Assembly: GCF_004295345.1 (NCBI RefSeq)
Contig: NZ_CP036200.1
Location: 372,001 to 436,000 of the forward strand
Source: Shewanella maritima
GTDB lineage: Bacteria; Pseudomonadota; Gammaproteobacteria; Enterobacterales; Shewanellaceae
Direction: 5' to 3'
Length of the DNA stretch: 64,000 nucleotides
Every line of letters begins with the position of its first letter. Positions within the stretch are counted from its first letter, which is position 1. Shown one piece after another: positions 1 to 64,000 of the stretch. Under the pieces are notes generated by a model, which ran no database searches, had not been told where the DNA came from, and saw nothing but the letters and a program-made list of their open reading frames with translations. Made by a program: the position numbers and the translations under genes.

Positions 1-2536
1 GGTATTGACCGCACAAAAAGGTGACCATGTATTAAAAGGTCAAATGCTCACCCAAGGCAAAGGCTTCAGTTACCTGCCAGTTCATGCACCTACCTCAGGT
101 ACAGTTAAGGCAATTGAACCACGAGTAAGCAATCATGCCTCTGGCCTACCCGTATTAAGCCTAGTAATTGAGCCTGATGGTGAAGATACCTGGGCGAAGC
201 TAACACCTGCCAAGCTTGATGAGCTATCAAACCAAGCGATTATCGACAAGGTTAAAGACGCGGGTATTGCCGGTATGGGCGGCGCGGCGTTCCCGAGCCA
301 TATTAAGCTCAACCCAGCCAGTGAAATTGATTTAGTTATCATCAATGGTGTGGAATGTGAGCCGTTTATTACCTCAGATGATCGCCTTATGCGCGAGCAC
401 GCCGCAGAGATTATCTCTGGCGTTGAAGTCATCAATAAATTGCTAACGCCAAAGCGCATTGTTATCGCCATAGAAGACAACAAGCCAGAAGCAATTCAAG
501 CAATGGAGCAAGCCGTTGCTCAATGCCCTATTGCTAAAGGTTTGATGCGCGTCACCGTTATTCCAACTAAATACCCATCTGGCGGTGAAAAACAGCTCAT
601 TCAAATCATCACTGGCCAAGAAGTGCCAAGTGGTGCAATCCCAGCACAATTAGGCATCGTGGTACATAACGTCGGTACTGCTTTTGCCATTCAAGACGCA
701 GTGCTTAACGGCAAACCCCTTATTGAGCGTGTTGTGACACTAACTGGCGATCAAGTCGCGCATCAAGGCAACTACTGGCTTCCTATCGGCACGCCAATTA
801 AGCATGCCTTGCAGCAATGCCAGTTTAGCGCTCAGACTCAGCAAAAGTTAATCATTGGCGGCCCTATGATGGGGTACGCAATCAGCGAATTGCAGGTGCC
901 GGTACTTAAAGGGACAAACTGCGTACTCGCGCCAAGCAATAATCAAATTGCACAAGACAGTCCAGAGCAAGCTTGTATTCGCTGCGGTGAATGCGCTGTA
1001 GCCTGCCCTGCGCTGCTACTACCTCAGCAACTATTTTGGCATTCAAAAGCTGAAGAGTATGACAAAGCCGCCAGCTTTAACTTACAAGATTGTATAGAGT
1101 GTGGCTGTTGTAGCTACGTATGCCCAAGCGATATACCACTGGTCGAGTATTACCGTATTGCCAAATCTGCGCTGCGCAATGCTGCAGAAGAAAAACGCCA
1201 AGCTGAAGCGGCTAAGCACAGATTTGAAGCCAGGCTGAAACGCTTAGAAGATGAAAAACTTGCCCGTGAAGCTAAAGCGAAAGCTGCAGCTGACAAACGC
1301 AAGAAAGCCATGTCAGGCTCAGATAAAGACGCTGTAGCCGAGGCGATGGCGCGCATTGCAGCTAAAAAGAAAGCCGCAGAGCAATCAGCGCAGTCTGCGG
1401 CAGAGACTAGTACATCAGAGACTAACATTTCCGCCAACGACAATAAGTCAGCAGCGGTAAGTGCTGCTATCGCCAGAGCTAAGGCGAAAAAAACCAAACT
1501 TGCTCAGCAAGCAAGTGGCACAGGTGAAGCGTCTCAAAGCGCAGAGTCCGACGCACAAGCAAATCAAGAACTAGAGTCAAAGCAAGATCGCGTTGCTGCA
1601 GCGATTGCTCGCGCCAAAGCCAAGAAAGCACAGCAAGCCAAAGAAGCTGATAAAGCAAGTGAGCAACAAGCTGAAGCTGCAAGTCCGCCGGTTTCAGAAG
1701 AGCTTGATCCACAAAAAGCCAGAGTGGCCGCAGCTATCGCACGTGCTAAAGCGAAAAAAGCTGCACAACTCACTGTTAAAACTCAAGCAGGTGAAGCTCA
1801 AGCGGGCCAATCTCAAGCGAATAACGCACCAACGGCTCACGCTGACGCGCCGTCTGATGAGCAAAGCACAGATACAAGCGTAACTGATCGCAACACCACT
1901 GATGACCAAAGTGCGCAAGACAGTAAGAAAGCACGTATTGCAGCTGCAGTTGCCAAAGCAAAAGCCAAGAAGGCAGCGCAAAACTCGGCAGAATCGACAG
2001 ACAGCAAGCAAGCTACAGAGACGACAACAGAGAAGACGAGCACTGATGCTGAATTAGCCGCCAATAACGACGGTCAAGATGACAAAAAAGCGCGTATCGC
2101 TGCAGCAGTAGCTAAAGCCAAAGCAAAGAAAATGGCTCAACAAGCACCCTCAGCCAGCGAGCCCGATGACTCTCAGGCTGAAGATGGTGCTAGTGAAGCT
2201 GATACTGAAGCTAAGCAAGATACTGTTGCTGATGCATCTGTATCAGCCCCTGTAGATAGTGCAGCAGAGCAAAAGCAAGCGCGAATTGCCGCCGCAGTAG
2301 CTAAGGCTAAAGCCAAAAAAGCGGCTAAAGAGACTAAACAATCAGATGAACCGGCAACAAGTGAAGCATCAAAGCAGAATCAACATGATGACGAGGCGCA
2401 GCGCAGCGATACACAAGCTCAAGCTGTGACGCCAACATCTGCCCCACTAACAGCTGAAGAACAAAAGAAAGCACGAATTGCTGCTGCCGTTGCCAAGGCA
2501 AAGGCCAAAAAGTTAGCTAAGCAGCAAGAGGAATAA
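1..2536 (+). CDS. rnfC: Ion-translocating oxidoreductase complex subunit C (RnfC/RsxC), 5'-truncated by window edge
   Basis: RnfC is the NADH/FMN- and Fe-S-binding peripheral subunit of the Rnf complex, which couples electron transfer between NADH and ferredoxin to ion movement across the inner membrane; the related Rsx complex also keeps SoxR reduced. The reading frame is open to the left edge, so the true start lies outside; compared with E. coli RsxC about 60 N-terminal residues are missing. The barrel-sandwich segment with HAPTSGTV is followed by the FMN/NADH region with [13 protein letters not shown], then two 4Fe-4S motifs ([12 protein letters not shown] at about residue 324 and [12 protein letters not shown] at about 363, counted from base 5). 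The last 400 residues are an Ala/Lys-rich tail with seven good copies of a [19 protein letters not shown] unit, longer than in many homologues. The stop lies 2 bases before rnfD, so the genes are one operon. Family assignment is very secure. Confidence 0.96.
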
Positions 2537-2538
2537 TC

Positions 2539-3597
2539 ATGGCATTTAAAATTGCATCATCACCGCATGTCAGCACCAATAGTTTAACCTCATCGGTGAT
2601 GCTAAAAGTTGCACTATGCCTTATTCCAGGGATAGTGGCGCAAAGCTACTTTTTTGGCTTTGGCACCTTAATCCAGCTTATGCTGGCAATCAGCACGGCT
2701 TACATTGCTGAGTCGCTAATGGTTAAGTTGCGCAGCCGCGCCGTATTGCCAGTACTAAAAGATAACAGCGCATTGGTGACCGCAAGCCTACTAGCAGTCG
2801 CAATTCCGCCTCTTGCTCCTTGGTGGATTGTGGTTATCGGCACTTTATTTGCGATAGTCATGGTTAAACACATGTATGGTGGCTTAGGTCATAACTTGTT
2901 TAACCCGGCAATGGCAGCTTATGTTTTACTGCTTATTTCATTCCCAGTGCAAATGACATCATGGGTTGCACCACAAACAATTGCGCTTAATCAAGCAGAC
3001 ATGCTCACAAGTTTGCTGGCTATTTTTTATGAATCAGCAGAGTTTGCCGGTAATTACTTCCAGCTAAATGTTGATGCGGTTGCTATGGCGACTCCCCTAG
3101 ATACCTTAAAAAACGATCTAGCGATGGGGCTCACAACCGATGAAAGCCTACAAAGACCCATATTTGATGCTGGTGTCGGACAAGGTTGGTTTTGGGTTAA
3201 TTTAATGTACTTGCTCGGCGGCTTGATGCTACTAAAGCTAAAAGTTATCCGCTGGCAAATTCCAACAGCACTACTATCTAGCCTAATGCTATGCGTGGGT
3301 GTTGGCTTTGTATTGTACCCAGATACTCACGCTAGCCCTTGGTTACAGTTATTTTCTGGCGGCACTATGTTGGCAGCATTCTTTATTGCAACCGACCCTG
3401 TCAGTGCTGCGACTAGCCCTCGTGGTCGCTTAGTGTTTGGCGCTATGATCGGTGTATTGATATATGTTATCCGCACCTTTGGCGGCTACCCTGACGCCGT
3501 GGCATTTGCAGTCTTGCTTGCCAATATGTGTGCTCCATTTATTGACCATTATATTCGCCCACGAGCATACGGCCACCGCACAGGAAATTCACTATGA
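2539..3597 (+). CDS. rnfD: Ion-translocating oxidoreductase complex subunit D (RnfD/RsxD)
   Basis: RnfD is a polytopic inner-membrane subunit of the Rnf complex that carries covalently bound FMN and forms part of the ion path. The 352-residue product is almost entirely hydrophobic helices, of the family's usual length. The region VAMATPLD places a threonine at residue 185, matching the position of the FMN-linked threonine known for this family, and the conserved [14 protein letters not shown] stretch follows near residue 285. The gene begins 2 bases after rnfC and its last codons overlap rnfG, so translation is probably coupled. The ATG at 2539 has GAGGAA just upstream. No defects seen. Confidence 0.96.
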
Positions 3598-4307
3598 CCG
3601 AGAAAACTGTGGCTACTAGTTCTAAAGATAATAGTTCTGAAGATAATCAATCTGCTGCCAACAAATCGATGGCAAAAAAATCTATGGTAAAGAATGGCAC
3701 CATTTTAGCCATCTTCGCGCTGCTATGTACCGGCCTAGTTGCCGTTATTAGCGCAATGACAGAAGACACCATTGAGCAACAACAAAAACTGCAACTTACC
3801 AAGTTATTGGCTGAAGTGGTGCCGGAAAACATGCACGACAACCCATTAACCGAGCATTGTATTTTGGTGCATGACCCTGAGTTACTAGGTAGCGAGCAAC
3901 CAATGCCAGCTTATGTGGCAACTATAGATGGAGAGCCGACTGCTCTGGCGCTAGAGGTGATTGCACCTGCTGGTTACAATGGCGATATTAAGATACTCAT
4001 CGGCGTTGACAGCAATAACACTTTACTAGGCGTGCGCACCCTAGCTCATCAGGAAACCCCAGGGTTAGGTGACAAGATTGAACTGCGTAAATCGGGTTGG
4101 GTATTACAGTTTAGCGGTTGGATTTACGACAATACTAAGCCAGCATTAAAAGTTAAAAAAGATGGCGGCGATATTGACCAGTTCTCTGGCGCGACCATTA
4201 CCCCAAGAGCATATCTAGGAGCAATTAACAACGCAATGCGTTTTGTTGAGCAAAATCGTACCCAGTTATACCGCGCGCCAATTAATTGTGAGGCTCATGA
4301 TGAGTAA
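3594..4307 (+). CDS. rnfG: Ion-translocating oxidoreductase complex subunit G (RnfG/RsxG)
   Basis: RnfG is the single-span, mostly periplasmic flavoprotein of the Rnf complex. The 237-residue product has a hydrophilic N-terminus, a membrane segment at about residues 34-55 ([19 protein letters not shown]) and an FMN-binding domain ending in FSGATITP, where T201 matches the threonine that carries phosphodiester-linked FMN in this family. The first 30 residues are unusually rich in Ser, Lys and Asn ([20 protein letters not shown]), longer than the short cytosolic tail of E. coli RsxG. An alternative start is the Met near residue 25 or 30. The start overlaps the end of rnfD by 4 bases (ATGA), and the 3' end overlaps rnfE. 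Confidence 0.95.
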
Positions 4308-4995
4308 GTATTCAGAAATTGCCAAGCAAGGTCTGTGGCATAACAACCCTGGTATCGTACAGCTTTTAGGTTTGTGTCCGCTGCTTGCAGTAACTGCAAC
4401 TGTCACCAACGCCCTTGGTTTAGGTCTAGCGACCTTGGTAGTGCTTGTTGGCTCAAATATTCTCGTGTCGCTGGTGCAAGACTATGTACCAAAAGAAATC
4501 CGCATTCCGGTATTTGTGATGATCATTGCCGCGCTAGTAACTTGCGTGCAATTACTGATCAACGCCTATGCCTACGGCTTATATATGTCGCTGGGCATTT
4601 TCTTACCACTGATTGTGACTAACTGTTTGATCATTGGCCGCGCCGAAGCCTTTGCATCGCGCAACTCCCTCGCCCACTCAGCGTTTGATGGTCTAATGAT
4701 GGGTCTTGGTTTTGCTGCGGTATTAGTGGTGTTAGGCGCTGGACGTGAGATCCTCGGTCAAGGCACACTGTTTGACGGTGCAGATTTGCTGTTAGGTGAA
4801 TGGGCAAGTGTACTAACCATCCAAGTGTGGCAAGTCGATAATGCATTTCTACTGGCGATGCTGCCTCCAGGAGCATTCATCGGCATGGGATTAATCATTG
4901 CACTTAAAAATGTGATTGATCAACAAATTAAAGCAAGGCAACCTAAAGTATCGGCGCCTGCTGTCGAGCGCGCGAGGATCACCAAAGTCAGTTAG
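4300..4995 (+). CDS. rnfE: Ion-translocating oxidoreductase complex subunit E (RnfE/RsxE)
   Basis: RnfE is an inner-membrane Rnf subunit with about six helices, paired with RnfA around a membrane Fe-S centre. I chose the ATG at 4300 ([18 protein letters not shown]) because homologues start with MS.Y.E and it overlaps the rnfG stop in the compact operon style; the ATG at 4297 is equally possible and would add one residue. Longer in-frame starts back to 4243 lie inside rnfG and are unlikely. The product is about 231 residues and contains the family hallmarks [15 protein letters not shown] and [15 protein letters not shown]. It is the last rnf gene; nth, which normally follows closely, is pushed away by the repeat at 5033-5301. 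Confidence 0.95.
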
Positions 4996-5032
4996 CGCAC
5001 TAAGTGAACCTCAAGACAAATAATAACAATGA

Positions 5033-5301
5033 TTAGGGTCTGTTGACCTTTCAAGATTATTTTTGCTGCTGCTTGTTGGAAATTTATACAAGACAACGAC
5101 TTTGATGTGTGGTTGTTCCACATGAGTAAGTTGTTAACGCAGTAGAAATGACAACAAGCGCTGCCTGAAAGGTTCGTTTAAAAGCACTTTTCTCTGCGTT
5201 GCGAGCCACTTGTTTAGTCGACTAAACAGCATAGCTCGCGTCTTGATTAAAGTGCTTTTAACTCGAACAAATTCTAATCAGCAAAGATCAACAAACCCTA
5301 A
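5033..5301. mobile_element. MITE-like intergenic repeat with imperfect terminal inverted repeats
   Basis: The rnfE-nth gap holds a 269-bp non-coding block. Its left end reads TTAGGGTCTGTTGACCTTT and the reverse complement of its right end reads TTAGGGTTTGTTGATCTTT, a 19-bp inverted repeat with two mismatches. Inside, around 5180-5260, there is a second large hairpin: AAAAGCACTTT pairs with AAAGTGCTTTT, TGCGAGC nearly pairs with GCTCGCG, and the centre is the perfect palindrome TGTTTAGTCGACTAAACA. No open reading frame is carried. This is the architecture of a non-autonomous inverted-repeat element. I infer transposase-dependent spread but cannot name the parent IS and see no clear target-site duplication. 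Confidence 0.7.
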
Positions 5302-5340
5302 GCACTGGCGAGACCTGTGCTTTTTGTGTGTAGAGCCAAT

Positions 5341-5976
5341 ATGAATAATCAAAAACGCCGCGAAATCCTTACACGCTTACGCGATAACAATCCAAAACCA
5401 GAAACAGAGCTTAATTTTTCTAGCCCGTTTGAGCTATTGGTGGCTGTGACACTTTCAGCGCAAGCGACTGATGTCAGTGTTAATAAGGCAACTGACAAGC
5501 TATTCCCTGTTGCGAATACACCGCAAGCCATATTCGACTTGGGTGTTGAAGGCTTAAAGGAATACATTAAAACCATCGGCTTATATAACAACAAAGCAAT
5601 TAATGTCATTAAAGCCTGTGAAATGCTTCTTAAACTGCATGATGGTGAAGTGCCTGAAAACCGTGAAGCATTGGAAGCATTGCCTGGCGTTGGTCGCAAA
5701 ACTGCAAATGTTGTGTTAAATACTGCTTTTGGCTGGCCAACGATAGCTGTCGACACCCATATTTTCCGTATGGCGAATCGCACAAAATTTGCCATGGGTA
5801 AGAATGTCGATCAGGTTGAACAAAAGATGCTTAAAGTGACGCCTGCTGAATTCAAAGTTGACGTACACCACTGGTTTATTCTGCATGGCCGTTACACTTG
5901 TCTTGCTCGTAAGCCTCGCTGCGGTAGCTGTATCATTGAAGACTTATGTGAGTTTAAAGATAAAACAGATGAGTAA
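5341..5976 (+). CDS. nth: Endonuclease III (DNA glycosylase/AP lyase)
   Basis: Nth removes oxidised pyrimidines from DNA and cuts the abasic site (base excision repair). The product from the ATG at 5341 is 211 residues, the same length as E. coli Nth, which it resembles along its whole length; an in-frame start at 5317 gives eight extra unrelated residues and is rejected. Catalytic K120 sits in the helix-hairpin-helix segment LPGVGRKTANV and D138 in VDTHIF. The C-terminal 4Fe-4S loop has C187, C194, C197 and C203 (C-X6-C-X2-C-X5-C). nth commonly follows rnfE in gammaproteobacteria, but here the repeat element lies between, so it may be transcribed separately. Confidence 0.97.
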   Translation: MNNQKRREILTRLRDNNPKPETELNFSSPFELLVAVTLSAQATDVSVNKATDKLFPVANTPQAIFDLGVEGLKEYIKTIGLYNNKAINVIKACEMLLKLHDGEVPENREALEALPGVGRKTANVVLNTAFGWPTIAVDTHIFRMANRTKFAMGKNVDQVEQKMLKVTPAEFKVDVHHWFILHGRYTCLARKPRCGSCIIEDLCEFKDKTDE

Positions 5977-6017
5977 GCAGTAATCTAAATTAAACCCTGT
6001 ACGCCCTATTCAAACAA

Positions 6018-6047
6018 AAATGGCGATGAAAATAGTCATCGCCATTT
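6018..6047. terminator. Intrinsic terminator between nth and the GFA-family gene
   Basis: AAATGGCGATGA and TCATCGCCATTT form a perfect 12-bp stem with a short loop, placed between two convergent genes. The stem can serve both strands, although the T run is short on both. Confidence 0.75.
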
Positions 6048-6055
6048 ATTAGTAT

Positions 6056-6460
6056 TTAGCCCCGCTTTGGCAGCTCATCATCAATATCAACAATGCGTCT
6101 GTCGTAGAAGAAATGCGAGCTAGACTCGAAACCTTGGGGTAACTTGTTGCCATTACACTTTGTAAACATCAGCTGCGATACTAACTTCCAGCCCATAGCA
6201 TTGGTGTTATATAGAACATCGCCGCAATGACCACAAAACACCCGTGTCATTCGCTTCGTAGGGTGTTGAAATACTCTTATTTCTTGCTCACCTTGGGTAA
6301 ATTCAACAAATTCCGGCTCCCACGCAAGTACTGAGTGATAAGGTACTTGCAGTAATTCACGGCAATCCTCACAATGGCAAAAACCATGAACTTTAGGTAA
6401 GCCAGTCAAAGCAAGTTGCACCTTGCCACAATCACAATGAACATGGTGTTTATCAGTCAT
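6056..6460 (-). CDS. GFA / CENP-V domain protein (glutathione-dependent formaldehyde-activating enzyme-like)
   Basis: The 134-residue protein has the zinc-binding fold of the GFA/CENP-V family. Cysteine pairs are visible at C9/C11 (HCDCGKVQ), in CHCEDC near residues 28-33 and in FCGHCG near residues 75-80, the usual two-zinc arrangement. Some family members condense formaldehyde with glutathione, but most are uncharacterised and this short protein cannot be assigned that reaction from sequence. AGGAGAGG stands just before the ATG. It is convergent with nth and the nearby quinone reductase gene is read in the same direction, so it may be co-transcribed with it. Substrate unknown. Confidence 0.85.
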   Translation of the reverse strand: MTDKHHVHCDCGKVQLALTGLPKVHGFCHCEDCRELLQVPYHSVLAWEPEFVEFTQGEQEIRVFQHPTKRMTRVFCGHCGDVLYNTNAMGWKLVSQLMFTKCNGNKLPQGFESSSHFFYDRRIVDIDDELPKRG

Positions 6461-6510
6461 AACCTCTCCTTTGTCTGTCTACACAATTCAAAGAGTATCC
6501 TGCAGTGAGT

Positions 6511-7098
6511 CTATTTAAACTGCGCAGCTAAGTGAGCTTCAAAACGCGCTAGGTCTTGCTCAATTTGCGGGTTTTTCATCACATCAAAGCTAGCAAAGGT
6601 AGTTAAAGCTTGCATCCCAAAGAAGCGGAAATTCATATGCATAGGAAAAAATAAGTCATCAACAGATTTACCTTCAAACAGGTATTCTGCAGGGTCTTCA
6701 AATGCTTGAGCTGGTGCGTTAAAAGTTAACGATAGCATGTAGTTTTTACCCGTTAACGTACCTCCAGTGCCATAGTTTGCAATTGGCTCAGCCGAAGTAC
6801 GGCCGTCCCCTGCACATAACTGCCCCGCCATACCTGCGGTATATACTTCATCCATGTATTTTTTAAATAGCCAAGGAACCCCCATCCAATTAACAGGCGA
6901 CTGTAAAATAATCGTATCTGCCCACTGGTGATTGGCAATCTCTTGTTCAACATCAAACGAGTCACTCATGGTCACGACTCGAACCTGATGGCCATTTTCG
7001 CCCAGCCATTTAGATGCTTTATCAACCAGTGTTTGATTCAACTTACCTTCTGAAAATGGATATTTTTGGTGGGCATTGATGATTAGTACGTTACTCAT
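6511..7098 (-). CDS. mdaB: MdaB-like NAD(P)H quinone reductase (flavodoxin-fold)
   Basis: MdaB-type enzymes reduce quinones by two electrons using NAD(P)H and FAD, avoiding semiquinone radicals. The 195-residue product starting [10 protein letters not shown] resembles E. coli MdaB (193 residues) through the start, the [20 protein letters not shown] region and the [13 protein letters not shown]....[12 protein letters not shown] core. I placed the start at 7098, where homology begins; an upstream in-frame start at 7167 adds 23 unrelated residues. The gene is divergent from an HxlR regulator whose family often controls such reductases. Symbol given by similarity; a different flavin-reductase subfamily is possible. 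Confidence 0.85.
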
Positions 7099-7268
7099 GA
7101 TTTTGTCCTTAACTAGACCAGAATTAAAACTTAAGGTATATTTTAGTAACCTTGATACATTATTCAACCAGTTAACTTTTGGTAACCTAAAATAGATAAA
7201 CAGATACCTTGTTCTTAAATAGCATTGCTAGCAAAACTTAAGTCCCTAGCACTAAATACGTAGCTCCT
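7099..7268. promoter_or_regulatory. Divergent promoter region between mdaB-like gene and hxlR regulator
   Basis: The 170-bp AT-rich gap separates two divergent genes and must hold both promoters. The short motif GTAACCT occurs at about 7147 and GGTAACCTAA at about 7190, with GTTAAC between; these are plausible half-sites for the HxlR winged-helix protein. The operator is inferred, not demonstrated. Confidence 0.4.
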
Positions 7269-7631
7269 ATGAAAAGTAAAGTAGAAACCTTGCCAACAGG
7301 CAAAAAGCAAGTAATTGAACCATGCGCTGAGCCTTGTGCTATCGAGCGAGGTATGAGGATAATCGGCGGAAAATGGACCGGCTCTATTATTTATCATCTT
7401 AAAGATGAACCGGTTAGATTTAACGACTTATGTCGCATGTTGGGCGGCGCGAGTAAAAAGATGATCGACCAGCGACTAAAAGAACTTGAGTCTCGAAAGA
7501 TGGTTATTCGAACTGTGGTGCAAGAACGCCCTATTGCAGTGACTTACGAGTTAACAGAACTCGGCCGCAGCGCCTTGGATATACTCGAAAATCTAAGGTT
7601 ATGGTCTGAGAAATATGACGTTAAAGCCTAA
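7269..7631 (+). CDS. HxlR-family winged-helix transcriptional regulator
   Basis: The 120-residue protein has the HxlR signature: an N-terminal Cys segment (C19 and C23 in EPCAEPCAIERG), GGKWTGSIIYHL, then RFNDLCRMLGGASKKMIDQRLKELE as the recognition helix and wing TYELTELGRSAL. Members such as YodB, CatR and QorR repress quinone or aldehyde detoxification genes and sense electrophiles through an N-terminal cysteine. Here the divergent neighbour is a quinone reductase, which fits local control. The double cysteine CAEPC is a candidate sensing site, an inference from family and position. Confidence 0.9.
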   Translation: MKSKVETLPTGKKQVIEPCAEPCAIERGMRIIGGKWTGSIIYHLKDEPVRFNDLCRMLGGASKKMIDQRLKELESRKMVIRTVVQERPIAVTYELTELGRSALDILENLRLWSEKYDVKA

Positions 7632-7833
7632 TGAAACTGCTTATGTTTAAACGAGATAGAACAAACTATACGCGCATTTCTGATATGTATGAGTACTAAA
7701 TCAGATAGAAAGTGCGGCAAGCAACAAAGGGACACACCCATAAGCGGTGCAGCTTTATGCTTAGTGACGGTTAAAACGAAATAAGGAAATAAGGGAAATA
7801 CGTAACGCTATCTTGAGACAAACGCAAAAGATC

Positions 7834-7860
7834 AAAAAAGCCGCTAAATGCGGCTTTTTA
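7834..7860. terminator. Bidirectional intrinsic terminator downstream of ynhF
   Basis: AAAAAAGCCGC and GCGGCTTTTTA form a strong stem with loop TAAAT. It lies just downstream of the minus-strand YnhF-like microgene and about 200 bases after hxlR. The stretch from 7632 to 7833 shows nothing else I can name. Confidence 0.85.
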
Positions 7861-7882
7861 AGTCAATAATTGCAAACAATTT

Positions 7883-7966
7883 TTAAAACATTGCTACGAA
7901 AAATGCGCTGAAACAAATTGCAATCACTAGGGTTGTGCCAAGGGCCATTTTTAGTTCTGTAGTCAT
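7883..7966 (-). CDS. ynhF: YnhF-like single-span membrane microprotein (27 residues)
   Basis: Reading the minus strand from the ATG at 7966 gives a 27-residue peptide beginning MTTELKMALGTTLVIAIC and ending FFVAMF. A perfect GGAGG lies with correct spacing before the ATG, and a terminator follows the stop. The MS/TT-D/E-LK-.-.L-.TT start and single hydrophobic helix match my memory of E. coli YnhF (MSTDLKFSLVTT...), a small inner-membrane protein of unknown function. The peptide is far below normal ORF cut-offs. The ribosome site, start motif, helix and terminator together make it a credible gene. Confidence 0.8.
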   Translation of the reverse strand: MTTELKMALGTTLVIAICFSAFFVAMF

Positions 7967-8058
7967 TCTTGCCTCCAAGTTTCAATAGCTTAATGATAGC
8001 GACTGTTGCCAAATTTCCTACTTTGTTGGTTCATAATTGTGAACTGTGACCGTTAATA

Positions 8059-8072
8059 TTGATCCTGATCAT
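8059..8072. promoter_or_regulatory. FNR/EtrA-like site upstream of gloA
   Basis: TTGATCCTGATCAT matches the FNR consensus TTGAT-N4-ATCAA at nine of ten fixed positions and lies about 70 bases before the gloA start. It would suggest oxygen-linked control. Single-motif evidence only. Confidence 0.4.
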
Positions 8073-8142
8073 TAATTGATTGAGCCTTAAGCAAACAGTG
8101 TTAATCTAGGCGGTAGATTTCACAATAAAAGAAACCAAAAAT

Positions 8143-8553
8143 ATGGCACAACTACTTCATACCATGTTGCGTGTGGGCAACTTAGAAAAAAGCATCGAAT
8201 TCTACACTAAGGTTATGGGCATGTCCCTTTTACGTCAGTCAGAAAATACCGAGTATAAATATACTTTGGCATTTGTCGGCTTTGGCGACGAATCAAGTGG
8301 TCAAGCAGTAATCGAACTGACCTATAATTGGGGCGTTGAAGAGTACGACTTAGGCAGCGCATTTGGTCATATTGCTATTGGTGAAGAAGACATTTATGCG
8401 CGCTGTAAAGCAATTGAAGCAGCAGGCGGCAAAGTGACTCGTGCACCAGGCCCTGTCGCAGGCGGAAAAACCGAAATAGCGTTTGTTGAAGATCCGGACG
8501 GCTACAAAATTGAACTCATTCAGCAAGCGTCTGCCACAGCAGCACTAGGATAG
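8143..8553 (+). CDS. gloA: Lactoylglutathione lyase (glyoxalase I)
   Basis: GloA converts the hemithioacetal of methylglyoxal and glutathione to S-lactoylglutathione in the cytosol. The 136-residue product covers the whole vicinal-oxygen-chelate fold. Metal ligands are visible at H6 (LLHTML), E58 (VIELTYN), H76 (FGHIAIG) and E124 (YKIELIQ), matching H5/E56/H74/E122 of the E. coli nickel enzyme. It stands alone with its own terminator. Short single-domain length and sequence make this class I bacterial glyoxalase secure. Confidence 0.96.
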
Positions 8554-8611
8554 TCGCTTTAAACCTTAGGCAAGTTTAAGTCGTTTACCTCACAGGTAAA
8601 CTTTACATATC

Positions 8612-8639
8612 AAAAAGCCCGCAACATGCGGGCTTTTTT
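8612..8639. terminator. Terminator between gloA and TonB receptor gene
   Basis: AAAAAGCCCGC and GCGGGCTTTTTT pair around AACAT, followed by Ts on both strands. It sits between two convergent genes and can stop both. Confidence 0.9.
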
Positions 8640-8661
8640 AGGTTTTTAACTAAAGTTCAAA

Positions 8662-11187
8662 TTAGAACTTCATTGAGAAACCAGCGTAGTATTGACGACC
8701 AATGGTGTCGTAAACTTCTGGTACTGTTCCACCGTCTGAACCATTGTTAACGCGAGAAGGTTCTTCATCAGTTAGGTTTTTGATACCTAAAGTTAACAGC
8801 ATCTCATCATTGATGTGGTAAGAGCCAGAAACGTTGTGGTAAAGCACAGCTTCAGCTTTATCTTCTGGAGAAGTTAGGTTCTCCATTTCACTAATGTAGC
8901 GGTTAAAGTACATCACGCTCCAGTCACCTTGCGATGCTTGAATGCTGAAGTTGTTACGTACTTTAGCGTAAGCACCGAAGTTACCATCGATAGTACCTGT
9001 GTAATCTTTGTTATCTTGTTCAAAGTTTAATAGGTACGTGGTGTCATTATTGATAGTCCAGTCTAGTCCAGCGCCTTCAAACTTGTAGTTTAAGTTAAAG
9101 TCGATACCTGAAGTATCTTGATAACCAACGTTAGTTAACTCGCTTGTTAGACCATCCCAATTACCGATTTGTGCATTCTCGTGAGTCACATTAATCATTT
9201 CACATGCGCTTGAATCGCCAGCGTAACATGAGTTCATTAATGCCTGAGTATCACGACGAGAAATTGCGTTATCTACTTTGAAGCGCCAGTAATCTAGGGT
9301 TAACGACATACCATCAACATAGCTAGGTGAGTACACGATACCAAAAGTGTAAGACTCAGACTCTTCAGGCTTTAAGTTTTCATCAGACGTGTAATTCACT
9401 AAGATCTGTGAATCTTTAGCTACGCCAGCAGGATCAGTTAGGTAGTCGTATGAGCCAGAGTTACCGCCGTATAGCTCGGTAATGCTAGGTGCACGGAAAC
9501 CTGTTGCAGCCACACCACGAAGCATTAAGTCATCAGTCGCTTCGTACGTTAGACCGACTTTCCAGGTTGTTGCTTTACCAAACGTTGAGTAGTCATCAAA
9601 ACGTAATGCGAACTCACCTGTCAGCTTATCAGTAAATGGTACACTCACTTCCTGGAAGATAGAGAATACATCGTAGCTACCCTTAGTTGGATCTTGTTGT
9701 GCAGCAGTACCTTCACCAGCAACAATCACTTCATCAGGGTTGAAGTAACCGCTTTCGTGACGGTATTCAGCACCAAGTGCAAACGCAACTGCACCAGCTT
9801 CTAGGTCAAATAGTTCACCAGTTAAACCAGCAGATACTGTGTGCTGCTCGTTACCACCGTCCGACTCTTCTAAGTAGCTGATTTCATCTAATTGCTCTTG
9901 GCTAACTGTGCCGTTCATCCAGTCATCAAAGTTATTGTATACAGACTCGTCAAACTTCTTCTGGTTGATAGAGTTAGCAACAGAAGTTTTTGCACTGTTC
10001 TTACCGTATGTGTATGAGAAGTCCCAGTCCATACCAGTATTGATATCAAGTGAACCAGCTAAACCAGCTGAAGCGCGCAAAGTATCAGTATCTTGTGAGT
10101 AAATACGTGGGCCAACATCGGTCGTACGGCGACGGTACTCAACACGGCCAGTGCTATCTGGTGCGATGCCAGCGGCAATCATCTCAGGCGTTAAATCTAC
10201 ACATGGTTCACCTGGCGCTACACCATCTGCGCCACACACGTTTAATTTGGTGCTTGCTGGTTGCGCGGCTAATTGCTGGTTAGACTTACGCTTGGTGTAT
10301 AGTAGGTCACCAGTCAATACGATGTCGTCACCCAATTCTTGGGTCATATTAGCAAATAAGCTGTAGCGCTCATTTGGCGTTTGATAGTATGAGTCTTGTG
10401 TGAAATCGTAACCTGTTTCTAGGTCCTTCCACTCACCGTTCTCATCTTGGTATTTGCCACCTAAAGTACCACCAGGTGTGTAAGAGCTACCTGCAGATGG
10501 TGTCCAATCACGGTCTGATTGAACTACGCCTTCACGGCGAGAGTATGCTGCACCAAATGTATAATTACCTGTGTCAGTGTTGAAACCATAAAGCGCACTG
10601 ATTTCACCTGTTTCACCATCATTTTTATCTGTGGTACTGCCTTGAACGTCGAATTGGAAACCTTCAAAGTCTTTTTTGGTGATAATGTTTACTACACCAG
10701 CAATCGCGTCAGAGCCATAAACTGCAGATGCACCATCTTTAAGAATTTCAACACGAGCGATCATAGCAACAGGGATAGAGTTTAAATCCACAGAGCTGTC
10801 TGCACCGCTACCTGAGTTAACCATGCGACGACCGTTCAAAAGAACAAGCGTACGTTGTGCACCCATACCACGTAGGTCAACTTGAGCGACACCGTTCGCA
10901 CCATTGTTAGTGCTTGAGCCTACTGCAGCACCAGCCATAGAAGTTTGTGCTTGAAGTAGGTCATCAACAGAAGTGTAACCCTCGGCACGAATAGCAGACT
11001 CGTCAATGACAGTAACAGGCGATGCTGTTTCCATGTCTTGGCGTTGAATACGAGAGCCTGTGACTTCGATACGCTCAACATTTGCAGTTTCTTCAGCATA
11101 AGCTGAAACCGATGCTGTTGATGCGGCGGCGATTGAAGCAACTAATGCAGTTTTAATGCTCGTTGCAATTAATGTTTTTTGGTTCAT
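8662..11187 (-). CDS. TonB-dependent outer-membrane receptor
   Basis: This 841-residue protein is an active-transport outer-membrane barrel energised by TonB-ExbBD. A signal peptide starts at MNQKTLIATSIKTALVASIA and ends near AYA-EE; I use this ATG (11187) rather than the one 21 bases upstream. The mature N-terminus has VERIEVTGSRIQRQDMETASPVTV, followed by the plug domain (about residues 55-165; LRGMGAQRTLVLLNGRRMV and YGSDAIAGVVNIITKK) and a long 22-strand type barrel with FRAPSITELYGG and a C-terminal phenylalanine (YYAGFSMKF). Substrate cannot be read from sequence; in this lineage such receptors often serve peptides, sugars or siderophores. A CRP-like site lies upstream. Confidence 0.93.
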   Translation of the reverse strand: MNQKTLIATSIKTALVASIAAASTASVSAYAEETANVERIEVTGSRIQRQDMETASPVTVIDESAIRAEGYTSVDDLLQAQTSMAGAAVGSSTNNGANGVAQVDLRGMGAQRTLVLLNGRRMVNSGSGADSSVDLNSIPVAMIARVEILKDGASAVYGSDAIAGVVNIITKKDFEGFQFDVQGSTTDKNDGETGEISALYGFNTDTGNYTFGAAYSRREGVVQSDRDWTPSAGSSYTPGGTLGGKYQDENGEWKDLETGYDFTQDSYYQTPNERYSLFANMTQELGDDIVLTGDLLYTKRKSNQQLAAQPASTKLNVCGADGVAPGEPCVDLTPEMIAAGIAPDSTGRVEYRRRTTDVGPRIYSQDTDTLRASAGLAGSLDINTGMDWDFSYTYGKNSAKTSVANSINQKKFDESVYNNFDDWMNGTVSQEQLDEISYLEESDGGNEQHTVSAGLTGELFDLEAGAVAFALGAEYRHESGYFNPDEVIVAGEGTAAQQDPTKGSYDVFSIFQEVSVPFTDKLTGEFALRFDDYSTFGKATTWKVGLTYEATDDLMLRGVAATGFRAPSITELYGGNSGSYDYLTDPAGVAKDSQILVNYTSDENLKPEESESYTFGIVYSPSYVDGMSLTLDYWRFKVDNAISRRDTQALMNSCYAGDSSACEMINVTHENAQIGNWDGLTSELTNVGYQDTSGIDFNLNYKFEGAGLDWTINNDTTYLLNFEQDNKDYTGTIDGNFGAYAKVRNNFSIQASQGDWSVMYFNRYISEMENLTSPEDKAEAVLYHNVSGSYHINDEMLLTLGIKNLTDEEPSRVNNGSDGGTVPEVYDTIGRQYYAGFSMKF

Positions 11188-12175
11188 ACAGATTAAGCTC
11201 CCTAGCATTTATCTTATTATCTTGTGCAGTGGTTCATTTTTATTTGTTGTTATTTAAACGCCGACTTAATCAAGCAATCTAAATAAATACCCACATCTGC
11301 TACGGAGTTGATACTGAATAACCCGAGTTGTTTCGTCAAACCAAAAATCATTAACAAATAAGCTTTGAAATGTTAATAAAAAGACAGAAACAACGTTAAA
11401 TTTAATGAGTACTTTTTAGCTGCGCACTTAAATATTTATGCAACCGCAGAATGATTCACTACCACAACCAGGCAAAAATAGAGATTTAAACCAGCGAGAA
11501 TTTAACATGTCAGCGACTTTAATTTGAGCAAAAGTGTGACGCAGATCACATTAAGGCGTGGAACTTTTCTGTCTCTGCCTAAAACAAGTCCCATACACAT
11601 CACCAAGTTGGATATATCAAAACAATCCTCAACTAACTTTAATAAAATCATGAACTTGATTAATGGCGCAGTTAATTCCTGCGATTCATTAACTACAGTT
11701 AACCCAGAAGATCTTTTAGATTAAACAATAATAAATGCTAGCTGAATGCCATACCGGCTCTAAGTTTTCGAATAGATAAGATTCAAAATTTGGCGGAAAG
11801 CCATTTTAGTTTGCATTATACAAAACAATCAAAATAGCTAGTTGCGGTGAATACAACAATAAACAGCATCTAATTGCTTTCAGAAAAAGAAATTCAATAA
11901 TGTAAAATTTTGGTTAACAAATAAATGCGTATTCATTCACCTAATTCAACTAATAATTTAGGCAGCATCTTGAGTTAGGCAGCGATATAAAAAGCGAGAT
12001 TACTTTTCCATCTCAAAGTCACATGATTAAAACTTAAACTAGGTTATACGGTCTAACATTCTAATAAATAACATTGCGACTACTTGAGTTTATCTGGAGT
12101 CCTACTACCCTAAGTGCTAAAATTTAGGCTAGATAACCTAAATTCAAATAATAAGTATCGAGAGAAGAAGTAGTT
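11188..12175. other. 988-bp intergenic region between TonB receptor and lrp-like gene
   Basis: AT-rich region holding the promoters of two divergent genes and a CRP-like site at 11535. A 66-codon open frame from a TTG at 11524 has no ribosome site and no recognisable sequence, so I do not call it. I see no RNA gene or repeat. Confidence 0.6.
11535..11550. promoter_or_regulatory. CRP-like binding site
   Basis: TGTGACGCAGATCACA has both perfect half-sites (TGTGA-N6-TCACA) with AAAG and TTAA flanks matching the 22-bp consensus. It lies about 345 bases upstream of the TonB receptor start, far for a class I site, so either the transcript has a long leader or another promoter is controlled. Confidence 0.65.
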
Positions 12176-12646
12176 ATGCAACTCGACAAGATTGATCTCG
12201 CTATCCTGAAACACCTACAGTTACCTGGGAAGCTATCTAACCAGGAGTTAGCTTCAAAGGTCGGCTTATCTCCATCACCCTGCTCTAGACGTGTTAAAGC
12301 ACTAGAAGATGCTGGCTACATTGCAAGTTACTCTACCCAATTAAATCCAGAGCGATTTGGCCTTAATCTCACCGTGTATATTCAGGTCAGTTTAGAAAAG
12401 CACAATATCGAAGTACTAGAGTCATTCGAGCAAGACATTAGCGCGATGGATGAAGTTCAGGAGTGTAGCTTAATCACAGGTAATGAAGCTGATTACCTAT
12501 TAAAAGTACTGGTTGCAGACATGCAGCATTACAAGCAATTCTTATTAGACAAACTGACTAGCAGCGTGCACGTTGCTGGAATTCACTCTAGCTTCGTCCT
12601 AAAGAAAGTTAAAAATCATACCAGTATCCCACTACCTGCACTCTAG
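12176..12646 (+). CDS. Lrp/AsnC-family transcriptional regulator
   Basis: The 156-residue protein has an N-terminal helix-turn-helix (MQLDKIDLAILKHLQLPGKLSNQELASKVG, recognition helix LSPSPCSRRVKALEDAGYI) followed by the RAM/AsnC effector domain with VQECSLITGNEADYLLKVLVADMQHY. These proteins form octamers that respond to amino acids. It is not leucine-responsive Lrp itself, which is longer and more conserved. The next gene in the same direction encodes a sodium-dependent amino-acid-type transporter 470 bases away, a common arrangement for local Lrp-type control. AGAGAAGAAG lies before the ATG. Confidence 0.92.
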   Translation: MQLDKIDLAILKHLQLPGKLSNQELASKVGLSPSPCSRRVKALEDAGYIASYSTQLNPERFGLNLTVYIQVSLEKHNIEVLESFEQDISAMDEVQECSLITGNEADYLLKVLVADMQHYKQFLLDKLTSSVHVAGIHSSFVLKKVKNHTSIPLPAL

Positions 12647-13116
12647 GTTTGTAGTGAGATAAGGTTTAAGTGTTTAAGCTCGATATGCTTGGCTCGAACT
12701 GCTATCAATTCAATGTAAAAGCGACTAGCTTGCGGGCTTAAACAACTATATACCTCTAGTCTCAGTTACCCTTATTAAAACCCGAGCCAGGCCCTTGTCC
12801 ATGCCATTGCTATTCAAACTGTTGCAATTTTTACTCCCACTATAGTTTTAACCGTTAAAACTTTGACTGGGTTTTGTGCGCTCAGTCAGATTCCAATAAT
12901 TTTTCTTAGCAAGGATAAATTGCGTTACAGCTGTGTTTCGCCCAATCAAAAACAAGATATTCTCGCCATTACGTAGGTATGAGACGTTTATACTCAACAT
13001 TAACTAAAATAAAGATATAAGATTTTATTCAATTAAAAAATATTGGATAAATTCGCTATTGCAATTATCTCCACTAGCCTTAGTATGCGCGACCTAATCG
13101 AATAAACAGGTGCATT
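12647..13116 (+). other. 470-bp intergenic region before the transporter gene
   Basis: No gene or structured RNA recognised. It should contain the transporter promoter and possibly sites for the Lrp-type protein encoded upstream. AGGTG precedes the transporter start. Confidence 0.5.
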
Positions 13117-14475
13117 ATGGCTACAAACTCTCAAGCCCAATTTAGCTCAAAAATCGGCTTTATTATGGCGGCGGCAGGCTCTGCCGTTGGCGTAGGGAAT
13201 ATTTGGGGATTCCCAACTCAGGCTGCTACTCATGGTGGTGGCGCATTCTTATTAATGTACATAGTGCTTATCTTGCTACTCGGTTACCCAATGCTAATGG
13301 CCGAGCTAATGGTTGGGCGCCACGGGCAAACCAACCCTGCGGACGCAATGGCTAAGCTTTCAAGCAATAAATTACTCAGTAAACTCGGCGGAGCGATTGG
13401 TTTCGGCTCAATTATTACTGCAACATTGATCTGTACCTTTTACTGCATTCTATCAGGCTGGTTTATCAGCCATGCCATAGCGCCAGTAGCACAAATGGCT
13501 GAGCAGCCTGAAGTAGCCAATTGGCTCATGGAGTTTTCTGTATCCCGCAACTTGGTGTTTACTCTGATATTCACTGCATTGGTTATCATGGTGATCCGTC
13601 AAGGCGTACAACAAGGTATTGAGCGTTGGTCTAAGCGTTTGATGCCACTACTACTATTAATGCTAGTTCTTGGCAGTATTTACATCTTGTTCCAGCCTGG
13701 CGCCATGACAGGGTTAAAGCAATTACTGATCCCCGATTTCAGCCGCGTATTAGACACTGATGTACTGGTAAGTGCGCTAGGCCAAACCTTCTTCTCACTA
13801 ACCGTAGGTACAGGTGCGATGATGGTTTACGGCGCTTATCTCAACAAAAAGGATAACCTGGCGAAGTTGACCGGTTATGTCACCTTAACCGACACATTGG
13901 TGGCATTTTTGGCAGCGCTGATGATCATTCCTGCGATGTATGTCGCCCAGCATCAAGGCGTACAAATATTCGCCGATGATGGCAGCCTGCTAAACTCAGA
14001 CACTCTGGTATTTACTGTACTCCCAGCACTGTTTGAATCACTAGGCGGCATAACCCAGTACATCCTTGCCATCGTATTTTTCATTTTAATGACTATCGCA
14101 GGACTCACCTCTGCCATGTCTATAGTTGAAGTGCCAACTAGCTATTTAATTGAGAAAACCAAGCTCAATCGTAACCAAGCGACTTTGTATGTTGGCTTAT
14201 TCATCGCACTCGTCGCCAGCTTAATTGTGTTTAACTTTAGTAGTCTTTTCGGTGCAACCATCACTTTAACGACAGAGCGTGCTCAGCCGCTAATCGCGTT
14301 GGGAATTGCGATATTTTTAGGATGGGTGTGGCGTCGTAACAGCTTAATTGAAGCCATCTCTGCCCAAGACGGTGTCGATACCTCAAGTTTGTTTTGGAAA
14401 ATTTGGCCGATATATGTGAAATATATTTGTCCGCTATTAATCCTGGTTATCATCGCGCAGCTTTTTACGGCTTAA
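13117..14475 (+). CDS. Sodium-dependent transporter, NSS/SNF family
   Basis: A 452-residue inner-membrane protein of the neurotransmitter:sodium symporter family (LeuT, TnaT, MhsT relatives), which takes up amino acids or related amines with sodium. The first helix carries GSAVGVGNIWGFPTQAATHGGGAFL, the unwound substrate and sodium site typical of the family, and about eleven further hydrophobic segments follow. The C-terminus ends soon after a last helix (CPLLILVIIAQLF). Length agrees with bacterial 11-12 helix members. An Lrp-type gene upstream suggests amino-acid control. The substrate is not predictable. Confidence 0.93.
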   Translation: MATNSQAQFSSKIGFIMAAAGSAVGVGNIWGFPTQAATHGGGAFLLMYIVLILLLGYPMLMAELMVGRHGQTNPADAMAKLSSNKLLSKLGGAIGFGSIITATLICTFYCILSGWFISHAIAPVAQMAEQPEVANWLMEFSVSRNLVFTLIFTALVIMVIRQGVQQGIERWSKRLMPLLLLMLVLGSIYILFQPGAMTGLKQLLIPDFSRVLDTDVLVSALGQTFFSLTVGTGAMMVYGAYLNKKDNLAKLTGYVTLTDTLVAFLAALMIIPAMYVAQHQGVQIFADDGSLLNSDTLVFTVLPALFESLGGITQYILAIVFFILMTIAGLTSAMSIVEVPTSYLIEKTKLNRNQATLYVGLFIALVASLIVFNFSSLFGATITLTTERAQPLIALGIAIFLGWVWRRNSLIEAISAQDGVDTSSLFWKIWPIYVKYICPLLILVIIAQLFTA

Positions 14476-14542
14476 GGCTTAAGGCTTAAGCCTTACTGAA
14501 GTTCGCTTGCTCGAAACAAGAGTAACAAGCAAGAATAACAAA

Positions 14543-14575
14543 CAAAGGCCATACTCACTGTGAGTATGGCCTTTG
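14543..14575 (+). terminator. Long hairpin terminator after the NSS transporter
   Basis: CAAAGGCCATACTCAC pairs perfectly with GTGAGTATGGCCTTTG (16 bases each side). The T run after the stem is weak, so it may act mainly as a 3'-end stabilising hairpin. From 14576 to 14716 I see nothing else. Confidence 0.65.
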
Positions 14576-14716
14576 CAGTTTACTAGTGTCCACATACGTG
14601 CAAATGCTTGTAAAGCGAGCTGCGGATAAATAACCTGTCACTAATATTGCGTCCTACCCAGCAATTACGCACAATGATGACTAAGCGCCAAAGTTAACCA
14701 AGATATTCGTGCCAAA

Positions 14717-14776
14717 GTTACTCAAGACAAGGTTATTCAAGACAAGGTTATTCAAGACAAGGTTATTCAAGACAAG
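14717..14776. repeat. Four tandem copies of a 15-bp unit upstream of the SMP-30 gene
   Basis: GTTATTCAAGACAAG is repeated four times without gaps (first copy has one C for T). The array ends 10 bases before the chosen ATG and its last bases create the AGGGAG ribosome site. In the gene's frame each unit would encode RLFKT, so gain or loss of units keeps frame. Confidence 0.9.
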
Positions 14777-14786
14777 GGAGTTTGTG

Positions 14787-15776
14787 ATGATAAAAAAACT
14801 GCTCACGCTAGCAAGTGTAAGTTTGATGATGTTTGGTCAAGCTAACGCGCAGAAAATTAGCGAGCCTAATTTATTCTCACAATGTGATAGCACTCAGCTC
14901 CCTCTAGCCGAAAGTAGCAAGCCCAAGGTCATTGCTACTGGCATGCGTTTCTTGGAAGGGCCAACTTGGTCAGTCAACACTCAACGCTTTTATTTTTCAG
15001 AAATGAACTTTGACAGCGACCAATCAAACGGCCCTAAATCGAATATCTATCAGTGGCATCAAGACTCAGGAGTTAAGTTAGTCGCACAAGAACTAGGTAC
15101 AAATGGGCTGCTGGCAGACAACGACAAACTGTATGTAATGGATCACGGTCAGCGTGCATTATCTACAGTAAATTTGACCGAGTTGAACAATCCCTCAATT
15201 TCGAACCTTCAACTGACACCACTAGTTACCAACTATAATAACAAAGCGTTTAACTCTCCAAATGATCTCGTCCGCCATTCAAAAGGGCATATCTACTTTA
15301 CCGATCCTGATTGGCAACTCGGTCCAAGACAACAGCATACACCATTTACTGGCGTTTATTGGCGCGCCCCTAATGGTGAACTCACACTTGTAAGCAACCT
15401 ACATAATAAACCTAACGGGATAGCGCTATCACCAGACGAATCAACACTGTATGTTGGCGATTACAGCAATAAGGTGACACTGTACGAGTTAAACGCTGAT
15501 GGCAGTATTGGCAATATAAAAACGCGCTTGGATGTCGCATCGCCTGACGGTATGGCAGTCGATTGTGCCGGCAATTTATATGTGACTAGCCATGGGCCTG
15601 GCGAAGTGCAAATCTTTAACGCAGCTCACCAACATTTGCGTACCATCCATTTTGGTGAAAGCGTTACTAACCTCGCATTTGGCGGCAAAGATGGCAAAAC
15701 GTTACTTGTCACCTCTGCAAAAGGCACTTTGTTTACATTGCGCACTGAACTTGCAGGTTTAGGTCAATTTATGTAG
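14787..15776 (+). CDS. SMP-30/gluconolactonase/LRE-family protein, exported
   Basis: The 329-residue product has a signal peptide (MIKKLLTLASVSLMMFGQANA-Q) and a six-bladed propeller of the SMP-30/gluconolactonase family. Landmarks are GMRFLEGPTW, FNSPNDLVRHSKGHIYFTDPDW, KPNGIALSPDESTLYVGD and SPDGMAVDCAGNLYVTSHGPGEV, which carry the family's metal-binding Glu, Asn and Asp. Relatives hydrolyse sugar lactones. AGGGAG is correctly spaced before the ATG at 14787; the frame stays open upstream to a GTG at 14709 through the tandem repeat, but that start would bury the signal peptide. Substrate unknown. Confidence 0.88.
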   Translation: MIKKLLTLASVSLMMFGQANAQKISEPNLFSQCDSTQLPLAESSKPKVIATGMRFLEGPTWSVNTQRFYFSEMNFDSDQSNGPKSNIYQWHQDSGVKLVAQELGTNGLLADNDKLYVMDHGQRALSTVNLTELNNPSISNLQLTPLVTNYNNKAFNSPNDLVRHSKGHIYFTDPDWQLGPRQQHTPFTGVYWRAPNGELTLVSNLHNKPNGIALSPDESTLYVGDYSNKVTLYELNADGSIGNIKTRLDVASPDGMAVDCAGNLYVTSHGPGEVQIFNAAHQHLRTIHFGESVTNLAFGGKDGKTLLVTSAKGTLFTLRTELAGLGQFM

Positions 15777-15822
15777 CGAAATCTAACATTAATATGCACA
15801 AAGTCGTGTTAATTAATGCTAG

Positions 15823-15866
15823 AGCGCGTTTTTAAATCAGACTGTTCAATCATTACGCGCTTTTTA
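15823..15866. terminator. Probable convergent terminator
   Basis: AGCGCGT and ACGCGCT pair across a long loop and are followed by TTTTT, between the ends of two convergent genes. The long loop makes this only moderately convincing. Confidence 0.45.
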
Positions 15867-16382
15867 TTCAAAAGAGAATCCCACCGGATATTGATGAAAG
15901 CCATCAAAATCACCTTTGGTGACTGGAATACCGAGCGTTTTGGCAATGGCATACACCATAGATAAGTGAAACATGAAGTTAGGCAGCGCAAACTGAAAAA
16001 TAAACTCATTTGTCGGTAAGTTAACCGCAACCGGGCCAGCTTTATCGGTGATCTGCCCGGTCATTAAATCATAAACCTTGTCATCTAACTCAGTTAAATA
16101 ATCTAGAGTTTGTACTAACTGGCGATCAAGCTGCGCTAGGGGTTGCTGATTGTTGTCTATCCCATGGCAACTTAAATCAGGCACTTCTCTCCCCGCCATA
16201 GGGCAACAGGCTCGTAAACTAAAGCCGGCAGTAATTTGCACCTGGGTATACAGATTGAACATATCGGCTGTCAGTCTAGCCTCAAGAAATGTTTCATCTT
16301 CGCAATGATCTGCACACTTGTTTAAAAGCTGACGTAATTGTCGTAAGTAGTGACTAAACACAGCTATAGGTTGATTGTTCAT
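15864..16382 (-). CDS. DUF1993-family protein
   Basis: This 172-residue protein belongs to the DUF1993 family (helical, related to DinB-like four-helix bundles), recognised from the C-terminal NEFIFQFALPNFMFHLSMVYAIAKTLGIPVTKGDFDGF segment. Function is unknown. I start it at MNNQPIAVF (16382) because AGGAGAG lies just before that ATG; an upstream in-frame ATG at 16409 adds nine residues. It is convergent with the SMP-30 gene and divergent from the SMR exporter. A cysteine cluster (RACCPMAGREVPDLSC) is visible mid-protein. Confidence 0.8.
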   Translation of the reverse strand: MNNQPIAVFSHYLRQLRQLLNKCADHCEDETFLEARLTADMFNLYTQVQITAGFSLRACCPMAGREVPDLSCHGIDNNQQPLAQLDRQLVQTLDYLTELDDKVYDLMTGQITDKAGPVAVNLPTNEFIFQFALPNFMFHLSMVYAIAKTLGIPVTKGDFDGFHQYPVGFSFE

Positions 16383-16518
16383 CTGCTCTCCTTGCTTGAT
16401 GCTGGTCATATTGAAGTAATCAATAAAATATTGAAAATCGGCCGTTAATTGTTACTCGCATGACACAATAACTTAGTTCATCATGGTTACCATGTAATTA
16501 AACGAGCTAGGGAACATC

Positions 16519-16848
16519 ATGGGTTATTGGTATTTGGCCATTGCTATCGGTTTTGAAGTGATAGCAACACTGGCACTTAAAGCATCAAATGGTTTTAGTA
16601 ACGCTACCGCCACCAGCATCAGCGTAATGGGTTATCTCGGTGCATTTTACTTCCTGTCTTTAGTGCTAAAAACCGTACCTGTGGGGATCGCTTACGCCAT
16701 CTGGGCAGGCATGGGTATGGTACTGGTAGCTTCGATAAGCGCCGTTGTCTATAAGCAAGTGCCCGACCTTGCCGCTATTATTGGGATTAGCTTGATCTTA
16801 GCTGGCGTGATAGTGATAAACTTATTCTCGAAAACACTCGAACACTAA
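16519..16848 (+). CDS. Small multidrug resistance (SMR) efflux protein, EmrE-like
   Basis: A 109-residue, four-helix inner-membrane protein of the SMR family, which exchanges protons for quaternary ammonium and other cationic compounds as an antiparallel dimer. The essential glutamate is E13 (IAIGFEVIATLALK), matching E14 of EmrE, and the conserved IAYAIWAGMGMVLV and AAIIGISLILAGVIVINL helices follow. It resembles EmrE/QacC more than the guanidinium exporter subfamily, judging by memory only. AGGGA precedes the ATG. It stands next to an unrelated GIY-YIG gene in the same direction. Confidence 0.92.
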   Translation: MGYWYLAIAIGFEVIATLALKASNGFSNATATSISVMGYLGAFYFLSLVLKTVPVGIAYAIWAGMGMVLVASISAVVYKQVPDLAAIIGISLILAGVIVINLFSKTLEH

Positions 16849-16894
16849 CTCGATGCTGACAATTCAATGCTGTTATAAATCATATACGACCTCT

Positions 16895-17626
16895 ATGAAA
16901 CCAAATAAAGCTGAACAATTCTCAACTGAAGTCATTAGTAGGCTTAAGTACTACGTTTATCGCTTAATCGACCCTCGAAATGGCGAAACCTTTTATATTG
17001 GCAAGGGTAAAGCAAACCGCGTATTCGCTCATGCCCAGGGAGATATAGAGTCCGATGAGCTATCTGAGAAAATGAGCCGCATACGAGCCATTAAACTTGC
17101 AGGTTTTGATGTTGCACACGTGATTCACCGCCATGGGCTAGATGAAAAAACGGCATTTGAGGTAGAAGCAGCTTTGATCGATGCTTATCCGGGCATCACC
17201 AATATTATGGATGGCCATGGTAATAATGAATTTGGTGCCATGCACGCTGTTGAGATCATTAATAAGTACAGTGCAGCCGTTGCCGAGTTTGAGCATAAGG
17301 TACTGATGATCAACATTAATCGCTCAGCCCTAGATAACTCAGTGTATGAAGCAACTCGCTATGCATGGCGCATAAGCCTAAATAAAGCCAATCAGGCAGA
17401 CTATGTTGTTGCTGTGGTTCAAGGTCTCATTGTCGGGGTGTTTATTGCAGATAACTGGCTTGAAGCGACAAATGAAAACTTCCCTGAAAAAACCACTGTG
17501 AAAGGACGTAAAGGCTTTGTTGGCAGGCTGGCCCCTGAAGAGATAGTGAAACTTTATCTTGGCAAACGTATCGATGATAAATACCGAAAAAAAGGGGCCT
17601 CTAATCCGGTGAAGTATTCTTGGTAA
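16895..17626 (+). CDS. Stand-alone GIY-YIG nuclease-domain protein
   Basis: The protein of about 243 residues begins with a GIY-YIG domain: YYVYRLIDPRNGETFYIGKGKANRVFAHAQ, then an arginine helix (RIRAIKLAGF), a histidine-containing strand and the glutamate in TAFEVEAALIDAY followed by the conserved N of TNIMDGHG. This looks like the LEM-3/Slx-type variant, with an intact active site, so it should cut DNA or RNA. The C-terminal half (YAWRISLNKANQADYVVAVV to the end) resembles nothing I recognise. Start uncertain: neither the ATG at 16895 nor the one at 16853 has a clear ribosome site. Its role is unknown. Confidence 0.8.
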   Translation: MKPNKAEQFSTEVISRLKYYVYRLIDPRNGETFYIGKGKANRVFAHAQGDIESDELSEKMSRIRAIKLAGFDVAHVIHRHGLDEKTAFEVEAALIDAYPGITNIMDGHGNNEFGAMHAVEIINKYSAAVAEFEHKVLMININRSALDNSVYEATRYAWRISLNKANQADYVVAVVQGLIVGVFIADNWLEATNENFPEKTTVKGRKGFVGRLAPEEIVKLYLGKRIDDKYRKKGASNPVKYSW

Positions 17627-17758
17627 GTAGGGTTAGCTAACGTGCATAAGGACATGTGAGCTTAGAGAAAAACTAAAGTAATGCATCGTACTCAACACTT
17701 GTAATCACTTCACTTTCAGATTGTTCAATTTGATATACTATACGTAACAGACCCTAAC

Positions 17759-18831
17759 TCAATGAGCTGTTTGAGTTTGAAGATCCATCTTTAATAGAAA
17801 TTCAAAATCAGGCTCTACGCCTTCAGCTACATAACCTGAGGCGATGGGCCAACCAGCAACCCGTTTTTTAGTACTTTCACCTGATAGTTCATCTTGCCTA
17901 CCACCTGAATCATCCATATGCTGTGGAGTAATTACGCCAGACACAATATTGGTTATAGTACCTTGATGGCTCAACTCTACTTTGAGTGTCATTAAATTTG
18001 AGGAAGTGACTAATCGGTTGGCTGACTGACCAACTCTTGCTAATTGTTGCTCAAATTGGCTTGGCAAGATAAGACATACTTCTTCGCCTTTAGCGAGCTT
18101 CCCTCCCCTTCTGGTACAAGCCATTTACACACATAATGGGTTAAACCATTGTTATCTTTAACACGCTTTGTTTGGGCTTGGCGTAAATACACGTCTTTTA
18201 GAGTGACAATTCGACCATCAAACACTGGATATTCATGCCCTTGTTCAAAAAGCTCACTGCCCAGAGTTAGTAAGGGTTCCATTTTGTAGTTATCATAGGG
18301 CTCACTAATCTGCCATTTTTGCGCCATAAACGGTCTTTCATAACGAAAATAATCATAAAAGGTAATCAATATAGCCTCATCAACTGTAAGGTGATGAGAG
18401 TTATGAAAAGTACGCATCAGATATTTATCTTCACCTATAAACATGTAAAGCAAAAATACTTCAATATCATATTTATCAGTACGAGATTGCCAACCCCAAA
18501 CAAACCCTATGACATTATCTAATTGAAAGGACTGCTTGTACTCAGCGATGCCCGTGAGTGAAGGATAGCGATATTGTTGACTAGAGGCCTGAGCGAGAGA
18601 ATTCAAGTCTGGAAGCATCCAGTCCCATTGTCTAGGTGCTTTGGCTACTTTGATATCTTTATAAATAAACTGAGCATCTTGATCGATAACAGTATCGTAA
18701 TCTGCTGAGTGAGTGGATACTTTGTGATTATCTGAGCACCCGGTTAGGATAACGGCAACGGCTAACACACAAGGCACCAGCAACTGCTGAAACCCAAGTT
18801 GAAGCGTGCGACTAATCGTGATGATGTGCAT
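17759..18831 (-). CDS. Uncharacterised lipoprotein, frameshifted at about 18101-18108
   Basis: Two overlapping minus-strand frames form one protein if a single G is restored in GAAGGGGAGGG: the first frame ends KWLVPEGEG and the second continues KLAKGEEVCLILPSQFEQQLARVG. The restored product is about 358 residues. From MHIITISRTLQLG it has a lipoprotein signal ending in the lipobox ILTGC, so it should be anchored in a membrane facing the periplasm. No domain recognised; it is rich in aromatic residues and has an acidic middle region. Start uncertain, no clear ribosome site. The downstream part codes convincingly with no further stops, so the break is recent or an assembly error. Confidence 0.7.
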
Positions 18832-18868
18832 GAAATTCAGAATCAATATCCTTATTTTCCTGAATGAA

Positions 18869-18900
18869 TTGATAGCGTGTTGCATTGACAACGCTATCAA
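18869..18900. repeat. Perfect 10-bp inverted repeat upstream of the lipoprotein gene
   Basis: TTGATAGCGT and ACGCTATCAA flank a 12-base spacer, just upstream of the lipoprotein start. It could be an operator or a leader hairpin; there is no T run. Confidence 0.7.
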
Positions 18901-19006
18901 TCTGTGGTCAATAAATCAACAGCAAGCGCAACATCACGATAGTAACTTGTTTAATTAAGTTAATTCACTCATGCATAAAATCTTAAGTTTGTATAACTAC
19001 TTTCAA

Positions 19007-19498
19007 TCAGTTAGTTGAAGCATGTTTAGACTCGTCACGAAATTGCCAAAGTACATTTACCGTCAACCAGCGTCCATCACGTGTTTTATACAAATGCATG
19101 TAATCAATCCAGTCATCAACCGTCAGTTTTACAGATGCGACTCGATTGTCGATATCTAAAATGCGTATCTCTACTCTAGGGTTAGTAGGGAACTTGTCAC
19201 CACTTTTGTTATAGGTATTTGCAACTTTGATCATGGTGTCAAAGTCAGTTTCTAATACGAACTCTTCATGATCTTTCCCTAGCCAGTATGTACGTTTTGC
19301 AAGCGTTTCATCTAGACTGCGGGCCATCATGTCTCCATCACCCTGATGCTGAGATTCTATATAGTCCAGAACGGCTCTTTCAATCAACTGACGGTCAGGT
19401 ATTGTATTTGGTTTGTCATTAGCAAAGACATTTGTAAAAAGTAATGTCGTCACTAAGCAGCCGACATAAAAAACAGCTATTCTGCAGTGCTTCATCAT
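19007..19498 (-). CDS. Exported NTF2-like (lumazine-binding-type) protein
   Basis: This 163-residue protein has a signal peptide (KHCRIAVFYVGCLVTTLLF...FA-ND) and a single cone-shaped NTF2-like domain with DRQLIERAVLDYIESQHQGD, a middle FDTMIKVA helix and the closing strands RVASVKLTVDDWIDYMHLYK..DGRWLTVNVLWQFR, the pattern of the putative lumazine-binding family. Such proteins are usually of unknown role. Either of two adjacent ATGs may be used, after GGGGGG. Neighbours give no clue. Confidence 0.82.
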   Translation of the reverse strand: MMKHCRIAVFYVGCLVTTLLFTNVFANDKPNTIPDRQLIERAVLDYIESQHQGDGDMMARSLDETLAKRTYWLGKDHEEFVLETDFDTMIKVANTYNKSGDKFPTNPRVEIRILDIDNRVASVKLTVDDWIDYMHLYKTRDGRWLTVNVLWQFRDESKHASTN

Positions 19499-19686
19499 CT
19501 AACCCCCCATCCCTTAGCATCACTTACAGGTGAGCACCCAGTATCCATGTAACCTCATTGAGGCCTATCAAACCATAAGCTAATAGTACAAATTGCGCAT
19601 GGCAAGCATACGAATAAAGCTCATACTCAAGGTTGATAACCCCAAGTTTGCAACGGTGCCCTTTTATTCAAAGTCATTCCTGTACG

Positions 19687-21897
19687 CTACTTGTTAACCT
19701 CAAAATCAAATTCAGCTTGCCCCATTACCGTATTGCGCCCTTCTGCTTTAGCATGGTACAAACTGCGGTCTGCACGCTGCATAAGGGTTTCGGTATCATC
19801 ACCGTATTGATAAGTACTGACACCTATGCTGACAGACTGGTAACCCACTTTAGTAAAGCGGTTGCGCTCAATAATTTGTCTTAATCGCTCAGCCTTATGC
19901 ATGGCTTGCTGCAGCAAGGTATTTGGTAGGATAAGAATAAACTCCTCCCCGCCCCAGCGGCCAAAGAAGTCAGTCTCTCGTTTGTTAGTACTGACAAGGT
20001 GTGCAAACTCAACTAGAAATTTATCACCAGCATGATGGCCATAGTTATCATTCACAGCTTTAAAGTAATCGATATCAAGTAACATTATTGAGAAAACACT
20101 GTCACTACGCTGACTGCGGCTCAATTCTTCTTTTAATGCCTCATCAATTTTTCTACGGTTATAAATTCCTGTGAGCTTATCTATAGTAGAGACCTGTTCA
20201 AGCTTTTTATAAGCAATTTGTAACTTGTGATCCTTTTCCTTTAGCTCAGCTACTAGCGCCCTATATTTTTGTTTCTCCGAATGTATTCTGCGGTTCCACA
20301 GTAAAATAAGTAAGGTCACAATGCTAAAGATGACAATCACTTGGTAGGCGACTCTATAATCAATTACTTGCTGGTAGCTCACTGACATATACTTATTTAA
20401 AATAGCTTGATGTTGCTGCGAACTTAAACTATCGACCAACTTATCAAGGATACTGAGTAGTACAGTATCACCGTGAGGAACCGCCATAGATAATTCAAAC
20501 TTCTCATCAAATCGCCCAGAGACTTTTACTTTCCCGATCCCATGCAGCTGCAGATGCAAACTAATATTTGAATGAGAGTCTGCAAACCCAAACAACTCAC
20601 CTTGCTCAACCATGTATAAGCCTTGATGAATATCATCAACCGCAACAATATCAATCTCAGGATACTGACGGCTAATCAGCTCTATAAACGCATAACCTTT
20701 AATAAAGCCGATTGATTTACCATCGAGAATGCCGATGTCAGCAATGAAATCAGTATCATGAGAAGTTGCAATCACAAGTGGGACGTTGATATAAGGCTCA
20801 GTGAAATCAAGAAAGGTCTCGCGCTGAGGTGTCGCCATTGCCAAGGTAATCCAGTCACACTCGCCATTTTTCATCCTGTCCATGGTTTCAACCCAAGATT
20901 TGGTGGGTAGATATTCAAAGGAGATTTGTAGCTTTTGTTGAAACAACGCCAAAATATCAGCGGTCATCCCTATGTGCTTGCCATTGTCGTTGGCTTCATA
21001 GGGGAACCAATTTGGGTCAATACAGTACTTAAAGCGCTTTTTTGAATATAGGTAAGTTTTCTCAGCATGAGTAAACTCAATGTTATGCTCGTCAAATGAA
21101 CGAAACCAGTGCCGTTTGAGATCATTAGTTTTACATGGGCCTATTGCAGCGATGGCTTTACTGAATATATCAGCCAGGATCTGATGGTTTGGCTTGAAAG
21201 CAAAATGCAACTGCTGGTGATTTTTTAACACAAACGCAGTACTGATAAAGTCACGTATCTCCATTTCATCACTGAGGTAATATAGCGACTCGTCGATAAC
21301 CGCGGCATCAATATCATTCTCCACTAGCGCATGTAGCATCTTGTAAGCGTCTGGAAAGTAAACGATGTCGACATCACCTAGCTCAGCCGTTAACAACTCA
21401 GCGTCCTGATGTAATTGCTGAACGCCAACTCTTTTGTATTGAATGTCATCAATAGTAAAAATCCCATGATGGTTCATGCGATTAACCACTACCACAGATG
21501 GTAATGATAGGTAGGGTTCACTGTAGCGATAACTAGATTGATTGATATGACTTTGAGCTATGTTTGAGAGACCATGAAGTTCACCGTTAGCAACTTTATT
21601 TTGTACATGCCCCCAGCTGCCCACTTCAAACTCAATGGTAAACCCTGTTTGCTGTTCAATAAGATCGGCATAATCTCTATCAAAGCCCTGAGCATTATTT
21701 TGTGCGTTAAAAAATAAGTAAGGTGCTGTGGCTTGACCCGTACCTAGCTTAATTACTGGATTATGTAGGATAAACTCTTTTTCAGGCTCACTAAGCACAG
21801 TGTTTGAAGGCTCTGCGGCTGATAAGGGGTTCAGACACCATAGAGCTAAAATACAACAGATAGTTGATATTAAGCGCAGCACTCCTTGCTTTTGCAC
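19687..21897 (-). CDS. Membrane diguanylate cyclase with two periplasmic SBP_bac_3 sensor domains
   Basis: The 736-residue protein should make c-di-GMP in response to a periplasmic ligand. After a signal peptide there are two type 3 solute-binding domains in tandem (about residues 40-265 and 285-515; the second begins RFKYCIDPNWFPYE), a membrane helix near 525-545 (YQVIVIFSIVTLLILLW), a short coiled coil and a GGDEF domain. The active-site signature is GGEEF at about 649, preceded by the inhibitory RxxD site (RETD five residues earlier), so it should be active and product-inhibited. A GTG start at 21897 follows AAGGAGGGGGAA. Divergent from galE. The ligand, probably an amino acid, is inferred from domain type only. 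Confidence 0.93.
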   Translation of the reverse strand: MQKQGVLRLISTICCILALWCLNPLSAAEPSNTVLSEPEKEFILHNPVIKLGTGQATAPYLFFNAQNNAQGFDRDYADLIEQQTGFTIEFEVGSWGHVQNKVANGELHGLSNIAQSHINQSSYRYSEPYLSLPSVVVVNRMNHHGIFTIDDIQYKRVGVQQLHQDAELLTAELGDVDIVYFPDAYKMLHALVENDIDAAVIDESLYYLSDEMEIRDFISTAFVLKNHQQLHFAFKPNHQILADIFSKAIAAIGPCKTNDLKRHWFRSFDEHNIEFTHAEKTYLYSKKRFKYCIDPNWFPYEANDNGKHIGMTADILALFQQKLQISFEYLPTKSWVETMDRMKNGECDWITLAMATPQRETFLDFTEPYINVPLVIATSHDTDFIADIGILDGKSIGFIKGYAFIELISRQYPEIDIVAVDDIHQGLYMVEQGELFGFADSHSNISLHLQLHGIGKVKVSGRFDEKFELSMAVPHGDTVLLSILDKLVDSLSSQQHQAILNKYMSVSYQQVIDYRVAYQVIVIFSIVTLLILLWNRRIHSEKQKYRALVAELKEKDHKLQIAYKKLEQVSTIDKLTGIYNRRKIDEALKEELSRSQRSDSVFSIMLLDIDYFKAVNDNYGHHAGDKFLVEFAHLVSTNKRETDFFGRWGGEEFILILPNTLLQQAMHKAERLRQIIERNRFTKVGYQSVSIGVSTYQYGDDTETLMQRADRSLYHAKAEGRNTVMGQAEFDFEVNK

Positions 21898-22189
21898 TTC
21901 CCCCTCCTTGAATTCAGCCTCGCATAGAAAACCGAACCAGCGCAGAATTTTTGTTTTGTCGCGCTGTTTATGCAGCGCTGTATTATTGCTTTTTTGCTAT
22001 GGCTTAAGCAGTGCTTCACTTATTAGGGTGAAGCTCACTATTTTTAAAATTGCCCCACGTGGTGAGCAATATTTAACCAAAGATAGGTTTAAACCCCCAA
22101 GGGGTCAAGTTTAGTGTTTGACTTAATTGTTATTTCCTGCGAGCAACATATACTTAGCAGAGTTTTGTGTTAAGAAATAAAGGGTTCCC

Positions 22190-23218
22190 ATGAAAGTGCT
22201 AGTGACTGGCGGTGCAGGTTATATTGGTTCACACACTGCTCTTTGCTTACTGAATAAAGGCTATGAGGTCGTTGTTTACGATAACTTGTGTAACTCTAGT
22301 CTTGAATCTATCAAGCGCGTAGAAAAATTAACATCCCGCAGCATAGATTTTGTCGAAGGTGATGTTTGTGACAAAGCAGCTTTAGAACAAGTATTTACTC
22401 AACATGATATAAGCGGTGTTATTCACTTTGCAGCCCTAAAAGCAGTCGGCGAGTCAAGCGAGATACCACTGGATTACTATCAAAACAATGTATTTGGCTC
22501 ACTATGCCTGCTAGATGTTATGACTAAACATCAGGTTAATCAGTTTATTTTTAGCTCTTCAGCTACCGTCTATGGTGAAGAGAATAAACCACCATATGTG
22601 GAAACATTGAAAATAGGCAATCCAAGCAACCCATACGGGGCGACCAAAGTAATGATAGAGCGAGTAGTCAATGATCTCGCTATCGCCAATGCTGACTTTA
22701 AAGGCGTGATGTTGCGTTATTTTAATCCGGTCGGTGCCCATGAGAGTGGTGAAATTGGTGAAGACCCAAAAGGTATCCCAAACAATTTGTTGCCTTATGT
22801 TGCCCAAGTCGCAGTGGGAAAAAGAGAACAATTGACGGTTTTTGGTGATGACTACTCGACGCCTGATGGCACCTGTTTACGCGACTATCTTCACGTGATG
22901 GATCTCGCTGAGGGCCATGTAGCCGCGCTTGATTGGCTAAACAATAATCCAGGCTTTACCGGCGTCGAGGCCTTTAATTTAGGTACAGGTACCGGAACAT
23001 CCGTTTTTGAAATTGTAAGTGCATTTGAAAAGGCAAGCGGCGTAAGCATTCCATACACAATTGCACCAAGACGCGCCGGAGACTTACCAGAGTTTTGGGC
23101 TGATGCGAGTAAAGCTAATCAAGTACTTGGATGGCGTACTAAGCGTGATATTTCAGACATGATGATAGATACTTGGCGCTGGCAATCTGCTAACCCTAAC
23201 GGCTTTAGCAAAGCATGA
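22190..23218 (+). CDS. galE: UDP-glucose 4-epimerase
   Basis: GalE interconverts UDP-glucose and UDP-galactose for galactose use and surface polysaccharide. The 342-residue product has the NAD-binding GGAGYIGSH at the N-terminus and the catalytic triad S124 (SSSATVYG), Y149 and K153 (YGATK), at the same numbers as in E. coli. The substrate-binding segments RYFNPVGAH and GDDYSTPDGTCLRDYLHV are complete. AAGGG precedes the ATG. The gene stands alone, without other galactose genes. Confidence 0.96.
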   Translation: MKVLVTGGAGYIGSHTALCLLNKGYEVVVYDNLCNSSLESIKRVEKLTSRSIDFVEGDVCDKAALEQVFTQHDISGVIHFAALKAVGESSEIPLDYYQNNVFGSLCLLDVMTKHQVNQFIFSSSATVYGEENKPPYVETLKIGNPSNPYGATKVMIERVVNDLAIANADFKGVMLRYFNPVGAHESGEIGEDPKGIPNNLLPYVAQVAVGKREQLTVFGDDYSTPDGTCLRDYLHVMDLAEGHVAALDWLNNNPGFTGVEAFNLGTGTGTSVFEIVSAFEKASGVSIPYTIAPRRAGDLPEFWADASKANQVLGWRTKRDISDMMIDTWRWQSANPNGFSKA

Positions 23219-23362
23219 ATAGCACACTAATTTATCGATACATATGACTACTTAGGCTAACTGTATGGTACTCAATCTTTCAGTTGGCCTTTATAGGGCT
23301 CCATTCTCAAGCAGCACAATAAGCAAAAACAATGTCCAACAAGGGTTCAATGTACCTAAAGC

Positions 23363-23935
23363 TCACTGCGATAAAACCTTTGATACTTGAACTTTAAGTT
23401 GCGGCAACACCTGCAACCCAAACCATGGATGTTTTGATAACCATATATTATTTCTTGGGCTTGGGTGTGGCAGGACAAACCGGCGCAGCTCAGAATCAAA
23501 CCCCATAGACACGACCTCTGTTAGAGATTGTCGATTATTGCCTAGATGATATTGTTTAGCATACCGACCGATAATAATGGTTAGCTGTACCTGAGTTAGG
23601 CTTTGCATTAACTGCTCTCGCCACTTGAGGGAACACTCTTTAAGTGGCGCCAGATCGCCGGACTTTCCTGAACCAGGATAGCAAAATGACATAGGTAAAA
23701 TCGCAAAATTATTACTGTCATAAAATTCGGATTCTGATACACCGAGCCAATCCCTTAACCTTTGGCCACTAGCATCATTAAAAGCAATCCCGGTTTCATG
23801 AGCTATTCGCCCTGGGGCTTGACCTGCAATCAATACCTTAGAATTTTCACTGGCTTGTATTATTGGTTTGCACTCATGTTTAAGCTTGATGGCGCAGGCG
23901 TTGCATTGGCGAATTTGCTGAAGTAAAGGTTCCAT
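23363..23935 (-). CDS. Uracil-DNA glycosylase family protein
   Basis: The 190-residue protein has the uracil-glycosylase fold of the compact family found widely in proteobacteria: N-terminal C-X2-C (CNACAIKLKHEC), the GQAPGRIAHETGIAFNDASGQRLRDWLG loop, and the C-terminal LPHPSPRNNIWL histidine loop. The N-terminal cysteines resemble type 4 and 5 enzymes, but only some Fe-S ligands are evident, so Fe-S binding is unsure. It probably acts in DNA repair or nucleotide cleaning. ATG at 23935. It is convergent with galE with no clear terminator between. Confidence 0.86.
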   Translation of the reverse strand: MEPLLQQIRQCNACAIKLKHECKPIIQASENSKVLIAGQAPGRIAHETGIAFNDASGQRLRDWLGVSESEFYDSNNFAILPMSFCYPGSGKSGDLAPLKECSLKWREQLMQSLTQVQLTIIIGRYAKQYHLGNNRQSLTEVVSMGFDSELRRFVLPHPSPRNNIWLSKHPWFGLQVLPQLKVQVSKVLSQ

Positions 23936-24363
23936 CTGTTATTTCTTAAGTGAGTTCTAACTCATAATTAAGCCTTGCTTAATCGGGTGATTATATTCTA
24001 TTAAACGACAGGTTGCGCGTTCAGTTAAATATGCAAGTGATAACTAAAATTACTCAGCAGCAAACCTCACCGCCAGCAACTTACACTGCCTTACTACCCT
24101 TTTCTTCAATTCCCAAAGCCCGACTTTGAACGCCAAGTTACGGTTACGCAAATGTAACAATACATCCTCTCTTGTTAGCTAAGTAACAATTAGCCGCACG
24201 CCGTGTTATACAATTAATTCAGCAATACCTAATAGTTCTGATCTAGCTCGCATTTTGTATGACTTATAAATCTGACCACCACAAACAATGATTTGGATCA
24301 CTTTCCTAAAATCAGAACTCTATATTCTCCAACCGTAATTTCTACCTAATTAAGGTTTGCCTT
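23936..24363 (+). other. 428-bp region upstream of sdaC
   Basis: AT-rich promoter region shared by two divergent genes. I see no gene. ATGATTTGGATCAC at 24289-24302 is a weak match to an FNR/EtrA box (two mismatches), 62 bases before sdaC. Confidence 0.5.
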
Positions 24364-25647
24364 ATGCAAAACGACACCATGACTTCAGCTCCAGTTGAGG
24401 AGCAATCTGGTTCTAGCCAACTCGCTTGGACCCGCAAAGATACTACCTGGATGTTAAGCCTATTTGGAACCGCGGTTGGCGCCGGTATCTTATTCTTACC
24501 AATCAACGCTGGCATGGGTGGTTTTTGGCCACTGGTATTAATGGCATTAATTATTGGGCCGATGACATACCTTGCTCATCGTGGCTTATCTCGTTTTGTG
24601 TGCTCATCAAATATCCAAGGCAGTGACATTACTCAGGTCGTTGAAGAGCACTTTGGTGTGGGAGCTGGTAAAGCCATCACAGTACTGTACTTCTTCGCAA
24701 TCTACCCGATTGTATTAATTTACGGCGTAGGTATTACTAATACTGTCGACAGTTTCATTGTCAATCAACTAGGTTTTGACTCACCTCCGCGTGCGATTCT
24801 ATCTGGCGTGTTGATCATCGCAATGATGTCAGTCATGGTTGCTGGTGAGAAATTCATGCTTAAAGTAACACAACTACTGGTTTATCCGCTTGTAGCTATT
24901 TTAGCCTTTATGTCGCTATACCTTGTACCCGATTGGAAAATGGATGCACTGCAAGTGGTTCCGGCTACAACTGATTTCTTAGGTACCGTTTGGTTAACGA
25001 TTCCAGTATTGGTTTTTGCTTTTAACCACTCTCCAGCTATTTCGCAATTCTCGGTTTCGTTGAAGCGTGATCATGGCAAAGATGCAGCAAAGAAAGCTGA
25101 TGTTATTCTGCGTAACACCGCTATGATGCTAGTAGGCTTTGTTATGCTATTCGTATTCTCTTGCGTACTATCACTTAGCCCTGCTCAATTGGCTGATGCA
25201 AAAGCGCAAAACCTGCCAATTTTATCCTACCTGGCCAACGTACATGACAGCGGTTTTGTGAGCTATTTCGGTCCTATCATTGCCTTCATTGCGATTATCT
25301 CATCATTCTTTGGTCACTACTTAGGTGCTACTGAGGGTCTAAAGGGCATGATTGCTAAGCAGCTTCGCAGTAGCAACAAAACCATATCAGATGCAAGCAT
25401 CAATAAGTTTATTCTGGGTTTTATGTTCTTCACAATCTGGGGCGTCGCCGTTATTAACCCTAGCATTCTAGGCATGATAGAAGCATTGGGTGGCCCTATT
25501 ATCGCGTCAATCTTATACCTCATGCCAATGTATGCGGTTTACAAAGTACCTGCACTAAAAGCCTATCGTGGTCGCGTCAGCAATATCTTCGTGATTCTTG
25601 CAGGTGTACTGGCAATGACCGCCATCATTTATGACTTAATAGGTTAA
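24364..25647 (+). CDS. sdaC: Serine transporter, HAAAP family
   Basis: A 427-residue inner-membrane permease of the hydroxy/aromatic amino acid family (SdaC, TdcC, TnaB). The start of helix 1 has [26 protein letters not shown], and about eleven hydrophobic segments follow, with the family's [11 protein letters not shown] in the middle and [12 protein letters not shown] further on. SdaC takes up L-serine with protons. The serine deaminase gene follows 84 bases downstream, which supports serine over threonine or aromatic substrates. Confidence 0.94.
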
Positions 25648-25670
25648 CGATTAGCTCTTTGGTTGTTTTT

Positions 25671-25721
25671 AAGAGGAGCCTTAACGCTCCTCTTCATATT
25701 TTGCGGCATTAAGCCGCTTTT
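25671..25721 (+). terminator. Two hairpins in the sdaC-sdaA gap
   Basis: AAGAGGAGC pairs perfectly with GCTCCTCTT (25671-25694), and GCGGC with GCCGC followed by TTTT (25703-25721). Both fit in the 84-base gap between co-directional genes. The second is shaped like an intrinsic terminator and ends 10 bases before the sdaA start, so it may lower sdaA expression relative to sdaC. Confidence 0.6.
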
Positions 25722-25731
25722 AGGTAAGCAT

Positions 25732-27099
25732 ATGTTTAGCGCATTCGACATTTTTAAGATTGGCATTGGCCCTTCTAGCTCTCATACAGTTGGCCCAATG
25801 AAGGCTGCAAACGAGTTTGTAAACGATCTACGTGAGCTCGAAAAGCTGAAACAAGTGACCAAGTTTACCGTTGATGTATACGGCTCGCTGTCATTAACTG
25901 GTAAAGGTCACCATACTGATATTGCCATCATCATGGGTTTAGCAGGTAACGAACCTCAAACTGTAGACATCGATAGTATTGCGCCATTCATCACCAACGT
26001 TGAAGCCAGTGAAAGCATCACTGTTGGCAACGCAGAGCATGTGGTTCAGTTCCCAGCCGGCGCGTTAATTTTCCATACTGACGCTTTACCTCTGCACGAA
26101 AATGGCATGAAGTTACATGCTTGGAATGGAGATAAGTGTGTACTGAGTAAAACATATTACTCTATCGGCGGCGGCTTTATTGTTGAAGAAAGTGAATTCG
26201 ATAAAACTCAGGCAAGCGACGTGAGCGTTCCTTACCACTATGACAATGCAGAAGAACTTGTACAACACTGTCATGCATCAGGCCTCGGAATTAGCGGCGT
26301 TATGATGCAAAATGAATTGTGCTTTAACACCCAAGAACAAATCCTAGGTGGTTTTAGTCAAGTCTGGAAAACGATGCAAAACGCAATTGAGCGTGGTTGT
26401 AAAACCGAAGGCGTACTGGCAGGTCCACTAAAAGTATCACGCCGAGCACCAGCGCTTTATCGTGAACTACTACGAGGCGAGCGTTTAAGTAACGACCCGA
26501 TGGAAATCATTGATTGGGTAAACGTATTTGCATTAGCTGTAAGTGAAGAAAATGCTGCAGGTGGGCGTGTTGTTACCTCACCTACCAATGGCGCAGCCGG
26601 TATCATCCCAGCGGTGCTCGCCTACTATGACAAGTTTATTCAGCAAGTTGGACAAGAAGAATGTACCCGTTACTTCTTAGCTGCTGCTGCAGTAGGTTCT
26701 CTGTACAAGCGCAATGCTTCTATTTCTGGTGCAGAAGTTGGCTGCCAGGGCGAAGTTGGCGTTGCTTGCTCTATGGCAGCGGCTGGACTTGCTGAGCTGA
26801 TGGGCGGCTCACCGGCACAAGTGTGTATGGCGGCAGAAATTGGTATGGAGCATAACCTAGGTCTAACCTGCGACCCGGTTGCAGGTCAAGTGCAAGTACC
26901 TTGTATCGAGCGTAACGCTATCGCGTCGGTTAAAGCGATTAACTCATCAAGCATGGCACTTCGCCGTAACTCATCGCCACGAGTCAGCTTGGATAAGGTG
27001 ATTGCTACCATGTATGAAACCGGTAAAGACATGCATGTGAAATACCGAGAGACAAGTCAAGGCGGCTTAGCTATCAAGGTAACCAATCTTTGTGCTTAG
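25732..27099 (+). CDS. sdaA: L-serine ammonia-lyase (iron-sulfur dependent)
   Basis: SdaA converts L-serine to pyruvate and ammonia using a 4Fe-4S cluster in place of PLP. The 455-residue single-chain type has the small domain first ([26 protein letters not shown]) and the large catalytic domain with the cluster cysteines in [16 protein letters not shown] and [23 protein letters not shown] use the ATG at 25732, where homology begins, with TAGGTAAG upstream; an open frame continues back to 25663. It forms a serine-use unit with sdaC. The oxygen-sensitive cluster fits low-oxygen or catabolic conditions. Confidence 0.96.
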
Positions 27100-27172
27100 C
27101 ACTTAATGCTTGGTTCTCAATGCCTGAAAACCAAGGTGTCAGTACATGCTCAATGTTTAGCACCCCATAATG

Positions 27173-27201
27173 AAAAAGCCAGTCATCAAGACTGGCTTTT
27201 T
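27173..27201. terminator. Terminator between sdaA and the Ig-like lipoprotein gene
   Basis: AAAAAGCCAGTC and GACTGGCTTTTT form a 12-bp stem with loop ATCAA, with T runs on both strands, between convergent genes. Confidence 0.92.
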
Positions 27202-27220
27202 GTTTACTCTTCAAAATAAA

Positions 27221-29994
27221 TCAGAAGATATTGATATTCAGTGATACGACTTGCGAAGCGATTTCACCAGGGGTAATCACTTCAACAAGGAATATACCGG
27301 TATTTGGTTCATCTTCACCTTTTAATGTCACCACAAAGTCACGACCACCGTTATGATTACTACTAGGCCATACATACTCGCCAGCGCTCACAACCGAGCC
27401 TGCACTTGCGGTGAACTTCACGATAGTACCTGCGGGCATCTGCTGATTGTGTCTATCTGAAATAGTAAACTTAACGCTTGCAGCACCTTTACCTACGATA
27501 TCAATTGAGCCACCTTGATTTAAGCCATCACGGTCATCAATCCAAATTTCATTCGCTGGAGTAGCGAAAGCTGCGGAACCAGACATCACCATAACTAGGC
27601 TGCGACGCACAAATAACGACTTAGAGTTAGTTACGCCATCTGCACACCCTGCATGCGCAGGGGTTGAACAAAGCACACCATTGTACAAGCCATCAGCTTT
27701 ATCAAACTGCCCATTGCTATTGAAGTCGATTAACTCTTCTAACTCACCACCAGCCTGTCCAGGCAATTGGTTAGCTGGTTGAGGGTTAAATACAGTGTCC
27801 TCGTTATAATCATTGTACGCGTCATCGAGATCAAAACTCTGACCGGTAACGTCAGTTTGATTCAAAAATGCGTCCATTTCATCAGCATCAAAGCGACCAT
27901 TACCATTGTGATCAGGGAACGATTCTTCACCAATAGCTGTCGCGGTAATCGTTGCTCGGCCGCCGTACTTTTGACCGTATACGTTACCGTAGATATCCAA
28001 CGTTGGGTAATAAATTAAGCTTGAGTTTGGTACTCGTACTTGAGAGCCGTCGCCACCAATAATTGATTGACCATCAGGACGTGGCAGTTGCGATGTCCAC
28101 ATAACTGAACATACACCTTTTACGGTTTGACATGCATCTTCAATAGAACCACCTTCAGTGGTAAACGATACCGTTGTTCCATCTGGCACAGGGTTGTTAA
28201 ATGCATCAGCCATACGTGCAGTGATAACCACTTCCGTGCCATCTATATCCCACCCTCAGCGTTTAGTACTTCAGCTGAAAGTGAGAAACTGTCTTGATCT
28301 GGGATACCAGTAGAGACAATCAACTGCTTAGATTGACTCGAAATAGCTGGGACTACACCATTTTCAACTGTTGCGGTCACACGCAGCGAGGTAGCAACAG
28401 AACCTGACGTAACAACTGTTTGCACCACACCTTCGTTATTTGTCGTAGCGACTAACGGCGTAATACCTACACCACCAACGTTGGTATTTAGCTCGAACGA
28501 CACTGATTGGTTAGCAACCGGGTTACCATTTTCGTCTAATACTTTGAATTTAACGGTTGAAGATTCATCACCACCTGTACCTAAAATACTGATATTTTCA
28601 GGTTCTGCAGAAACAAACACTATGCTACCCACATCTGCAGCTAGCACATTAATCGTGCCTACCGCCGATAAGCTGATACCACCAGCATTAGCCGTTACGT
28701 TAATTTGGTCTTCACCCACACAGCCTTGTGCTAGGTAAGTTGACGTTGCAACACCATTGCTTGACGATACAGGGCTAGAAATAACAGCTTGAGCTGGATT
28801 CTTAGTTGCACAAGTCGAAGAGAAGTTGACATCTACAGGTTGAGTAAAAGGATTACCTTCGTCATCCTGAATAAGTACGGTAACTGTCGCTGTGCCGCCA
28901 GCAGAAAGGTCTGCTGTACTCACTTGAGCTACACCTTCAACAAAAGGATCACCGCTACCCATTTCAACGTTAGTCGCACCTACGACGACAATCGTAGTAC
29001 CAGACTCATTTGTTGGCAGCGTCGCGGTCACTTCACCAGCACCTAACTCGCTACCAGCATAAATATCAACGACAGCTTTACCTTCAGCATCAGTCACCGC
29101 CGTTTTAATTGGTAGATCACCAATATCAGCCGCAAACGTTACAATAGTCGGTTTTGTGATGCCCGTAACTGTTGCGGTTAAACGACCAGGCTTAAGCGTT
29201 GTGATGTTCTGAATTGAATTACCATCAATATCTGTTAGCGCAAGAGAAACTTGCGCGCCGCCACCAGCTTCACCACCGTCACCGGCCATGGTTACGTTAA
29301 GTGAGTTTGATTCTCCAGACGCTGTTGTTGCTGTTACCGTCGCACCTGTATTTAAATCAGCTGTATTTAAAATAACACTAGCTACACCGTTATCATTCGT
29401 TGCTACCTGACCTGTAGATGGAGTGAAAGTACCGTAAGTCGCATTGTTTAATGTAAAGGTAACTAGAGTGCTAACAGGATTGCCTGAAGGGTCGGTGACA
29501 GTTGCAGTGACAATTGCAGGCTCAGCAGCAGAAACTTGCGTCACTGTCGTCTCTATCTTTACAGAGATTTCAGTATCGCCACCAGACTCACCATCGCCGG
29601 CCATATTGACGTTGATAGATGCTGACTCCCCCGTTGATGTCGTTGCAATAACTGTAGCGCCGGTTTTAATTGCAGCTGTTTTTACAGTAACTTGCGCTTC
29701 ACCGCTTGAATTAGTTGATACCTCACCAGTACCTGGGTCAAACGAGCCATATTCTTCATTATTAAGTTCAAAGCTCACTAGCGTACTGACAGGGTTACCA
29801 CTAGAGTCAGTGACTTTTGCGGTAACAGTTGCAGGCTCAGCTGCAGAAATATCTGAATTAGAAATAGAAAGGCTTATTGAAATAGTTGTTGGGTCGGGTG
29901 TTTCACCACCACTACTGATACTCCCTCCGCCGCCGCAGGCGACTAATATAAACGAACACAAAAGCGCAAAAAATACTTTGTATGCTGACCTCAT
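27221..29994 (-). CDS. Large lipoprotein with bacterial Ig-like (Big_1/invasin type) repeats, frameshifted near 28245
   Basis: The product of about 924 residues (once one G is restored in GAGGGTGGG) begins with a lipoprotein signal (MRSAYKVFFALLCSFILVAC-GGGG). It continues with tandem Ig-like domains of the invasin kind, each with an AEPA.VTA.VTD.SGNPVSTLV.F.LN pattern at about residues 45, 145, then DADIG- and DEGNPFTQ-type units, to about 560. The second frame starts inside the sequence GWDIDGTEVVITARMADAFNNPVPDGTTVSF, which is the expected continuation. The last domain contains acidic, calcium-loop-like runs (DHNGNGRFDADEMD; DFNSNGQFDKADG). It is probably a surface or periplasmic adhesion or structural protein. 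Confidence 0.82.
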
Positions 29995-30217
29995 TGTCAG
30001 GCTCCCTGTTACAAAAAATAAAACTTACTGCTTACTATAGTTACTTATCGGCAAACATTACATAAATTAAACATAACTATACTATAACTCTAGTATTTTT
30101 TTGTACACCTATGACCGCAAACTTTCAAAGCACACCGTTTCATAACCGTAATAATCCTGCTAGGCTTGAGCGGTTAAATAAAACAGATAAAAAGAAGTAA
30201 AATAGAAGGAAGATCCT

Positions 30218-31531
30218 GTGACAGAATCTAAAAAGCTCGGTTTAACGAGTAAAATCCTTATCGGTATGCTGACCGGTATTATCCTCGGCCTATTACTGCG
30301 AAATTTATTCCCTGAAAGTGCCTTTATTAAGGATTACATCACTGAAGGCGTGCTCGCGGTAATTGGTACCATCTTCATCTCCAGTTTAAAAATGCTCGTC
30401 GTGCCTTTGGTATTTATATCTTTGGTATGCGGTACCTGCTCGTTAAGCGATCCGTCTAAATTAGGCAGACTCGGTGGTAAAACCATCGCTTTCTACCTGT
30501 TTACGACCGCAATCGCTCTAACCGTAGCCATTACAGCGGCAATCATAGTCCACCCAGGTGCAGCCTCCTTAGCCACCAGCGCAATGGAATTTAATGCTAA
30601 AGAGGCACCAAGTCTTGCTGAAGTCATCATCAACATAGTCCCGACTAACCCTATTCAAGCGATGACTGAAGGTAATATGCTGCAAATTATTCTGTTTGCA
30701 GTTATTTTCGGTTTTGCGATTTCGCATATTGGCGAACGCGGTAAACGCGTCGCGGCCTTATTCAATGATTTGAACGAAGTTATCATGCGAGTGGTCACGC
30801 TAATCATGCAATTAGCACCATACGGTGTGTTTGCACTAATGGCTAAATTAAGCCTAACGCTTGGACTAGAAACATTTGGCTCAGTACTGAAGTACTTCTT
30901 CTTAGTTCTACTGGTATTAATTGTCCACGCATTAGTTGTATACCCAACCTTACTAAAAGTGTTCTCAGGCCTAAGCCCACTCATGTTCTTGCGTAAAATC
31001 CGCGACGTACAACTGTTCGCTTTTTCAACAGCAAGTTCAAATGCAACGCTACCGGTTACAATTGAAACCGCAGAGCACCGTATGGGTGTAGACAACAAGA
31101 TTGCTTCTTTCACACTACCACTTGGCGCCACCATTAACATGGACGGTACTGCGATTATGCAAGGTGTCGCGACGGTATTTATTGCCCAAGTGTTTGGTAT
31201 TGAGCTTAGCTTTGTGGATTACCTAACCGTCGTGGTTACCGCAACCTTGGCATCTATCGGTACTGCCGGCGTTCCAGGCGTAGGCTTAATCATGCTTGCT
31301 ATGGTACTAAACCAAGTAGGCCTGCCTGTTGAAGGTATTGCCCTGATTATTGGTGTTGACCGTTTACTTGATATGGTGCGCACAGCGGTTAACGTAACCG
31401 GTGATACAGTTGCGACCGTAGTCATTGCAAAATCTGAAGGCGAGTTCGACCAACAAGTGTTTGAAAACTCACAAGCCGGTAAAGTCGCTCACAACTTCGA
31501 AGAGCAAGTACTTCACCCTGAGCAACGATAG
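30218..31531 (+). CDS. Dicarboxylate/amino acid:cation symporter (DAACS family)
   Basis: The 437-residue inner-membrane protein belongs to the glutamate/dicarboxylate symporter family (GltP, DctA, GltPh). Conserved features are visible in order: an early KMLVVPLVFISLVCG, the re-entrant TASSNATLPVTIETAEHRMGVD serine-rich loop, LPLGATINMDGTAIMQGVATVFIAQ with the sodium-binding NMDGT, and the second re-entrant region VPGVGLIMLAMVLNQVGLP followed by DRLLDMVRTAVNVTGD. The last motif carries the substrate-binding Asp/Arg/Asn. GTG start at 30218 after AGAAGGAAG. It could move glutamate, aspartate, or C4-dicarboxylates; which one cannot be read. Confidence 0.93.
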   Translation: MTESKKLGLTSKILIGMLTGIILGLLLRNLFPESAFIKDYITEGVLAVIGTIFISSLKMLVVPLVFISLVCGTCSLSDPSKLGRLGGKTIAFYLFTTAIALTVAITAAIIVHPGAASLATSAMEFNAKEAPSLAEVIINIVPTNPIQAMTEGNMLQIILFAVIFGFAISHIGERGKRVAALFNDLNEVIMRVVTLIMQLAPYGVFALMAKLSLTLGLETFGSVLKYFFLVLLVLIVHALVVYPTLLKVFSGLSPLMFLRKIRDVQLFAFSTASSNATLPVTIETAEHRMGVDNKIASFTLPLGATINMDGTAIMQGVATVFIAQVFGIELSFVDYLTVVVTATLASIGTAGVPGVGLIMLAMVLNQVGLPVEGIALIIGVDRLLDMVRTAVNVTGDTVATVVIAKSEGEFDQQVFENSQAGKVAHNFEEQVLHPEQR

Positions 31532-31552
31532 AAATAAGCTATGAGCTAAACT

Positions 31553-31579
31553 AAAAAAGGTGCGAATAGCACCTTTTTT
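31553..31579 (+). terminator. Terminator after the DAACS symporter
   Basis: AAAAAAGGTGC and GCACCTTTTTT with loop GAATA make a strong 11-bp stem and T run 21 bases after the stop. Confidence 0.92.
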
Positions 31580-31717
31580 GTCGCTGTAATATAGTCATTC
31601 ATGTACATGGCTAGCGTAACTTATCGTCAAACCAACAAAATTTGTTGGGCACTCAAGTTCGTGTCATGATGACCTGACATATTTTTATAATAATCAGCCA
31701 AATAAACCCCGTACTTT

Positions 31718-32398
31718 ATGGACTCAACTTTACTGATCAGCTTAGCAATCGTTCATTTCATCGCGCTAATGAGCCCCGGGCCAGACTTCGCAATTATTGT
31801 TAAACTCGCTACCCAGCAACAAAGAAGCGTTGCATTAAGCTGCGCTTTTGGTATCGCGTTGGCAATTCTGGCTCACACACTTCTTTCTTTAATGGGGATC
31901 AGTTTAATGATCCGCCAGTCAGAAATCGCCTATTCAATCGTACAGTTTGTGGGGATAAGTTACCTCGCATGGATGGGTGTTGGCGCACTCAAAGCTGCCA
32001 TTAGCCAAATAAAAGCAAATAAAGTGCAAAAACAGCTACGCCAAAACACGCTTGATAGTTCAGGCGAAATAGATGACGAGCCGCAAACCGCACCGCTTTC
32101 AAACTTTCAAGGGTTTAGAATTGGTTTACTCACCAATATGCTCAACCCCAAAGCACTGATCTTTTTCATCACCTTGTTTACTGTCATGGTTCCAGTCGAA
32201 ACCAATACGCTAACGAAGGCTGGCGCTACCATTGTATTATTTGGATTGGCACTGCTCTGGTTTGCATTTGTAGCAATTGTCTTGTCGCAACAAAAAGTTC
32301 AAGGCTATTTCAAGGCTATTGCTTGCTATATCGATCTTGGTGTTGGCGTAATATTCATCGGCGTTTCGGCAACAATTGCTATCAGTCAGCTAATTTAG
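31718..32398 (+). CDS. LysE/RhtB-family amino-acid exporter
   Basis: The 226-residue inner-membrane protein shows the LysE/Rht pattern: helix 1 with the signature ALMSPGPDFAIIVKLA, a hydrophilic charged loop in the middle (residues about 95-130, rich in Lys and Gln), and FRIGLLTNMLNPKALIFFITLF near residue 140, followed by two or three helices. Family members export amino acids such as threonine, homoserine or lysine. The middle loop is longer than usual. It stands alone, with no obvious regulator next to it. Substrate unknown. Confidence 0.9.
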   Translation: MDSTLLISLAIVHFIALMSPGPDFAIIVKLATQQQRSVALSCAFGIALAILAHTLLSLMGISLMIRQSEIAYSIVQFVGISYLAWMGVGALKAAISQIKANKVQKQLRQNTLDSSGEIDDEPQTAPLSNFQGFRIGLLTNMLNPKALIFFITLFTVMVPVETNTLTKAGATIVLFGLALLWFAFVAIVLSQQKVQGYFKAIACYIDLGVGVIFIGVSATIAISQLI

Positions 32399-32573
32399 CC
32401 GTAATGTAACATGAACAACGTTCAGTCATTATTCAGGCAGTGTTAAGTAAACTACTCAAAAGCCCAAAAAGTACAGAATTGAAACATTCCAAATAGGGTA
32501 ATTAATCAGAGTTTTAATTCACTAATTGATTAAGTAAACTCAAACTAACGGTCCGATATTCCAGAGGTAGTTC

Positions 32574-33248
32574 ATGCGCGTGCTAGTTATTGAAGACGAT
32601 CCAATATTGTCTCACCACCTTGCGACTCAGCTGTCAGAGCTAGACAACCATGTGCAAGTAGCAGACACGGCTAAAGAAGGCTTCTATCAAGCATGCAACT
32701 ATCCTATTGACGTTGCAATTGTCGACTTAGGGCTACCTGATCAAGATGGTATGAGCCTGATTAAATCTATCCGAGAACAAGGCATCAAGTTCCCTATTCT
32801 TATTTTAACTGCCAGGGTTAATTGGCAAGATAAAGTCGAAGGTCTTAATGCTGGTGCAGATGATTACCTAGTAAAACCATTCCAGAAAGAAGAGCTTTTT
32901 GCACGACTTGATGCGCTAGTTCGACGCAGTGCGGGCTTCGTTAAACCACAAATAAGCTCAGGGCCACTCACTGTCGACTTAGCAGCAAAACAAATAACCC
33001 TGAATGGTGAGTTAATGTCAGTTACCGCATTTGAATATCAAATTCTCGAATATCTAATGCGCCACAATAGTGAAGTCGTTGCCAAGCAACGTATCTTAGA
33101 CGTTATTTATGCTGACAAGGAAGGCGATCCAAATACCATTGAAGTTATGGTGAGTAGGCTACGCAAAAAGTTAACCCAGGGCGGACTAGAAAACCCTATT
33201 TTGACCATTAGAGGTCAAGGCTACAAGTTCAACCTTCCATGCGACTAA
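32574..33248 (+). CDS. OmpR-family response regulator (PhoP/QseB-like)
   Basis: The 224-residue protein has a receiver domain with the phosphoacceptor D51 (VAIVDLGLPDQDG), acidic D8/D9 (IEDDP), and K in YLVKPF, followed by a winged-helix DNA-binding domain with MSVTAFEYQILEYLM and VMVSRLRKKL. Overall it resembles PhoP, and the partner kinase overlaps its end by ten bases, so translation is coupled. AGAGGTAG precedes the ATG. Likely DNA target and signal not shown by sequence. Confidence 0.93.
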   Translation: MRVLVIEDDPILSHHLATQLSELDNHVQVADTAKEGFYQACNYPIDVAIVDLGLPDQDGMSLIKSIREQGIKFPILILTARVNWQDKVEGLNAGADDYLVKPFQKEELFARLDALVRRSAGFVKPQISSGPLTVDLAAKQITLNGELMSVTAFEYQILEYLMRHNSEVVAKQRILDVIYADKEGDPNTIEVMVSRLRKKLTQGGLENPILTIRGQGYKFNLPCD

Positions 33249-34585
33249 ACCTGCACCCAGAAAAACGCCTATTAACTCGGGTGCTGGTCACCTCTTTCAC
33301 CATTATTACATTAGTGGGCTTCGCACTTGCCTGGCTACTCACTCTGGTGTTTGCGCAAAGCAAATACAATGACACCACCACCAAACTTATTGCCGAGCTA
33401 CCAGTCATTGCGGCGGAGTTTCAAGAAAACAACCTTGTACCGATTACACAGGCTATCGACAACGATAACATTTACACCAAGTATCTAATGGCAACCTGTG
33501 ACTCTCGCTACCACACTATGTGGGAGTCCAGTGCGGCAATAGACGCGGGCGTTTTACAAATATGTGAACGCTATAAAAACGTTAAGGACAGTTTTGGCGT
33601 CAAATACATTAATAACGGTACAGATCAAAATTATTTTGTTTACGCACTTAGCGTGCAAATAGAAGCTCAGGATTACCACCTAGTCATTTTGAAAGACGCC
33701 AGTAAATTAAAACAAGAGTTAGACAAGTTTGACCGTTTAACCTTATTTAGATTAGCAATTGTATTAGGTATCGCTTATTTACTACTCACTAGTGCGGCTT
33801 ATTGGAGTTTGCTGCCGCTTAGGCGCTTAAAGTTAGAATTGCAACAATTAAAAGATGGTCAAAAGCAATCACTTGAGAACGACTACCCTGTTGAGCTGAC
33901 TGGGATAACGAATTCCCTTAACCAGCTAGTGAGCCAAAGTGAGCAACGCCAAAGCCGTTATCAAAACGCCATGAATGACTTAGCACACAGCCTAAAGACG
34001 CGCCTAGCTGCAACACTTGCCATCATAGACGATAAAAGCCTGACACAAGAACAGCAACGTCAGCACGCGCTAACTCAGGTCAATGACATGGACCAACTTG
34101 TAAAATACCAACTTAAGCGAGCGATGTTGGGTCGTAAAGGGCTAATCAGTGAGCTTACTCCACTTGAGCCTGTCATCAAGCAAATTACCGACATGCTTGA
34201 TAAATTGTATCACTCAAAAGCGGTACAGTTGGAACTTAAAGTTGCTCCTCAACTAATATTGCCAATGGAAAAAGCCGATGTAATGGAGCTTGTGGGAAAC
34301 ATTCTTGAAAACGCTTACCGCTTGTGTATCAGCAAAGTGCGTGTAACAGCAATTACATCAAGTGGAAATATCCAGTTGTTCATCGAAGATGATGGGCCTG
34401 GTGTAGAAGACAGCATTAAACAAAAAATTATTTTAAGGGGTGTTCGCGCCGATACCCAATCACCAGGACAAGGTATTGGTCTTGCGGTTTGCCAAGAGAT
34501 TATTGATAGCTATGGTGGCACCATGAATATCGAGCAAAGTGATCTACTTGGGGCGCAATTCGCTCTAACACTGCCCGCTCAATAA
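33239..34585 (+). CDS. PhoQ-like sensor histidine kinase
   Basis: The 448-residue inner-membrane kinase has helix 1 (about residues 13-35), a periplasmic sensor of about 130 residues, helix 2 near 175-195, a HAMP-like linker and the HisKA segment NDLAHSLKTRLAATLAII with H250. The catalytic domain has the N box VGNILENAYRLC, DDGPGVED and GQGIGLAVCQEI. The H-box matches PhoQ-type kinases, which normally read HSLKTPL; here the proline is an arginine. This change alters the phosphatase/kinase helix but need not abolish phosphorylation. It overlaps the response regulator gene and should phosphorylate it. Signal unknown. Confidence 0.92.
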   Translation: MRLNLHPEKRLLTRVLVTSFTIITLVGFALAWLLTLVFAQSKYNDTTTKLIAELPVIAAEFQENNLVPITQAIDNDNIYTKYLMATCDSRYHTMWESSAAIDAGVLQICERYKNVKDSFGVKYINNGTDQNYFVYALSVQIEAQDYHLVILKDASKLKQELDKFDRLTLFRLAIVLGIAYLLLTSAAYWSLLPLRRLKLELQQLKDGQKQSLENDYPVELTGITNSLNQLVSQSEQRQSRYQNAMNDLAHSLKTRLAATLAIIDDKSLTQEQQRQHALTQVNDMDQLVKYQLKRAMLGRKGLISELTPLEPVIKQITDMLDKLYHSKAVQLELKVAPQLILPMEKADVMELVGNILENAYRLCISKVRVTAITSSGNIQLFIEDDGPGVEDSIKQKIILRGVRADTQSPGQGIGLAVCQEIIDSYGGTMNIEQSDLLGAQFALTLPAQ

Positions 34586-34628
34586 CGATTCAACAATGCA
34601 GTAAGTCAACAGGCTAGCAAATACATAA

Positions 34629-35324
34629 TCAATCATTACGAGCATATAGCTGCTCTGCACGATTAAACATCAGCCATGACGTCACAATATATTTGTCATT
34701 ACTTAATGGCGTGTTACCTCTGTGGCTATGAGTAAAGCTAGCAGGCGCTATTACCATAGTGCCCTTTTGCGGTTTTATTTGCTTATTTTGATAAAAGAAC
34801 TCGGTTTCACCACCTTGCTTAACATCATTCAAATAAAACATAAACAGCGCGACACGATGTAAAGGTTCATTATGGGGCAGCTGTGGAAATTGCTCCGAAT
34901 GCCAATGAGGGTAACCTCCAACACCTTGTTGATAATGCTGCAAATTTACTGCTCCACTGCGGAACAAGTATTTTACAATAGCCTCTATTCGAGGCAGCCC
35001 GAGCCGTTCGAAATTGTCCGGCGTTAAGGTGGTCGGATTGCCCTGCTCATCGTTAACATTAACCGCGACAGCGCCCATCAACGCCAGCGGATAGCGCTTA
35101 AAATACTCAACAGCATATTTAAAGGTGACTTGCAGTATCTCATTTTTCAGTTGCGTAAGCTCGGCAACTGAGTCCATAGTTAAATCTCGGCTATGCTTCT
35201 TTTCTAAGTCGACACCATTCCCCGTTTTCCCTTGAGTAACCGCAGGATGGGTATCTAGCACTTGAATTAAGCTATTGCACAGGGTTTCAGGTAAAGCATT
35301 TGGATAAACTTCTATAAAATCCAT
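34629..35324 (-). CDS. 2-oxoglutarate/Fe(II)-dependent oxygenase, prolyl 4-hydroxylase-like
   Basis: The 231-residue protein has the double-stranded beta-helix of 2OG oxygenases in the prolyl 4-hydroxylase class: an HWHSEQ segment, then GGETEFFYQ, KGTMVIAPASFTHSHRG, and a basic residue in NDKYIVTSWLMF. The iron triad is best read as His-X-Glu plus a distal His, whereas most relatives have His-X-Asp. The conserved GGETEF and THSHRG loops support a working enzyme. It lies convergent with the kinase gene. Substrate unknown; related proteins hydroxylate proline in peptides or translation factors. Confidence 0.85.
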   Translation of the reverse strand: MDFIEVYPNALPETLCNSLIQVLDTHPAVTQGKTGNGVDLEKKHSRDLTMDSVAELTQLKNEILQVTFKYAVEYFKRYPLALMGAVAVNVNDEQGNPTTLTPDNFERLGLPRIEAIVKYLFRSGAVNLQHYQQGVGGYPHWHSEQFPQLPHNEPLHRVALFMFYLNDVKQGGETEFFYQNKQIKPQKGTMVIAPASFTHSHRGNTPLSNDKYIVTSWLMFNRAEQLYARND

Positions 35325-35530
35325 ATCAAACTTTCAGTGGATAACCATACAAATATGCTGCCATGCTTGTTAAGCTTATGTAAAGCCGCTGCTAAATTTA
35401 GTACCGCGCAGTCCCGTATAAATGAGCTTCAAACTTGCGATTGATGCTTAGACGAATATCTCTTTGGCTGCAGTAGATACATTCAACAGCTAAGGCGGCC
35501 TGCGAAGATGTGTTTCAGGAATAATAATCA

Positions 35531-36772
35531 ATGAGTCAAAGCGAGAAAGTCTCAGTCCAATTACTTCAAGTCGGCATGTTTATTAGACTGCCCGCTTCAT
35601 GGAAAGACCACCCTTTTTTATTCAATAGCTTTAAGATAAAAGACACTGCACAAATCCAACTTATTAAGAGACTTGGAATAAAAGAAGTTTTTTACGTCAG
35701 AGAAAAAAGCGATGCAAAACCCGCGCAAGCAAATGGTGACGAACAAATCGACCGTCAAGCTTTGAGCGACTTAAAGTCTGAAATGGATAAACAGAAAAAC
35801 GAGCTTATCGAAAAGCAACAGCAACTTAAACGCCGCTTTAAGAAAACCGAGCAAAAGTTTGACCGCTCATTATCAATGATGCGTTCCATGACCTCTAAAA
35901 TAAGTAGTCGGCCGCTTAATGCAGTTAACGAAGCTAAAGAACTAATTAACAACCTCACCGATATACTTGTAAGCGGTGAAGACCTCGCACTGCACCTTAT
36001 GGCAGACGCCAAACCGGGTGACGTGATTTATCATCACGCATTAAACGTGTCTATGCTCAGCATGTTAATGGCTAAAGAGCTTGACTGGCCACGGGAAAAG
36101 ATTGAACTGATAGGCCTTGGCGCCCTATTTCATGACATAGGAAAGTTCAAAATTCCTTCGAATATTTTGCGTAAAAAAGCGTCGTTAACTGATGCTGAAC
36201 AAAACTTGCTTAAACAACACCCACTCATGAGCATCAATTTTTTAAAGCTTGCCGACAGTTTCCCAGATGAAGCAAAACCTATGATAGCTAATCACCATGA
36301 GTTTCTGGACGGAAGTGGTTACCCGCAAGGACTAAAGCAAGAAGCATTAGATGAACCCTCGCAGCTATTGACTGTGGTGAATGAGTTCGATGCTCTATGT
36401 AACGGTACTCACCACATTAAAGCGAAAACCCCAAGTACAGCCTTGGGACAACTATATAAAAACTATAAAACAAAGCTTAACACTGAATATGTGGGCAAAT
36501 TTATTAAAAAGCTTGGCGTGTATCCACCAGGTAGCGTAGTTGAGTTATCCAATGGGCAATTTGCCTTAGTGATAACGGTAAACCTTCAACAAATATTACT
36601 ACCCGATGTTATCGCTTACGATCCTTTGGTACCTAAAGAGCAAGCGCCTATTATCTCGCTGCAAGATCACGGTTTAAAGGTCGTACGTAGTCTGCCACCA
36701 TCGGGCTTACCAGAGAAGGTAATGAAGTACCTCAACCCGCGTACCAACGTAACTTACGCATTTGGTAAATAG
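35531..36772 (+). CDS. HD-GYP c-di-GMP phosphodiesterase with N-terminal DUF3391
   Basis: The 413-residue protein has an N-terminal DUF3391 domain (SVQLLQVGMFIRLP...IQLIKRLGIKEVFYV), a charged coiled-coil (about residues 78-115) and an HD-GYP domain. H201/D202 (FHDIGKFKIP), H255/H256 (HHEFLDGSGYP) and the GSGYP at 261-265 are present. The canonical motif reads GYP and is intact, so it should cleave c-di-GMP. No signal peptide or membrane helix, so cytosolic. It stands alone with a terminator. AGGAATAATAATCA precedes the ATG. Confidence 0.92.
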   Translation: MSQSEKVSVQLLQVGMFIRLPASWKDHPFLFNSFKIKDTAQIQLIKRLGIKEVFYVREKSDAKPAQANGDEQIDRQALSDLKSEMDKQKNELIEKQQQLKRRFKKTEQKFDRSLSMMRSMTSKISSRPLNAVNEAKELINNLTDILVSGEDLALHLMADAKPGDVIYHHALNVSMLSMLMAKELDWPREKIELIGLGALFHDIGKFKIPSNILRKKASLTDAEQNLLKQHPLMSINFLKLADSFPDEAKPMIANHHEFLDGSGYPQGLKQEALDEPSQLLTVVNEFDALCNGTHHIKAKTPSTALGQLYKNYKTKLNTEYVGKFIKKLGVYPPGSVVELSNGQFALVITVNLQQILLPDVIAYDPLVPKEQAPIISLQDHGLKVVRSLPPSGLPEKVMKYLNPRTNVTYAFGK

Positions 36773-36822
36773 CCAATAAGTATCTATTATGTAAGAGTAA
36801 TTAAACCCGAATGCCCATACAA

Positions 36823-36850
36823 AAAAGCCAATGCATTAGCATTGGCTTTT
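36823..36850. terminator. Terminator between HD-GYP gene and corA
   Basis: AAAAGCCAATGC and GCATTGGCTTTT pair around ATTA; T runs on both strands fit two convergent genes. Confidence 0.92.
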
Positions 36851-36873
36851 CAATTTTTCAGCGCAAAAATAAT

Positions 36874-37821
36874 TTACAACCAACCTTTACGCTTGAAGAA
36901 CAAGTAAGTGCCAGCAGCACTAGCCAACATCATACCTATCGCCATTGGATAACCAAATTGCCAATCAAGCTCAGGCATATTCGCAAAGTTCATCCCATAA
37001 CTACTGGCGATAACTGTAGGAGGCAGGAATACCACTGCGGCAACTGAGAAGATCTTAATGATCTTGTTTTGCTGTAAGCCGCTAAAGCCCATAGCTGCAT
37101 CAAGTAAAAAGTTAAGTTTATCGAAGATGAACTGGCTATGAGGCATCAAAGACTCAATATCTGATAACATCTCTCGTAAATCTTTGACGTTTTCTTCAGA
37201 TAAATGCTCACGATAGTAGCGCTGCATATAACGAAGCGAGCGCTGCGTATCAAGCAAACTTAGGCGAATTTTACCGTTTGAGTCTTCTTGTAGCGTAATG
37301 AGTTTAAACACATCATCAAGCTCTTCATTTTCAAACACGTCTTCACCAACACTTTCAAGTACCGAGTACACGTCTTCAATTAAATCTGACAAATAATCTA
37401 CTTTGAGGTTGAACAGTTCAAGCATTAGCCCTTGAGGTGTCGTGATATCAAGGCGCCCCAAACGCAGATAATTTCTCAGCAGGCGGATAAGGCCTACATC
37501 ATCTTCACGAATGGTCAGTAAAAAGTCAGTCCGTAAGTTAAATGACACGTTAATACCGCGCACTTCGGTGCCAAAGCGCTGTGGGAATAACGAGTTAATA
37601 TGCAAGCCATCCTTACTTTGGAAAAAACGCGCAGATGCCTCAATCTCATTGATATCTTCTTCATCTGGCACATCTTCGGCTGAAAATCGCCTCAACCACA
37701 ATCGTTCGTCTTCATTGGGTTTCTTCATGTCCAACCATAAGGTGCTATCGGGCAAGCTGTCGTGAATAGTAAGTTCGTGAACGGTTAGCTTTCGATTTTG
37801 ATAAACATAGGCTGTGATCAT
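36874..37821 (-). CDS. corA: CorA-family magnesium/divalent cation transporter
   Basis: The 315-residue protein belongs to the CorA family: a long cytosolic N-terminal domain rich in acidic and helical segments and two C-terminal helices with the pore signature YGMNFANMPELDW and the final basic tail FFKRKGWL. The GMN motif is intact. The start at MITAYVYQNRKL (37821) follows AGGGGGA; a further upstream ATG adds seven residues. It is most like classical CorA, but Co, Ni or Zn transport by relatives cannot be excluded. It is convergent with the HD-GYP gene. Confidence 0.92.
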   Translation of the reverse strand: MITAYVYQNRKLTVHELTIHDSLPDSTLWLDMKKPNEDERLWLRRFSAEDVPDEEDINEIEASARFFQSKDGLHINSLFPQRFGTEVRGINVSFNLRTDFLLTIREDDVGLIRLLRNYLRLGRLDITTPQGLMLELFNLKVDYLSDLIEDVYSVLESVGEDVFENEELDDVFKLITLQEDSNGKIRLSLLDTQRSLRYMQRYYREHLSEENVKDLREMLSDIESLMPHSQFIFDKLNFLLDAAMGFSGLQQNKIIKIFSVAAVVFLPPTVIASSYGMNFANMPELDWQFGYPMAIGMMLASAAGTYLFFKRKGWL

Positions 37822-37981
37822 GTGTCCCCCTAATAGCGTCACGCTAGGTAACTTGAACAGTAGATTGAATTGGGCGCTAGTGTACTAAATTTGATAAAAA
37901 ATAAAATGAAAAAATGAAATAATGCCGATGTTATTTCATATTGATTGCCAAACCTGCAAATAACCAACTAAAGTTATAAAA

Positions 37982-38003
37982 AAAGCGCCATATTTGGCGC
38001 TTT
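37982..38003 (-). terminator. Terminator downstream of yejK
   Basis: AAAGCGCCA and TGGCGCTTT pair around TATT, followed on the minus strand by a long T run (complement of the eight As before it). It lies 18 bases after the yejK stop. Confidence 0.9.
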
Positions 38004-38020
38004 AACTTAAGCTTGCTGCT

Positions 38021-39048
38021 TTATTCACCTTTTAAGCGACGGTCTAGCTGATCCTTGAGGTTGGCTGGTACACCTTTGATCAAAATGGTGTCCGAAATAG
38101 GGTCGTAAATCACTCGCTCTCCTAAATGCCCACCATCAAAACTCAAAGTTACCCCACCGCCCGTGCCAGAAAACTTTTTAAGTTGACGCAAACTTGCTTT
38201 GTCAGCGGGAAACTCTTCATCTAGCTCATAGTTACCGCCACAAGCAAAATCATAGAACGAATCCATACCTTGGTCAGCAAGTTCATCGGCAAGATCTTTT
38301 ACTTCAATATCGTTACCTGTCTCTGCACGCTCAGTGCAATAATCAAACACCTTGTTGCGTGCTTCTTGACGCTCGTCTTTAGTAAGCTCGCTGCTGGCGA
38401 CAAAATCTTCAACCGCATTCATCAAAGTTTTGTTCTGCGCTTTAGTATTTACGCCCTCAACGCACCCATGAAATCTAAAAAGAAATCGGCTACTTTACGC
38501 CCAGCACGGCCACGAATAAACGAAATGTACTTGCGAGACTCTTTGTCAGCTTGCCATTCAGTTAGGTCGATACGAGCTGCTAGTTGAATATTGCTTAAGT
38601 CTAAATGGTTATTCTCGCTTAGCTCCATGTCATCAAGTACGGTCATCGAGGACTTAGCATTTAGCAATGCAACAAACAAATAGTCACTGGCCATCACGCT
38701 ATAGCAAGACATCAACAAAAAACCGCCCTGACTAAAATCATACTTAGACAGCTCTTCTTGCAGCAATTGGCTCGCACTAGAGGTAAACTCAACGAAGCCT
38801 AAATCGCCATTTCGGTAGTCAGTAAGCGCTTTTGCAAAGGCTTCGTTAGCTTCGCCATCTTCACCATGAGTACCGAAAAAACCAAACCCTTTACCTCCTT
38901 TGCCACTATAGCTGTGGTGGAGCTCATCGAGTATTGCATCAACGGCATGACTATTAAGCAAGGGTTGAGGTCGAAGGCGACAACGCATTTGCCCCTGAGC
39001 ATCTTGAGAGATTTCATGGATAATGGCGTGTTCAGTGGAAATAGTCAT
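38021..39048 (-). CDS. yejK: Nucleoid-associated protein YejK (NdpA), frameshifted near 38466
   Basis: YejK is a DNA-binding nucleoid protein of gammaproteobacteria. The upstream frame ([19 protein letters not shown] to DFFLDFMG) and the downstream frame ([18 protein letters not shown] to the stop) together give about 342 residues, the family's usual size. Restoring one G in ATGGG joins them as [13 protein letters not shown], which matches the family. The conserved blocks [42 protein letters not shown] and [16 protein letters not shown] are all present. It is divergent from yejL-yejM as in E. coli. Annotated over the whole restored span. Confidence 0.88.
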
Positions 39049-39314
39049 TAAGAAGCGTCCTAAGCAGTTTTCGCAAATGATGCCAATCATATCAAACAGA
39101 TTGCCTAAGTCGAATCATCTACGAGAACTTGTCATCGAAATGCAGCGTTATTTACTGGTTATTCGGCTAGTTATCATACAAGCCTGACCAAATTTACCAA
39201 TATTTGTAACTTGTTCGCTGCTGAGATGGGGATTGTGCAATAAATCCATAGGCGACAGGCTGATAAATCCGTTATCATATGCAGCTAATTCATTCATTTT
39301 GAAGTTTTTTGATT

Positions 39315-39530
39315 ATGGCAATTCAATCTAAATACACCAATACTCAAGTAGAAGCATTAATCGCTGAGATTTTAGCTGTGCTAGACAAGCATCAAGCCCC
39401 TACAGATCTTCGCTTAATGGCACTAGGTAACACTGTGACTCATTTACTTGAAAATAAGGTTCCTGCTGAGTCGCGCAAAGCCGTGGCAGAACAATTTGCT
39501 AAGGCGTTGTCACAATCAGTAAGCCAATGA
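39315..39530 (+). CDS. yejL: YejL family protein (DUF1414)
   Basis: A 71-residue protein of the DUF1414 (YejL) family: MAIQSKYTNTQVEALIAEILAVL, DLRLMALGNTVTHLL and a C-terminal AVAEQFAKAL helix. It is all-helical and small. Function is not known. The ATG at 39315 fits family length; a TTG at 39309 is an alternative with two extra residues. It lies between divergent yejK and yejM, as in other gammaproteobacteria. Confidence 0.9.
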   Translation: MAIQSKYTNTQVEALIAEILAVLDKHQAPTDLRLMALGNTVTHLLENKVPAESRKAVAEQFAKALSQSVSQ

Positions 39531-39632
39531 TCTGTTTCAAAAGGCCAGTTACAAATAAACAGTTACAAAACTGATTAGTTACAAAGAACCAGTTATCAAC
39601 GATCGGTTTAAAAAATAGGGTTACAACAAAGC

Positions 39633-41426
39633 ATGGCTGAGCGCAAAAAACAAATGAGCCGCGACAAAATTTCACGCTTAGTGAATTGGGGGCACTGGTT
39701 TGCCTTCTTTAACGGTTTTTTAGCCATGCTAATTGGCAGCAGATACATCCGCAGTGTCGGTTGGCCTGACTCCACGCTTGAGTGGGGATACCTCGCAATT
39801 AGCACCATAGGCCACTTTACCTTTTTAGCGTTTTTAGTGTATTTGGTATTTATTTTCCCGGTTACCCTTGTTTTACCCTATTCCAAGATTTTGCGTGGGT
39901 TTACTGCGTTTGTCGCATCACTTGGTTTATATGCATTGTTATTTGATACCTTGATTTATGACGACTACGGTATTCATTTAAGCCCGTTTGCATTCGATTT
40001 AGCCTGGCAAGACTTAAGCTCACTACTTCATAGCACTTCTTATATCTCCGTCCCTTTAGCGATCTTAGTGTTAGAGCTCACCGCGGCAAACTATATATGG
40101 AAGCGCATCGACAAAATCCAGAAAAAACAGTGGGGGAATAAAGTCGTTATCTTTGTTGGTGTTTGCTTTTTTGCCAGTCACCTTATCCACATTTGGGCCG
40201 ATGCGACGCAAGTCGATAAAATCACCCGCTATGATGATGTGTACCCGCTGTCATACCCTGCCACAGCGAAATCATTTATGGCCAAAAGTGGCATTCAAAA
40301 CGAAGACGATAATAGCCAGCCTAGGCTTCATGCCAACAGTCAATTAACATATCCAATTACCCCTATGCAATGCTCTGCACCAAGTGATGCTAACAATGTA
40401 TTGATGGTAGTGGTTGATAGCCTTCGCGCTGATATGATCACTGACAAAACTATGCCATTCCTCACTCAGTATCAGCAGAAAAATACCTTATTTACCCAGC
40501 ATTACACGGGTGGTAATCAGTACTTAACGGGTATGTTCTCACTGCTATACGGCATCCAAACAAGTTATATAGACCGCATTGAATTTAGGCTAACAGAACC
40601 TGTACTCACTCAAGTGCTTGCTCAACAGAATTATCAACGTCAATTATTTACCTCTGACGAAAACCTGCAGCTATTGAGTCAAAGTGCGATTGCAAGCCAG
40701 TTTGCCGTATCATCGCACTCAGATAAGCGTGGCAGCGCTCAAGTCGACGCCGCAATCACAGAAGATTTTAATCAATGGCAGGCGAGTCAGGCTCAGCCTT
40801 GGTTTGCGCTAGTGAACTACTCCTCACCAAGAGACTACGACACACCTGCAGGCTTTTTAGGCATTGAAACTATCGCGCCGCCTATGCCACTTAAAAGCGC
40901 TGAAAAGGTATTGTTTAACCAATACCGTCAATCACTTTTCTTTATTGATCAGCAGCTAGAGCAGCTATTAAAAAATGTCGACCCACAAACAACCGTAATC
41001 ATCACCGGCACCCATGGGCAGGTATTTACCAGTAACAGCCGTGAGATCCGCCGCGACTTTTCACCAGCTAATGTGAAGGTACCATTAATCGTGCATGAAG
41101 CTGGCAGAACAGCAAAAGAGATCAATTATCGCACCAGCCACTACGGTCTAGCACCTACGCTAATGAGCCACATGTTTAACTGCACTAACCCAGTAACAGA
41201 TTACAGCAGTGGCCGCACCCTATTCCAACCTGGTCACGATGAATGGGTCTACATAGGTAACAGCCGGGTCTTTGCTATATACCAAGCTAAAGAAGCAACT
41301 GTGTTAGACAGGCATGGCAACTACCAAATCTATAATCTCGACTTTACCAAACAGCTAGAGAAGAAAATGAGTGCACCTGAGCTTATTCAGGTGATGCGCG
41401 AAGGTAGGCGTTTGTACAACAACTAA
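39633..41426 (+). CDS. lapC: Inner-membrane LapC/YejM (PbgA), sulfatase-fold regulator of LPS synthesis
   Basis: The 597-residue inner-membrane protein has the DUF3413 N-terminal domain with five hydrophobic segments (about residues 15-190; NWGHWFAFFNGFLAMLIGSRYI and LVYLVFIFPVTLVLPYSK) and a periplasmic alkaline-phosphatase/sulfatase domain (VLMVVVDSLRADMI, FTQHYTGGNQYLTGMFSLLYG, VIITGTHGQVFTSNSREIRRDFSPANVKVPLIVHEAG). In E. coli LapC (YejM, PbgA) senses LPS and controls LpxC degradation through LapB/FtsH. DSLRADM lacks the canonical catalytic Cys/Ser nucleophile arrangement, as in LapC. Start at 39633 or the Met a few codons later. A terminator follows. Confidence 0.93.
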   Translation: MAERKKQMSRDKISRLVNWGHWFAFFNGFLAMLIGSRYIRSVGWPDSTLEWGYLAISTIGHFTFLAFLVYLVFIFPVTLVLPYSKILRGFTAFVASLGLYALLFDTLIYDDYGIHLSPFAFDLAWQDLSSLLHSTSYISVPLAILVLELTAANYIWKRIDKIQKKQWGNKVVIFVGVCFFASHLIHIWADATQVDKITRYDDVYPLSYPATAKSFMAKSGIQNEDDNSQPRLHANSQLTYPITPMQCSAPSDANNVLMVVVDSLRADMITDKTMPFLTQYQQKNTLFTQHYTGGNQYLTGMFSLLYGIQTSYIDRIEFRLTEPVLTQVLAQQNYQRQLFTSDENLQLLSQSAIASQFAVSSHSDKRGSAQVDAAITEDFNQWQASQAQPWFALVNYSSPRDYDTPAGFLGIETIAPPMPLKSAEKVLFNQYRQSLFFIDQQLEQLLKNVDPQTTVIITGTHGQVFTSNSREIRRDFSPANVKVPLIVHEAGRTAKEINYRTSHYGLAPTLMSHMFNCTNPVTDYSSGRTLFQPGHDEWVYIGNSRVFAIYQAKEATVLDRHGNYQIYNLDFTKQLEKKMSAPELIQVMREGRRLYNN

Positions 41427-41458
41427 ATGTCGCTGTATTTTAACTACTTAACAGATTT

Positions 41459-41493
41459 AAAAAGCCCTTTGCTTATCAGCCAAGGGCTTTTTA
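41459..41493 (+). terminator. Terminator after lapC
   Basis: AAAGCCCTT and AAGGGCTTT form a 9-bp stem, followed by TTTAT, 33 bases after the stop. Confidence 0.85.
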
Positions 41494-41566
41494 TTTACGA
41501 GCGGTTTGATTCTGCCATCAATTTATTAAGGCAGATGGGACTAAACAAAGTTGTGGAAAATAACAA

Positions 41567-41599
41567 GTAGCGAGTAGCGAGTAGCGAGTAGCGAGTAGC
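41567..41599. repeat. Heptanucleotide tandem repeat (GTAGCGA)n
   Basis: GTAGCGA occurs four times and a fifth partial copy, with no mismatch, in non-coding DNA between lapC and tRNA-Pro. Such short repeats vary by slippage. Confidence 0.93.
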
Positions 41600-41768
41600 A
41601 GTGTAATAGTAACCGACCGACATTTGTGAGCTTACACACTTACTTGGTTGAGCTATGGCCCCTCACTTTGCCACGCACGCTAATTACTGTAAAGAACCTA
41701 AATATCTGCGAATTAACCTACGTGGAATGCAAGTTGTTAAGCAATAGCTTACAGATGAACAAAAGACA

Positions 41769-41806
41769 AAATGCCCGTTAATCGCTAAATTAACGGGCAT
41801 TTTTTA
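41769..41806. terminator. Bidirectional terminator downstream of tRNA-Pro
   Basis: AATGCCCGTTAAT and the complementary ATTAACGGGCATT form a stem of 12-13 pairs just past the tRNA 3' end, with T-rich sequence on both sides. Confidence 0.88.
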
Positions 41807-41808
41807 AT

Positions 41809-41885
41809 TGGTCGGTATGAGAGGATTCGAACCTCCGACCCCTGACACCCCATGACAGTGCGCTACCGGGCTGCGCTACATACCG
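41809..41885 (-). tRNA. tRNA-Pro, anticodon GGG, with encoded CCA
   Basis: The minus strand folds into a complete cloverleaf: acceptor CGGTATG pairing with CATACCG, D arm GCGC..GCGC, anticodon arm with loop ATGGGGT (GGG in the middle, one T-T mismatch in the stem as in E. coli proL), and the T arm CGGAG with GTTCGAATC. The discriminator A is followed by encoded CCA. It decodes CCC and CCU proline codons. All 77 bases are intact and the gene stands alone with its own terminator. Confidence 0.95.
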
Positions 41886-42234
41886 AATGGTGGAAAATAA
41901 AGCATTTCAAATTGTTCTAACACCCTGCTTTATTTATATTTTATGCGCGAGTAGAGATTATCAAAGCCTGCCTAATAGGTAAAGCTTGAGTAATGTTCAC
42001 AAGTGTTGATTGTTTATCCATTAACCAAGCTGTTCATCTAGCCTAACTCAGTGTGTCTGCACAAGCCCACTTAATATCAGTAAGCAAAGCCTTAGACTAA
42101 ATGTTACGAATACGGTTTATAAACACCAGTTAGCTGCCCTTACTTAAGTCGGTAATTTAGGACTGAAAGTAAATATCCACCTTCTAAAGAAGGGGCTTTC
42201 AGTGGTTTTGTATTCTCAGCAGCATCTATAAGTG

Positions 42235-42345
42235 ATGATATTTAAAGCCTTTGAAAACATGGATGTTTTCGTTGAGCCTTCTAGTAAAACAAAGGGAGGA
42301 TGTGCTTACTGCGTGCTTTAAATATCATTACATAGAAGGCTCAAC
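42235..42345. other. Crossed perfect inverted repeats (potential RNA or DNA pseudoknot)
   Basis: Two perfect inverted repeats interlock. ATGATATTTAAAGC (42235-42248) pairs with GCTTTAAATATCAT (42315-42328), and GTTGAGCCTTCTA (42271-42283) pairs with TAGAAGGCTCAAC (42333-42345). Their order A-B-A'-B' means the two stems cross. Between A and B sits the hairpin GAAAACAT-GG-ATGTTTTC. Twenty-seven paired bases without a mismatch are very unlikely by chance. Function unknown. Confidence 0.75.
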
Positions 42346-42389
42346 CTAACATGTCATGTAAACAGAAATACAGGCAAAGCCTACTCGAT

Positions 42390-42419
42390 GATAACCACCT
42401 ACTGAAGTAGGTGGTTTAG
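42390..42419. repeat. Hairpin repeat, copy 1 (identical to copy at 45830)
   Basis: The 30 bases here and at 45830-45859 are identical. Each holds the 11-bp perfect stem AACCACCTACT/AGTAGGTGGTT with loop GA. Both lie immediately past the terminator of a TonB receptor gene. Confidence 0.9.
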
Positions 42420-42428
42420 GGCTGAAAA

Positions 42429-42457
42429 CAAAAAAAGCCTCCGCGAACGGAGGCTTT
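42429..42457 (-). terminator. Terminator of the TonB receptor ending at 42484
   Basis: AAAGCCTCCG and CGGAGGCTTT pair around CGAA; on the minus strand a run of Ts follows, then GTTTTCA. It lies about 30 bases after the stop. Confidence 0.92.
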
Positions 42458-42483
42458 GGGTCATCTAGGGAGAGATGAACTAA

Positions 42484-45129
42484 TTAGAACTTTTGGTTAA
42501 TACGTAGGTAGTAAGTACGACCTAATACATCGTATAAACCAGTATTCACGTCACGGTAATCTGGGAAGTTATACCAAGTCGGCGCTTCTTCATCAAATAC
42601 GTTGTTCACACCAACAGTAATAGTACCGTTCCAGTCATGGGTGTAACCAACTTGTAAGTTGTGCTTGAAGTAGTTTGGCGTATCGATGATGTAATCATAG
42701 CCAAGGTCACGCCAGTATTGACCAGACTGGCTACCAATGTATACCGTTGTCCAAGCCGCATTCCAATCATTGTAGTACCATGCTGCAGCAAAGTTACCAC
42801 GCCATTGTGGGTAATCTTGAACACCAGCACTATCAATCTTGTCTGATTCAGCATTTGCTTGCTCCACAAACTCTAGTACATGAGTCATGTCTAGCTTCAG
42901 GTTGAAGTCACCATAGTTTGTTTCAAAGTTATATGCTGTTGCAAAGTCGAAACCACTGGTTTCTACCGATGCCATATTTACGTAACCACTCTCGATGTAC
43001 TCAATCTTACCGTCAGCACCACGTGTAACGAAATCAGAACCACCGTTTAATAGTTCATCTCGTAAGATATCTGTTACTGAGATAGCTTCAATCTTGTTGT
43101 CATAAGTGATGTCGTAGTAAGAAAGCTCTACACTCCAAGCATCTGTAACATTCCAAACTGCACCTAAAGTTAGTGAGTTACCTTCTTCAGCTTCTAGGTT
43201 CGGATTACCACCAAACCAAGTTTTGTGCTGCTGACCAGTACCACAGTAATCATCATCAGGGTTTTCATTACAGTAAGTTACGTCATGCGCAGTTTCAAAG
43301 CTTAACGATTGTGAAGAGAACATCTCACCCATGTTTGGTGCACGGAATGAATCACCATAGCTTGCACGGATAAGTAATTCATCAATTGGGCGCCAGCTTA
43401 CACCTAATTTGGGTACTACAGCATCAAATGTAGAAGAGTTAGTAACTTGACCTTCAGCGCCAGTTAGTGTTCCTGACTGGTCGTATTTTTCATAACGAAT
43501 TGCAGCAGAGATATCTACATTACCTGGTAAACCTACTTGGAATTCAGTGTAAGCAGCAGTACGATCACGCTCAGCGTTTACGTCGTCACCACCAGAACCA
43601 CCAGAGATAATGCCGGCGGCTGATTCTGGATCAGAAGTTTGCTTAAAGTTGATCATTTCATACTCTGCACCAACTACCATCGCTACTGAAACATCATCAC
43701 CCTCATAAAGCAAGGTAGATGCTAGGCCATCAATTTGAGTGCTATCAAACTTACCTTGATAAACACCTGTATGAGCGGCAGCAGAATATAGCGCAGTCAT
43801 TTGCTGGTTCCACTCATCGTACTCCATACCTGAATAATTAAAGATATCGTACTTACCAGTATCAATTTCACTCTGGATAATGTTGTCATTAATCAGGTTA
43901 TAGTTAAACGAGTTAGTAGTCGAACCAGATACTTGTGCATTAATTTCCCAATCAATACCATTACCGACATCTGTGTAACCTACTAAACCACCTAAGAAGT
44001 CATAGTTATTGGTTTCGGTTAACGTGTCACGCTCACCAATCTGAACAGAGCGCATATATACTGTCATGTCTTCGCCAACCGGGTTAAACGGGTTGTCAGC
44101 AGACATTACAGGGTAGTTAGTTGATACTGGAGTACCAGCGTAGCGAGTCTCTGTTTCACTTAAAGATGCTGAACCACGGCCACGGAACTGAATGTCATCA
44201 GTAAGTGAGTAGCTGAAGTTAGTCATAAACGAGTTACGAGTCATATCACCAAACAGCTTAGTTACAGCCCCATAACTATAACGACATTGGCCCACATTGT
44301 TGCCATCTGTTCTATCGACTACATTTTCAGTTTGCTCACACATCTCTGAATTTGAGTAGTTAACCCAACCATTACCGTCATGATATGAGCCATTAGGAAC
44401 AGAACTAAACAAGCTATACGCATTGTAAGCTGGGTTGTTTAGATCCCAGATATCTTTATCCATTACTGATGCGGTATCATAATACTCATAGGTAAAGGTA
44501 ATGTTGCCTTTATCAGTGTTGTAGCCAGCTGACAAAGAAAAACGTGAAGACTCACCACCTTCCACATCAGGCATCTCAGTGCTGTAATCGAGCTGAACAC
44601 CGTCAAACTCTTTTTTAGTAATAATGTTGATAACACCAGCAACCGCGTCAGAACCGTATACCGCAGAAGCACCATCACGCAAAATTTCAATACGCTCAAC
44701 GATAGCTGTTGGAATTTGCGACGTATCAGCTGTAGTACCAGAGCTTGAGCTGGTACCAGGCATACGACGACCGTCTAAAAGAACTAGGGTTGCTTGAGAG
44801 CCTAGACCACGCATGTTAATAGAACTAGTTGCACTTGCACCAGAACCATAGCCAGACATACCACGCCATGAACCAAATGCGTTGATAGATGAGTTGTTAA
44901 GTACGTCTGCGACTGTTTTTTCACCAGTAAGAGCAATATCCGCTGCACTTAAAACCGTAACAGGCGAAGAAGTTTCCATATCAACTTGCTTGATACGTGA
45001 ACCTGTTACTTCAATACGCTCAACTTTTTCTTCTTCTGCAAAAGCAGAACCTGTAAATGCAACTGATGTAGCAGCAGCTGCTAGAAGGCTGCGACGAATC
45101 GCTTTGGCCGTTAATGATTCAGAACTCAT
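42484..45129 (-). CDS. TonB-dependent outer-membrane receptor
   Basis: An 881-residue TonB receptor. The signal peptide begins MSSESLTAKAIRRSLLAAAATSVAF and ends at SAFA-EE; the ATG at 45129 follows GAGGGAG. Next comes VERIEVTGSRIKQVDMETSSPVTVLS, a plug (residues about 60-175 with MRGLGSQATLVLLDGRRMPGT and YGSDAVAGVINIITKKEF), and a barrel ending in YYLRINQKF. FRAPNMGEMFSSQ marks the barrel mid-region. It shares its 13-residue export start MSSESLTAKAIRR and general plan with the next upstream gene, and looks like a diverged duplicate. Ligand unknown. Confidence 0.93.
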   Translation of the reverse strand: MSSESLTAKAIRRSLLAAAATSVAFTGSAFAEEEKVERIEVTGSRIKQVDMETSSPVTVLSAADIALTGEKTVADVLNNSSINAFGSWRGMSGYGSGASATSSINMRGLGSQATLVLLDGRRMPGTSSSSGTTADTSQIPTAIVERIEILRDGASAVYGSDAVAGVINIITKKEFDGVQLDYSTEMPDVEGGESSRFSLSAGYNTDKGNITFTYEYYDTASVMDKDIWDLNNPAYNAYSLFSSVPNGSYHDGNGWVNYSNSEMCEQTENVVDRTDGNNVGQCRYSYGAVTKLFGDMTRNSFMTNFSYSLTDDIQFRGRGSASLSETETRYAGTPVSTNYPVMSADNPFNPVGEDMTVYMRSVQIGERDTLTETNNYDFLGGLVGYTDVGNGIDWEINAQVSGSTTNSFNYNLINDNIIQSEIDTGKYDIFNYSGMEYDEWNQQMTALYSAAAHTGVYQGKFDSTQIDGLASTLLYEGDDVSVAMVVGAEYEMINFKQTSDPESAAGIISGGSGGDDVNAERDRTAAYTEFQVGLPGNVDISAAIRYEKYDQSGTLTGAEGQVTNSSTFDAVVPKLGVSWRPIDELLIRASYGDSFRAPNMGEMFSSQSLSFETAHDVTYCNENPDDDYCGTGQQHKTWFGGNPNLEAEEGNSLTLGAVWNVTDAWSVELSYYDITYDNKIEAISVTDILRDELLNGGSDFVTRGADGKIEYIESGYVNMASVETSGFDFATAYNFETNYGDFNLKLDMTHVLEFVEQANAESDKIDSAGVQDYPQWRGNFAAAWYYNDWNAAWTTVYIGSQSGQYWRDLGYDYIIDTPNYFKHNLQVGYTHDWNGTITVGVNNVFDEEAPTWYNFPDYRDVNTGLYDVLGRTYYLRINQKF

Positions 45130-45829
45130 TTTTATCTCCCTCAATACGTTAAATCAAATAACGCAATGTTTTTTATTGTTTTAGCTGTTAACCGATAGTT
45201 AACCGCTTGAGTTCGATACTGTTAAATAGGTGTAACCCAATCAACTGAATTCATTATAAAAAAACCACCAAATCACAACTTGATACTATTTTTGCACGAA
45301 TGTTACACATAACGATAGTACAATTCATTTTAAATCAAATACTTAACTAAATGAGTGCGTAAATATATTCAAACAAACCACGCGGAAACACAATGTAACA
45401 CTGGTTACTCAGTGGTATGAACTATGTAACAAACATGTTCCCAATGAGAATTAACCCAAAATAAACACATAATCATTCAAAACTTTTTTCTTACCTGCAT
45501 ATAAAACATTCGAAAGTTAACAATGAAGTTACAAAACAGAGTAAAAAATGTGAATAAAGGCTTATTTTGACGCAATGTGTTGAAAATAAAGACAGCTACG
45601 GGGTGAATAACTATTTATAGGGGTCAATGCAGTTTGTTATCTATGCTTTAGCAATAGGAGTTATCAGCACGATGTAAAATACCTCTTTCTACACAAAGTG
45701 GCTTTGTGTTGGTTCCCTAAAAAAGAACCTAACGTCACCAACTGCAGCGATAACCAAGAGTAATGAGCAAATTGTTAAAGCTGCCAGGTCTGAAAAACAC
45801 CAGAATTTATAGGAAAAGTTCAATCAAGT
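45130..45829. other. 700-bp intergenic region between two TonB receptor genes
   Basis: Contains the promoter region of the downstream receptor. Strongly AT-rich. I see no gene, RNA or clear operator; 45830-45859 is the shared hairpin repeat. Confidence 0.5.
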
Positions 45830-45859
45830 GATAACCACCTACTGAAGTAGGTGGTTTAG
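45830..45859. repeat. Hairpin repeat, copy 2 (identical to copy at 42390)
   Basis: Same 30 bases as copy 1, with stem AACCACCTACT/AGTAGGTGGTT. It lacks the left hairpin and the crossed repeats seen with copy 1, so it may be a solo end. Confidence 0.9.
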
Positions 45860-45870
45860 AGATTGAAAAC

Positions 45871-45898
45871 AAAAAAAAGCCACCCAAATAGGTGGCTT
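45871..45898 (-). terminator. Terminator of the TonB receptor ending at 45919
   Basis: AAGCCACC and GGTGGCTT pair around CAAATA. On the minus strand eight Ts follow. Confidence 0.9.
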
Positions 45899-45918
45899 AA
45901 TTTATTTTGCGTTACAGA

Positions 45919-48609
45919 TTAAAACTTGACTTCAGCTTCAACAAACCATTCACGACCGCGAGCGTTGTATACGCTGCGTGGGTAGTGTGGCCATGAAGTG
46001 TCAGTTGGGTCAAAGTTAGGACCTGCATCAAACAAGTTAACAATACCTGAAGTTAGCTTAAATTCATCAGAGATATTGTAAGCGGCAGTTAGGTTCCACT
46101 TAGTTTGAGATGCAACCTCTAACTCACTTTCGCTTACATCATCTGTTTTGAATGAGGTGTAGTTAACACCATGCATTCTAGCGGTGTGGTAAGCACCTAA
46201 AGTTGCCTCGAAATCTTGAACAAAGTAACCAAGCACTAAGTTAAAGCGATATTGTGGTAAACCACCTTCATCGATGTTATCAACCACTTCTGAAGTCGGG
46301 TCAAGCTGACTCTCAGAGTTAATCAAGTAAGTACCGTTGAAGTTCAGTTTTAGGTCACCAAAACTATCCAAATCCCAGTTGTAACCGGCAGTTAAGTCGA
46401 TACCACTAACTTTCTTATATGCCAAGTTTTGCGCTACTGAATTGATATGAGTAATTGTGCCATTGTCATCACGAGTGATCATATGCTCATACAGCTCGTA
46501 TTCACGCGCTGCTTTTGAAGCACTGATGTCACTAACCATGTCATCAAGCTGCCATTCCCAAATATCAAATGTTGCGTTGAATGCGTCTCCGCCGTATACC
46601 GCACCAATGTTGGCTGTGTAACCAGTTTCAGCTTCTAGGTCTTTGTTAGCACCAGTGGTAATGTCAATGTGTAGCTCGTTACAAATCTCGTTAATAGTTG
46701 GATCTGGGTGAGTCACGCCTGGCTCGCCACCCAATGCCGCACACTGCTTAAAATCAATGACTTGAGAGAAACCAGTAGTCGGGTCACCATACACACGGTG
46801 CATGTCTGGAGCACGGAATACACGACTGTATGAACCACGAACCAACAACTCATCAATTGGACGGTATTCAACAGTTACCTGAGGAGTAAAGTTACCACCC
46901 ATATCGTCGTAACGGTCATAACGAACCGCTGCGTTCACAGTTAGCTCTTCAAGTACAGGTACGCTCAATTCAGCATAAGTTGCCCAGTAAGAACGCTCAC
47001 CTGCACCTGATGAACCACCAGTAGTTAGGATGTTACCTTTCTTAGACTCTGAGTCAGTGTCGGTTGAGTAATCTTGAATTGTGTATTCAGCACCTACCGC
47101 AAAGTAAGCATCGCCTTCAGCCATTTCAAAAGCCATACCGGTTAGGTTTGCTTGAATATTCTTTTGAGTAGATTGCGCCTGCTCAAATGGGCTGTAAGAT
47201 GCTGCTTCTACGTCATCTGAAGACATAGGCTTAAGCAGTGAATTGCCGTTTTCACCTGCCGTGATGTAATCAAACATGCTTCCAACTGTCGCATAACCGC
47301 TTCTGAATACATCTACATTGGTACGGCCATAGTTTGCCGAAACGTCCCAGTTGTACTCATCTGCAAGCACACCTTCTAAGCCAACGGTAAAGAAGTAGTT
47401 ACGAGTGTTGGTTTCACCACGACGGTTATCAAACTCATGTAAACGACGCACATAGTAATAATCGCCATCGGTAGCATTGGCAAAATCACCACCTAAGGCA
47501 GTTGTTTTGTCGGCAAAAGTTTTGCTTAGCTGATTACCATAACTTACGGTTAATTCATTGCCATTAACTTTGATGTCGTAATCATTGATTGCCATTGGCT
47601 CAATGTTAGTCGTTGATTTAGCTTGAGCAAAGTCTAAGCGACCAACAAAAGCCACGTCATCGTTTAATTCATAGTTGAAGTTAGTTGTACTGATAAAACG
47701 ATAGCTCTCTGGCTCAAGGTCTCGCCACTGTGAACGGTCAAAACCACAAATGCTGCGAGCCTCATCCCAGAACCAACCGCCATCTGTACATTCTTGTGCA
47801 GATAATTGACGAGCGCCAGTACCGGTACCAGCAATACGCGCACCGTAAGAACTGTATTGAGAGTATTCGCTATGAGGTACTTTATCAGTATGAACACCGA
47901 ATTTTTCACGCTGTGCAGCAGTTAGGCCTTCATTATTGGTAAATTCAATAAAGGTAGATACGTTACCTTTCTCTGAAGAGCTACCCAGAGATAGCGCAAT
48001 TCGGTCACTTGCACCGCCACCACCAGTGGTATCGCCATGGCGATATTTTAATGCAGCACCATCAAAGTCTTTCTTAAGAATAATGTTGATTACACCACCA
48101 ACAGCATCAGCACCGTAGACAGCTGAACCGCCTGATTGTAATACTTCAATACGCTCTACAGCTTCCATAGGAAGGTTTGCAGTATCAACAAAGTTATCAG
48201 TACCGCCTGCAGGTTTTGGATATTGGTTTAGGCGCTTGCCATCGACCAAAGTCAAAGTACGGTTAGCACCAGCACCACGCAAACTAATAGAAGACGCAGC
48301 AGGTGTAAAACCATGTACAGACTGAGTCGTCATTGCACTTGTAGTTGAAGTTAAGCTTTGTAACGCATCTTGAATAGTGGTAAAGCCTTGCTTAGCCATA
48401 TCATCTGCACTCATCACCGTCACTGGTGTAGCAGTTTCCATATCAGTGCGTTTAATACGAGAACCTGTTACTTCAATTCTTTCAACTTGTGCTTCTGCTT
48501 CTGCCGCAATTGACACCTGAGAATACATACCCGCAGCAGCTACAGATGTTGTAGCAACGGCGAATAATCCACGACGGATCGCTTTCGCTGTTAAAGATTC
48601 AGAACTCAT
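45919..48609 (-). CDS. TonB-dependent outer-membrane receptor (paralogue of the neighbour)
   Basis: An 896-residue TonB receptor starting MSSESLTAKAIRRGLFAVATTSVAA, a signal peptide related to that of the neighbouring receptor. The mature N-terminus has VERIEVTGSRIKRTDMETATPVTVMS, then a plug (LRGAGANRTLTLVDGKRLNQYP, YGADAVGGVINIILKKDF) and a barrel with FRAPDMHRVYGDPTTG and the final REWFVEAEVKF. It contains several cysteine-bearing loops (QECTDGGWFWDEARSICGF; CAALGGEPG). ATG preceded by GGGAGATAAA. Plug and barrel are clearly different from the neighbour, so it probably takes another ligand. Confidence 0.93.
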   Translation of the reverse strand: MSSESLTAKAIRRGLFAVATTSVAAAGMYSQVSIAAEAEAQVERIEVTGSRIKRTDMETATPVTVMSADDMAKQGFTTIQDALQSLTSTTSAMTTQSVHGFTPAASSISLRGAGANRTLTLVDGKRLNQYPKPAGGTDNFVDTANLPMEAVERIEVLQSGGSAVYGADAVGGVINIILKKDFDGAALKYRHGDTTGGGGASDRIALSLGSSSEKGNVSTFIEFTNNEGLTAAQREKFGVHTDKVPHSEYSQYSSYGARIAGTGTGARQLSAQECTDGGWFWDEARSICGFDRSQWRDLEPESYRFISTTNFNYELNDDVAFVGRLDFAQAKSTTNIEPMAINDYDIKVNGNELTVSYGNQLSKTFADKTTALGGDFANATDGDYYYVRRLHEFDNRRGETNTRNYFFTVGLEGVLADEYNWDVSANYGRTNVDVFRSGYATVGSMFDYITAGENGNSLLKPMSSDDVEAASYSPFEQAQSTQKNIQANLTGMAFEMAEGDAYFAVGAEYTIQDYSTDTDSESKKGNILTTGGSSGAGERSYWATYAELSVPVLEELTVNAAVRYDRYDDMGGNFTPQVTVEYRPIDELLVRGSYSRVFRAPDMHRVYGDPTTGFSQVIDFKQCAALGGEPGVTHPDPTINEICNELHIDITTGANKDLEAETGYTANIGAVYGGDAFNATFDIWEWQLDDMVSDISASKAAREYELYEHMITRDDNGTITHINSVAQNLAYKKVSGIDLTAGYNWDLDSFGDLKLNFNGTYLINSESQLDPTSEVVDNIDEGGLPQYRFNLVLGYFVQDFEATLGAYHTARMHGVNYTSFKTDDVSESELEVASQTKWNLTAAYNISDEFKLTSGIVNLFDAGPNFDPTDTSWPHYPRSVYNARGREWFVEAEVKF

Positions 48610-49334
48610 TTTATCTCCCTATGCGTTATCAAACGTAACGCTATGTATTTTTATTGTGCCAATAGTTAACTAGCGGTTAACCAAAGCACAGGGATACTGT
48701 TAAAGAGACGCAAGATCATCAATTACCGATAACAAATAAAAAACAAGGAAGATACAAGTTGATACAGGTTGGTGTATTAAATAGCCGCTCAAAATAAAAC
48801 CGGCTTATTTTTTAATGGTTTATAGAGTTTTTTGAGAATGTGAAGTGATACATTTTGCGATACATATCGATACAACTGAAATAAAGCTGTCACATACGGT
48901 TACAGGTAAGTTGCAATTGGTAATGTTAACTATTCAGTAGATCATATAACGCTGGGTAACCCAAAGCCTATTTACCTAACTTTAAGTTTCCTTACTTAAA
49001 ATGCATTGTTAATACTAAATCACCATCAAAATTTGATAACAGATGTAAGTGCTATTCATCAGTTGATTCTATGTAAGCACGTTTTGTCTGCTTAATTTAG
49101 CGAAAATTCACTATGTCGCATTTAGTTCCGTACTTACTATTTCTTGGGAGTTTGCAGACGAGTTGCTAGGTAAAGCAGCAAATAGTTAACGAGATAACGA
49201 CGAAGATAAGCCCGTTATAAATATGGAGGCCTTTTGAATGAGTCGGCTGTATGTTAACTCCCTAGAAGGAAGCGTAGCCTAAACAGCTATAGTTCAAGCA
49301 CATAGTTGCGATGCAATTTAAAACCGTTGAAAAC
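48610..49334. other. 725-bp intergenic region between TonB receptor and ndk
   Basis: Promoter region of the receptor plus AT-rich sequence. A 14-codon open frame at 49238-49282 has a good GGAGG, but is too short to call. No RNA recognised. Confidence 0.5.
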
Positions 49335-49358
49335 AAAAAAGGAGCCAATAGGCTCCCT
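49335..49358 (-). terminator. Terminator of ndk
   Basis: GGAGCC and GGCTCC pair around AATA, followed on the minus strand by six Ts and then GTTTTCAA. It lies 21 bases after the stop. Confidence 0.9.
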
Positions 49359-49379
49359 TTCAGTTAACGCACTAACGTA

Positions 49380-49811
49380 TTAACGAGTACGTGGGCAAAG
49401 CTCTTCAGCACTGAAGAAGTATGCGATTTCACGCTCAGCTGATGCTAATGCGTCTGAACCGTGTACTGCGTTCTCGTCGATGCTTTCAGCGTAGTCAGCA
49501 CGTAGAGTACCGCGAGCTGCTTCAGCTGGGTTAGTAGCACCCATGATTTCGCGGTTAGCTAGAACTGCGTTTTCACCTTCAAGACATTGAACCATGATAG
49601 GACCAGAAGTCATGAAAGAAACTAGCGCACCAAAGAAAGGACGCTCGCTGTGCTCAGCGTAGAAACCTTCAGCTTGCTCTTTAGTTAGGTGTACCATTTT
49701 TGAAGCAATGATCTTAAGACCAGCAGATTCAAAACGGTTGTAGATAGCACCGATGTGGTTTTTAGCAACTGCATCAGGTTTGATGATAGAAAAAGTGCGT
49801 TCGATCGCCAT
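49380..49811 (-). CDS. ndk: Nucleoside diphosphate kinase
   Basis: Ndk transfers the gamma phosphate of ATP to other nucleoside diphosphates. The 143-residue product has the family start [21 protein letters not shown], the [17 protein letters not shown] segment, [17 protein letters not shown] and the catalytic histidine in [17 protein letters not shown]. Length and sequence agree with proteobacterial Ndk. The final [10 protein letters not shown] follows the family pattern. Confidence 0.97.
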
Positions 49812-49983
49812 GACTAGCTTCCTTATATAAGCAAGTAATTTAATTTTCGCGCGGATTATACGTAAATTAGCTAATTGTGCAAAGCGTTAATCACATCACA
49901 GCGACAAAATAGTGAGTGTGATCCACATTGAGTTATATATCACCACTCAAAACCTAAAGACTTAACCAGCATGATGGCAAAGC

Positions 49984-50649
49984 TTAGGGCTGAGCAAGAT
50001 AGCGTGTAAGCATAGTCGATAATTGTTGCACAAATTGCTCTAGTGGCAAGTCGCTGGCAATCGCAGGTGTTAAGGTCGGATAGAGAATTTGATCGAGCAG
50101 TCCATTCACCAACATATAAACTGCCATATCACAGGCTTTAAGCAACTCTATTCTTGCATCTTCACTTGTCGGATCGACCGATGCTTGAGATAGCTTGCCT
50201 GCAAATAACAACGATATTCTGCGGTAGGTAGTCGCCCTATCTAGATTAGGGTCGGTAAACAGGTTATTCCCATGTAGACGCGCGTTTAAATGTATGGTTC
50301 GAAATACGCTTTTGCGCTCAAGTAGAAATGTCGCAGTCTGATCGGTTAACCATAAAACAAATTGCGCTAAAGTTTGTTGACTTTGCGAGGCTTGAGCTTG
50401 TTGCTCCATTTCGCAAACCCAAGCTTCAAGCTCAGCACCAAAATCGTCATAAAGCAGCGGCAACAAGGCTTCTTTGTTTTCAAAACGACGATAAAAGGTG
50501 CCAACCGACACCCCTGCTCCTTCAGCAAGCTCCTTAATACTAATATGCTCAAAGTACTTACTTTCAAGCGCGCTGCGCAGCGCTTTCAAAAACTTATCGT
50601 GAGTCTGCTGGCTACGTTTTTGCTTAGGGCGAAGATCGGTTGATGTCAT
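49984..50649 (-). CDS. TetR-family transcriptional regulator
   Basis: The 221-residue regulator has the TetR DNA-binding domain at the N-terminus (about residues 12-60: THDKFLKALRSALESKYFEHISIKELAEGAGVSVGTFYRRFENKEALLPLLYDDF). The C-terminal ligand-binding part, rich in helices and leucines, is not recognisable. It is read in the same direction as the Nramp-like gene just upstream (102 bases away), so it could be co-transcribed with it. Ligand unknown. Confidence 0.92.
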   Translation of the reverse strand: MTSTDLRPKQKRSQQTHDKFLKALRSALESKYFEHISIKELAEGAGVSVGTFYRRFENKEALLPLLYDDFGAELEAWVCEMEQQAQASQSQQTLAQFVLWLTDQTATFLLERKSVFRTIHLNARLHGNNLFTDPNLDRATTYRRISLLFAGKLSQASVDPTSEDARIELLKACDMAVYMLVNGLLDQILYPTLTPAIASDLPLEQFVQQLSTMLTRYLAQP

Positions 50650-50751
50650 AAACTACAGATGACCGCGGTTAATTTGCCACATAATAAATGAAACAATCTG
50701 CTGCGAGCAATCGTTTCTCTCAAACTTGTGCTAATGGCGAACTTGCTCATG

Positions 50752-52040
50752 TTAGAAACCAAACTTCCAATACAAATAGAACAAACTGAATAGCGTAAGT
50801 ATAAGTAAACAGCCCAAGGTATACACCTTAAATGCACCTTGCGGGCGGTACTTGTCTTGCACCTCGTCGCTTAGCATGACCTTATAGTTTAGCCAGGCGT
50901 ATAGTGGAGCACTAACAAACGATACTGTGGTAACGAAGTCCAACAAACCTTTTATATTGGCGGTATGTGCTGAGATAATCCACCAGCTACCGAGTGACAA
51001 CACCAATAACGTAACTGGATAGGCATACTTTGCTTTGGACTGAATGTTACCAGCAGTAGTCGTCACGCTTCGTTTTACCGCCAACACAGACACCGCTCGC
51101 TGCCATACTTGTGAGAACCCATCAGCTACAGCAAAGGTTGTCGAGAACAAGGCAACAAAGGTCACAATGGCCATCAATAACCAGCTCCACTGCCCTAGCG
51201 CCTGGCTATATAAGCCTACCAACTGCCCAGCGAATGCCGCTGCAGAATCAGCAAAGCTCTCACCGCTGCCAAAGAGTAATAATGCCCCATCCACATAAAC
51301 ACCAATGCTAAAACAAAACTGGTTGCGTAACCCACATTAAAATCTAAACTCGCATTACTAACTGCAGCTTCTCCTTTAGGCTCACCTTTAGCTAACACCC
51401 ATAACGAATGCCAAACCGACACCTCAATTGCTGTGGGCATCCAACCTATTAACGCTACGATAAAGGCAATAGTTACTGGGCTGGTCAATGATATTTGCGG
51501 TGCGCTCTCTGCTGGGCCAAAACCTAATTTACCGATACTGGCAAGCAGTGCGATCAAAGTGCACACAACCAGAGCTAACATCATCCACTTGAGCATAGTG
51601 TTGAGTAGTTTGTAATGCCCAATAAGCAGTACTGCCGCCACTATTGCCAAGATAACGGCGGTCCACTGTGACAAACTCAATACATCGCCAAACAAGTTCA
51701 TTGCCAAAGCTGAGGTAACAATCGTTACCCCAGATTGCACAAAGAACATGGTTATGGCAGTTAGCGCTAGAAATAGCAGTAGTGCCCAATTACCTATGCC
51801 TTTATAACCTTCAAGTAAACTGTTGCCTGTAGCTGCCGCATACCTTGGGCCGAATAAGAAAAATGGATATTTGATGACATGAGCAAGCACAATAAAGCCA
51901 ACAAGGGCGAAGCCAAAGTCAGCCCCGGCACGCGTTGCTTGTACTATGTGTGATACGCCGATACTTGTTGCAGCCCACACAATACCAGGGCCTAGTAGAG
52001 CGAAAATTCGGGATAGCTTATTTGAAGTAAAAAATGACAT
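50752..52040 (-). CDS. Nramp-like divalent metal transporter family protein, frameshifted near 51294
   Basis: Two overlapping frames make one membrane protein of about 429 residues once a single G is restored (first frame ends VLALVFMWMG, second continues ALLLFGSGESFADSA). It has about eleven helices. The start GPGIVWAATSIGVSHIVQATRAGADFGF aligns with the Nramp helix-1 region, but the usual DPGN is replaced by SIGVSH, and helix 6 reads WMPTAIEVSVWHSLW where canonical Nramp has a Met-Pro-His type site. So metal transport is not assured; it is a divergent or non-canonical Nramp relative. ATG at 52040 preferred over a TTG 12 bases upstream. Confidence 0.82.
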
Positions 52041-52247
52041 GTAGATTAACAATGCACCTTTGTTATGCCGCTAAAAAGTTTGCTGTACTGTGAGTCCATC
52101 CTTTTTACGACACGTATGGATGTGAATGTTCATTCGCATAACTTACGGTGATAGTTACATAAATGCAACACATTAAAATTCATACTCAAATGTTAAAACA
52201 CCTTGGTTAGACAACCGCTTGAAATCTGATCACCTGTAATTCAAATA

Positions 52248-52273
52248 CAAAAAAGCTGCCCTTAGGCAGCTTT
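52248..52273 (-). terminator. Terminator of ribA
   Basis: AAAGCTGCC and GGCAGCTTT pair around CTTA. On the minus strand a T run follows. It lies about 37 bases after the ribA stop. Confidence 0.88.
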
Positions 52274-52309
52274 CAATACATATTTATCGCTTATTATCGG
52301 TTGAGCGAT

Positions 52310-52926
52310 TTACTCAGCGGCATCATCAACAAAATGATGCTCAGACATCATGTGTCCAAGCTGAGTTGATTTGGTTTTTAAATACTGCTCGTTGTAGCGA
52401 TTCTTACCGACTTGCAATGGCACGCGCTCTTCAACTTTAATTCCCGCCTGCTGCATTGCGGCAACTTTACGCGGGTTGTTAGTCATTAATCGCACCTGAT
52501 TTACGCCAATTTTTTCAAGCATTGGTACAATCATATCGTACTTACGCATATCCGCTTCAAAGCCTAAACGCTCATTTGCCTCTACCGTATTCGCCCCGCC
52601 ATCTTGCAATTCATAAGCGCGAATTTTATTCAGCAAGCCAATACCACGACCTTCTTGGCGAAGATACAAAATAAAACCTTGGCCTTGTTCTGCAATAGTT
52701 TGCATAGCGGTTTGCAACTGAAAACCACAATCACAACGTAAGCTAAACAACGCATCGCCCGTTAAACACTCGGAGTGAATACGCCCCAAAATGGCTTGGT
52801 CAGGCGCAAATTGTCCTAGTGTTAAGGCCACATGCTCTTTGCCAGACTCAGTATCTTCAAAGCCATGCATTTCAAACACGCCCAAGGCGTTGGAAGTTTA
52901 GATGTGGCGATATAATTTATCGACAT
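52310..52926 (-). CDS. ribA: GTP cyclohydrolase II (RibA), frameshifted at about 52891
   Basis: RibA opens the GTP ring in the first step of riboflavin synthesis. The main frame runs from [22 protein letters not shown] to the end, with the zinc cysteines in [18 protein letters not shown] and the RQEGRGIGL phosphate loop. The expected N-terminus lies in another frame upstream, [15 protein letters not shown], starting at the ATG at 52926. Restoring one G in TTGGGCG joins the frames as PTPWGVFEMHG, exactly the family sequence, giving about 205 residues. Because riboflavin is essential and no second copy is in view, I think the break is an assembly error. Annotated over the restored span. Confidence 0.9.
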
Positions 52927-52989
52927 TGAATAACCTTTACGACAACACTCATTCCGTGAGTCATTTCGTCCTGAATACAAATAAAGAAA

Positions 52990-53346
52990 TTAGAACTTAG
53001 CTTTCGCGAACCCTGTAACTTGTGTTACGCCCATCTCACGGCCTAAAGCCGTCATTGGGTGGACTACAACTAAACCTTTAACAGACTTCTTTAACTTGCC
53101 CATATCAGCCTGTTCAGCTTTAGTGAGTGCGCGATTGAAAGGTAGGTTTTTGATTTCACCGCCTTGCTTATTTAACTGGCGACTCTGTTGACCTTTTAAG
53201 CTGGCAATCTTCTTAGTAACAGCAGCAATTTCACGTTTAAACTGCATCACAATCGCTTGATCGCCACGTTGCTCAGCAGCTGCTAACTTACGGCGAAACT
53301 TATCAAGCTTGTCATTTAATGCATGCAGCTCTTGTTTTAAATTCAT
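52990..53346 (-). CDS. yibL: YibL family ribosome-associated protein
   Basis: The 118-residue basic protein matches E. coli YibL: a coiled-coil N-terminal half (KQELHALNDKLDKFRRKLAAAEQRGDQ) and the strongly conserved C-terminus ALTKAEQADMGKLKKS followed by VVVHPMTALGREMG. YibL is reported to associate with ribosomes, but its function is unclear. It lies upstream of ribA in the same direction, about 63 bases away. Complete and undamaged. Confidence 0.93.
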   Translation of the reverse strand: MNLKQELHALNDKLDKFRRKLAAAEQRGDQAIVMQFKREIAAVTKKIASLKGQQSRQLNKQGGEIKNLPFNRALTKAEQADMGKLKKSVKGLVVVHPMTALGREMGVTQVTGFAKAKF

Positions 53347-53565
53347 GGTGTAACCTTTTCACTCATGTGCAGCAAGCGTGATTTTTGAAACAAGTCTCTA
53401 ACGAGGCTGCACTAATTTGGAGGCAGATTATATACCCAAATTATAGTGATGTGCGAGTTTGACCGCGAACTTATCCTCAGTGATTGACTCACTTCACAGA
53501 TGTTGCCATGTGTTAGCTAAGCTTTGAGCATGGCAAAATAGATAAATTTGCATTGACAGCAAGGA

Positions 53566-55112
53566 TTACTGAGCGGCTCGACGTAAAGTTAATATCAAGC
53601 TGGTTTGAATACCATCATGGCTTTTTAGTTGAACGTCACCTTTTTGTGCCTCTACACACAGCTTAGCTGAGTAAGCTCCGATACCTAAGCCATCAGGCTT
53701 ACCTGCAGTAACAAACTTATTGAAGAACTGCCCTGAATATTAATTGGCACCTCACCTTGATTAGTAATTACCAGGCGAATCTCCGATTCCAGCTGTTTTG
53801 AAGTCACTTGAATTGGGCTACTTGGTGGTGCAGCCTCAATCGCATTATTAAGCAGATTCGAGAGCATAATAAAACTAAGCAACTCATCACCTAGGTACAT
53901 GTGGTCTTCACTCAGGTTTAACTCTAACTTAATACGTTTTTGCTGCAGTTTTTGTTTAATGCCGCCGATCACCCGATGCACAACATGCTTAACGCTGACC
54001 GGAATAAGCGGCTTATTAAACCTTCCTTGTTCAACCTCTTGTAGCAACCCATATTTATCTAACATTTCCACCATAATCTGAGCGCTATCAGACACGACTC
54101 CAATGTTTTCAACATCATCAAGCTCTTTGACTTTAATGGTTGGTAGCACCGACAAAATAGCCATCAGCGGGTTACGGATATCATGATGAAAAGTTTGTTG
54201 CAGCTCGTCACGGGAGCGGGCGCTATTAACTAAAGTGTCTATTTGACTGACGAGTTTCTCACGTTGAATAACACTTTGAATATGGGTCGCGACTCTGGCT
54301 TTAACAACTTCGGGGAAAATCGGCTTAGTAATATAGTCAACCGCACCTAAACTTAGCCCTTTTACTACATCATCATTTTGCGACAATGCCGTGACAAATA
54401 TAATGGGGATAAACTCCGTCTCTGGATTATCTTTTAATGCCTTGCACACAGCCAAACCATCCATTTCTGGCATCATAATATCCAGCAAAATCAAATCTGG
54501 CTTTTCAGGTTTAGCACATACTTCTATCGCCCGCGAACCGCTGCGGCACACAATTGTTTTATAATCGTCTTTTAGCAAACCACCGAGCACTTGCAGGTTA
54601 CTGGGCTCATCGTCAACAATTAATACAGTGCGCTTGGTTGGTTTTTGCTCCGCTTGTTGCTTCTCAGCCGCTAGCTGCGCAACTGCAGAGGTCGGTATTG
54701 GCGAAACAAAGGCTTTATGTACCCGCTCACTTAACGAGGCCATAGAAAAAGGTTTGATAAGGTACTCAGATACGCCAGCTTCAATCGCTTCAACAACATC
54801 ACTTTGCACCAGGTTACCGGTTAGCATAATAAACGGCACATTTTTGTAAGCCTCATGACTGCGCACTTTTCGCAGCAGCTCCAAGCCATCCATTTTCGGC
54901 ATTTTCCAGTCAGAAACAATAATGTCGACAATATTATGTTCCAATCGCATTAAAGCATCTTTACCATTTTTTGCCTTAATAATGGTTTTAAACCCCAAGG
55001 TTTCAAAGGCTTTATAAAGGGTTCGGGTGACTGCATCAAAATCATCAACAATCAGTACTGACAACTCTTTGTAGGGTGACTCTTTACGAACCAATTTGTA
55101 CGTTTGCTGCAT
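53566..55112 (-). CDS. Two-receiver histidine kinase, frameshifted near 53741
   Basis: The protein has two receiver domains (residues about 15-130 with phosphoacceptor DWKMP, and about 165-285 with LLDIMMPEMDG) followed by a short dimerisation helix with HHDIRNPLMAIL and an ATPase domain (LSNLLNNAIEAAPPSSPI). The main frame ends soon after VITNQGEVPINIQG. In the next frame the sequence QFFNKFVTAGKPDGLGIGAYSAKL continues to LTLRRAAQ, providing the missing G2 box and ATP lid, if one G is restored in CAGGG. The restored protein is about 515 residues, cytosolic, with no signal peptide. It follows the HD-GYP gene in the same direction, so both probably belong to one signalling group. Confidence 0.87.
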
Positions 55113-55222
55113 ATGCCGGCCTTACTATGCTTATTGTTATTTGCTGCTACCTTTCAGATAGCTTTTTACGCTAGGGACTGCGACGCTATTGCTATAAGCA
55201 GTGGTTTCTCATAATACTCGTG

Positions 55223-56323
55223 CTACTGCACTTCATCGCCATCGGAATATTGCTTGGCGATCTGCTGGAATTTGTCGGTGATTTTTTCAAAACAATCAAC
55301 CATTAACGGGTCAAAGTGGCTTCCCTTACCTTCCAAAATAATACTGACTGCTTTCTCGTGGCTAAATGCTGGCTTGTAAACCCTGGCACTAATTAGCGCA
55401 TCATACACATCAGCAACAGCCATAATCCGAGCTGATACCGGGATATCTTCCCCTGCAAGCCCTTCTGGGTAGCCTGAGCCATCCCATTTCTCTTGATGTG
55501 AATAGGCGATTTCTTTAGCAAACAGTAAGAAGTTATCCGCAATCCCCAATGAGCCTTCTGCAGCTTCAATTGCATCGCGGCCATAGGTAGTGTGCTTCTT
55601 CATTTCCTCAAACTCTTCATCTGTGAGTTTGCCAGGCTTTAATAGAATGCTATCTTCCACCCCGACTTTACCAATGTCATGAAGCGGTGCAGACTTAAAC
55701 AAAGCAGTAATCACATCTGGTTGCAGGTAATCTTTGTGCTCGTCAGTTTTAGCCAGCTCAATCGCTAAGGCTTTTACATAGTGCTGAGTACGGCGAATAT
55801 GATTGCCAGTTTCTGGGTCTCTCGATTCAGCCAACGCGCCCATCGCCACCATAGCCACGTCTTGCAAATCCACTAGTTGTTGCGTTCGCTCTTGTACACG
55901 CTCCTCTAACACTTCATTTTGCCTTGCAAGCATGTCGCGAGAAGCTTTGAGCAATAAGTGATTTTTGACGCGCTCTTTTAAAATCGGCGGACTAATTGGC
56001 TTGGTAATATAGTCGACGGCACCAAGGGCTAAACCTTTAGTCTCATCTTCTTCCTGGGATTTAGCGGTTAAAAATATCACCGGAATGTCTTTGGTTTCAT
56101 CGTTGGCTTTAAGCTGGCGACAAACCTCATAACCATCCATGTCAGGCATCATGACATCAAGTAAAATCAAATCCGGTTTGTGTTTCGCAATAATTTTTAA
56201 CGCGACAGGGCCATTGAGTGCGGCCTGGACTAAATAGTCGTCAGCCAACACCCCTTTCACCACTTCAATGTTAGTCACAGTATCGTCAACGGTTAGTACT
56301 GTGGCTTTCTTATTGTCCATCAT
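55223..56323 (-). CDS. Response regulator with HD-GYP domain (c-di-GMP phosphodiesterase, RpfG-like)
   Basis: The 366-residue protein has a receiver domain (TVDDTVTNIEV, phosphoacceptor in LLDVMMPDMDG) and an HD-GYP domain with SAPLHDIGKVGVED and HQEKWDGSGYPEG. The GYP residues are intact, so it should cut c-di-GMP when activated by phosphorylation. Start at one of two adjacent ATGs (56323 or 56320) after AGGACACAAG; an upstream in-frame start at 56344 is less likely. It lies between the two kinases in the same direction. Confidence 0.92.
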   Translation of the reverse strand: MMDNKKATVLTVDDTVTNIEVVKGVLADDYLVQAALNGPVALKIIAKHKPDLILLDVMMPDMDGYEVCRQLKANDETKDIPVIFLTAKSQEEDETKGLALGAVDYITKPISPPILKERVKNHLLLKASRDMLARQNEVLEERVQERTQQLVDLQDVAMVAMGALAESRDPETGNHIRRTQHYVKALAIELAKTDEHKDYLQPDVITALFKSAPLHDIGKVGVEDSILLKPGKLTDEEFEEMKKHTTYGRDAIEAAEGSLGIADNFLLFAKEIAYSHQEKWDGSGYPEGLAGEDIPVSARIMAVADVYDALISARVYKPAFSHEKAVSIILEGKGSHFDPLMVDCFEKITDKFQQIAKQYSDGDEVQ

Positions 56324-56494
56324 CTTGTGTCCTACTGTACTCACAGCCTTTAGGTGCTATGTCATATTTATCTGTCAGTGACTCGCTAGTATTCCTTATC
56401 ACGCAAGCCATCAACCTATTGTTATATATAATGTTATAACTATTATTATTGTTTTCTGATATCTATTGCTGAGGCATCATTTACAGGAAGCTCG

Positions 56495-59400
56495 CTACAA
56501 TAACTGCTTCAACTCTTGTAGCTTCACGCTAGCGTTATCAAAGTCATATTCAGTTAGAATATCTCTAAGCTCAGTCAGCTTAATTTTTTGCGCTGGCAAC
56601 ATGGGCTGCTCAACCAACTCATCAAGTTTATCCACCAGCATTGAGTCATACATCTCAATACCTGACTCGATGATTTCAATATGCTGCGACAAATCAATAT
56701 AGTCAGGTAAAGCTTGCTCAGACGGTTGCCCCTGAGTATCGGCATCCATGCTAGGACTTGCTGTTTGCAGTGTACCGACAGACAAGTCCTCTTGCCTTGC
56801 CTCAACTGCTAGCACCAATTGGTCTAACAAAGGCTTAGCTTCATCAAAGTCGAACATACTCAGCGCTTGATAAATTTCATCAACTTGCTTGGCAAAGTCA
56901 TCAGTATCAACACTTAGAACTAACTCTTCAAAAGTGTCTGCTGCGGTACTGTCATAATCTTCAATTTGTTTAAACAACGTTTGTTTCAGCTGAGTAAACT
57001 TAACCATATCAACTACAGTATTAACGCTCGGCGATGCGCTTGCATTAAGCGCCTTCTCAATGGCATCAACCATCTGCTCAACGAGTGGCGCAAGCTCATC
57101 GAGCATTGCAGATGTAGCGAGGCGAATATCTTCTATCGGCTCATCTTTCATCTGAGTAAGCTTGTGCTCTAACACTTCACTTGGCTCAATAATAAAATCA
57201 GCGCCAATATTGGCCGCAATACCTTTTAAAGTATGCACTGCAATAATTGCCGTCTGCACATCTTCATCTTTTAGTGCTTGCTCAGTGCGTGCAATCACAT
57301 CAGACTCTGATGCAGCAACCCGCGCAAGGGTTTTCTTGTACGCTTTAACGTTACCGGCCATGCGCATTAGCGCGGTCTGCGTATCAAAGTTATCTACTTC
57401 AATACTATCTTCTTGGGCCTCTTGGTTAACCTTTTCGTCAATCTCTAACGTCTTACCTGTAGGCGCGATATAGCGAGCGAGCGTACGATAAACCTCTTGC
57501 GGGTTAATTGGTTTGGCAAGGTGGTCATTCATCCCCGCCTCTAAACAACGCTCTTTATCACCTGACATAGCATTGGCGGTCATAGCAATAATCGGTAGAT
57601 CATCAAACTTACCAAGTTTGCGGATCTCACGCGTTGCCTGGAAGCCGTCCATCACTGGCATTTGAATATCCATAAGCACTAGGTCAAACTGCTGCGACTG
57701 CACAATTTCGACAGCTTCCTGGCCATTATTGGCTAGTGTCACTTCCAGTCCTGCTAAGTTTAGTAACTCTGTCGCTATCTCTTGGTTAATTTCATAATCT
57801 TCTACCAGTAGAATTTGAGCACCTACAATGTCTTTAGCAGCGGATACATCTAATTTATTACTCTTACTTGTCTCAGTAACAACGCTTTGCTTGCCCATCA
57901 ATCGCATGACAGTGTCATACAAGGTTGAAGTACTAATAGGCTTCACCATAGAGGCGTCAAGCTTGATACTCTCAGCCAATTTGAGCATTTCGTCGCGGTC
58001 GTAGGCGGTTACAATCACGTAATGTGGTTTAATCGCTAGCTGCTGGCTTTGGGTTATCTGCGCCCCAAGCTCAATACCATCCATGGTTGGCATTTTCCAA
58101 TCAGCTAACACCAACTGATAAGGGCTGCCCTGTTGCTCAGCTAGGATCAGCTTTTCAAGCCCCTCTTCACCTGATGGTGCCACATCTGAAATAAATCCTA
58201 GGCTGTCACATTGAGTATGCAAAATTTCCCTAGCTGCCATGCTGTCATCAACAATCAACACTTTTAACTGCTCAAGGTTGGTGCTTAGCGACGCCGATTT
58301 ACTGCTTTGCTTTGAGATACCAAACTTAGCAGTAAAGAAGAAAGTCGACCCCGCACCTTCAGCGCTTTCAACCCAAATCTCGCCGCCCATCATTTCCGAC
58401 AAGGTTTTACTAATAGTTAAGCCAAGCCCTGTACCACCATACTTGCGCGTAGTTGATGCATCAGCCTGGCTAAAGGACTTAAACAAACGTGCCATTTGCT
58501 CGTCGCTCATGCCGATACCCGTGTCAGACACGCCAAATTTAACTAAGACGGCATCGCTATCGCGAGAGACTTCTTGGGCTTTGACAATAATCTCACCGTG
58601 ATCAGTGAACTTCACAGCATTGTTAGTCAAGTTAAGTAAAATTTGCCCTAAACGCAGCGGATCGCCCACCAAGTCAATCGGTAAATGTGGGTCGATATCA
58701 ATCAGTAGCTCCAAACCTTTTTGCTGTGTTTTTTGGCTGATCACCTGCACCAAATTATCGACTGCATCATTGAGGTTAAAGTCGATATCCTCAAGATCTA
58801 ACTTGCCTGCTTCAATCTTAGAGAAATCCAGAATATCGTTAATAATGCCCAATAAGGATTCGGCGGAAGTTTGAATTTTATTGATGTAATCTGACTGCTT
58901 ACGATTAAGGTCGGTCTGCAGTGCCAAATAACTCATACCAATAATCGCATTCATAGGCGTGCGAATTTCATGGCTCATATTGGCAAGGAAGTCTGATTTT
59001 GCCTGCGTCGCTTCTTCCGCTTTTTGCTTGGCGAGCATTAACTCGCGCTCAGCCTCTTTACGCTCAGTGGCATCGCGCACAATTGCAGTAAATAGCGACT
59101 CACCGTTTAACGCGGCTTCACCCACGGCTACTTCGATATCAATTTCACGGCCATCTTTACACAGGCCTTTAAGCTCTAAAATCGAATGGGCGCTACCGCC
59201 ACTGGCTTTGTGCAATACATACTCTTTGTGAAAGCCTTTATCCATTAACATGCTGACCGATTGCGCTAAGACCTCGTCCGGTTGATAGCCAAAAATATCG
59301 ACAGCTGCTGGGCTAAAGTCTTGAATGATGCCAGAACCATCGACAACAATTATGCCGTCTGATGCGTTATCAATAATGTTTTGTGTACGCTCTGAGTTCA

Positions 59401-61960
59401 TTTGCAACTCAACTGTGCGCTCTTTGACTTGCTCTTCCAGCTCGGCTTGCGTTCTAGCTAACGCTCTGGTAGCGCGGGTTCCAATACGTAAAGTGAACAA
59501 GCTGGTGCCCATCATCAAAAACAGTGATAAACCAAGCATCGACCACACAGTCACTTTAAAGGTACGTAGCAAAGCAAAGGCTTCGGCAACATCCATTTCA
59601 GCAGCAATACCAAGACCAAGATTTTGATCCCAAACCCAGCTACCTACCACAGGTACACCGCGATAATCGTTATAACCTTGAAGATTCGAACCTGAACGGC
59701 GATCAGCAATACTCTTCGCCATTAAAGTCAATGGCCAATTGCGGTCAGGTTTTAATGGTGTATCAAGAAGATTTACCCCAGGGTCGGCGATTCGAACGTT
59801 GAGTGATGCTCGCTGATCTTCCGCGACTAAGCCGATATCTTTAAGTTGATGCTCAAAGCGCACTTTAGACAGCAAAATACCTGAGCGGTCGACAGCATAA
59901 GTTTCACCACTACGACCAATAAACCCTGCAGACAACACAGTTGAGAATACACCTTCAAAGTTGACTCGTTTAGTCAGTACAGCAATCACATTATTTCTGC
60001 CATCAAAGACTGGCACCGCAAAAAACATGGTCGGAGGCATACTGGTATCAAGTGAATTAATATCTTCACTGGTTTGTAGCGGAACATCTGAGCGAATAGG
60101 CGGAATAAACACACTGTTGCCAGCCAGCACTGATGCCATTAGGTCAGGACGTTGTTGCTGGATAAGGTTAATTTCACCCACATTTGAATCACGGCTTGAT
60201 GCCAAACTTAGCTTATCTGGCGAAATAATAAAGAACCCGAACGAACTAGAAATACCTTTGCGACTATCAATGTAATCACGAATTTTACGTTGTACAGGGG
60301 CGCGCTTAAGCTCATCAGGATATGGCGGCAGGCGTAATAGCTCCTCCACCATTTCTATCAGTTCAGGGTTTTTGGCCAACTGCTCCAGGCTACTGACCTC
60401 TAAATCGACCCACCCTGCCATACGTTTGTAGGTCGAGTTAAGTAAGGTATCTAAGCTGTATTGAAGTGACTTATTACTCTCTTTTTCGGCGTGGTTGGTC
60501 ACAATAAGCGCAGTCAACACAATAAATACACACAGTAGTGCCTGAACAACAACCAGAGTACGCTTAAAACTATCACTACCAAATTTGTCTGCTAATTCCT
60601 TGTCTGATGCTTTAAAAATACGTGAGGTGATGAATACAATCATTGCTAGCAGCACTACAACAACTGCAACCACAATCCATAGCTTGTCGAACACATCGCT
60701 GTTTACAGTTGTGGTAGTTGGCACAGTATCAGTAGATTTATACCAATCGTTGCGAGTTAGAATAAGTTCTCTTAGCTGCAGTGAATCTAAGCCCTTTTGA
60801 AGAATATCGTGAAGTAACGGATGTTGATTATGGGACAGTAGATGCAAGGTTGATGGTGAAACAACATCTTCGTTGATATAACGCAATTGATTAATACCAA
60901 GCTCAGCGATGCGATCAAGAATAACGGTTTCAGCATCAAGCACAGCATCAACCTCGCCCGACAACACCATTTCTATCGCATCATCAATTCCCTTTGTCTC
61001 AATAACTCGAATGTTTGGGTATAAGGCTTTGATTTTATTAACCGTGGTATAGCCCTCTGATATAGCGATTTTACTGTTGGCTAAATCAGAACTAGTTTGT
61101 ATATGGCTATTTGAACCAAGCACAAAAAATAATTCACGCACTAAAAAGTAAGGGGTGGTGTAACTACCGTACTGCTTGCGATCTTCACTTAAATAGGAAT
61201 GGGGAATTAGGTCAATTTCACCTTTAAAGAACATGTCTAACAGATCTTGCCATTGCCCCGGTACTAACTCAATTTTCAGCCCTGTTTTTTCGGTGATTTG
61301 CTTAACAATCACACCAGCTAAACCAGCAATTTCACCTTTGTCATTGAGGTAAAGCATAGGCGGCCACTCTTCAACCCCCATGCGAATGGTAGTATCAGCT
61401 ATCCACTGTTTTTCTTGCTCTGTTAGATTAATACCATCAGGATCGCCCAGTGCTTGCGAGCGCTTTTCAATTCGATTTGCCAAAGTGAGCAACGACGCCA
61501 TGTAATGGTTCTTACTGTCGTGGTAAGCATCACTATTAATAATCGCCATTGCTGCTTTGCGATCGCCACTTTTGACCTTGGCAATGGCTTGCTCTTCTTG
61601 CTGTACCAGATCGCTATTAATTTTGTTCAGCGCCGCGACCAATTCATGGTCGCTAGGATCTTGATTAGCCAGTAATTTACCAATAAGGGCGTTGAGTTTG
61701 GGTTCGTACTCGTTATATCGCAGTAACCATTTCTCATCGCCTGAAAAACCATAACTGAGCACCGATGAGGTTAGCACTTCATCAAGGTACTTAAGTTCGA
61801 CCACGATATGCTTAACTTCAGTCTCGGTAAGGTGGTGACTTGTCGGCTCGTAATCAGCGAGTGTTTGATTTTGAAAGCAAATGCAAAACAGTACTAACAG
61901 CAAACTAACTATGCAGGAGTAGATTGGTTGTTTTTTTGTCGCCCATTGCGTCAATAACAT
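56495..61960 (-). CDS. Large hybrid sensor histidine kinase with SBP_bac_3, Cache-like, PAS, HisKA, HATPase, two REC and Hpt domains
   Basis: The 1821-residue protein starts at the ATG at 61960, which follows AAGGTG; a TTG 21 bases further is rejected. It has a signal/anchor, a helical periplasmic part, an SBP_bac_3 domain (about 180-405), a membrane helix near 435-455 and another near 475-495, a long periplasmic sensor (about 500-830, Cache-like), a helix near 840, a PAS domain (about 880-1000), HisKA with H997 ([13 protein letters not shown]), HATPase ([21 protein letters not shown]), receivers with D1287 (DWKMPTMDG) and D1431 (DIQMPVMDG), and an Hpt domain with H1576 ([13 protein letters not shown]). 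All relay residues are present. It probably senses two ligands and feeds the receiver genes downstream. Confidence 0.94.
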
Positions 61961-62196
61961 TAGTGTCACCTTTTGGCTCAATATCGGCTACAAAAGTACC
62001 TTAACACTAGGGTTCCGAGCAAGAATTTTCGGCTTCATAATTAAGGTGTTGTACCGTATCTAAGCCGATTATGATGAGACGATTAAATGAAATTTGGTTA
62101 CCTATAAAGATGTATGAAATTAACATCATTATGCGAACAGTTCGCCAAAGCCTGTGGACGTTACGCTATAGGTTGACAAGATAAAACATAAGAAAC
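61961..62196 (-). other. Region between the hybrid kinase and nrdG
   Basis: About 236 bases with the kinase promoter and no gene that I can see. The next 100 bases contain the nrdG terminator. Confidence 0.5.
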
Positions 62197-62224
62197 AAAA
62201 AACCAGCGGCGATGCGCTGGTTTT
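62197..62224. terminator. Terminator downstream of nrdG
   Basis: AAAACCAGCG and CGCTGGTTTT pair around GCGATG. T runs on both strands; placed 60 bases after the nrdG stop. Confidence 0.9.
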
Positions 62225-62285
62225 AGGACAATATAACTTGTTACACAATTTAGCGTTTACTAAAGGGGGAATTAGACAGTCAGGG

Positions 62286-62765
62286 TTAAATTTCAACACC
62301 CTCGGTCAAGCAGTGAATGCGTTGATTGCTACTGCCACGCCATTTTAGCGATGGGTCGTACAATGCTTGCTCGAACTTACCATCAACTAATACATCTACC
62401 CTATCCACAATAGCTTGCTGCTCGGCGCTTAACTCATTAACTAAATACCCGGTCCATAACCAAATGTCTTTACCTGCACACTCAGCTTTAACCCGCTTAA
62501 CCAGCTTAAGTACAGCATCGACGTTAGCTGGATGCAGTGGATCGCCTCCCGATAGCGACAAACCTTTGCGTACAATGCGCGTATCTTGCAAATCAGCAAT
62601 GATTCTATCTTCTAACGCTTGGGTATACTCATGACCAGAGTCCACGCGCCAGGTTGACTGGTTATAACAACCTTTGCAAGCGTGTTCGCAGCCGCTAACG
62701 AACAAGGTGCAACGTGTGCCCTTGCCGTTAACAACATCAACGCTATGGTAAACGTGATAATGCAT
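62286..62765 (-). CDS. nrdG: Anaerobic ribonucleotide reductase activating protein
   Basis: NrdG is the radical-SAM activase that makes the glycyl radical on NrdD. The 159-residue product has the motif C-X3-C-X2-C in SGCEHACKGCYN (C26, C30, C33) for the 4Fe-4S cluster and SGGDPLHPANV, typical of the family, and its length agrees with E. coli NrdG. Its ATG overlaps the nrdD stop by one base (TAATG), so the pair is one operon. It acts anaerobically with NrdD. Confidence 0.96.
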   Translation of the reverse strand: MHYHVYHSVDVVNGKGTRCTLFVSGCEHACKGCYNQSTWRVDSGHEYTQALEDRIIADLQDTRIVRKGLSLSGGDPLHPANVDAVLKLVKRVKAECAGKDIWLWTGYLVNELSAEQQAIVDRVDVLVDGKFEQALYDPSLKWRGSSNQRIHCLTEGVEI

Positions 62766-64000
62766 TAGATATGCTTCACTCGGCGTTTCACTTCTTCTTG
62801 CTTGCCGTAGTTAAATGGCCGTGCATCTGGGCTACCTAAGTATCCGCATACGCGGCGGGTAACCGACACACGGCTTGGCTCATGGTTACCGCATTTAGGG
62901 CAGACAAAACCTTTACTAGTACAGTTGAACTCGCCCACAAAGCCACAGTCATAACACTCATCAATTGGCGTGTTCGTGCCGTAGTAAGGCACGCGTGAGT
63001 AACTGTAGTCCCACACCTGTTCAAGCGCTTCAATGTTGTGTTGCATGTTCGGGTATTCGCCGTAGCAAATAAAGCCACCATTAGCTAACTCTGGGTATGG
63101 TTGCTCAAAGTCAATTTTATCGAATGGGTTAACTTTCTTTTCAACATCTAGGTGGAAGCTGTTGGTGTAGTAACCTTTGTCAGTTACACCTTCAACTACG
63201 CCAAACTCTTTAGCATCGATTGAGCAGAAACGGCTGCATAGGTTCTCACTTGGGGTGCTGTATAAGCTAAAGCCGTAACCGGTTTCTTCTTTCCAAGCTA
63301 GAATCGCTTTTTTCATGTGTTTGATGATATCTAAGGCTTTTTCACGCAGCGCTTCATCATCAAATACATGCTTGTCAGTACCATAAAGTGCATTAATGGT
63401 TTCATGTATACCAATGTAACCTAGCGAAATAGACGCGCGGCCATTTTTGAAGATTTCTGAGATGTCATCGTCGGCATTTAAGCGCACGCCGCAAGCGCCT
63501 TCCATATATAAGATTGGTGCGACACGCGCTTTAACACCAACAAGGCGAGCAATACGGGTATCTAATGCTTTGCGTGAAATAGCTAAACGTTCATCAAGCA
63601 GCTCATAGAACTTAGCTTCATCGCCATTGGCTTCGATTGCAATGCGCGGCAGGTTAAGGCTAACAACACCTAGGTTATTACGACCTTCATGCACTAGCTC
63701 ACCATCTTGCTCAAATGCAGATAAGAATGAACGGCAACCCATAGGCGTTTTGAACGAGCCAGTGACACGCTCCACTTGCTCATAGTTAAGAATATCTGGA
63801 TACATGCGCATGCTTGCACATTTTAGCGCCATTTGCTTAATGTCGTAGTTTTCATCAGCCGCTTTATGGTTTACACCATCACGAATGGCAAACACTAGCT
63901 TAGGGAATACTGCGGTTTTATGGTTTTTACCTAAACCCGCCATACGTACAGTCATAATAGACTTTTGAATTAAGCGCGCTTCCCAGCTGGTACCTAAACC
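62765..64000 (-). CDS. nrdD: Anaerobic ribonucleoside-triphosphate reductase, 5'-truncated by window edge
   Basis: NrdD reduces ribonucleoside triphosphates to deoxy forms without oxygen, using formate and a glycyl radical. The C-terminal 411 residues are in view; the open frame runs past 64000, and reading upstream of the first internal ATG shows coding sequence GLGTSWEARLIQKSIMTVRMAGLGK, so the true start is outside the window. The zinc-binding pair CYDCGFVGEFNC with CPKCG and the glycyl-radical loop RRVCGYLGSPDARPFN are present near the C-terminus. FSLYSTPSENLCSRF is the conserved active-site region. It is followed by nrdG. Confidence 0.96.
   Translation of the reverse strand, partial: GLGTSWEARLIQKSIMTVRMAGLGKNHKTAVFPKLVFAIRDGVNHKAADENYDIKQMALKCASMRMYPDILNYEQVERVTGSFKTPMGCRSFLSAFEQDGELVHEGRNNLGVVSLNLPRIAIEANGDEAKFYELLDERLAISRKALDTRIARLVGVKARVAPILYMEGACGVRLNADDDISEIFKNGRASISLGYIGIHETINALYGTDKHVFDDEALREKALDIIKHMKKAILAWKEETGYGFSLYSTPSENLCSRFCSIDAKEFGVVEGVTDKGYYTNSFHLDVEKKVNPFDKIDFEQPYPELANGGFICYGEYPNMQHNIEALEQVWDYSYSRVPYYGTNTPIDECYDCGFVGEFNCTSKGFVCPKCGNHEPSRVSVTRRVCGYLGSPDARPFNYGKQEEVKRRVKHI

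What the first reader, a model, noticed from the sequence alone, without database searches (positions are those of the whole stretch)
42156..42427. Possible undescribed structured element: IS200-like hairpin ends around crossed perfect inverted repeats
Two perfect inverted repeats of 14 and 13 bp are interlocked (A-B-A'-B') with an 8-bp hairpin between them, all inside a non-coding block bounded by direct TTTAGGrCTGAAA copies and two related hairpins. That arrangement predicts a pseudoknot and would be a strong fold for an RNA. IS200/IS605 elements also carry guide-type RNAs (omega RNA) for TnpB, so a transposase-free element with a preserved structured core is plausible. It could equally be a selfish DNA structure processed as single-stranded DNA.
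Basis: partly seen in the sequence, partly recalled or inferred. Interest (0 to 1): 0.72.

Follow-up and report, generated by a model that had tools for sequence, protein, structure and literature searches.

The report
YPAL-like RNA fold inside IS200-type element
The block is a small transposon-like element with IS200-type ends that carries a copy of a widespread and strongly conserved RNA-like fold, known in Yersinia as the YPAL repeat, whose two hairpin loops look like binding sites for the global regulator CsrA.

Summary
The block (about 42169-42429) is a ~260-bp non-autonomous IS200/IS605-type element. Its ends match an IS with a 144-aa Y1 transposase in relatives. It sits at the T-tract of a TonB-receptor gene's terminator; the 9 orthologous loci read have the terminator but not the element.

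Inside lies a separate unit, 42229-42335 (+), found at 48 places in this Shewanella genome and in 71 of 369 sampled genomes of its class. It is a three-way junction: in 21 distant copies 99.0% of pair cells pair and 27 of 32 pairs show double changes. A/A' is its outer stem. B/B' is perfect only in the window copy, so the pseudoknot fails. The core aligns with the published YPAL/RU-2 repeat of Yersinia and resembles Rfam TwoAYGGAY.

Both loops keep NGGA in a CsrA-like frame while stems covary, and G-U exceeds A-C on that strand. I infer RNA-level action through CsrA binding; nothing here shows binding or transcription, and the window copy has an altered second hairpin and no promoter-like site nearby. 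A new variant of a known kind.

The parts
42169..42429 (-). Non-autonomous IS200/IS605-type element; exact tip at the LE side between 42424 and 42429
   Evidence: Ends match those of the tnpA-bearing IS in L032 and L039; 44 own-genome matches, whole or in part
42393..42416 (-). Left-end (LE) hairpin, AACCACCTACT / AGTAGGTGGTT
   Evidence: Inverted repeat I5, 11 nt, 100%; same hairpin upstream of tnpA in L032, L039
42177..42193 (-). Right-end (RE) hairpin, partly decayed; element tip GTAAA at 42169
   Evidence: Same RE hairpin and TTTAC tip after tnpA in L032 and L039; read by eye
42229..42335 (+). YPAL-type structured core, GGA strand
   Evidence: Model R1 match, 74.8 bits, E 5.2e-20; 50 own matches at 48 places; aligns with YPAL/RU-2
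42232..42248 (+).
   Evidence: Covarying helix: 12 of 16 pairs doubly changed in A1, 16 of 16 in A2 and in A4
42315..42331 (+).
   Evidence: As above
42253..42270 (+). Hairpin 1, loop TGGA (ACATGGATGT)
   Evidence: Loop GGA in 31 of 31 own cores with letters there and 85 of 86 rows of A2, one gap (those loci were found with this hairpin's sequence); stem covaries in A4
42274..42314 (+). Hairpin 2 region, carrying an insertion in this copy; GGA at 42298-42300
   Evidence: Compared with intact own copies such as L004 and L013
42333..42345 (+).
   Evidence: 13/13 only in the window copy, 12/13 in L171
42434..42457 (-). Intrinsic terminator of the TonB-receptor gene; element inserted at its T-tract (42430-42433 and onward)
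   Evidence: Terminator scan; terminator without the element in the 9 orthologous loci read
42136..42168 (-). Likely remnant of a second, decayed LE next to the RE tip
   Evidence: 22 of 30 positions identical to the intact LE; reading by eye

Best explanation
A composite element. The carrier is a non-autonomous IS200/IS605-type element, inserted at the T-tract of an intrinsic terminator (ends and target shown); it was presumably moved in trans as single-stranded DNA by the Y1 transposase of a related IS (inferred). The cargo is a YPAL-type element: a three-way junction read on the window's plus strand, with a long outer stem of free sequence and two hairpins presenting NGGA loops (fold shown by covariation). 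Most likely it works as RNA by binding the CsrA dimer through the two hairpins: locally, as a site in 3' regions reached by read-through, and collectively, over some 48 copies, as a dispersed decoy that buffers CsrA beside the CsrB-like genes (inferred). The window copy keeps hairpin 1 but has an altered hairpin 2, so it may be a weak or single-site copy. My odds: the anatomy about 0.95, RNA-level function about 0.7, CsrA as the partner about 0.45; the figure below is for the whole statement.
For: Ends and transposase in relatives. Terminator directly before LE in 15 of 19 own and 26 of 28 relative LEs against 74 of 1133 other TTTT[TC] sites. Empty orthologous sites, 9 of 9 read. Fold: A1 95.4% of cells paired and 18 of 32 pairs doubly changed, A2 94.8% and 27 of 32, A4 99.0% and 27 of 32; slid controls 29-51% paired; no shuffle of 500 reaches the covariation score. 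Breadth: 81 of 86 other Shewanella genomes, 71 of 369 genomes of the class. Strand: G-U 119 against A-C 12 in A2, 72 against 13 in A1. Loops: CA(N)GGA in both loops of 21 of 21 rows of A4, close to the CsrA consensus RUACARGGAUGU (PMC4347634 passage). CsrA and two CsrB-like genes are in the genome. TwoAYGGAY, of the same architecture, was proposed to bind CsrA (PMC4333381 passage).
Against: No transcript and no binding data. No promoter-like site in 41400-42600 (0 found, 2.6 expected), so expression of the window copy would need read-through. Orientation to genes is mixed and flipped between Marinobacter species, which speaks against a gene-specific role. The window copy's second hairpin is altered. 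G339, 98% complete, has 9 core matches but is not among the CsrA matches. G-U against A-C is not significant in A4 (7 to 2), and the count of pair types is not clear of the shuffles in A1 (33 of 500) or A4 (8 of 500). YPAL has been discussed as an insertion element affecting mRNA stability, not as a CsrA ligand (PMC2229807 passage).
Confidence: 0.45

Rival explanations
1. RNA-level element without CsrA: the long stem protects or exposes mRNA 3' ends, or is cut or read as a two-way terminator, as discussed for YPAL, ERIC and REP; the GGA loops serve another protein or the fold alone.
For: 61 of 136 classified cores lie between convergent genes and 4 between divergent ones (crude ORF calling). 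YPAL is described as lying downstream of and cotranscribed with genes and possibly affecting stability (PMC2229807 passage). Position tolerant of flipping.
Against: It does not explain why both loops keep NGGA with a free N while the stems change. No consistent T-tract follows the stem in the 21 distant copies read.
Confidence: 0.25
2. Purely a DNA element: the fold matters only as single-stranded or cruciform DNA for transposition or replication, and the copies have no cellular role.
For: Dispersed, multicopy, mobile look; tandem arrays (L093, L189); IS200-type carrier that is known to act on single-stranded DNA (family knowledge); copies outside the carrier with other flanks.
Against: G-U far exceeds A-C on one strand, though selection on one strand of DNA could do part of this. 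Compensatory change in hairpin stems around fixed loops.
Confidence: 0.22
3. One reading: a transposase-free IS200 derivative with a pseudoknotted RNA, perhaps an omega-RNA relic.
For: IS200-type ends; B/B' is a perfect 13-nt match in the window copy.
Against: B/B' is absent from the other own copies but one sister. The core occurs without IS200-type ends in 8 of 32 own copies and in relatives. The relatives' IS carries tnpA in the four loci seen. No Rfam match of the window to IS605-type RNA families.
Confidence: 0.03

Closest known systems
YPAL / RU-2, Yersinia palindromic sequences (PMC2759123 and PMC2229807, passages)
   Same: Same three-way junction: hairpin with NGGA loop, then CGAGC, then ACA-N-GGA hairpin, then TTTAC-GCG, then outer-stem arm; aligns column for column. 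Dispersed, intergenic, multicopy.
   Different: Here inside an IS200-type element in Shewanella, and found across 64 of 272 sampled genera of the class, while the review lists Yersinia and Erwinia. YPAL is reported to make target duplications of 3-26 bp; the carrier here should not.
TwoAYGGAY RNA, Rfam RF01731
   Same: Outer stem plus two hairpins with AYGGAY-type loops; overlaps two distant cores on the same strand (L232 40.4 bits, L231 35.3 bits; cut-off 43); often lies next to cores in Shewanella.
   Different: No match to the window core even at E up to 10 or to the Marinobacter core at E up to 5; much longer second hairpin (alignment).
Ysr224, Yersinia sRNA, Rfam RF02770
   Same: Matches 9 of 19 distant core loci at E up to 0.1, best 51.3 bits.
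   Different: All nine matches are on the strand opposite to the GGA strand and below the cut-off of 70 bits.
CsrB/CsrC/RsmY/RsmZ decoy RNAs
   Same: Hairpins with GGA loops in CsrA-type context.
   Different: Two sites per unit, many dispersed copies, no own promoter seen at the window copy.
IS200/IS605 family and its non-autonomous derivatives
   Same: Subterminal hairpins at both ends, relative IS with a Y1 transposase, no transposase inside.
   Different: Carries an unrelated structured cargo; a clear preference for terminator T-tracts.

Membership tests
IS200/IS605-type non-autonomous element | Ends shared with an autonomous element encoding a Y1 transposase | tested here: met
   L032 and L039 read in full; 144-aa Y1_Tnp, 132-133 bits
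IS200/IS605-type non-autonomous element | Subterminal imperfect hairpins, no terminal inverted repeats, no target duplication | tested here: inconclusive
   Hairpins present; relatives without the element show the terminator but flanks are too diverged to fix the insertion point to the base
IS200/IS605-type non-autonomous element | Active transposase in the same genome | tested here: not met
   Only one Y1_Tnp in the own genome, 242-247 aa, 58-60 bits, different type
YPAL / RU-2 | Core sequence and fold of the published repeat | tested here: met
   Alignment A5, 21 columns invariant over 13 sequences including the published one
YPAL / RU-2 | Own ends (about 168 bp) and target duplications of 3-26 bp | tested here: inconclusive
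   Not tested for cores outside the carrier; in the window the ends are those of the IS200-type carrier
TwoAYGGAY (RF01731) | Match to the Rfam model at its cut-off | tested here: not met
   Window core: no match up to E 10; best distant core 40.4 bits against 43
TwoAYGGAY (RF01731) | Junction with two hairpins whose loops hold AYGGAY | tested here: met
   A2 and A4 structures and loops; the base before GGA is free, not only Y. The window copy itself has an altered hairpin 2
CsrA-binding RNA | GGA in hairpin loops within the SELEX-type consensus | tested here: met
   21 of 21 rows of A4 for both loops by pattern; consensus from PMC4347634 passage
CsrA-binding RNA | Binding and titration of CsrA | not testable with these tools
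   Needs experiments
TnpB omega-RNA | tnpB beside the RNA, or relatives with the same ends and tnpB | not tested
   Only tnpA-sized ORFs noted beside the ends in four loci; no TnpB search was run
GTAG/CGTC REP | 20-40-bp palindrome with an unpaired GTAG or CGTC tag | tested here: not met
   The unit is a 93-107-nt three-way junction; definition from PMC3733652 passages

The most novel reading that the evidence does not exclude
YPAL, TwoAYGGAY and this core are branches of one class-wide family of mobile CsrA-binding RNA modules: genomes carry tens of dispersed copies that together titrate CsrA, and the module spreads by being packaged into unrelated transposable elements, here an IS200-type element that lands at gene terminators.
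Probability: 0.3. Interest if true: 0.85.

Novelty: new variant of a known kind. Interest (0 to 1): 0.58.

Why it matters
YPAL has been listed for Yersinia and Erwinia (PMC2229807 passage). Here it becomes a class-wide, strongly covarying structure with two CsrA-type loops, linked to TwoAYGGAY, an Rfam family with a proposed CsrA role; the four of five listed TwoAYGGAY papers that I looked into showed no test of it in the passages seen. If the loops bind CsrA, mobile repeats would help set the free level of a global regulator, and a transposable element would have captured a regulatory RNA module as cargo. It is directly testable: Shewanella genomes hold tens of copies, including natural copies with an altered hairpin 2 and one without the core.

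Tried and rejected
Rejected: a pseudoknot from crossed A/B repeats; a target duplication from the TTTAGGrCTGAAA copies; chance miRNA, snoRNA and other low-scoring Rfam hits; the own 242-247-aa Y1 protein (L061) as the mobilising enzyme; an integron attC reading of GTTGAGC/GCTCAAC (site order wrong from recalled rules, B' not conserved); CGTC-tagged REPs (PMC3733652 passages). One exact pattern gave 0 matches in viral contigs; that does not exclude diverged phage copies.

Literature: ten searches. The three papers listed hold YPAL but 0 occurrences of CsrA; one search listed 12 of 56 papers, one search listed 20 of 52, one search listed 15 of 124. The primary YPAL paper (De Gregorio 2006) is not held, so its content is known to me only from passages of PMC2229807 and PMC2759123. 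Seen as passages only: PMC3733652, PMC4333381, PMC2864571, PMC11701678, PMC11661157, PMC4347634, PMC2229807, PMC2759123, PMC2267715, PMC9029176, PMC5193452; no paper was read in full.

Limits. Per-genome counts are floors (29 and 11 candidates scored per genome). Gene contexts come from crude ORF calling and several cores of one array count apart. Of 52 rows found, 32 went into A1: left out were 5 loci (L030, L037, L064, L069, L078; truncated, chance or recombined), 11 own copies with the inserted hairpin 2, three near-duplicates (two of L062, and L079) and L076_m586. A1 is thus biased to intact copies. The loci behind A2 were found with an exact hairpin-1 pattern, so its hairpin-1 conservation is partly by selection; A4 was not chosen so, but holds the best-scoring loci only. 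The alignments were fitted to the model, which leans towards it. The CsrA co-occurrence count of 66 of 71 is my reading of two printed lists, uncorrected for phylogeny.

Full report
What is there. The block lies in a 4.72-Mb Shewanella genome (genus inferred from named relatives whose contigs coincide with those searched) between a DUF3413/sulfatase gene, 39633-41426 (+), with tRNA-Pro 41809-41885 (-) after it, and a TonB-dependent receptor gene, 42484-45144 (-). No Rfam family but the tRNA reaches its cut-off in the window.

Carrier. The block has 44 matches in its own genome, whole or in part, and matches in 59 of 145 genomes of a relatives sample that includes the own genome. In 4 of the 29 relative loci fetched (L032, L039, L042, L044) a 144-aa ORF lies beside the matched end; the two tested are Y1 transposases, 132-133 bits. 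In L032 and L039 the order is terminator T-tract, AGCCC-TAAACCACC hairpin (LE), tnpA, RE hairpin, TTTAC. The window block has the same ends in the same order on the minus strand and no transposase. The own genome has one Y1 protein of another type, so the element is non-autonomous here and probably stranded.

Target. An intrinsic terminator directly precedes LE in 15 of 19 own and 26 of 28 relative LEs, against 74 of 1133 other TTTT[TC] sites in the same loci. At the window site, 9 orthologous loci of the 14 relative loci fetched were read: all 9 have the TonB-gene terminator and none the element in the 330 nt looked at by eye. One literature search for IS200 and terminators listed a single paper, on a group II intron; nothing more was searched on this.

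Cargo. The unit 42229-42335 is not part of the IS. In relatives it occurs with other flanks, and in L034 a short element with the same ends lacks it (by eye). Of 32 own cores, 14 have both IS200-type ends, 6 only LE, 4 only RE and 8 neither (background 2 of 500 stretches for each end). A covariance model from 32 cores gives 50 matches in the own genome, 48 places once two antisense doubles are removed. In the relatives sample it matches 95 of 145 genomes: the own one, 81 of 86 others of the genus and 13 of other genera. In an even sample of the class it matches 71 of 369 genomes, 64 of 272 genera. An exact hairpin-1 pattern found 60 stretches in named genomes of Shewanella, Reinekea and Marinobacter and none in viral contigs (a slightly shorter pattern).

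Structure. The consensus is a three-way junction: a long outer stem of free sequence, hairpin 1, GAGC, hairpin 2 with a bulge, GCG. Paired cells and doubly changed pairs are 95.4% and 18 of 32 in A1, 94.8% and 27 of 32 in A2 with 73 distinct rows, and 99.0% and 27 of 32 in A4 with 21 distant rows. Slid controls pair 29-51%, and none of 500 shuffles reached the covariation score in any of the three; the count of further pair types was reached by 33 of 500 shuffles in A1 and 8 of 500 in A4. Divergent own copies show hairpin 1 with other, complementary stems around the same loop. B/B' is complete only in the window copy and nearly so in one sister; there it competes with the conserved fold. The window copy belongs to a subtype with an insertion in hairpin 2.

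RNA or DNA. A palindrome decaying without selection should show as many A-C as G-U mispairs on a given strand. On the GGA strand G-U exceeds A-C 119 to 12 in A2 and 72 to 13 in A1; in A4 it is 7 to 2, not significant. In the 79 sense rows of A3 it is 178 to 26. Related rows are not independent and the alignments were fitted to the model, so this is support, not proof. No promoter-like site was found in 41400-42600 (0, with 2.6 expected), so the window copy would depend on read-through.

Relatives. The published RU-2/YPAL sequence (PMC2759123 Table 1b, passage) aligns with the cores column for column, 21 columns invariant over 13 sequences. Rfam Ysr224, from Yersinia, matches 9 of 19 distant core loci, each time on the opposite strand and below its cut-off. 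TwoAYGGAY has the same junction and loop type, matches 60 of 145 genomes of the relatives sample (21 over its cut-off), lies beside cores in several (for example G071 C12, G004 C2, G078 C110), and overlaps two distant cores on the same strand at 40.4 and 35.3 bits, under its cut-off of 43. It was proposed to bind CsrA (PMC4333381, passage).

Likely action. In the 21 distant rows both loops read CA(N)GGA. In A2, loop 1 holds GGA in 85 of 86 rows and one gap, and loop 2 holds GG in 85 and A in 80 of 86, the rest gaps; the base before GGA in loop 2 is free. This is close to the CsrA SELEX consensus RUACARGGAUGU, with ACA and GGA invariant (PMC4347634, passage). The genome has CsrA and two tandem CsrB-like genes at 51 and 50 bits, below the cut-off of 71. 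By my reading of the lists, CsrA is found in 66 of 71 genomes with cores and 247 of 298 without; among good assemblies 59 of 60 and 221 of 254 (Fisher p 0.04 and 0.009). Phylogeny is not corrected for, and G339, 98% complete, has 9 cores and no CsrA match. Orientation to genes is mixed: 61 convergent, 34 and 18 in tandem pairs, 4 divergent of 136 classified. In Marinobacter the core beside a D-amino-acid-dehydrogenase-like gene (named by eye) is turned round between species. A genome-wide decoy or an unspecific 3'-end effect fits this better than control of one gene. Transcription, CsrA binding and movement are inferred.

Verdict. Not an artefact, and not wholly new: a YPAL-type structured element, newly placed in Shewanella and inside an IS200-type element, with a testable CsrA hypothesis. 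The odds for the whole best explanation are 0.45, since they include CsrA; the anatomy itself I hold at about 0.95.

Noticed in passing
window 45690-45877: A second element with the same IS200-type ends, again next to a terminator, in which the core is missing: it looks like a natural deletion of the palindromic core.
   Followed up: partly
window 41566-41599: Tandem array of AGTAGCG, 4.9 copies, 100% matches, after the sulfatase-type gene.
   Followed up: no
L061 (G000:C1 near 3479145): The own genome's only Y1 transposase gene (242-247 aa) is flanked by several TGGGTCAGAGTAAA-like repeats, possibly its own REP-like partner.
   Followed up: no
L090, L092, L098, L101, L106, L118, L119 (Marinobacter): A core at an orthologous spot beside a D-amino-acid-dehydrogenase-like gene, with diverged but still complementary outer stems, reads in opposite directions in different species: a possible inversion within the palindrome.
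   Followed up: partly
L093 (Shewanella inventionis), L188 and L189 (G045, G050): Same-strand arrays of 4 to 8 cores at spacings of about 200-540 nt, a bit like multi-site decoy RNAs.
   Followed up: no
L174 and G000:C1 2354212-2354762: A TwoAYGGAY match on one strand flanked by two cores on the other, in one intergenic region.
   Followed up: no
L069, L078: Cores interrupted right after hairpin 2's GGAT by a shared foreign sequence, likely an IS that targets the core.
   Followed up: no
G000:C1 3836850-3837915: Two tandem CsrB-like RNA genes, 50.5 and 51.2 bits, below the Rfam cut-off of 71.
   Followed up: no
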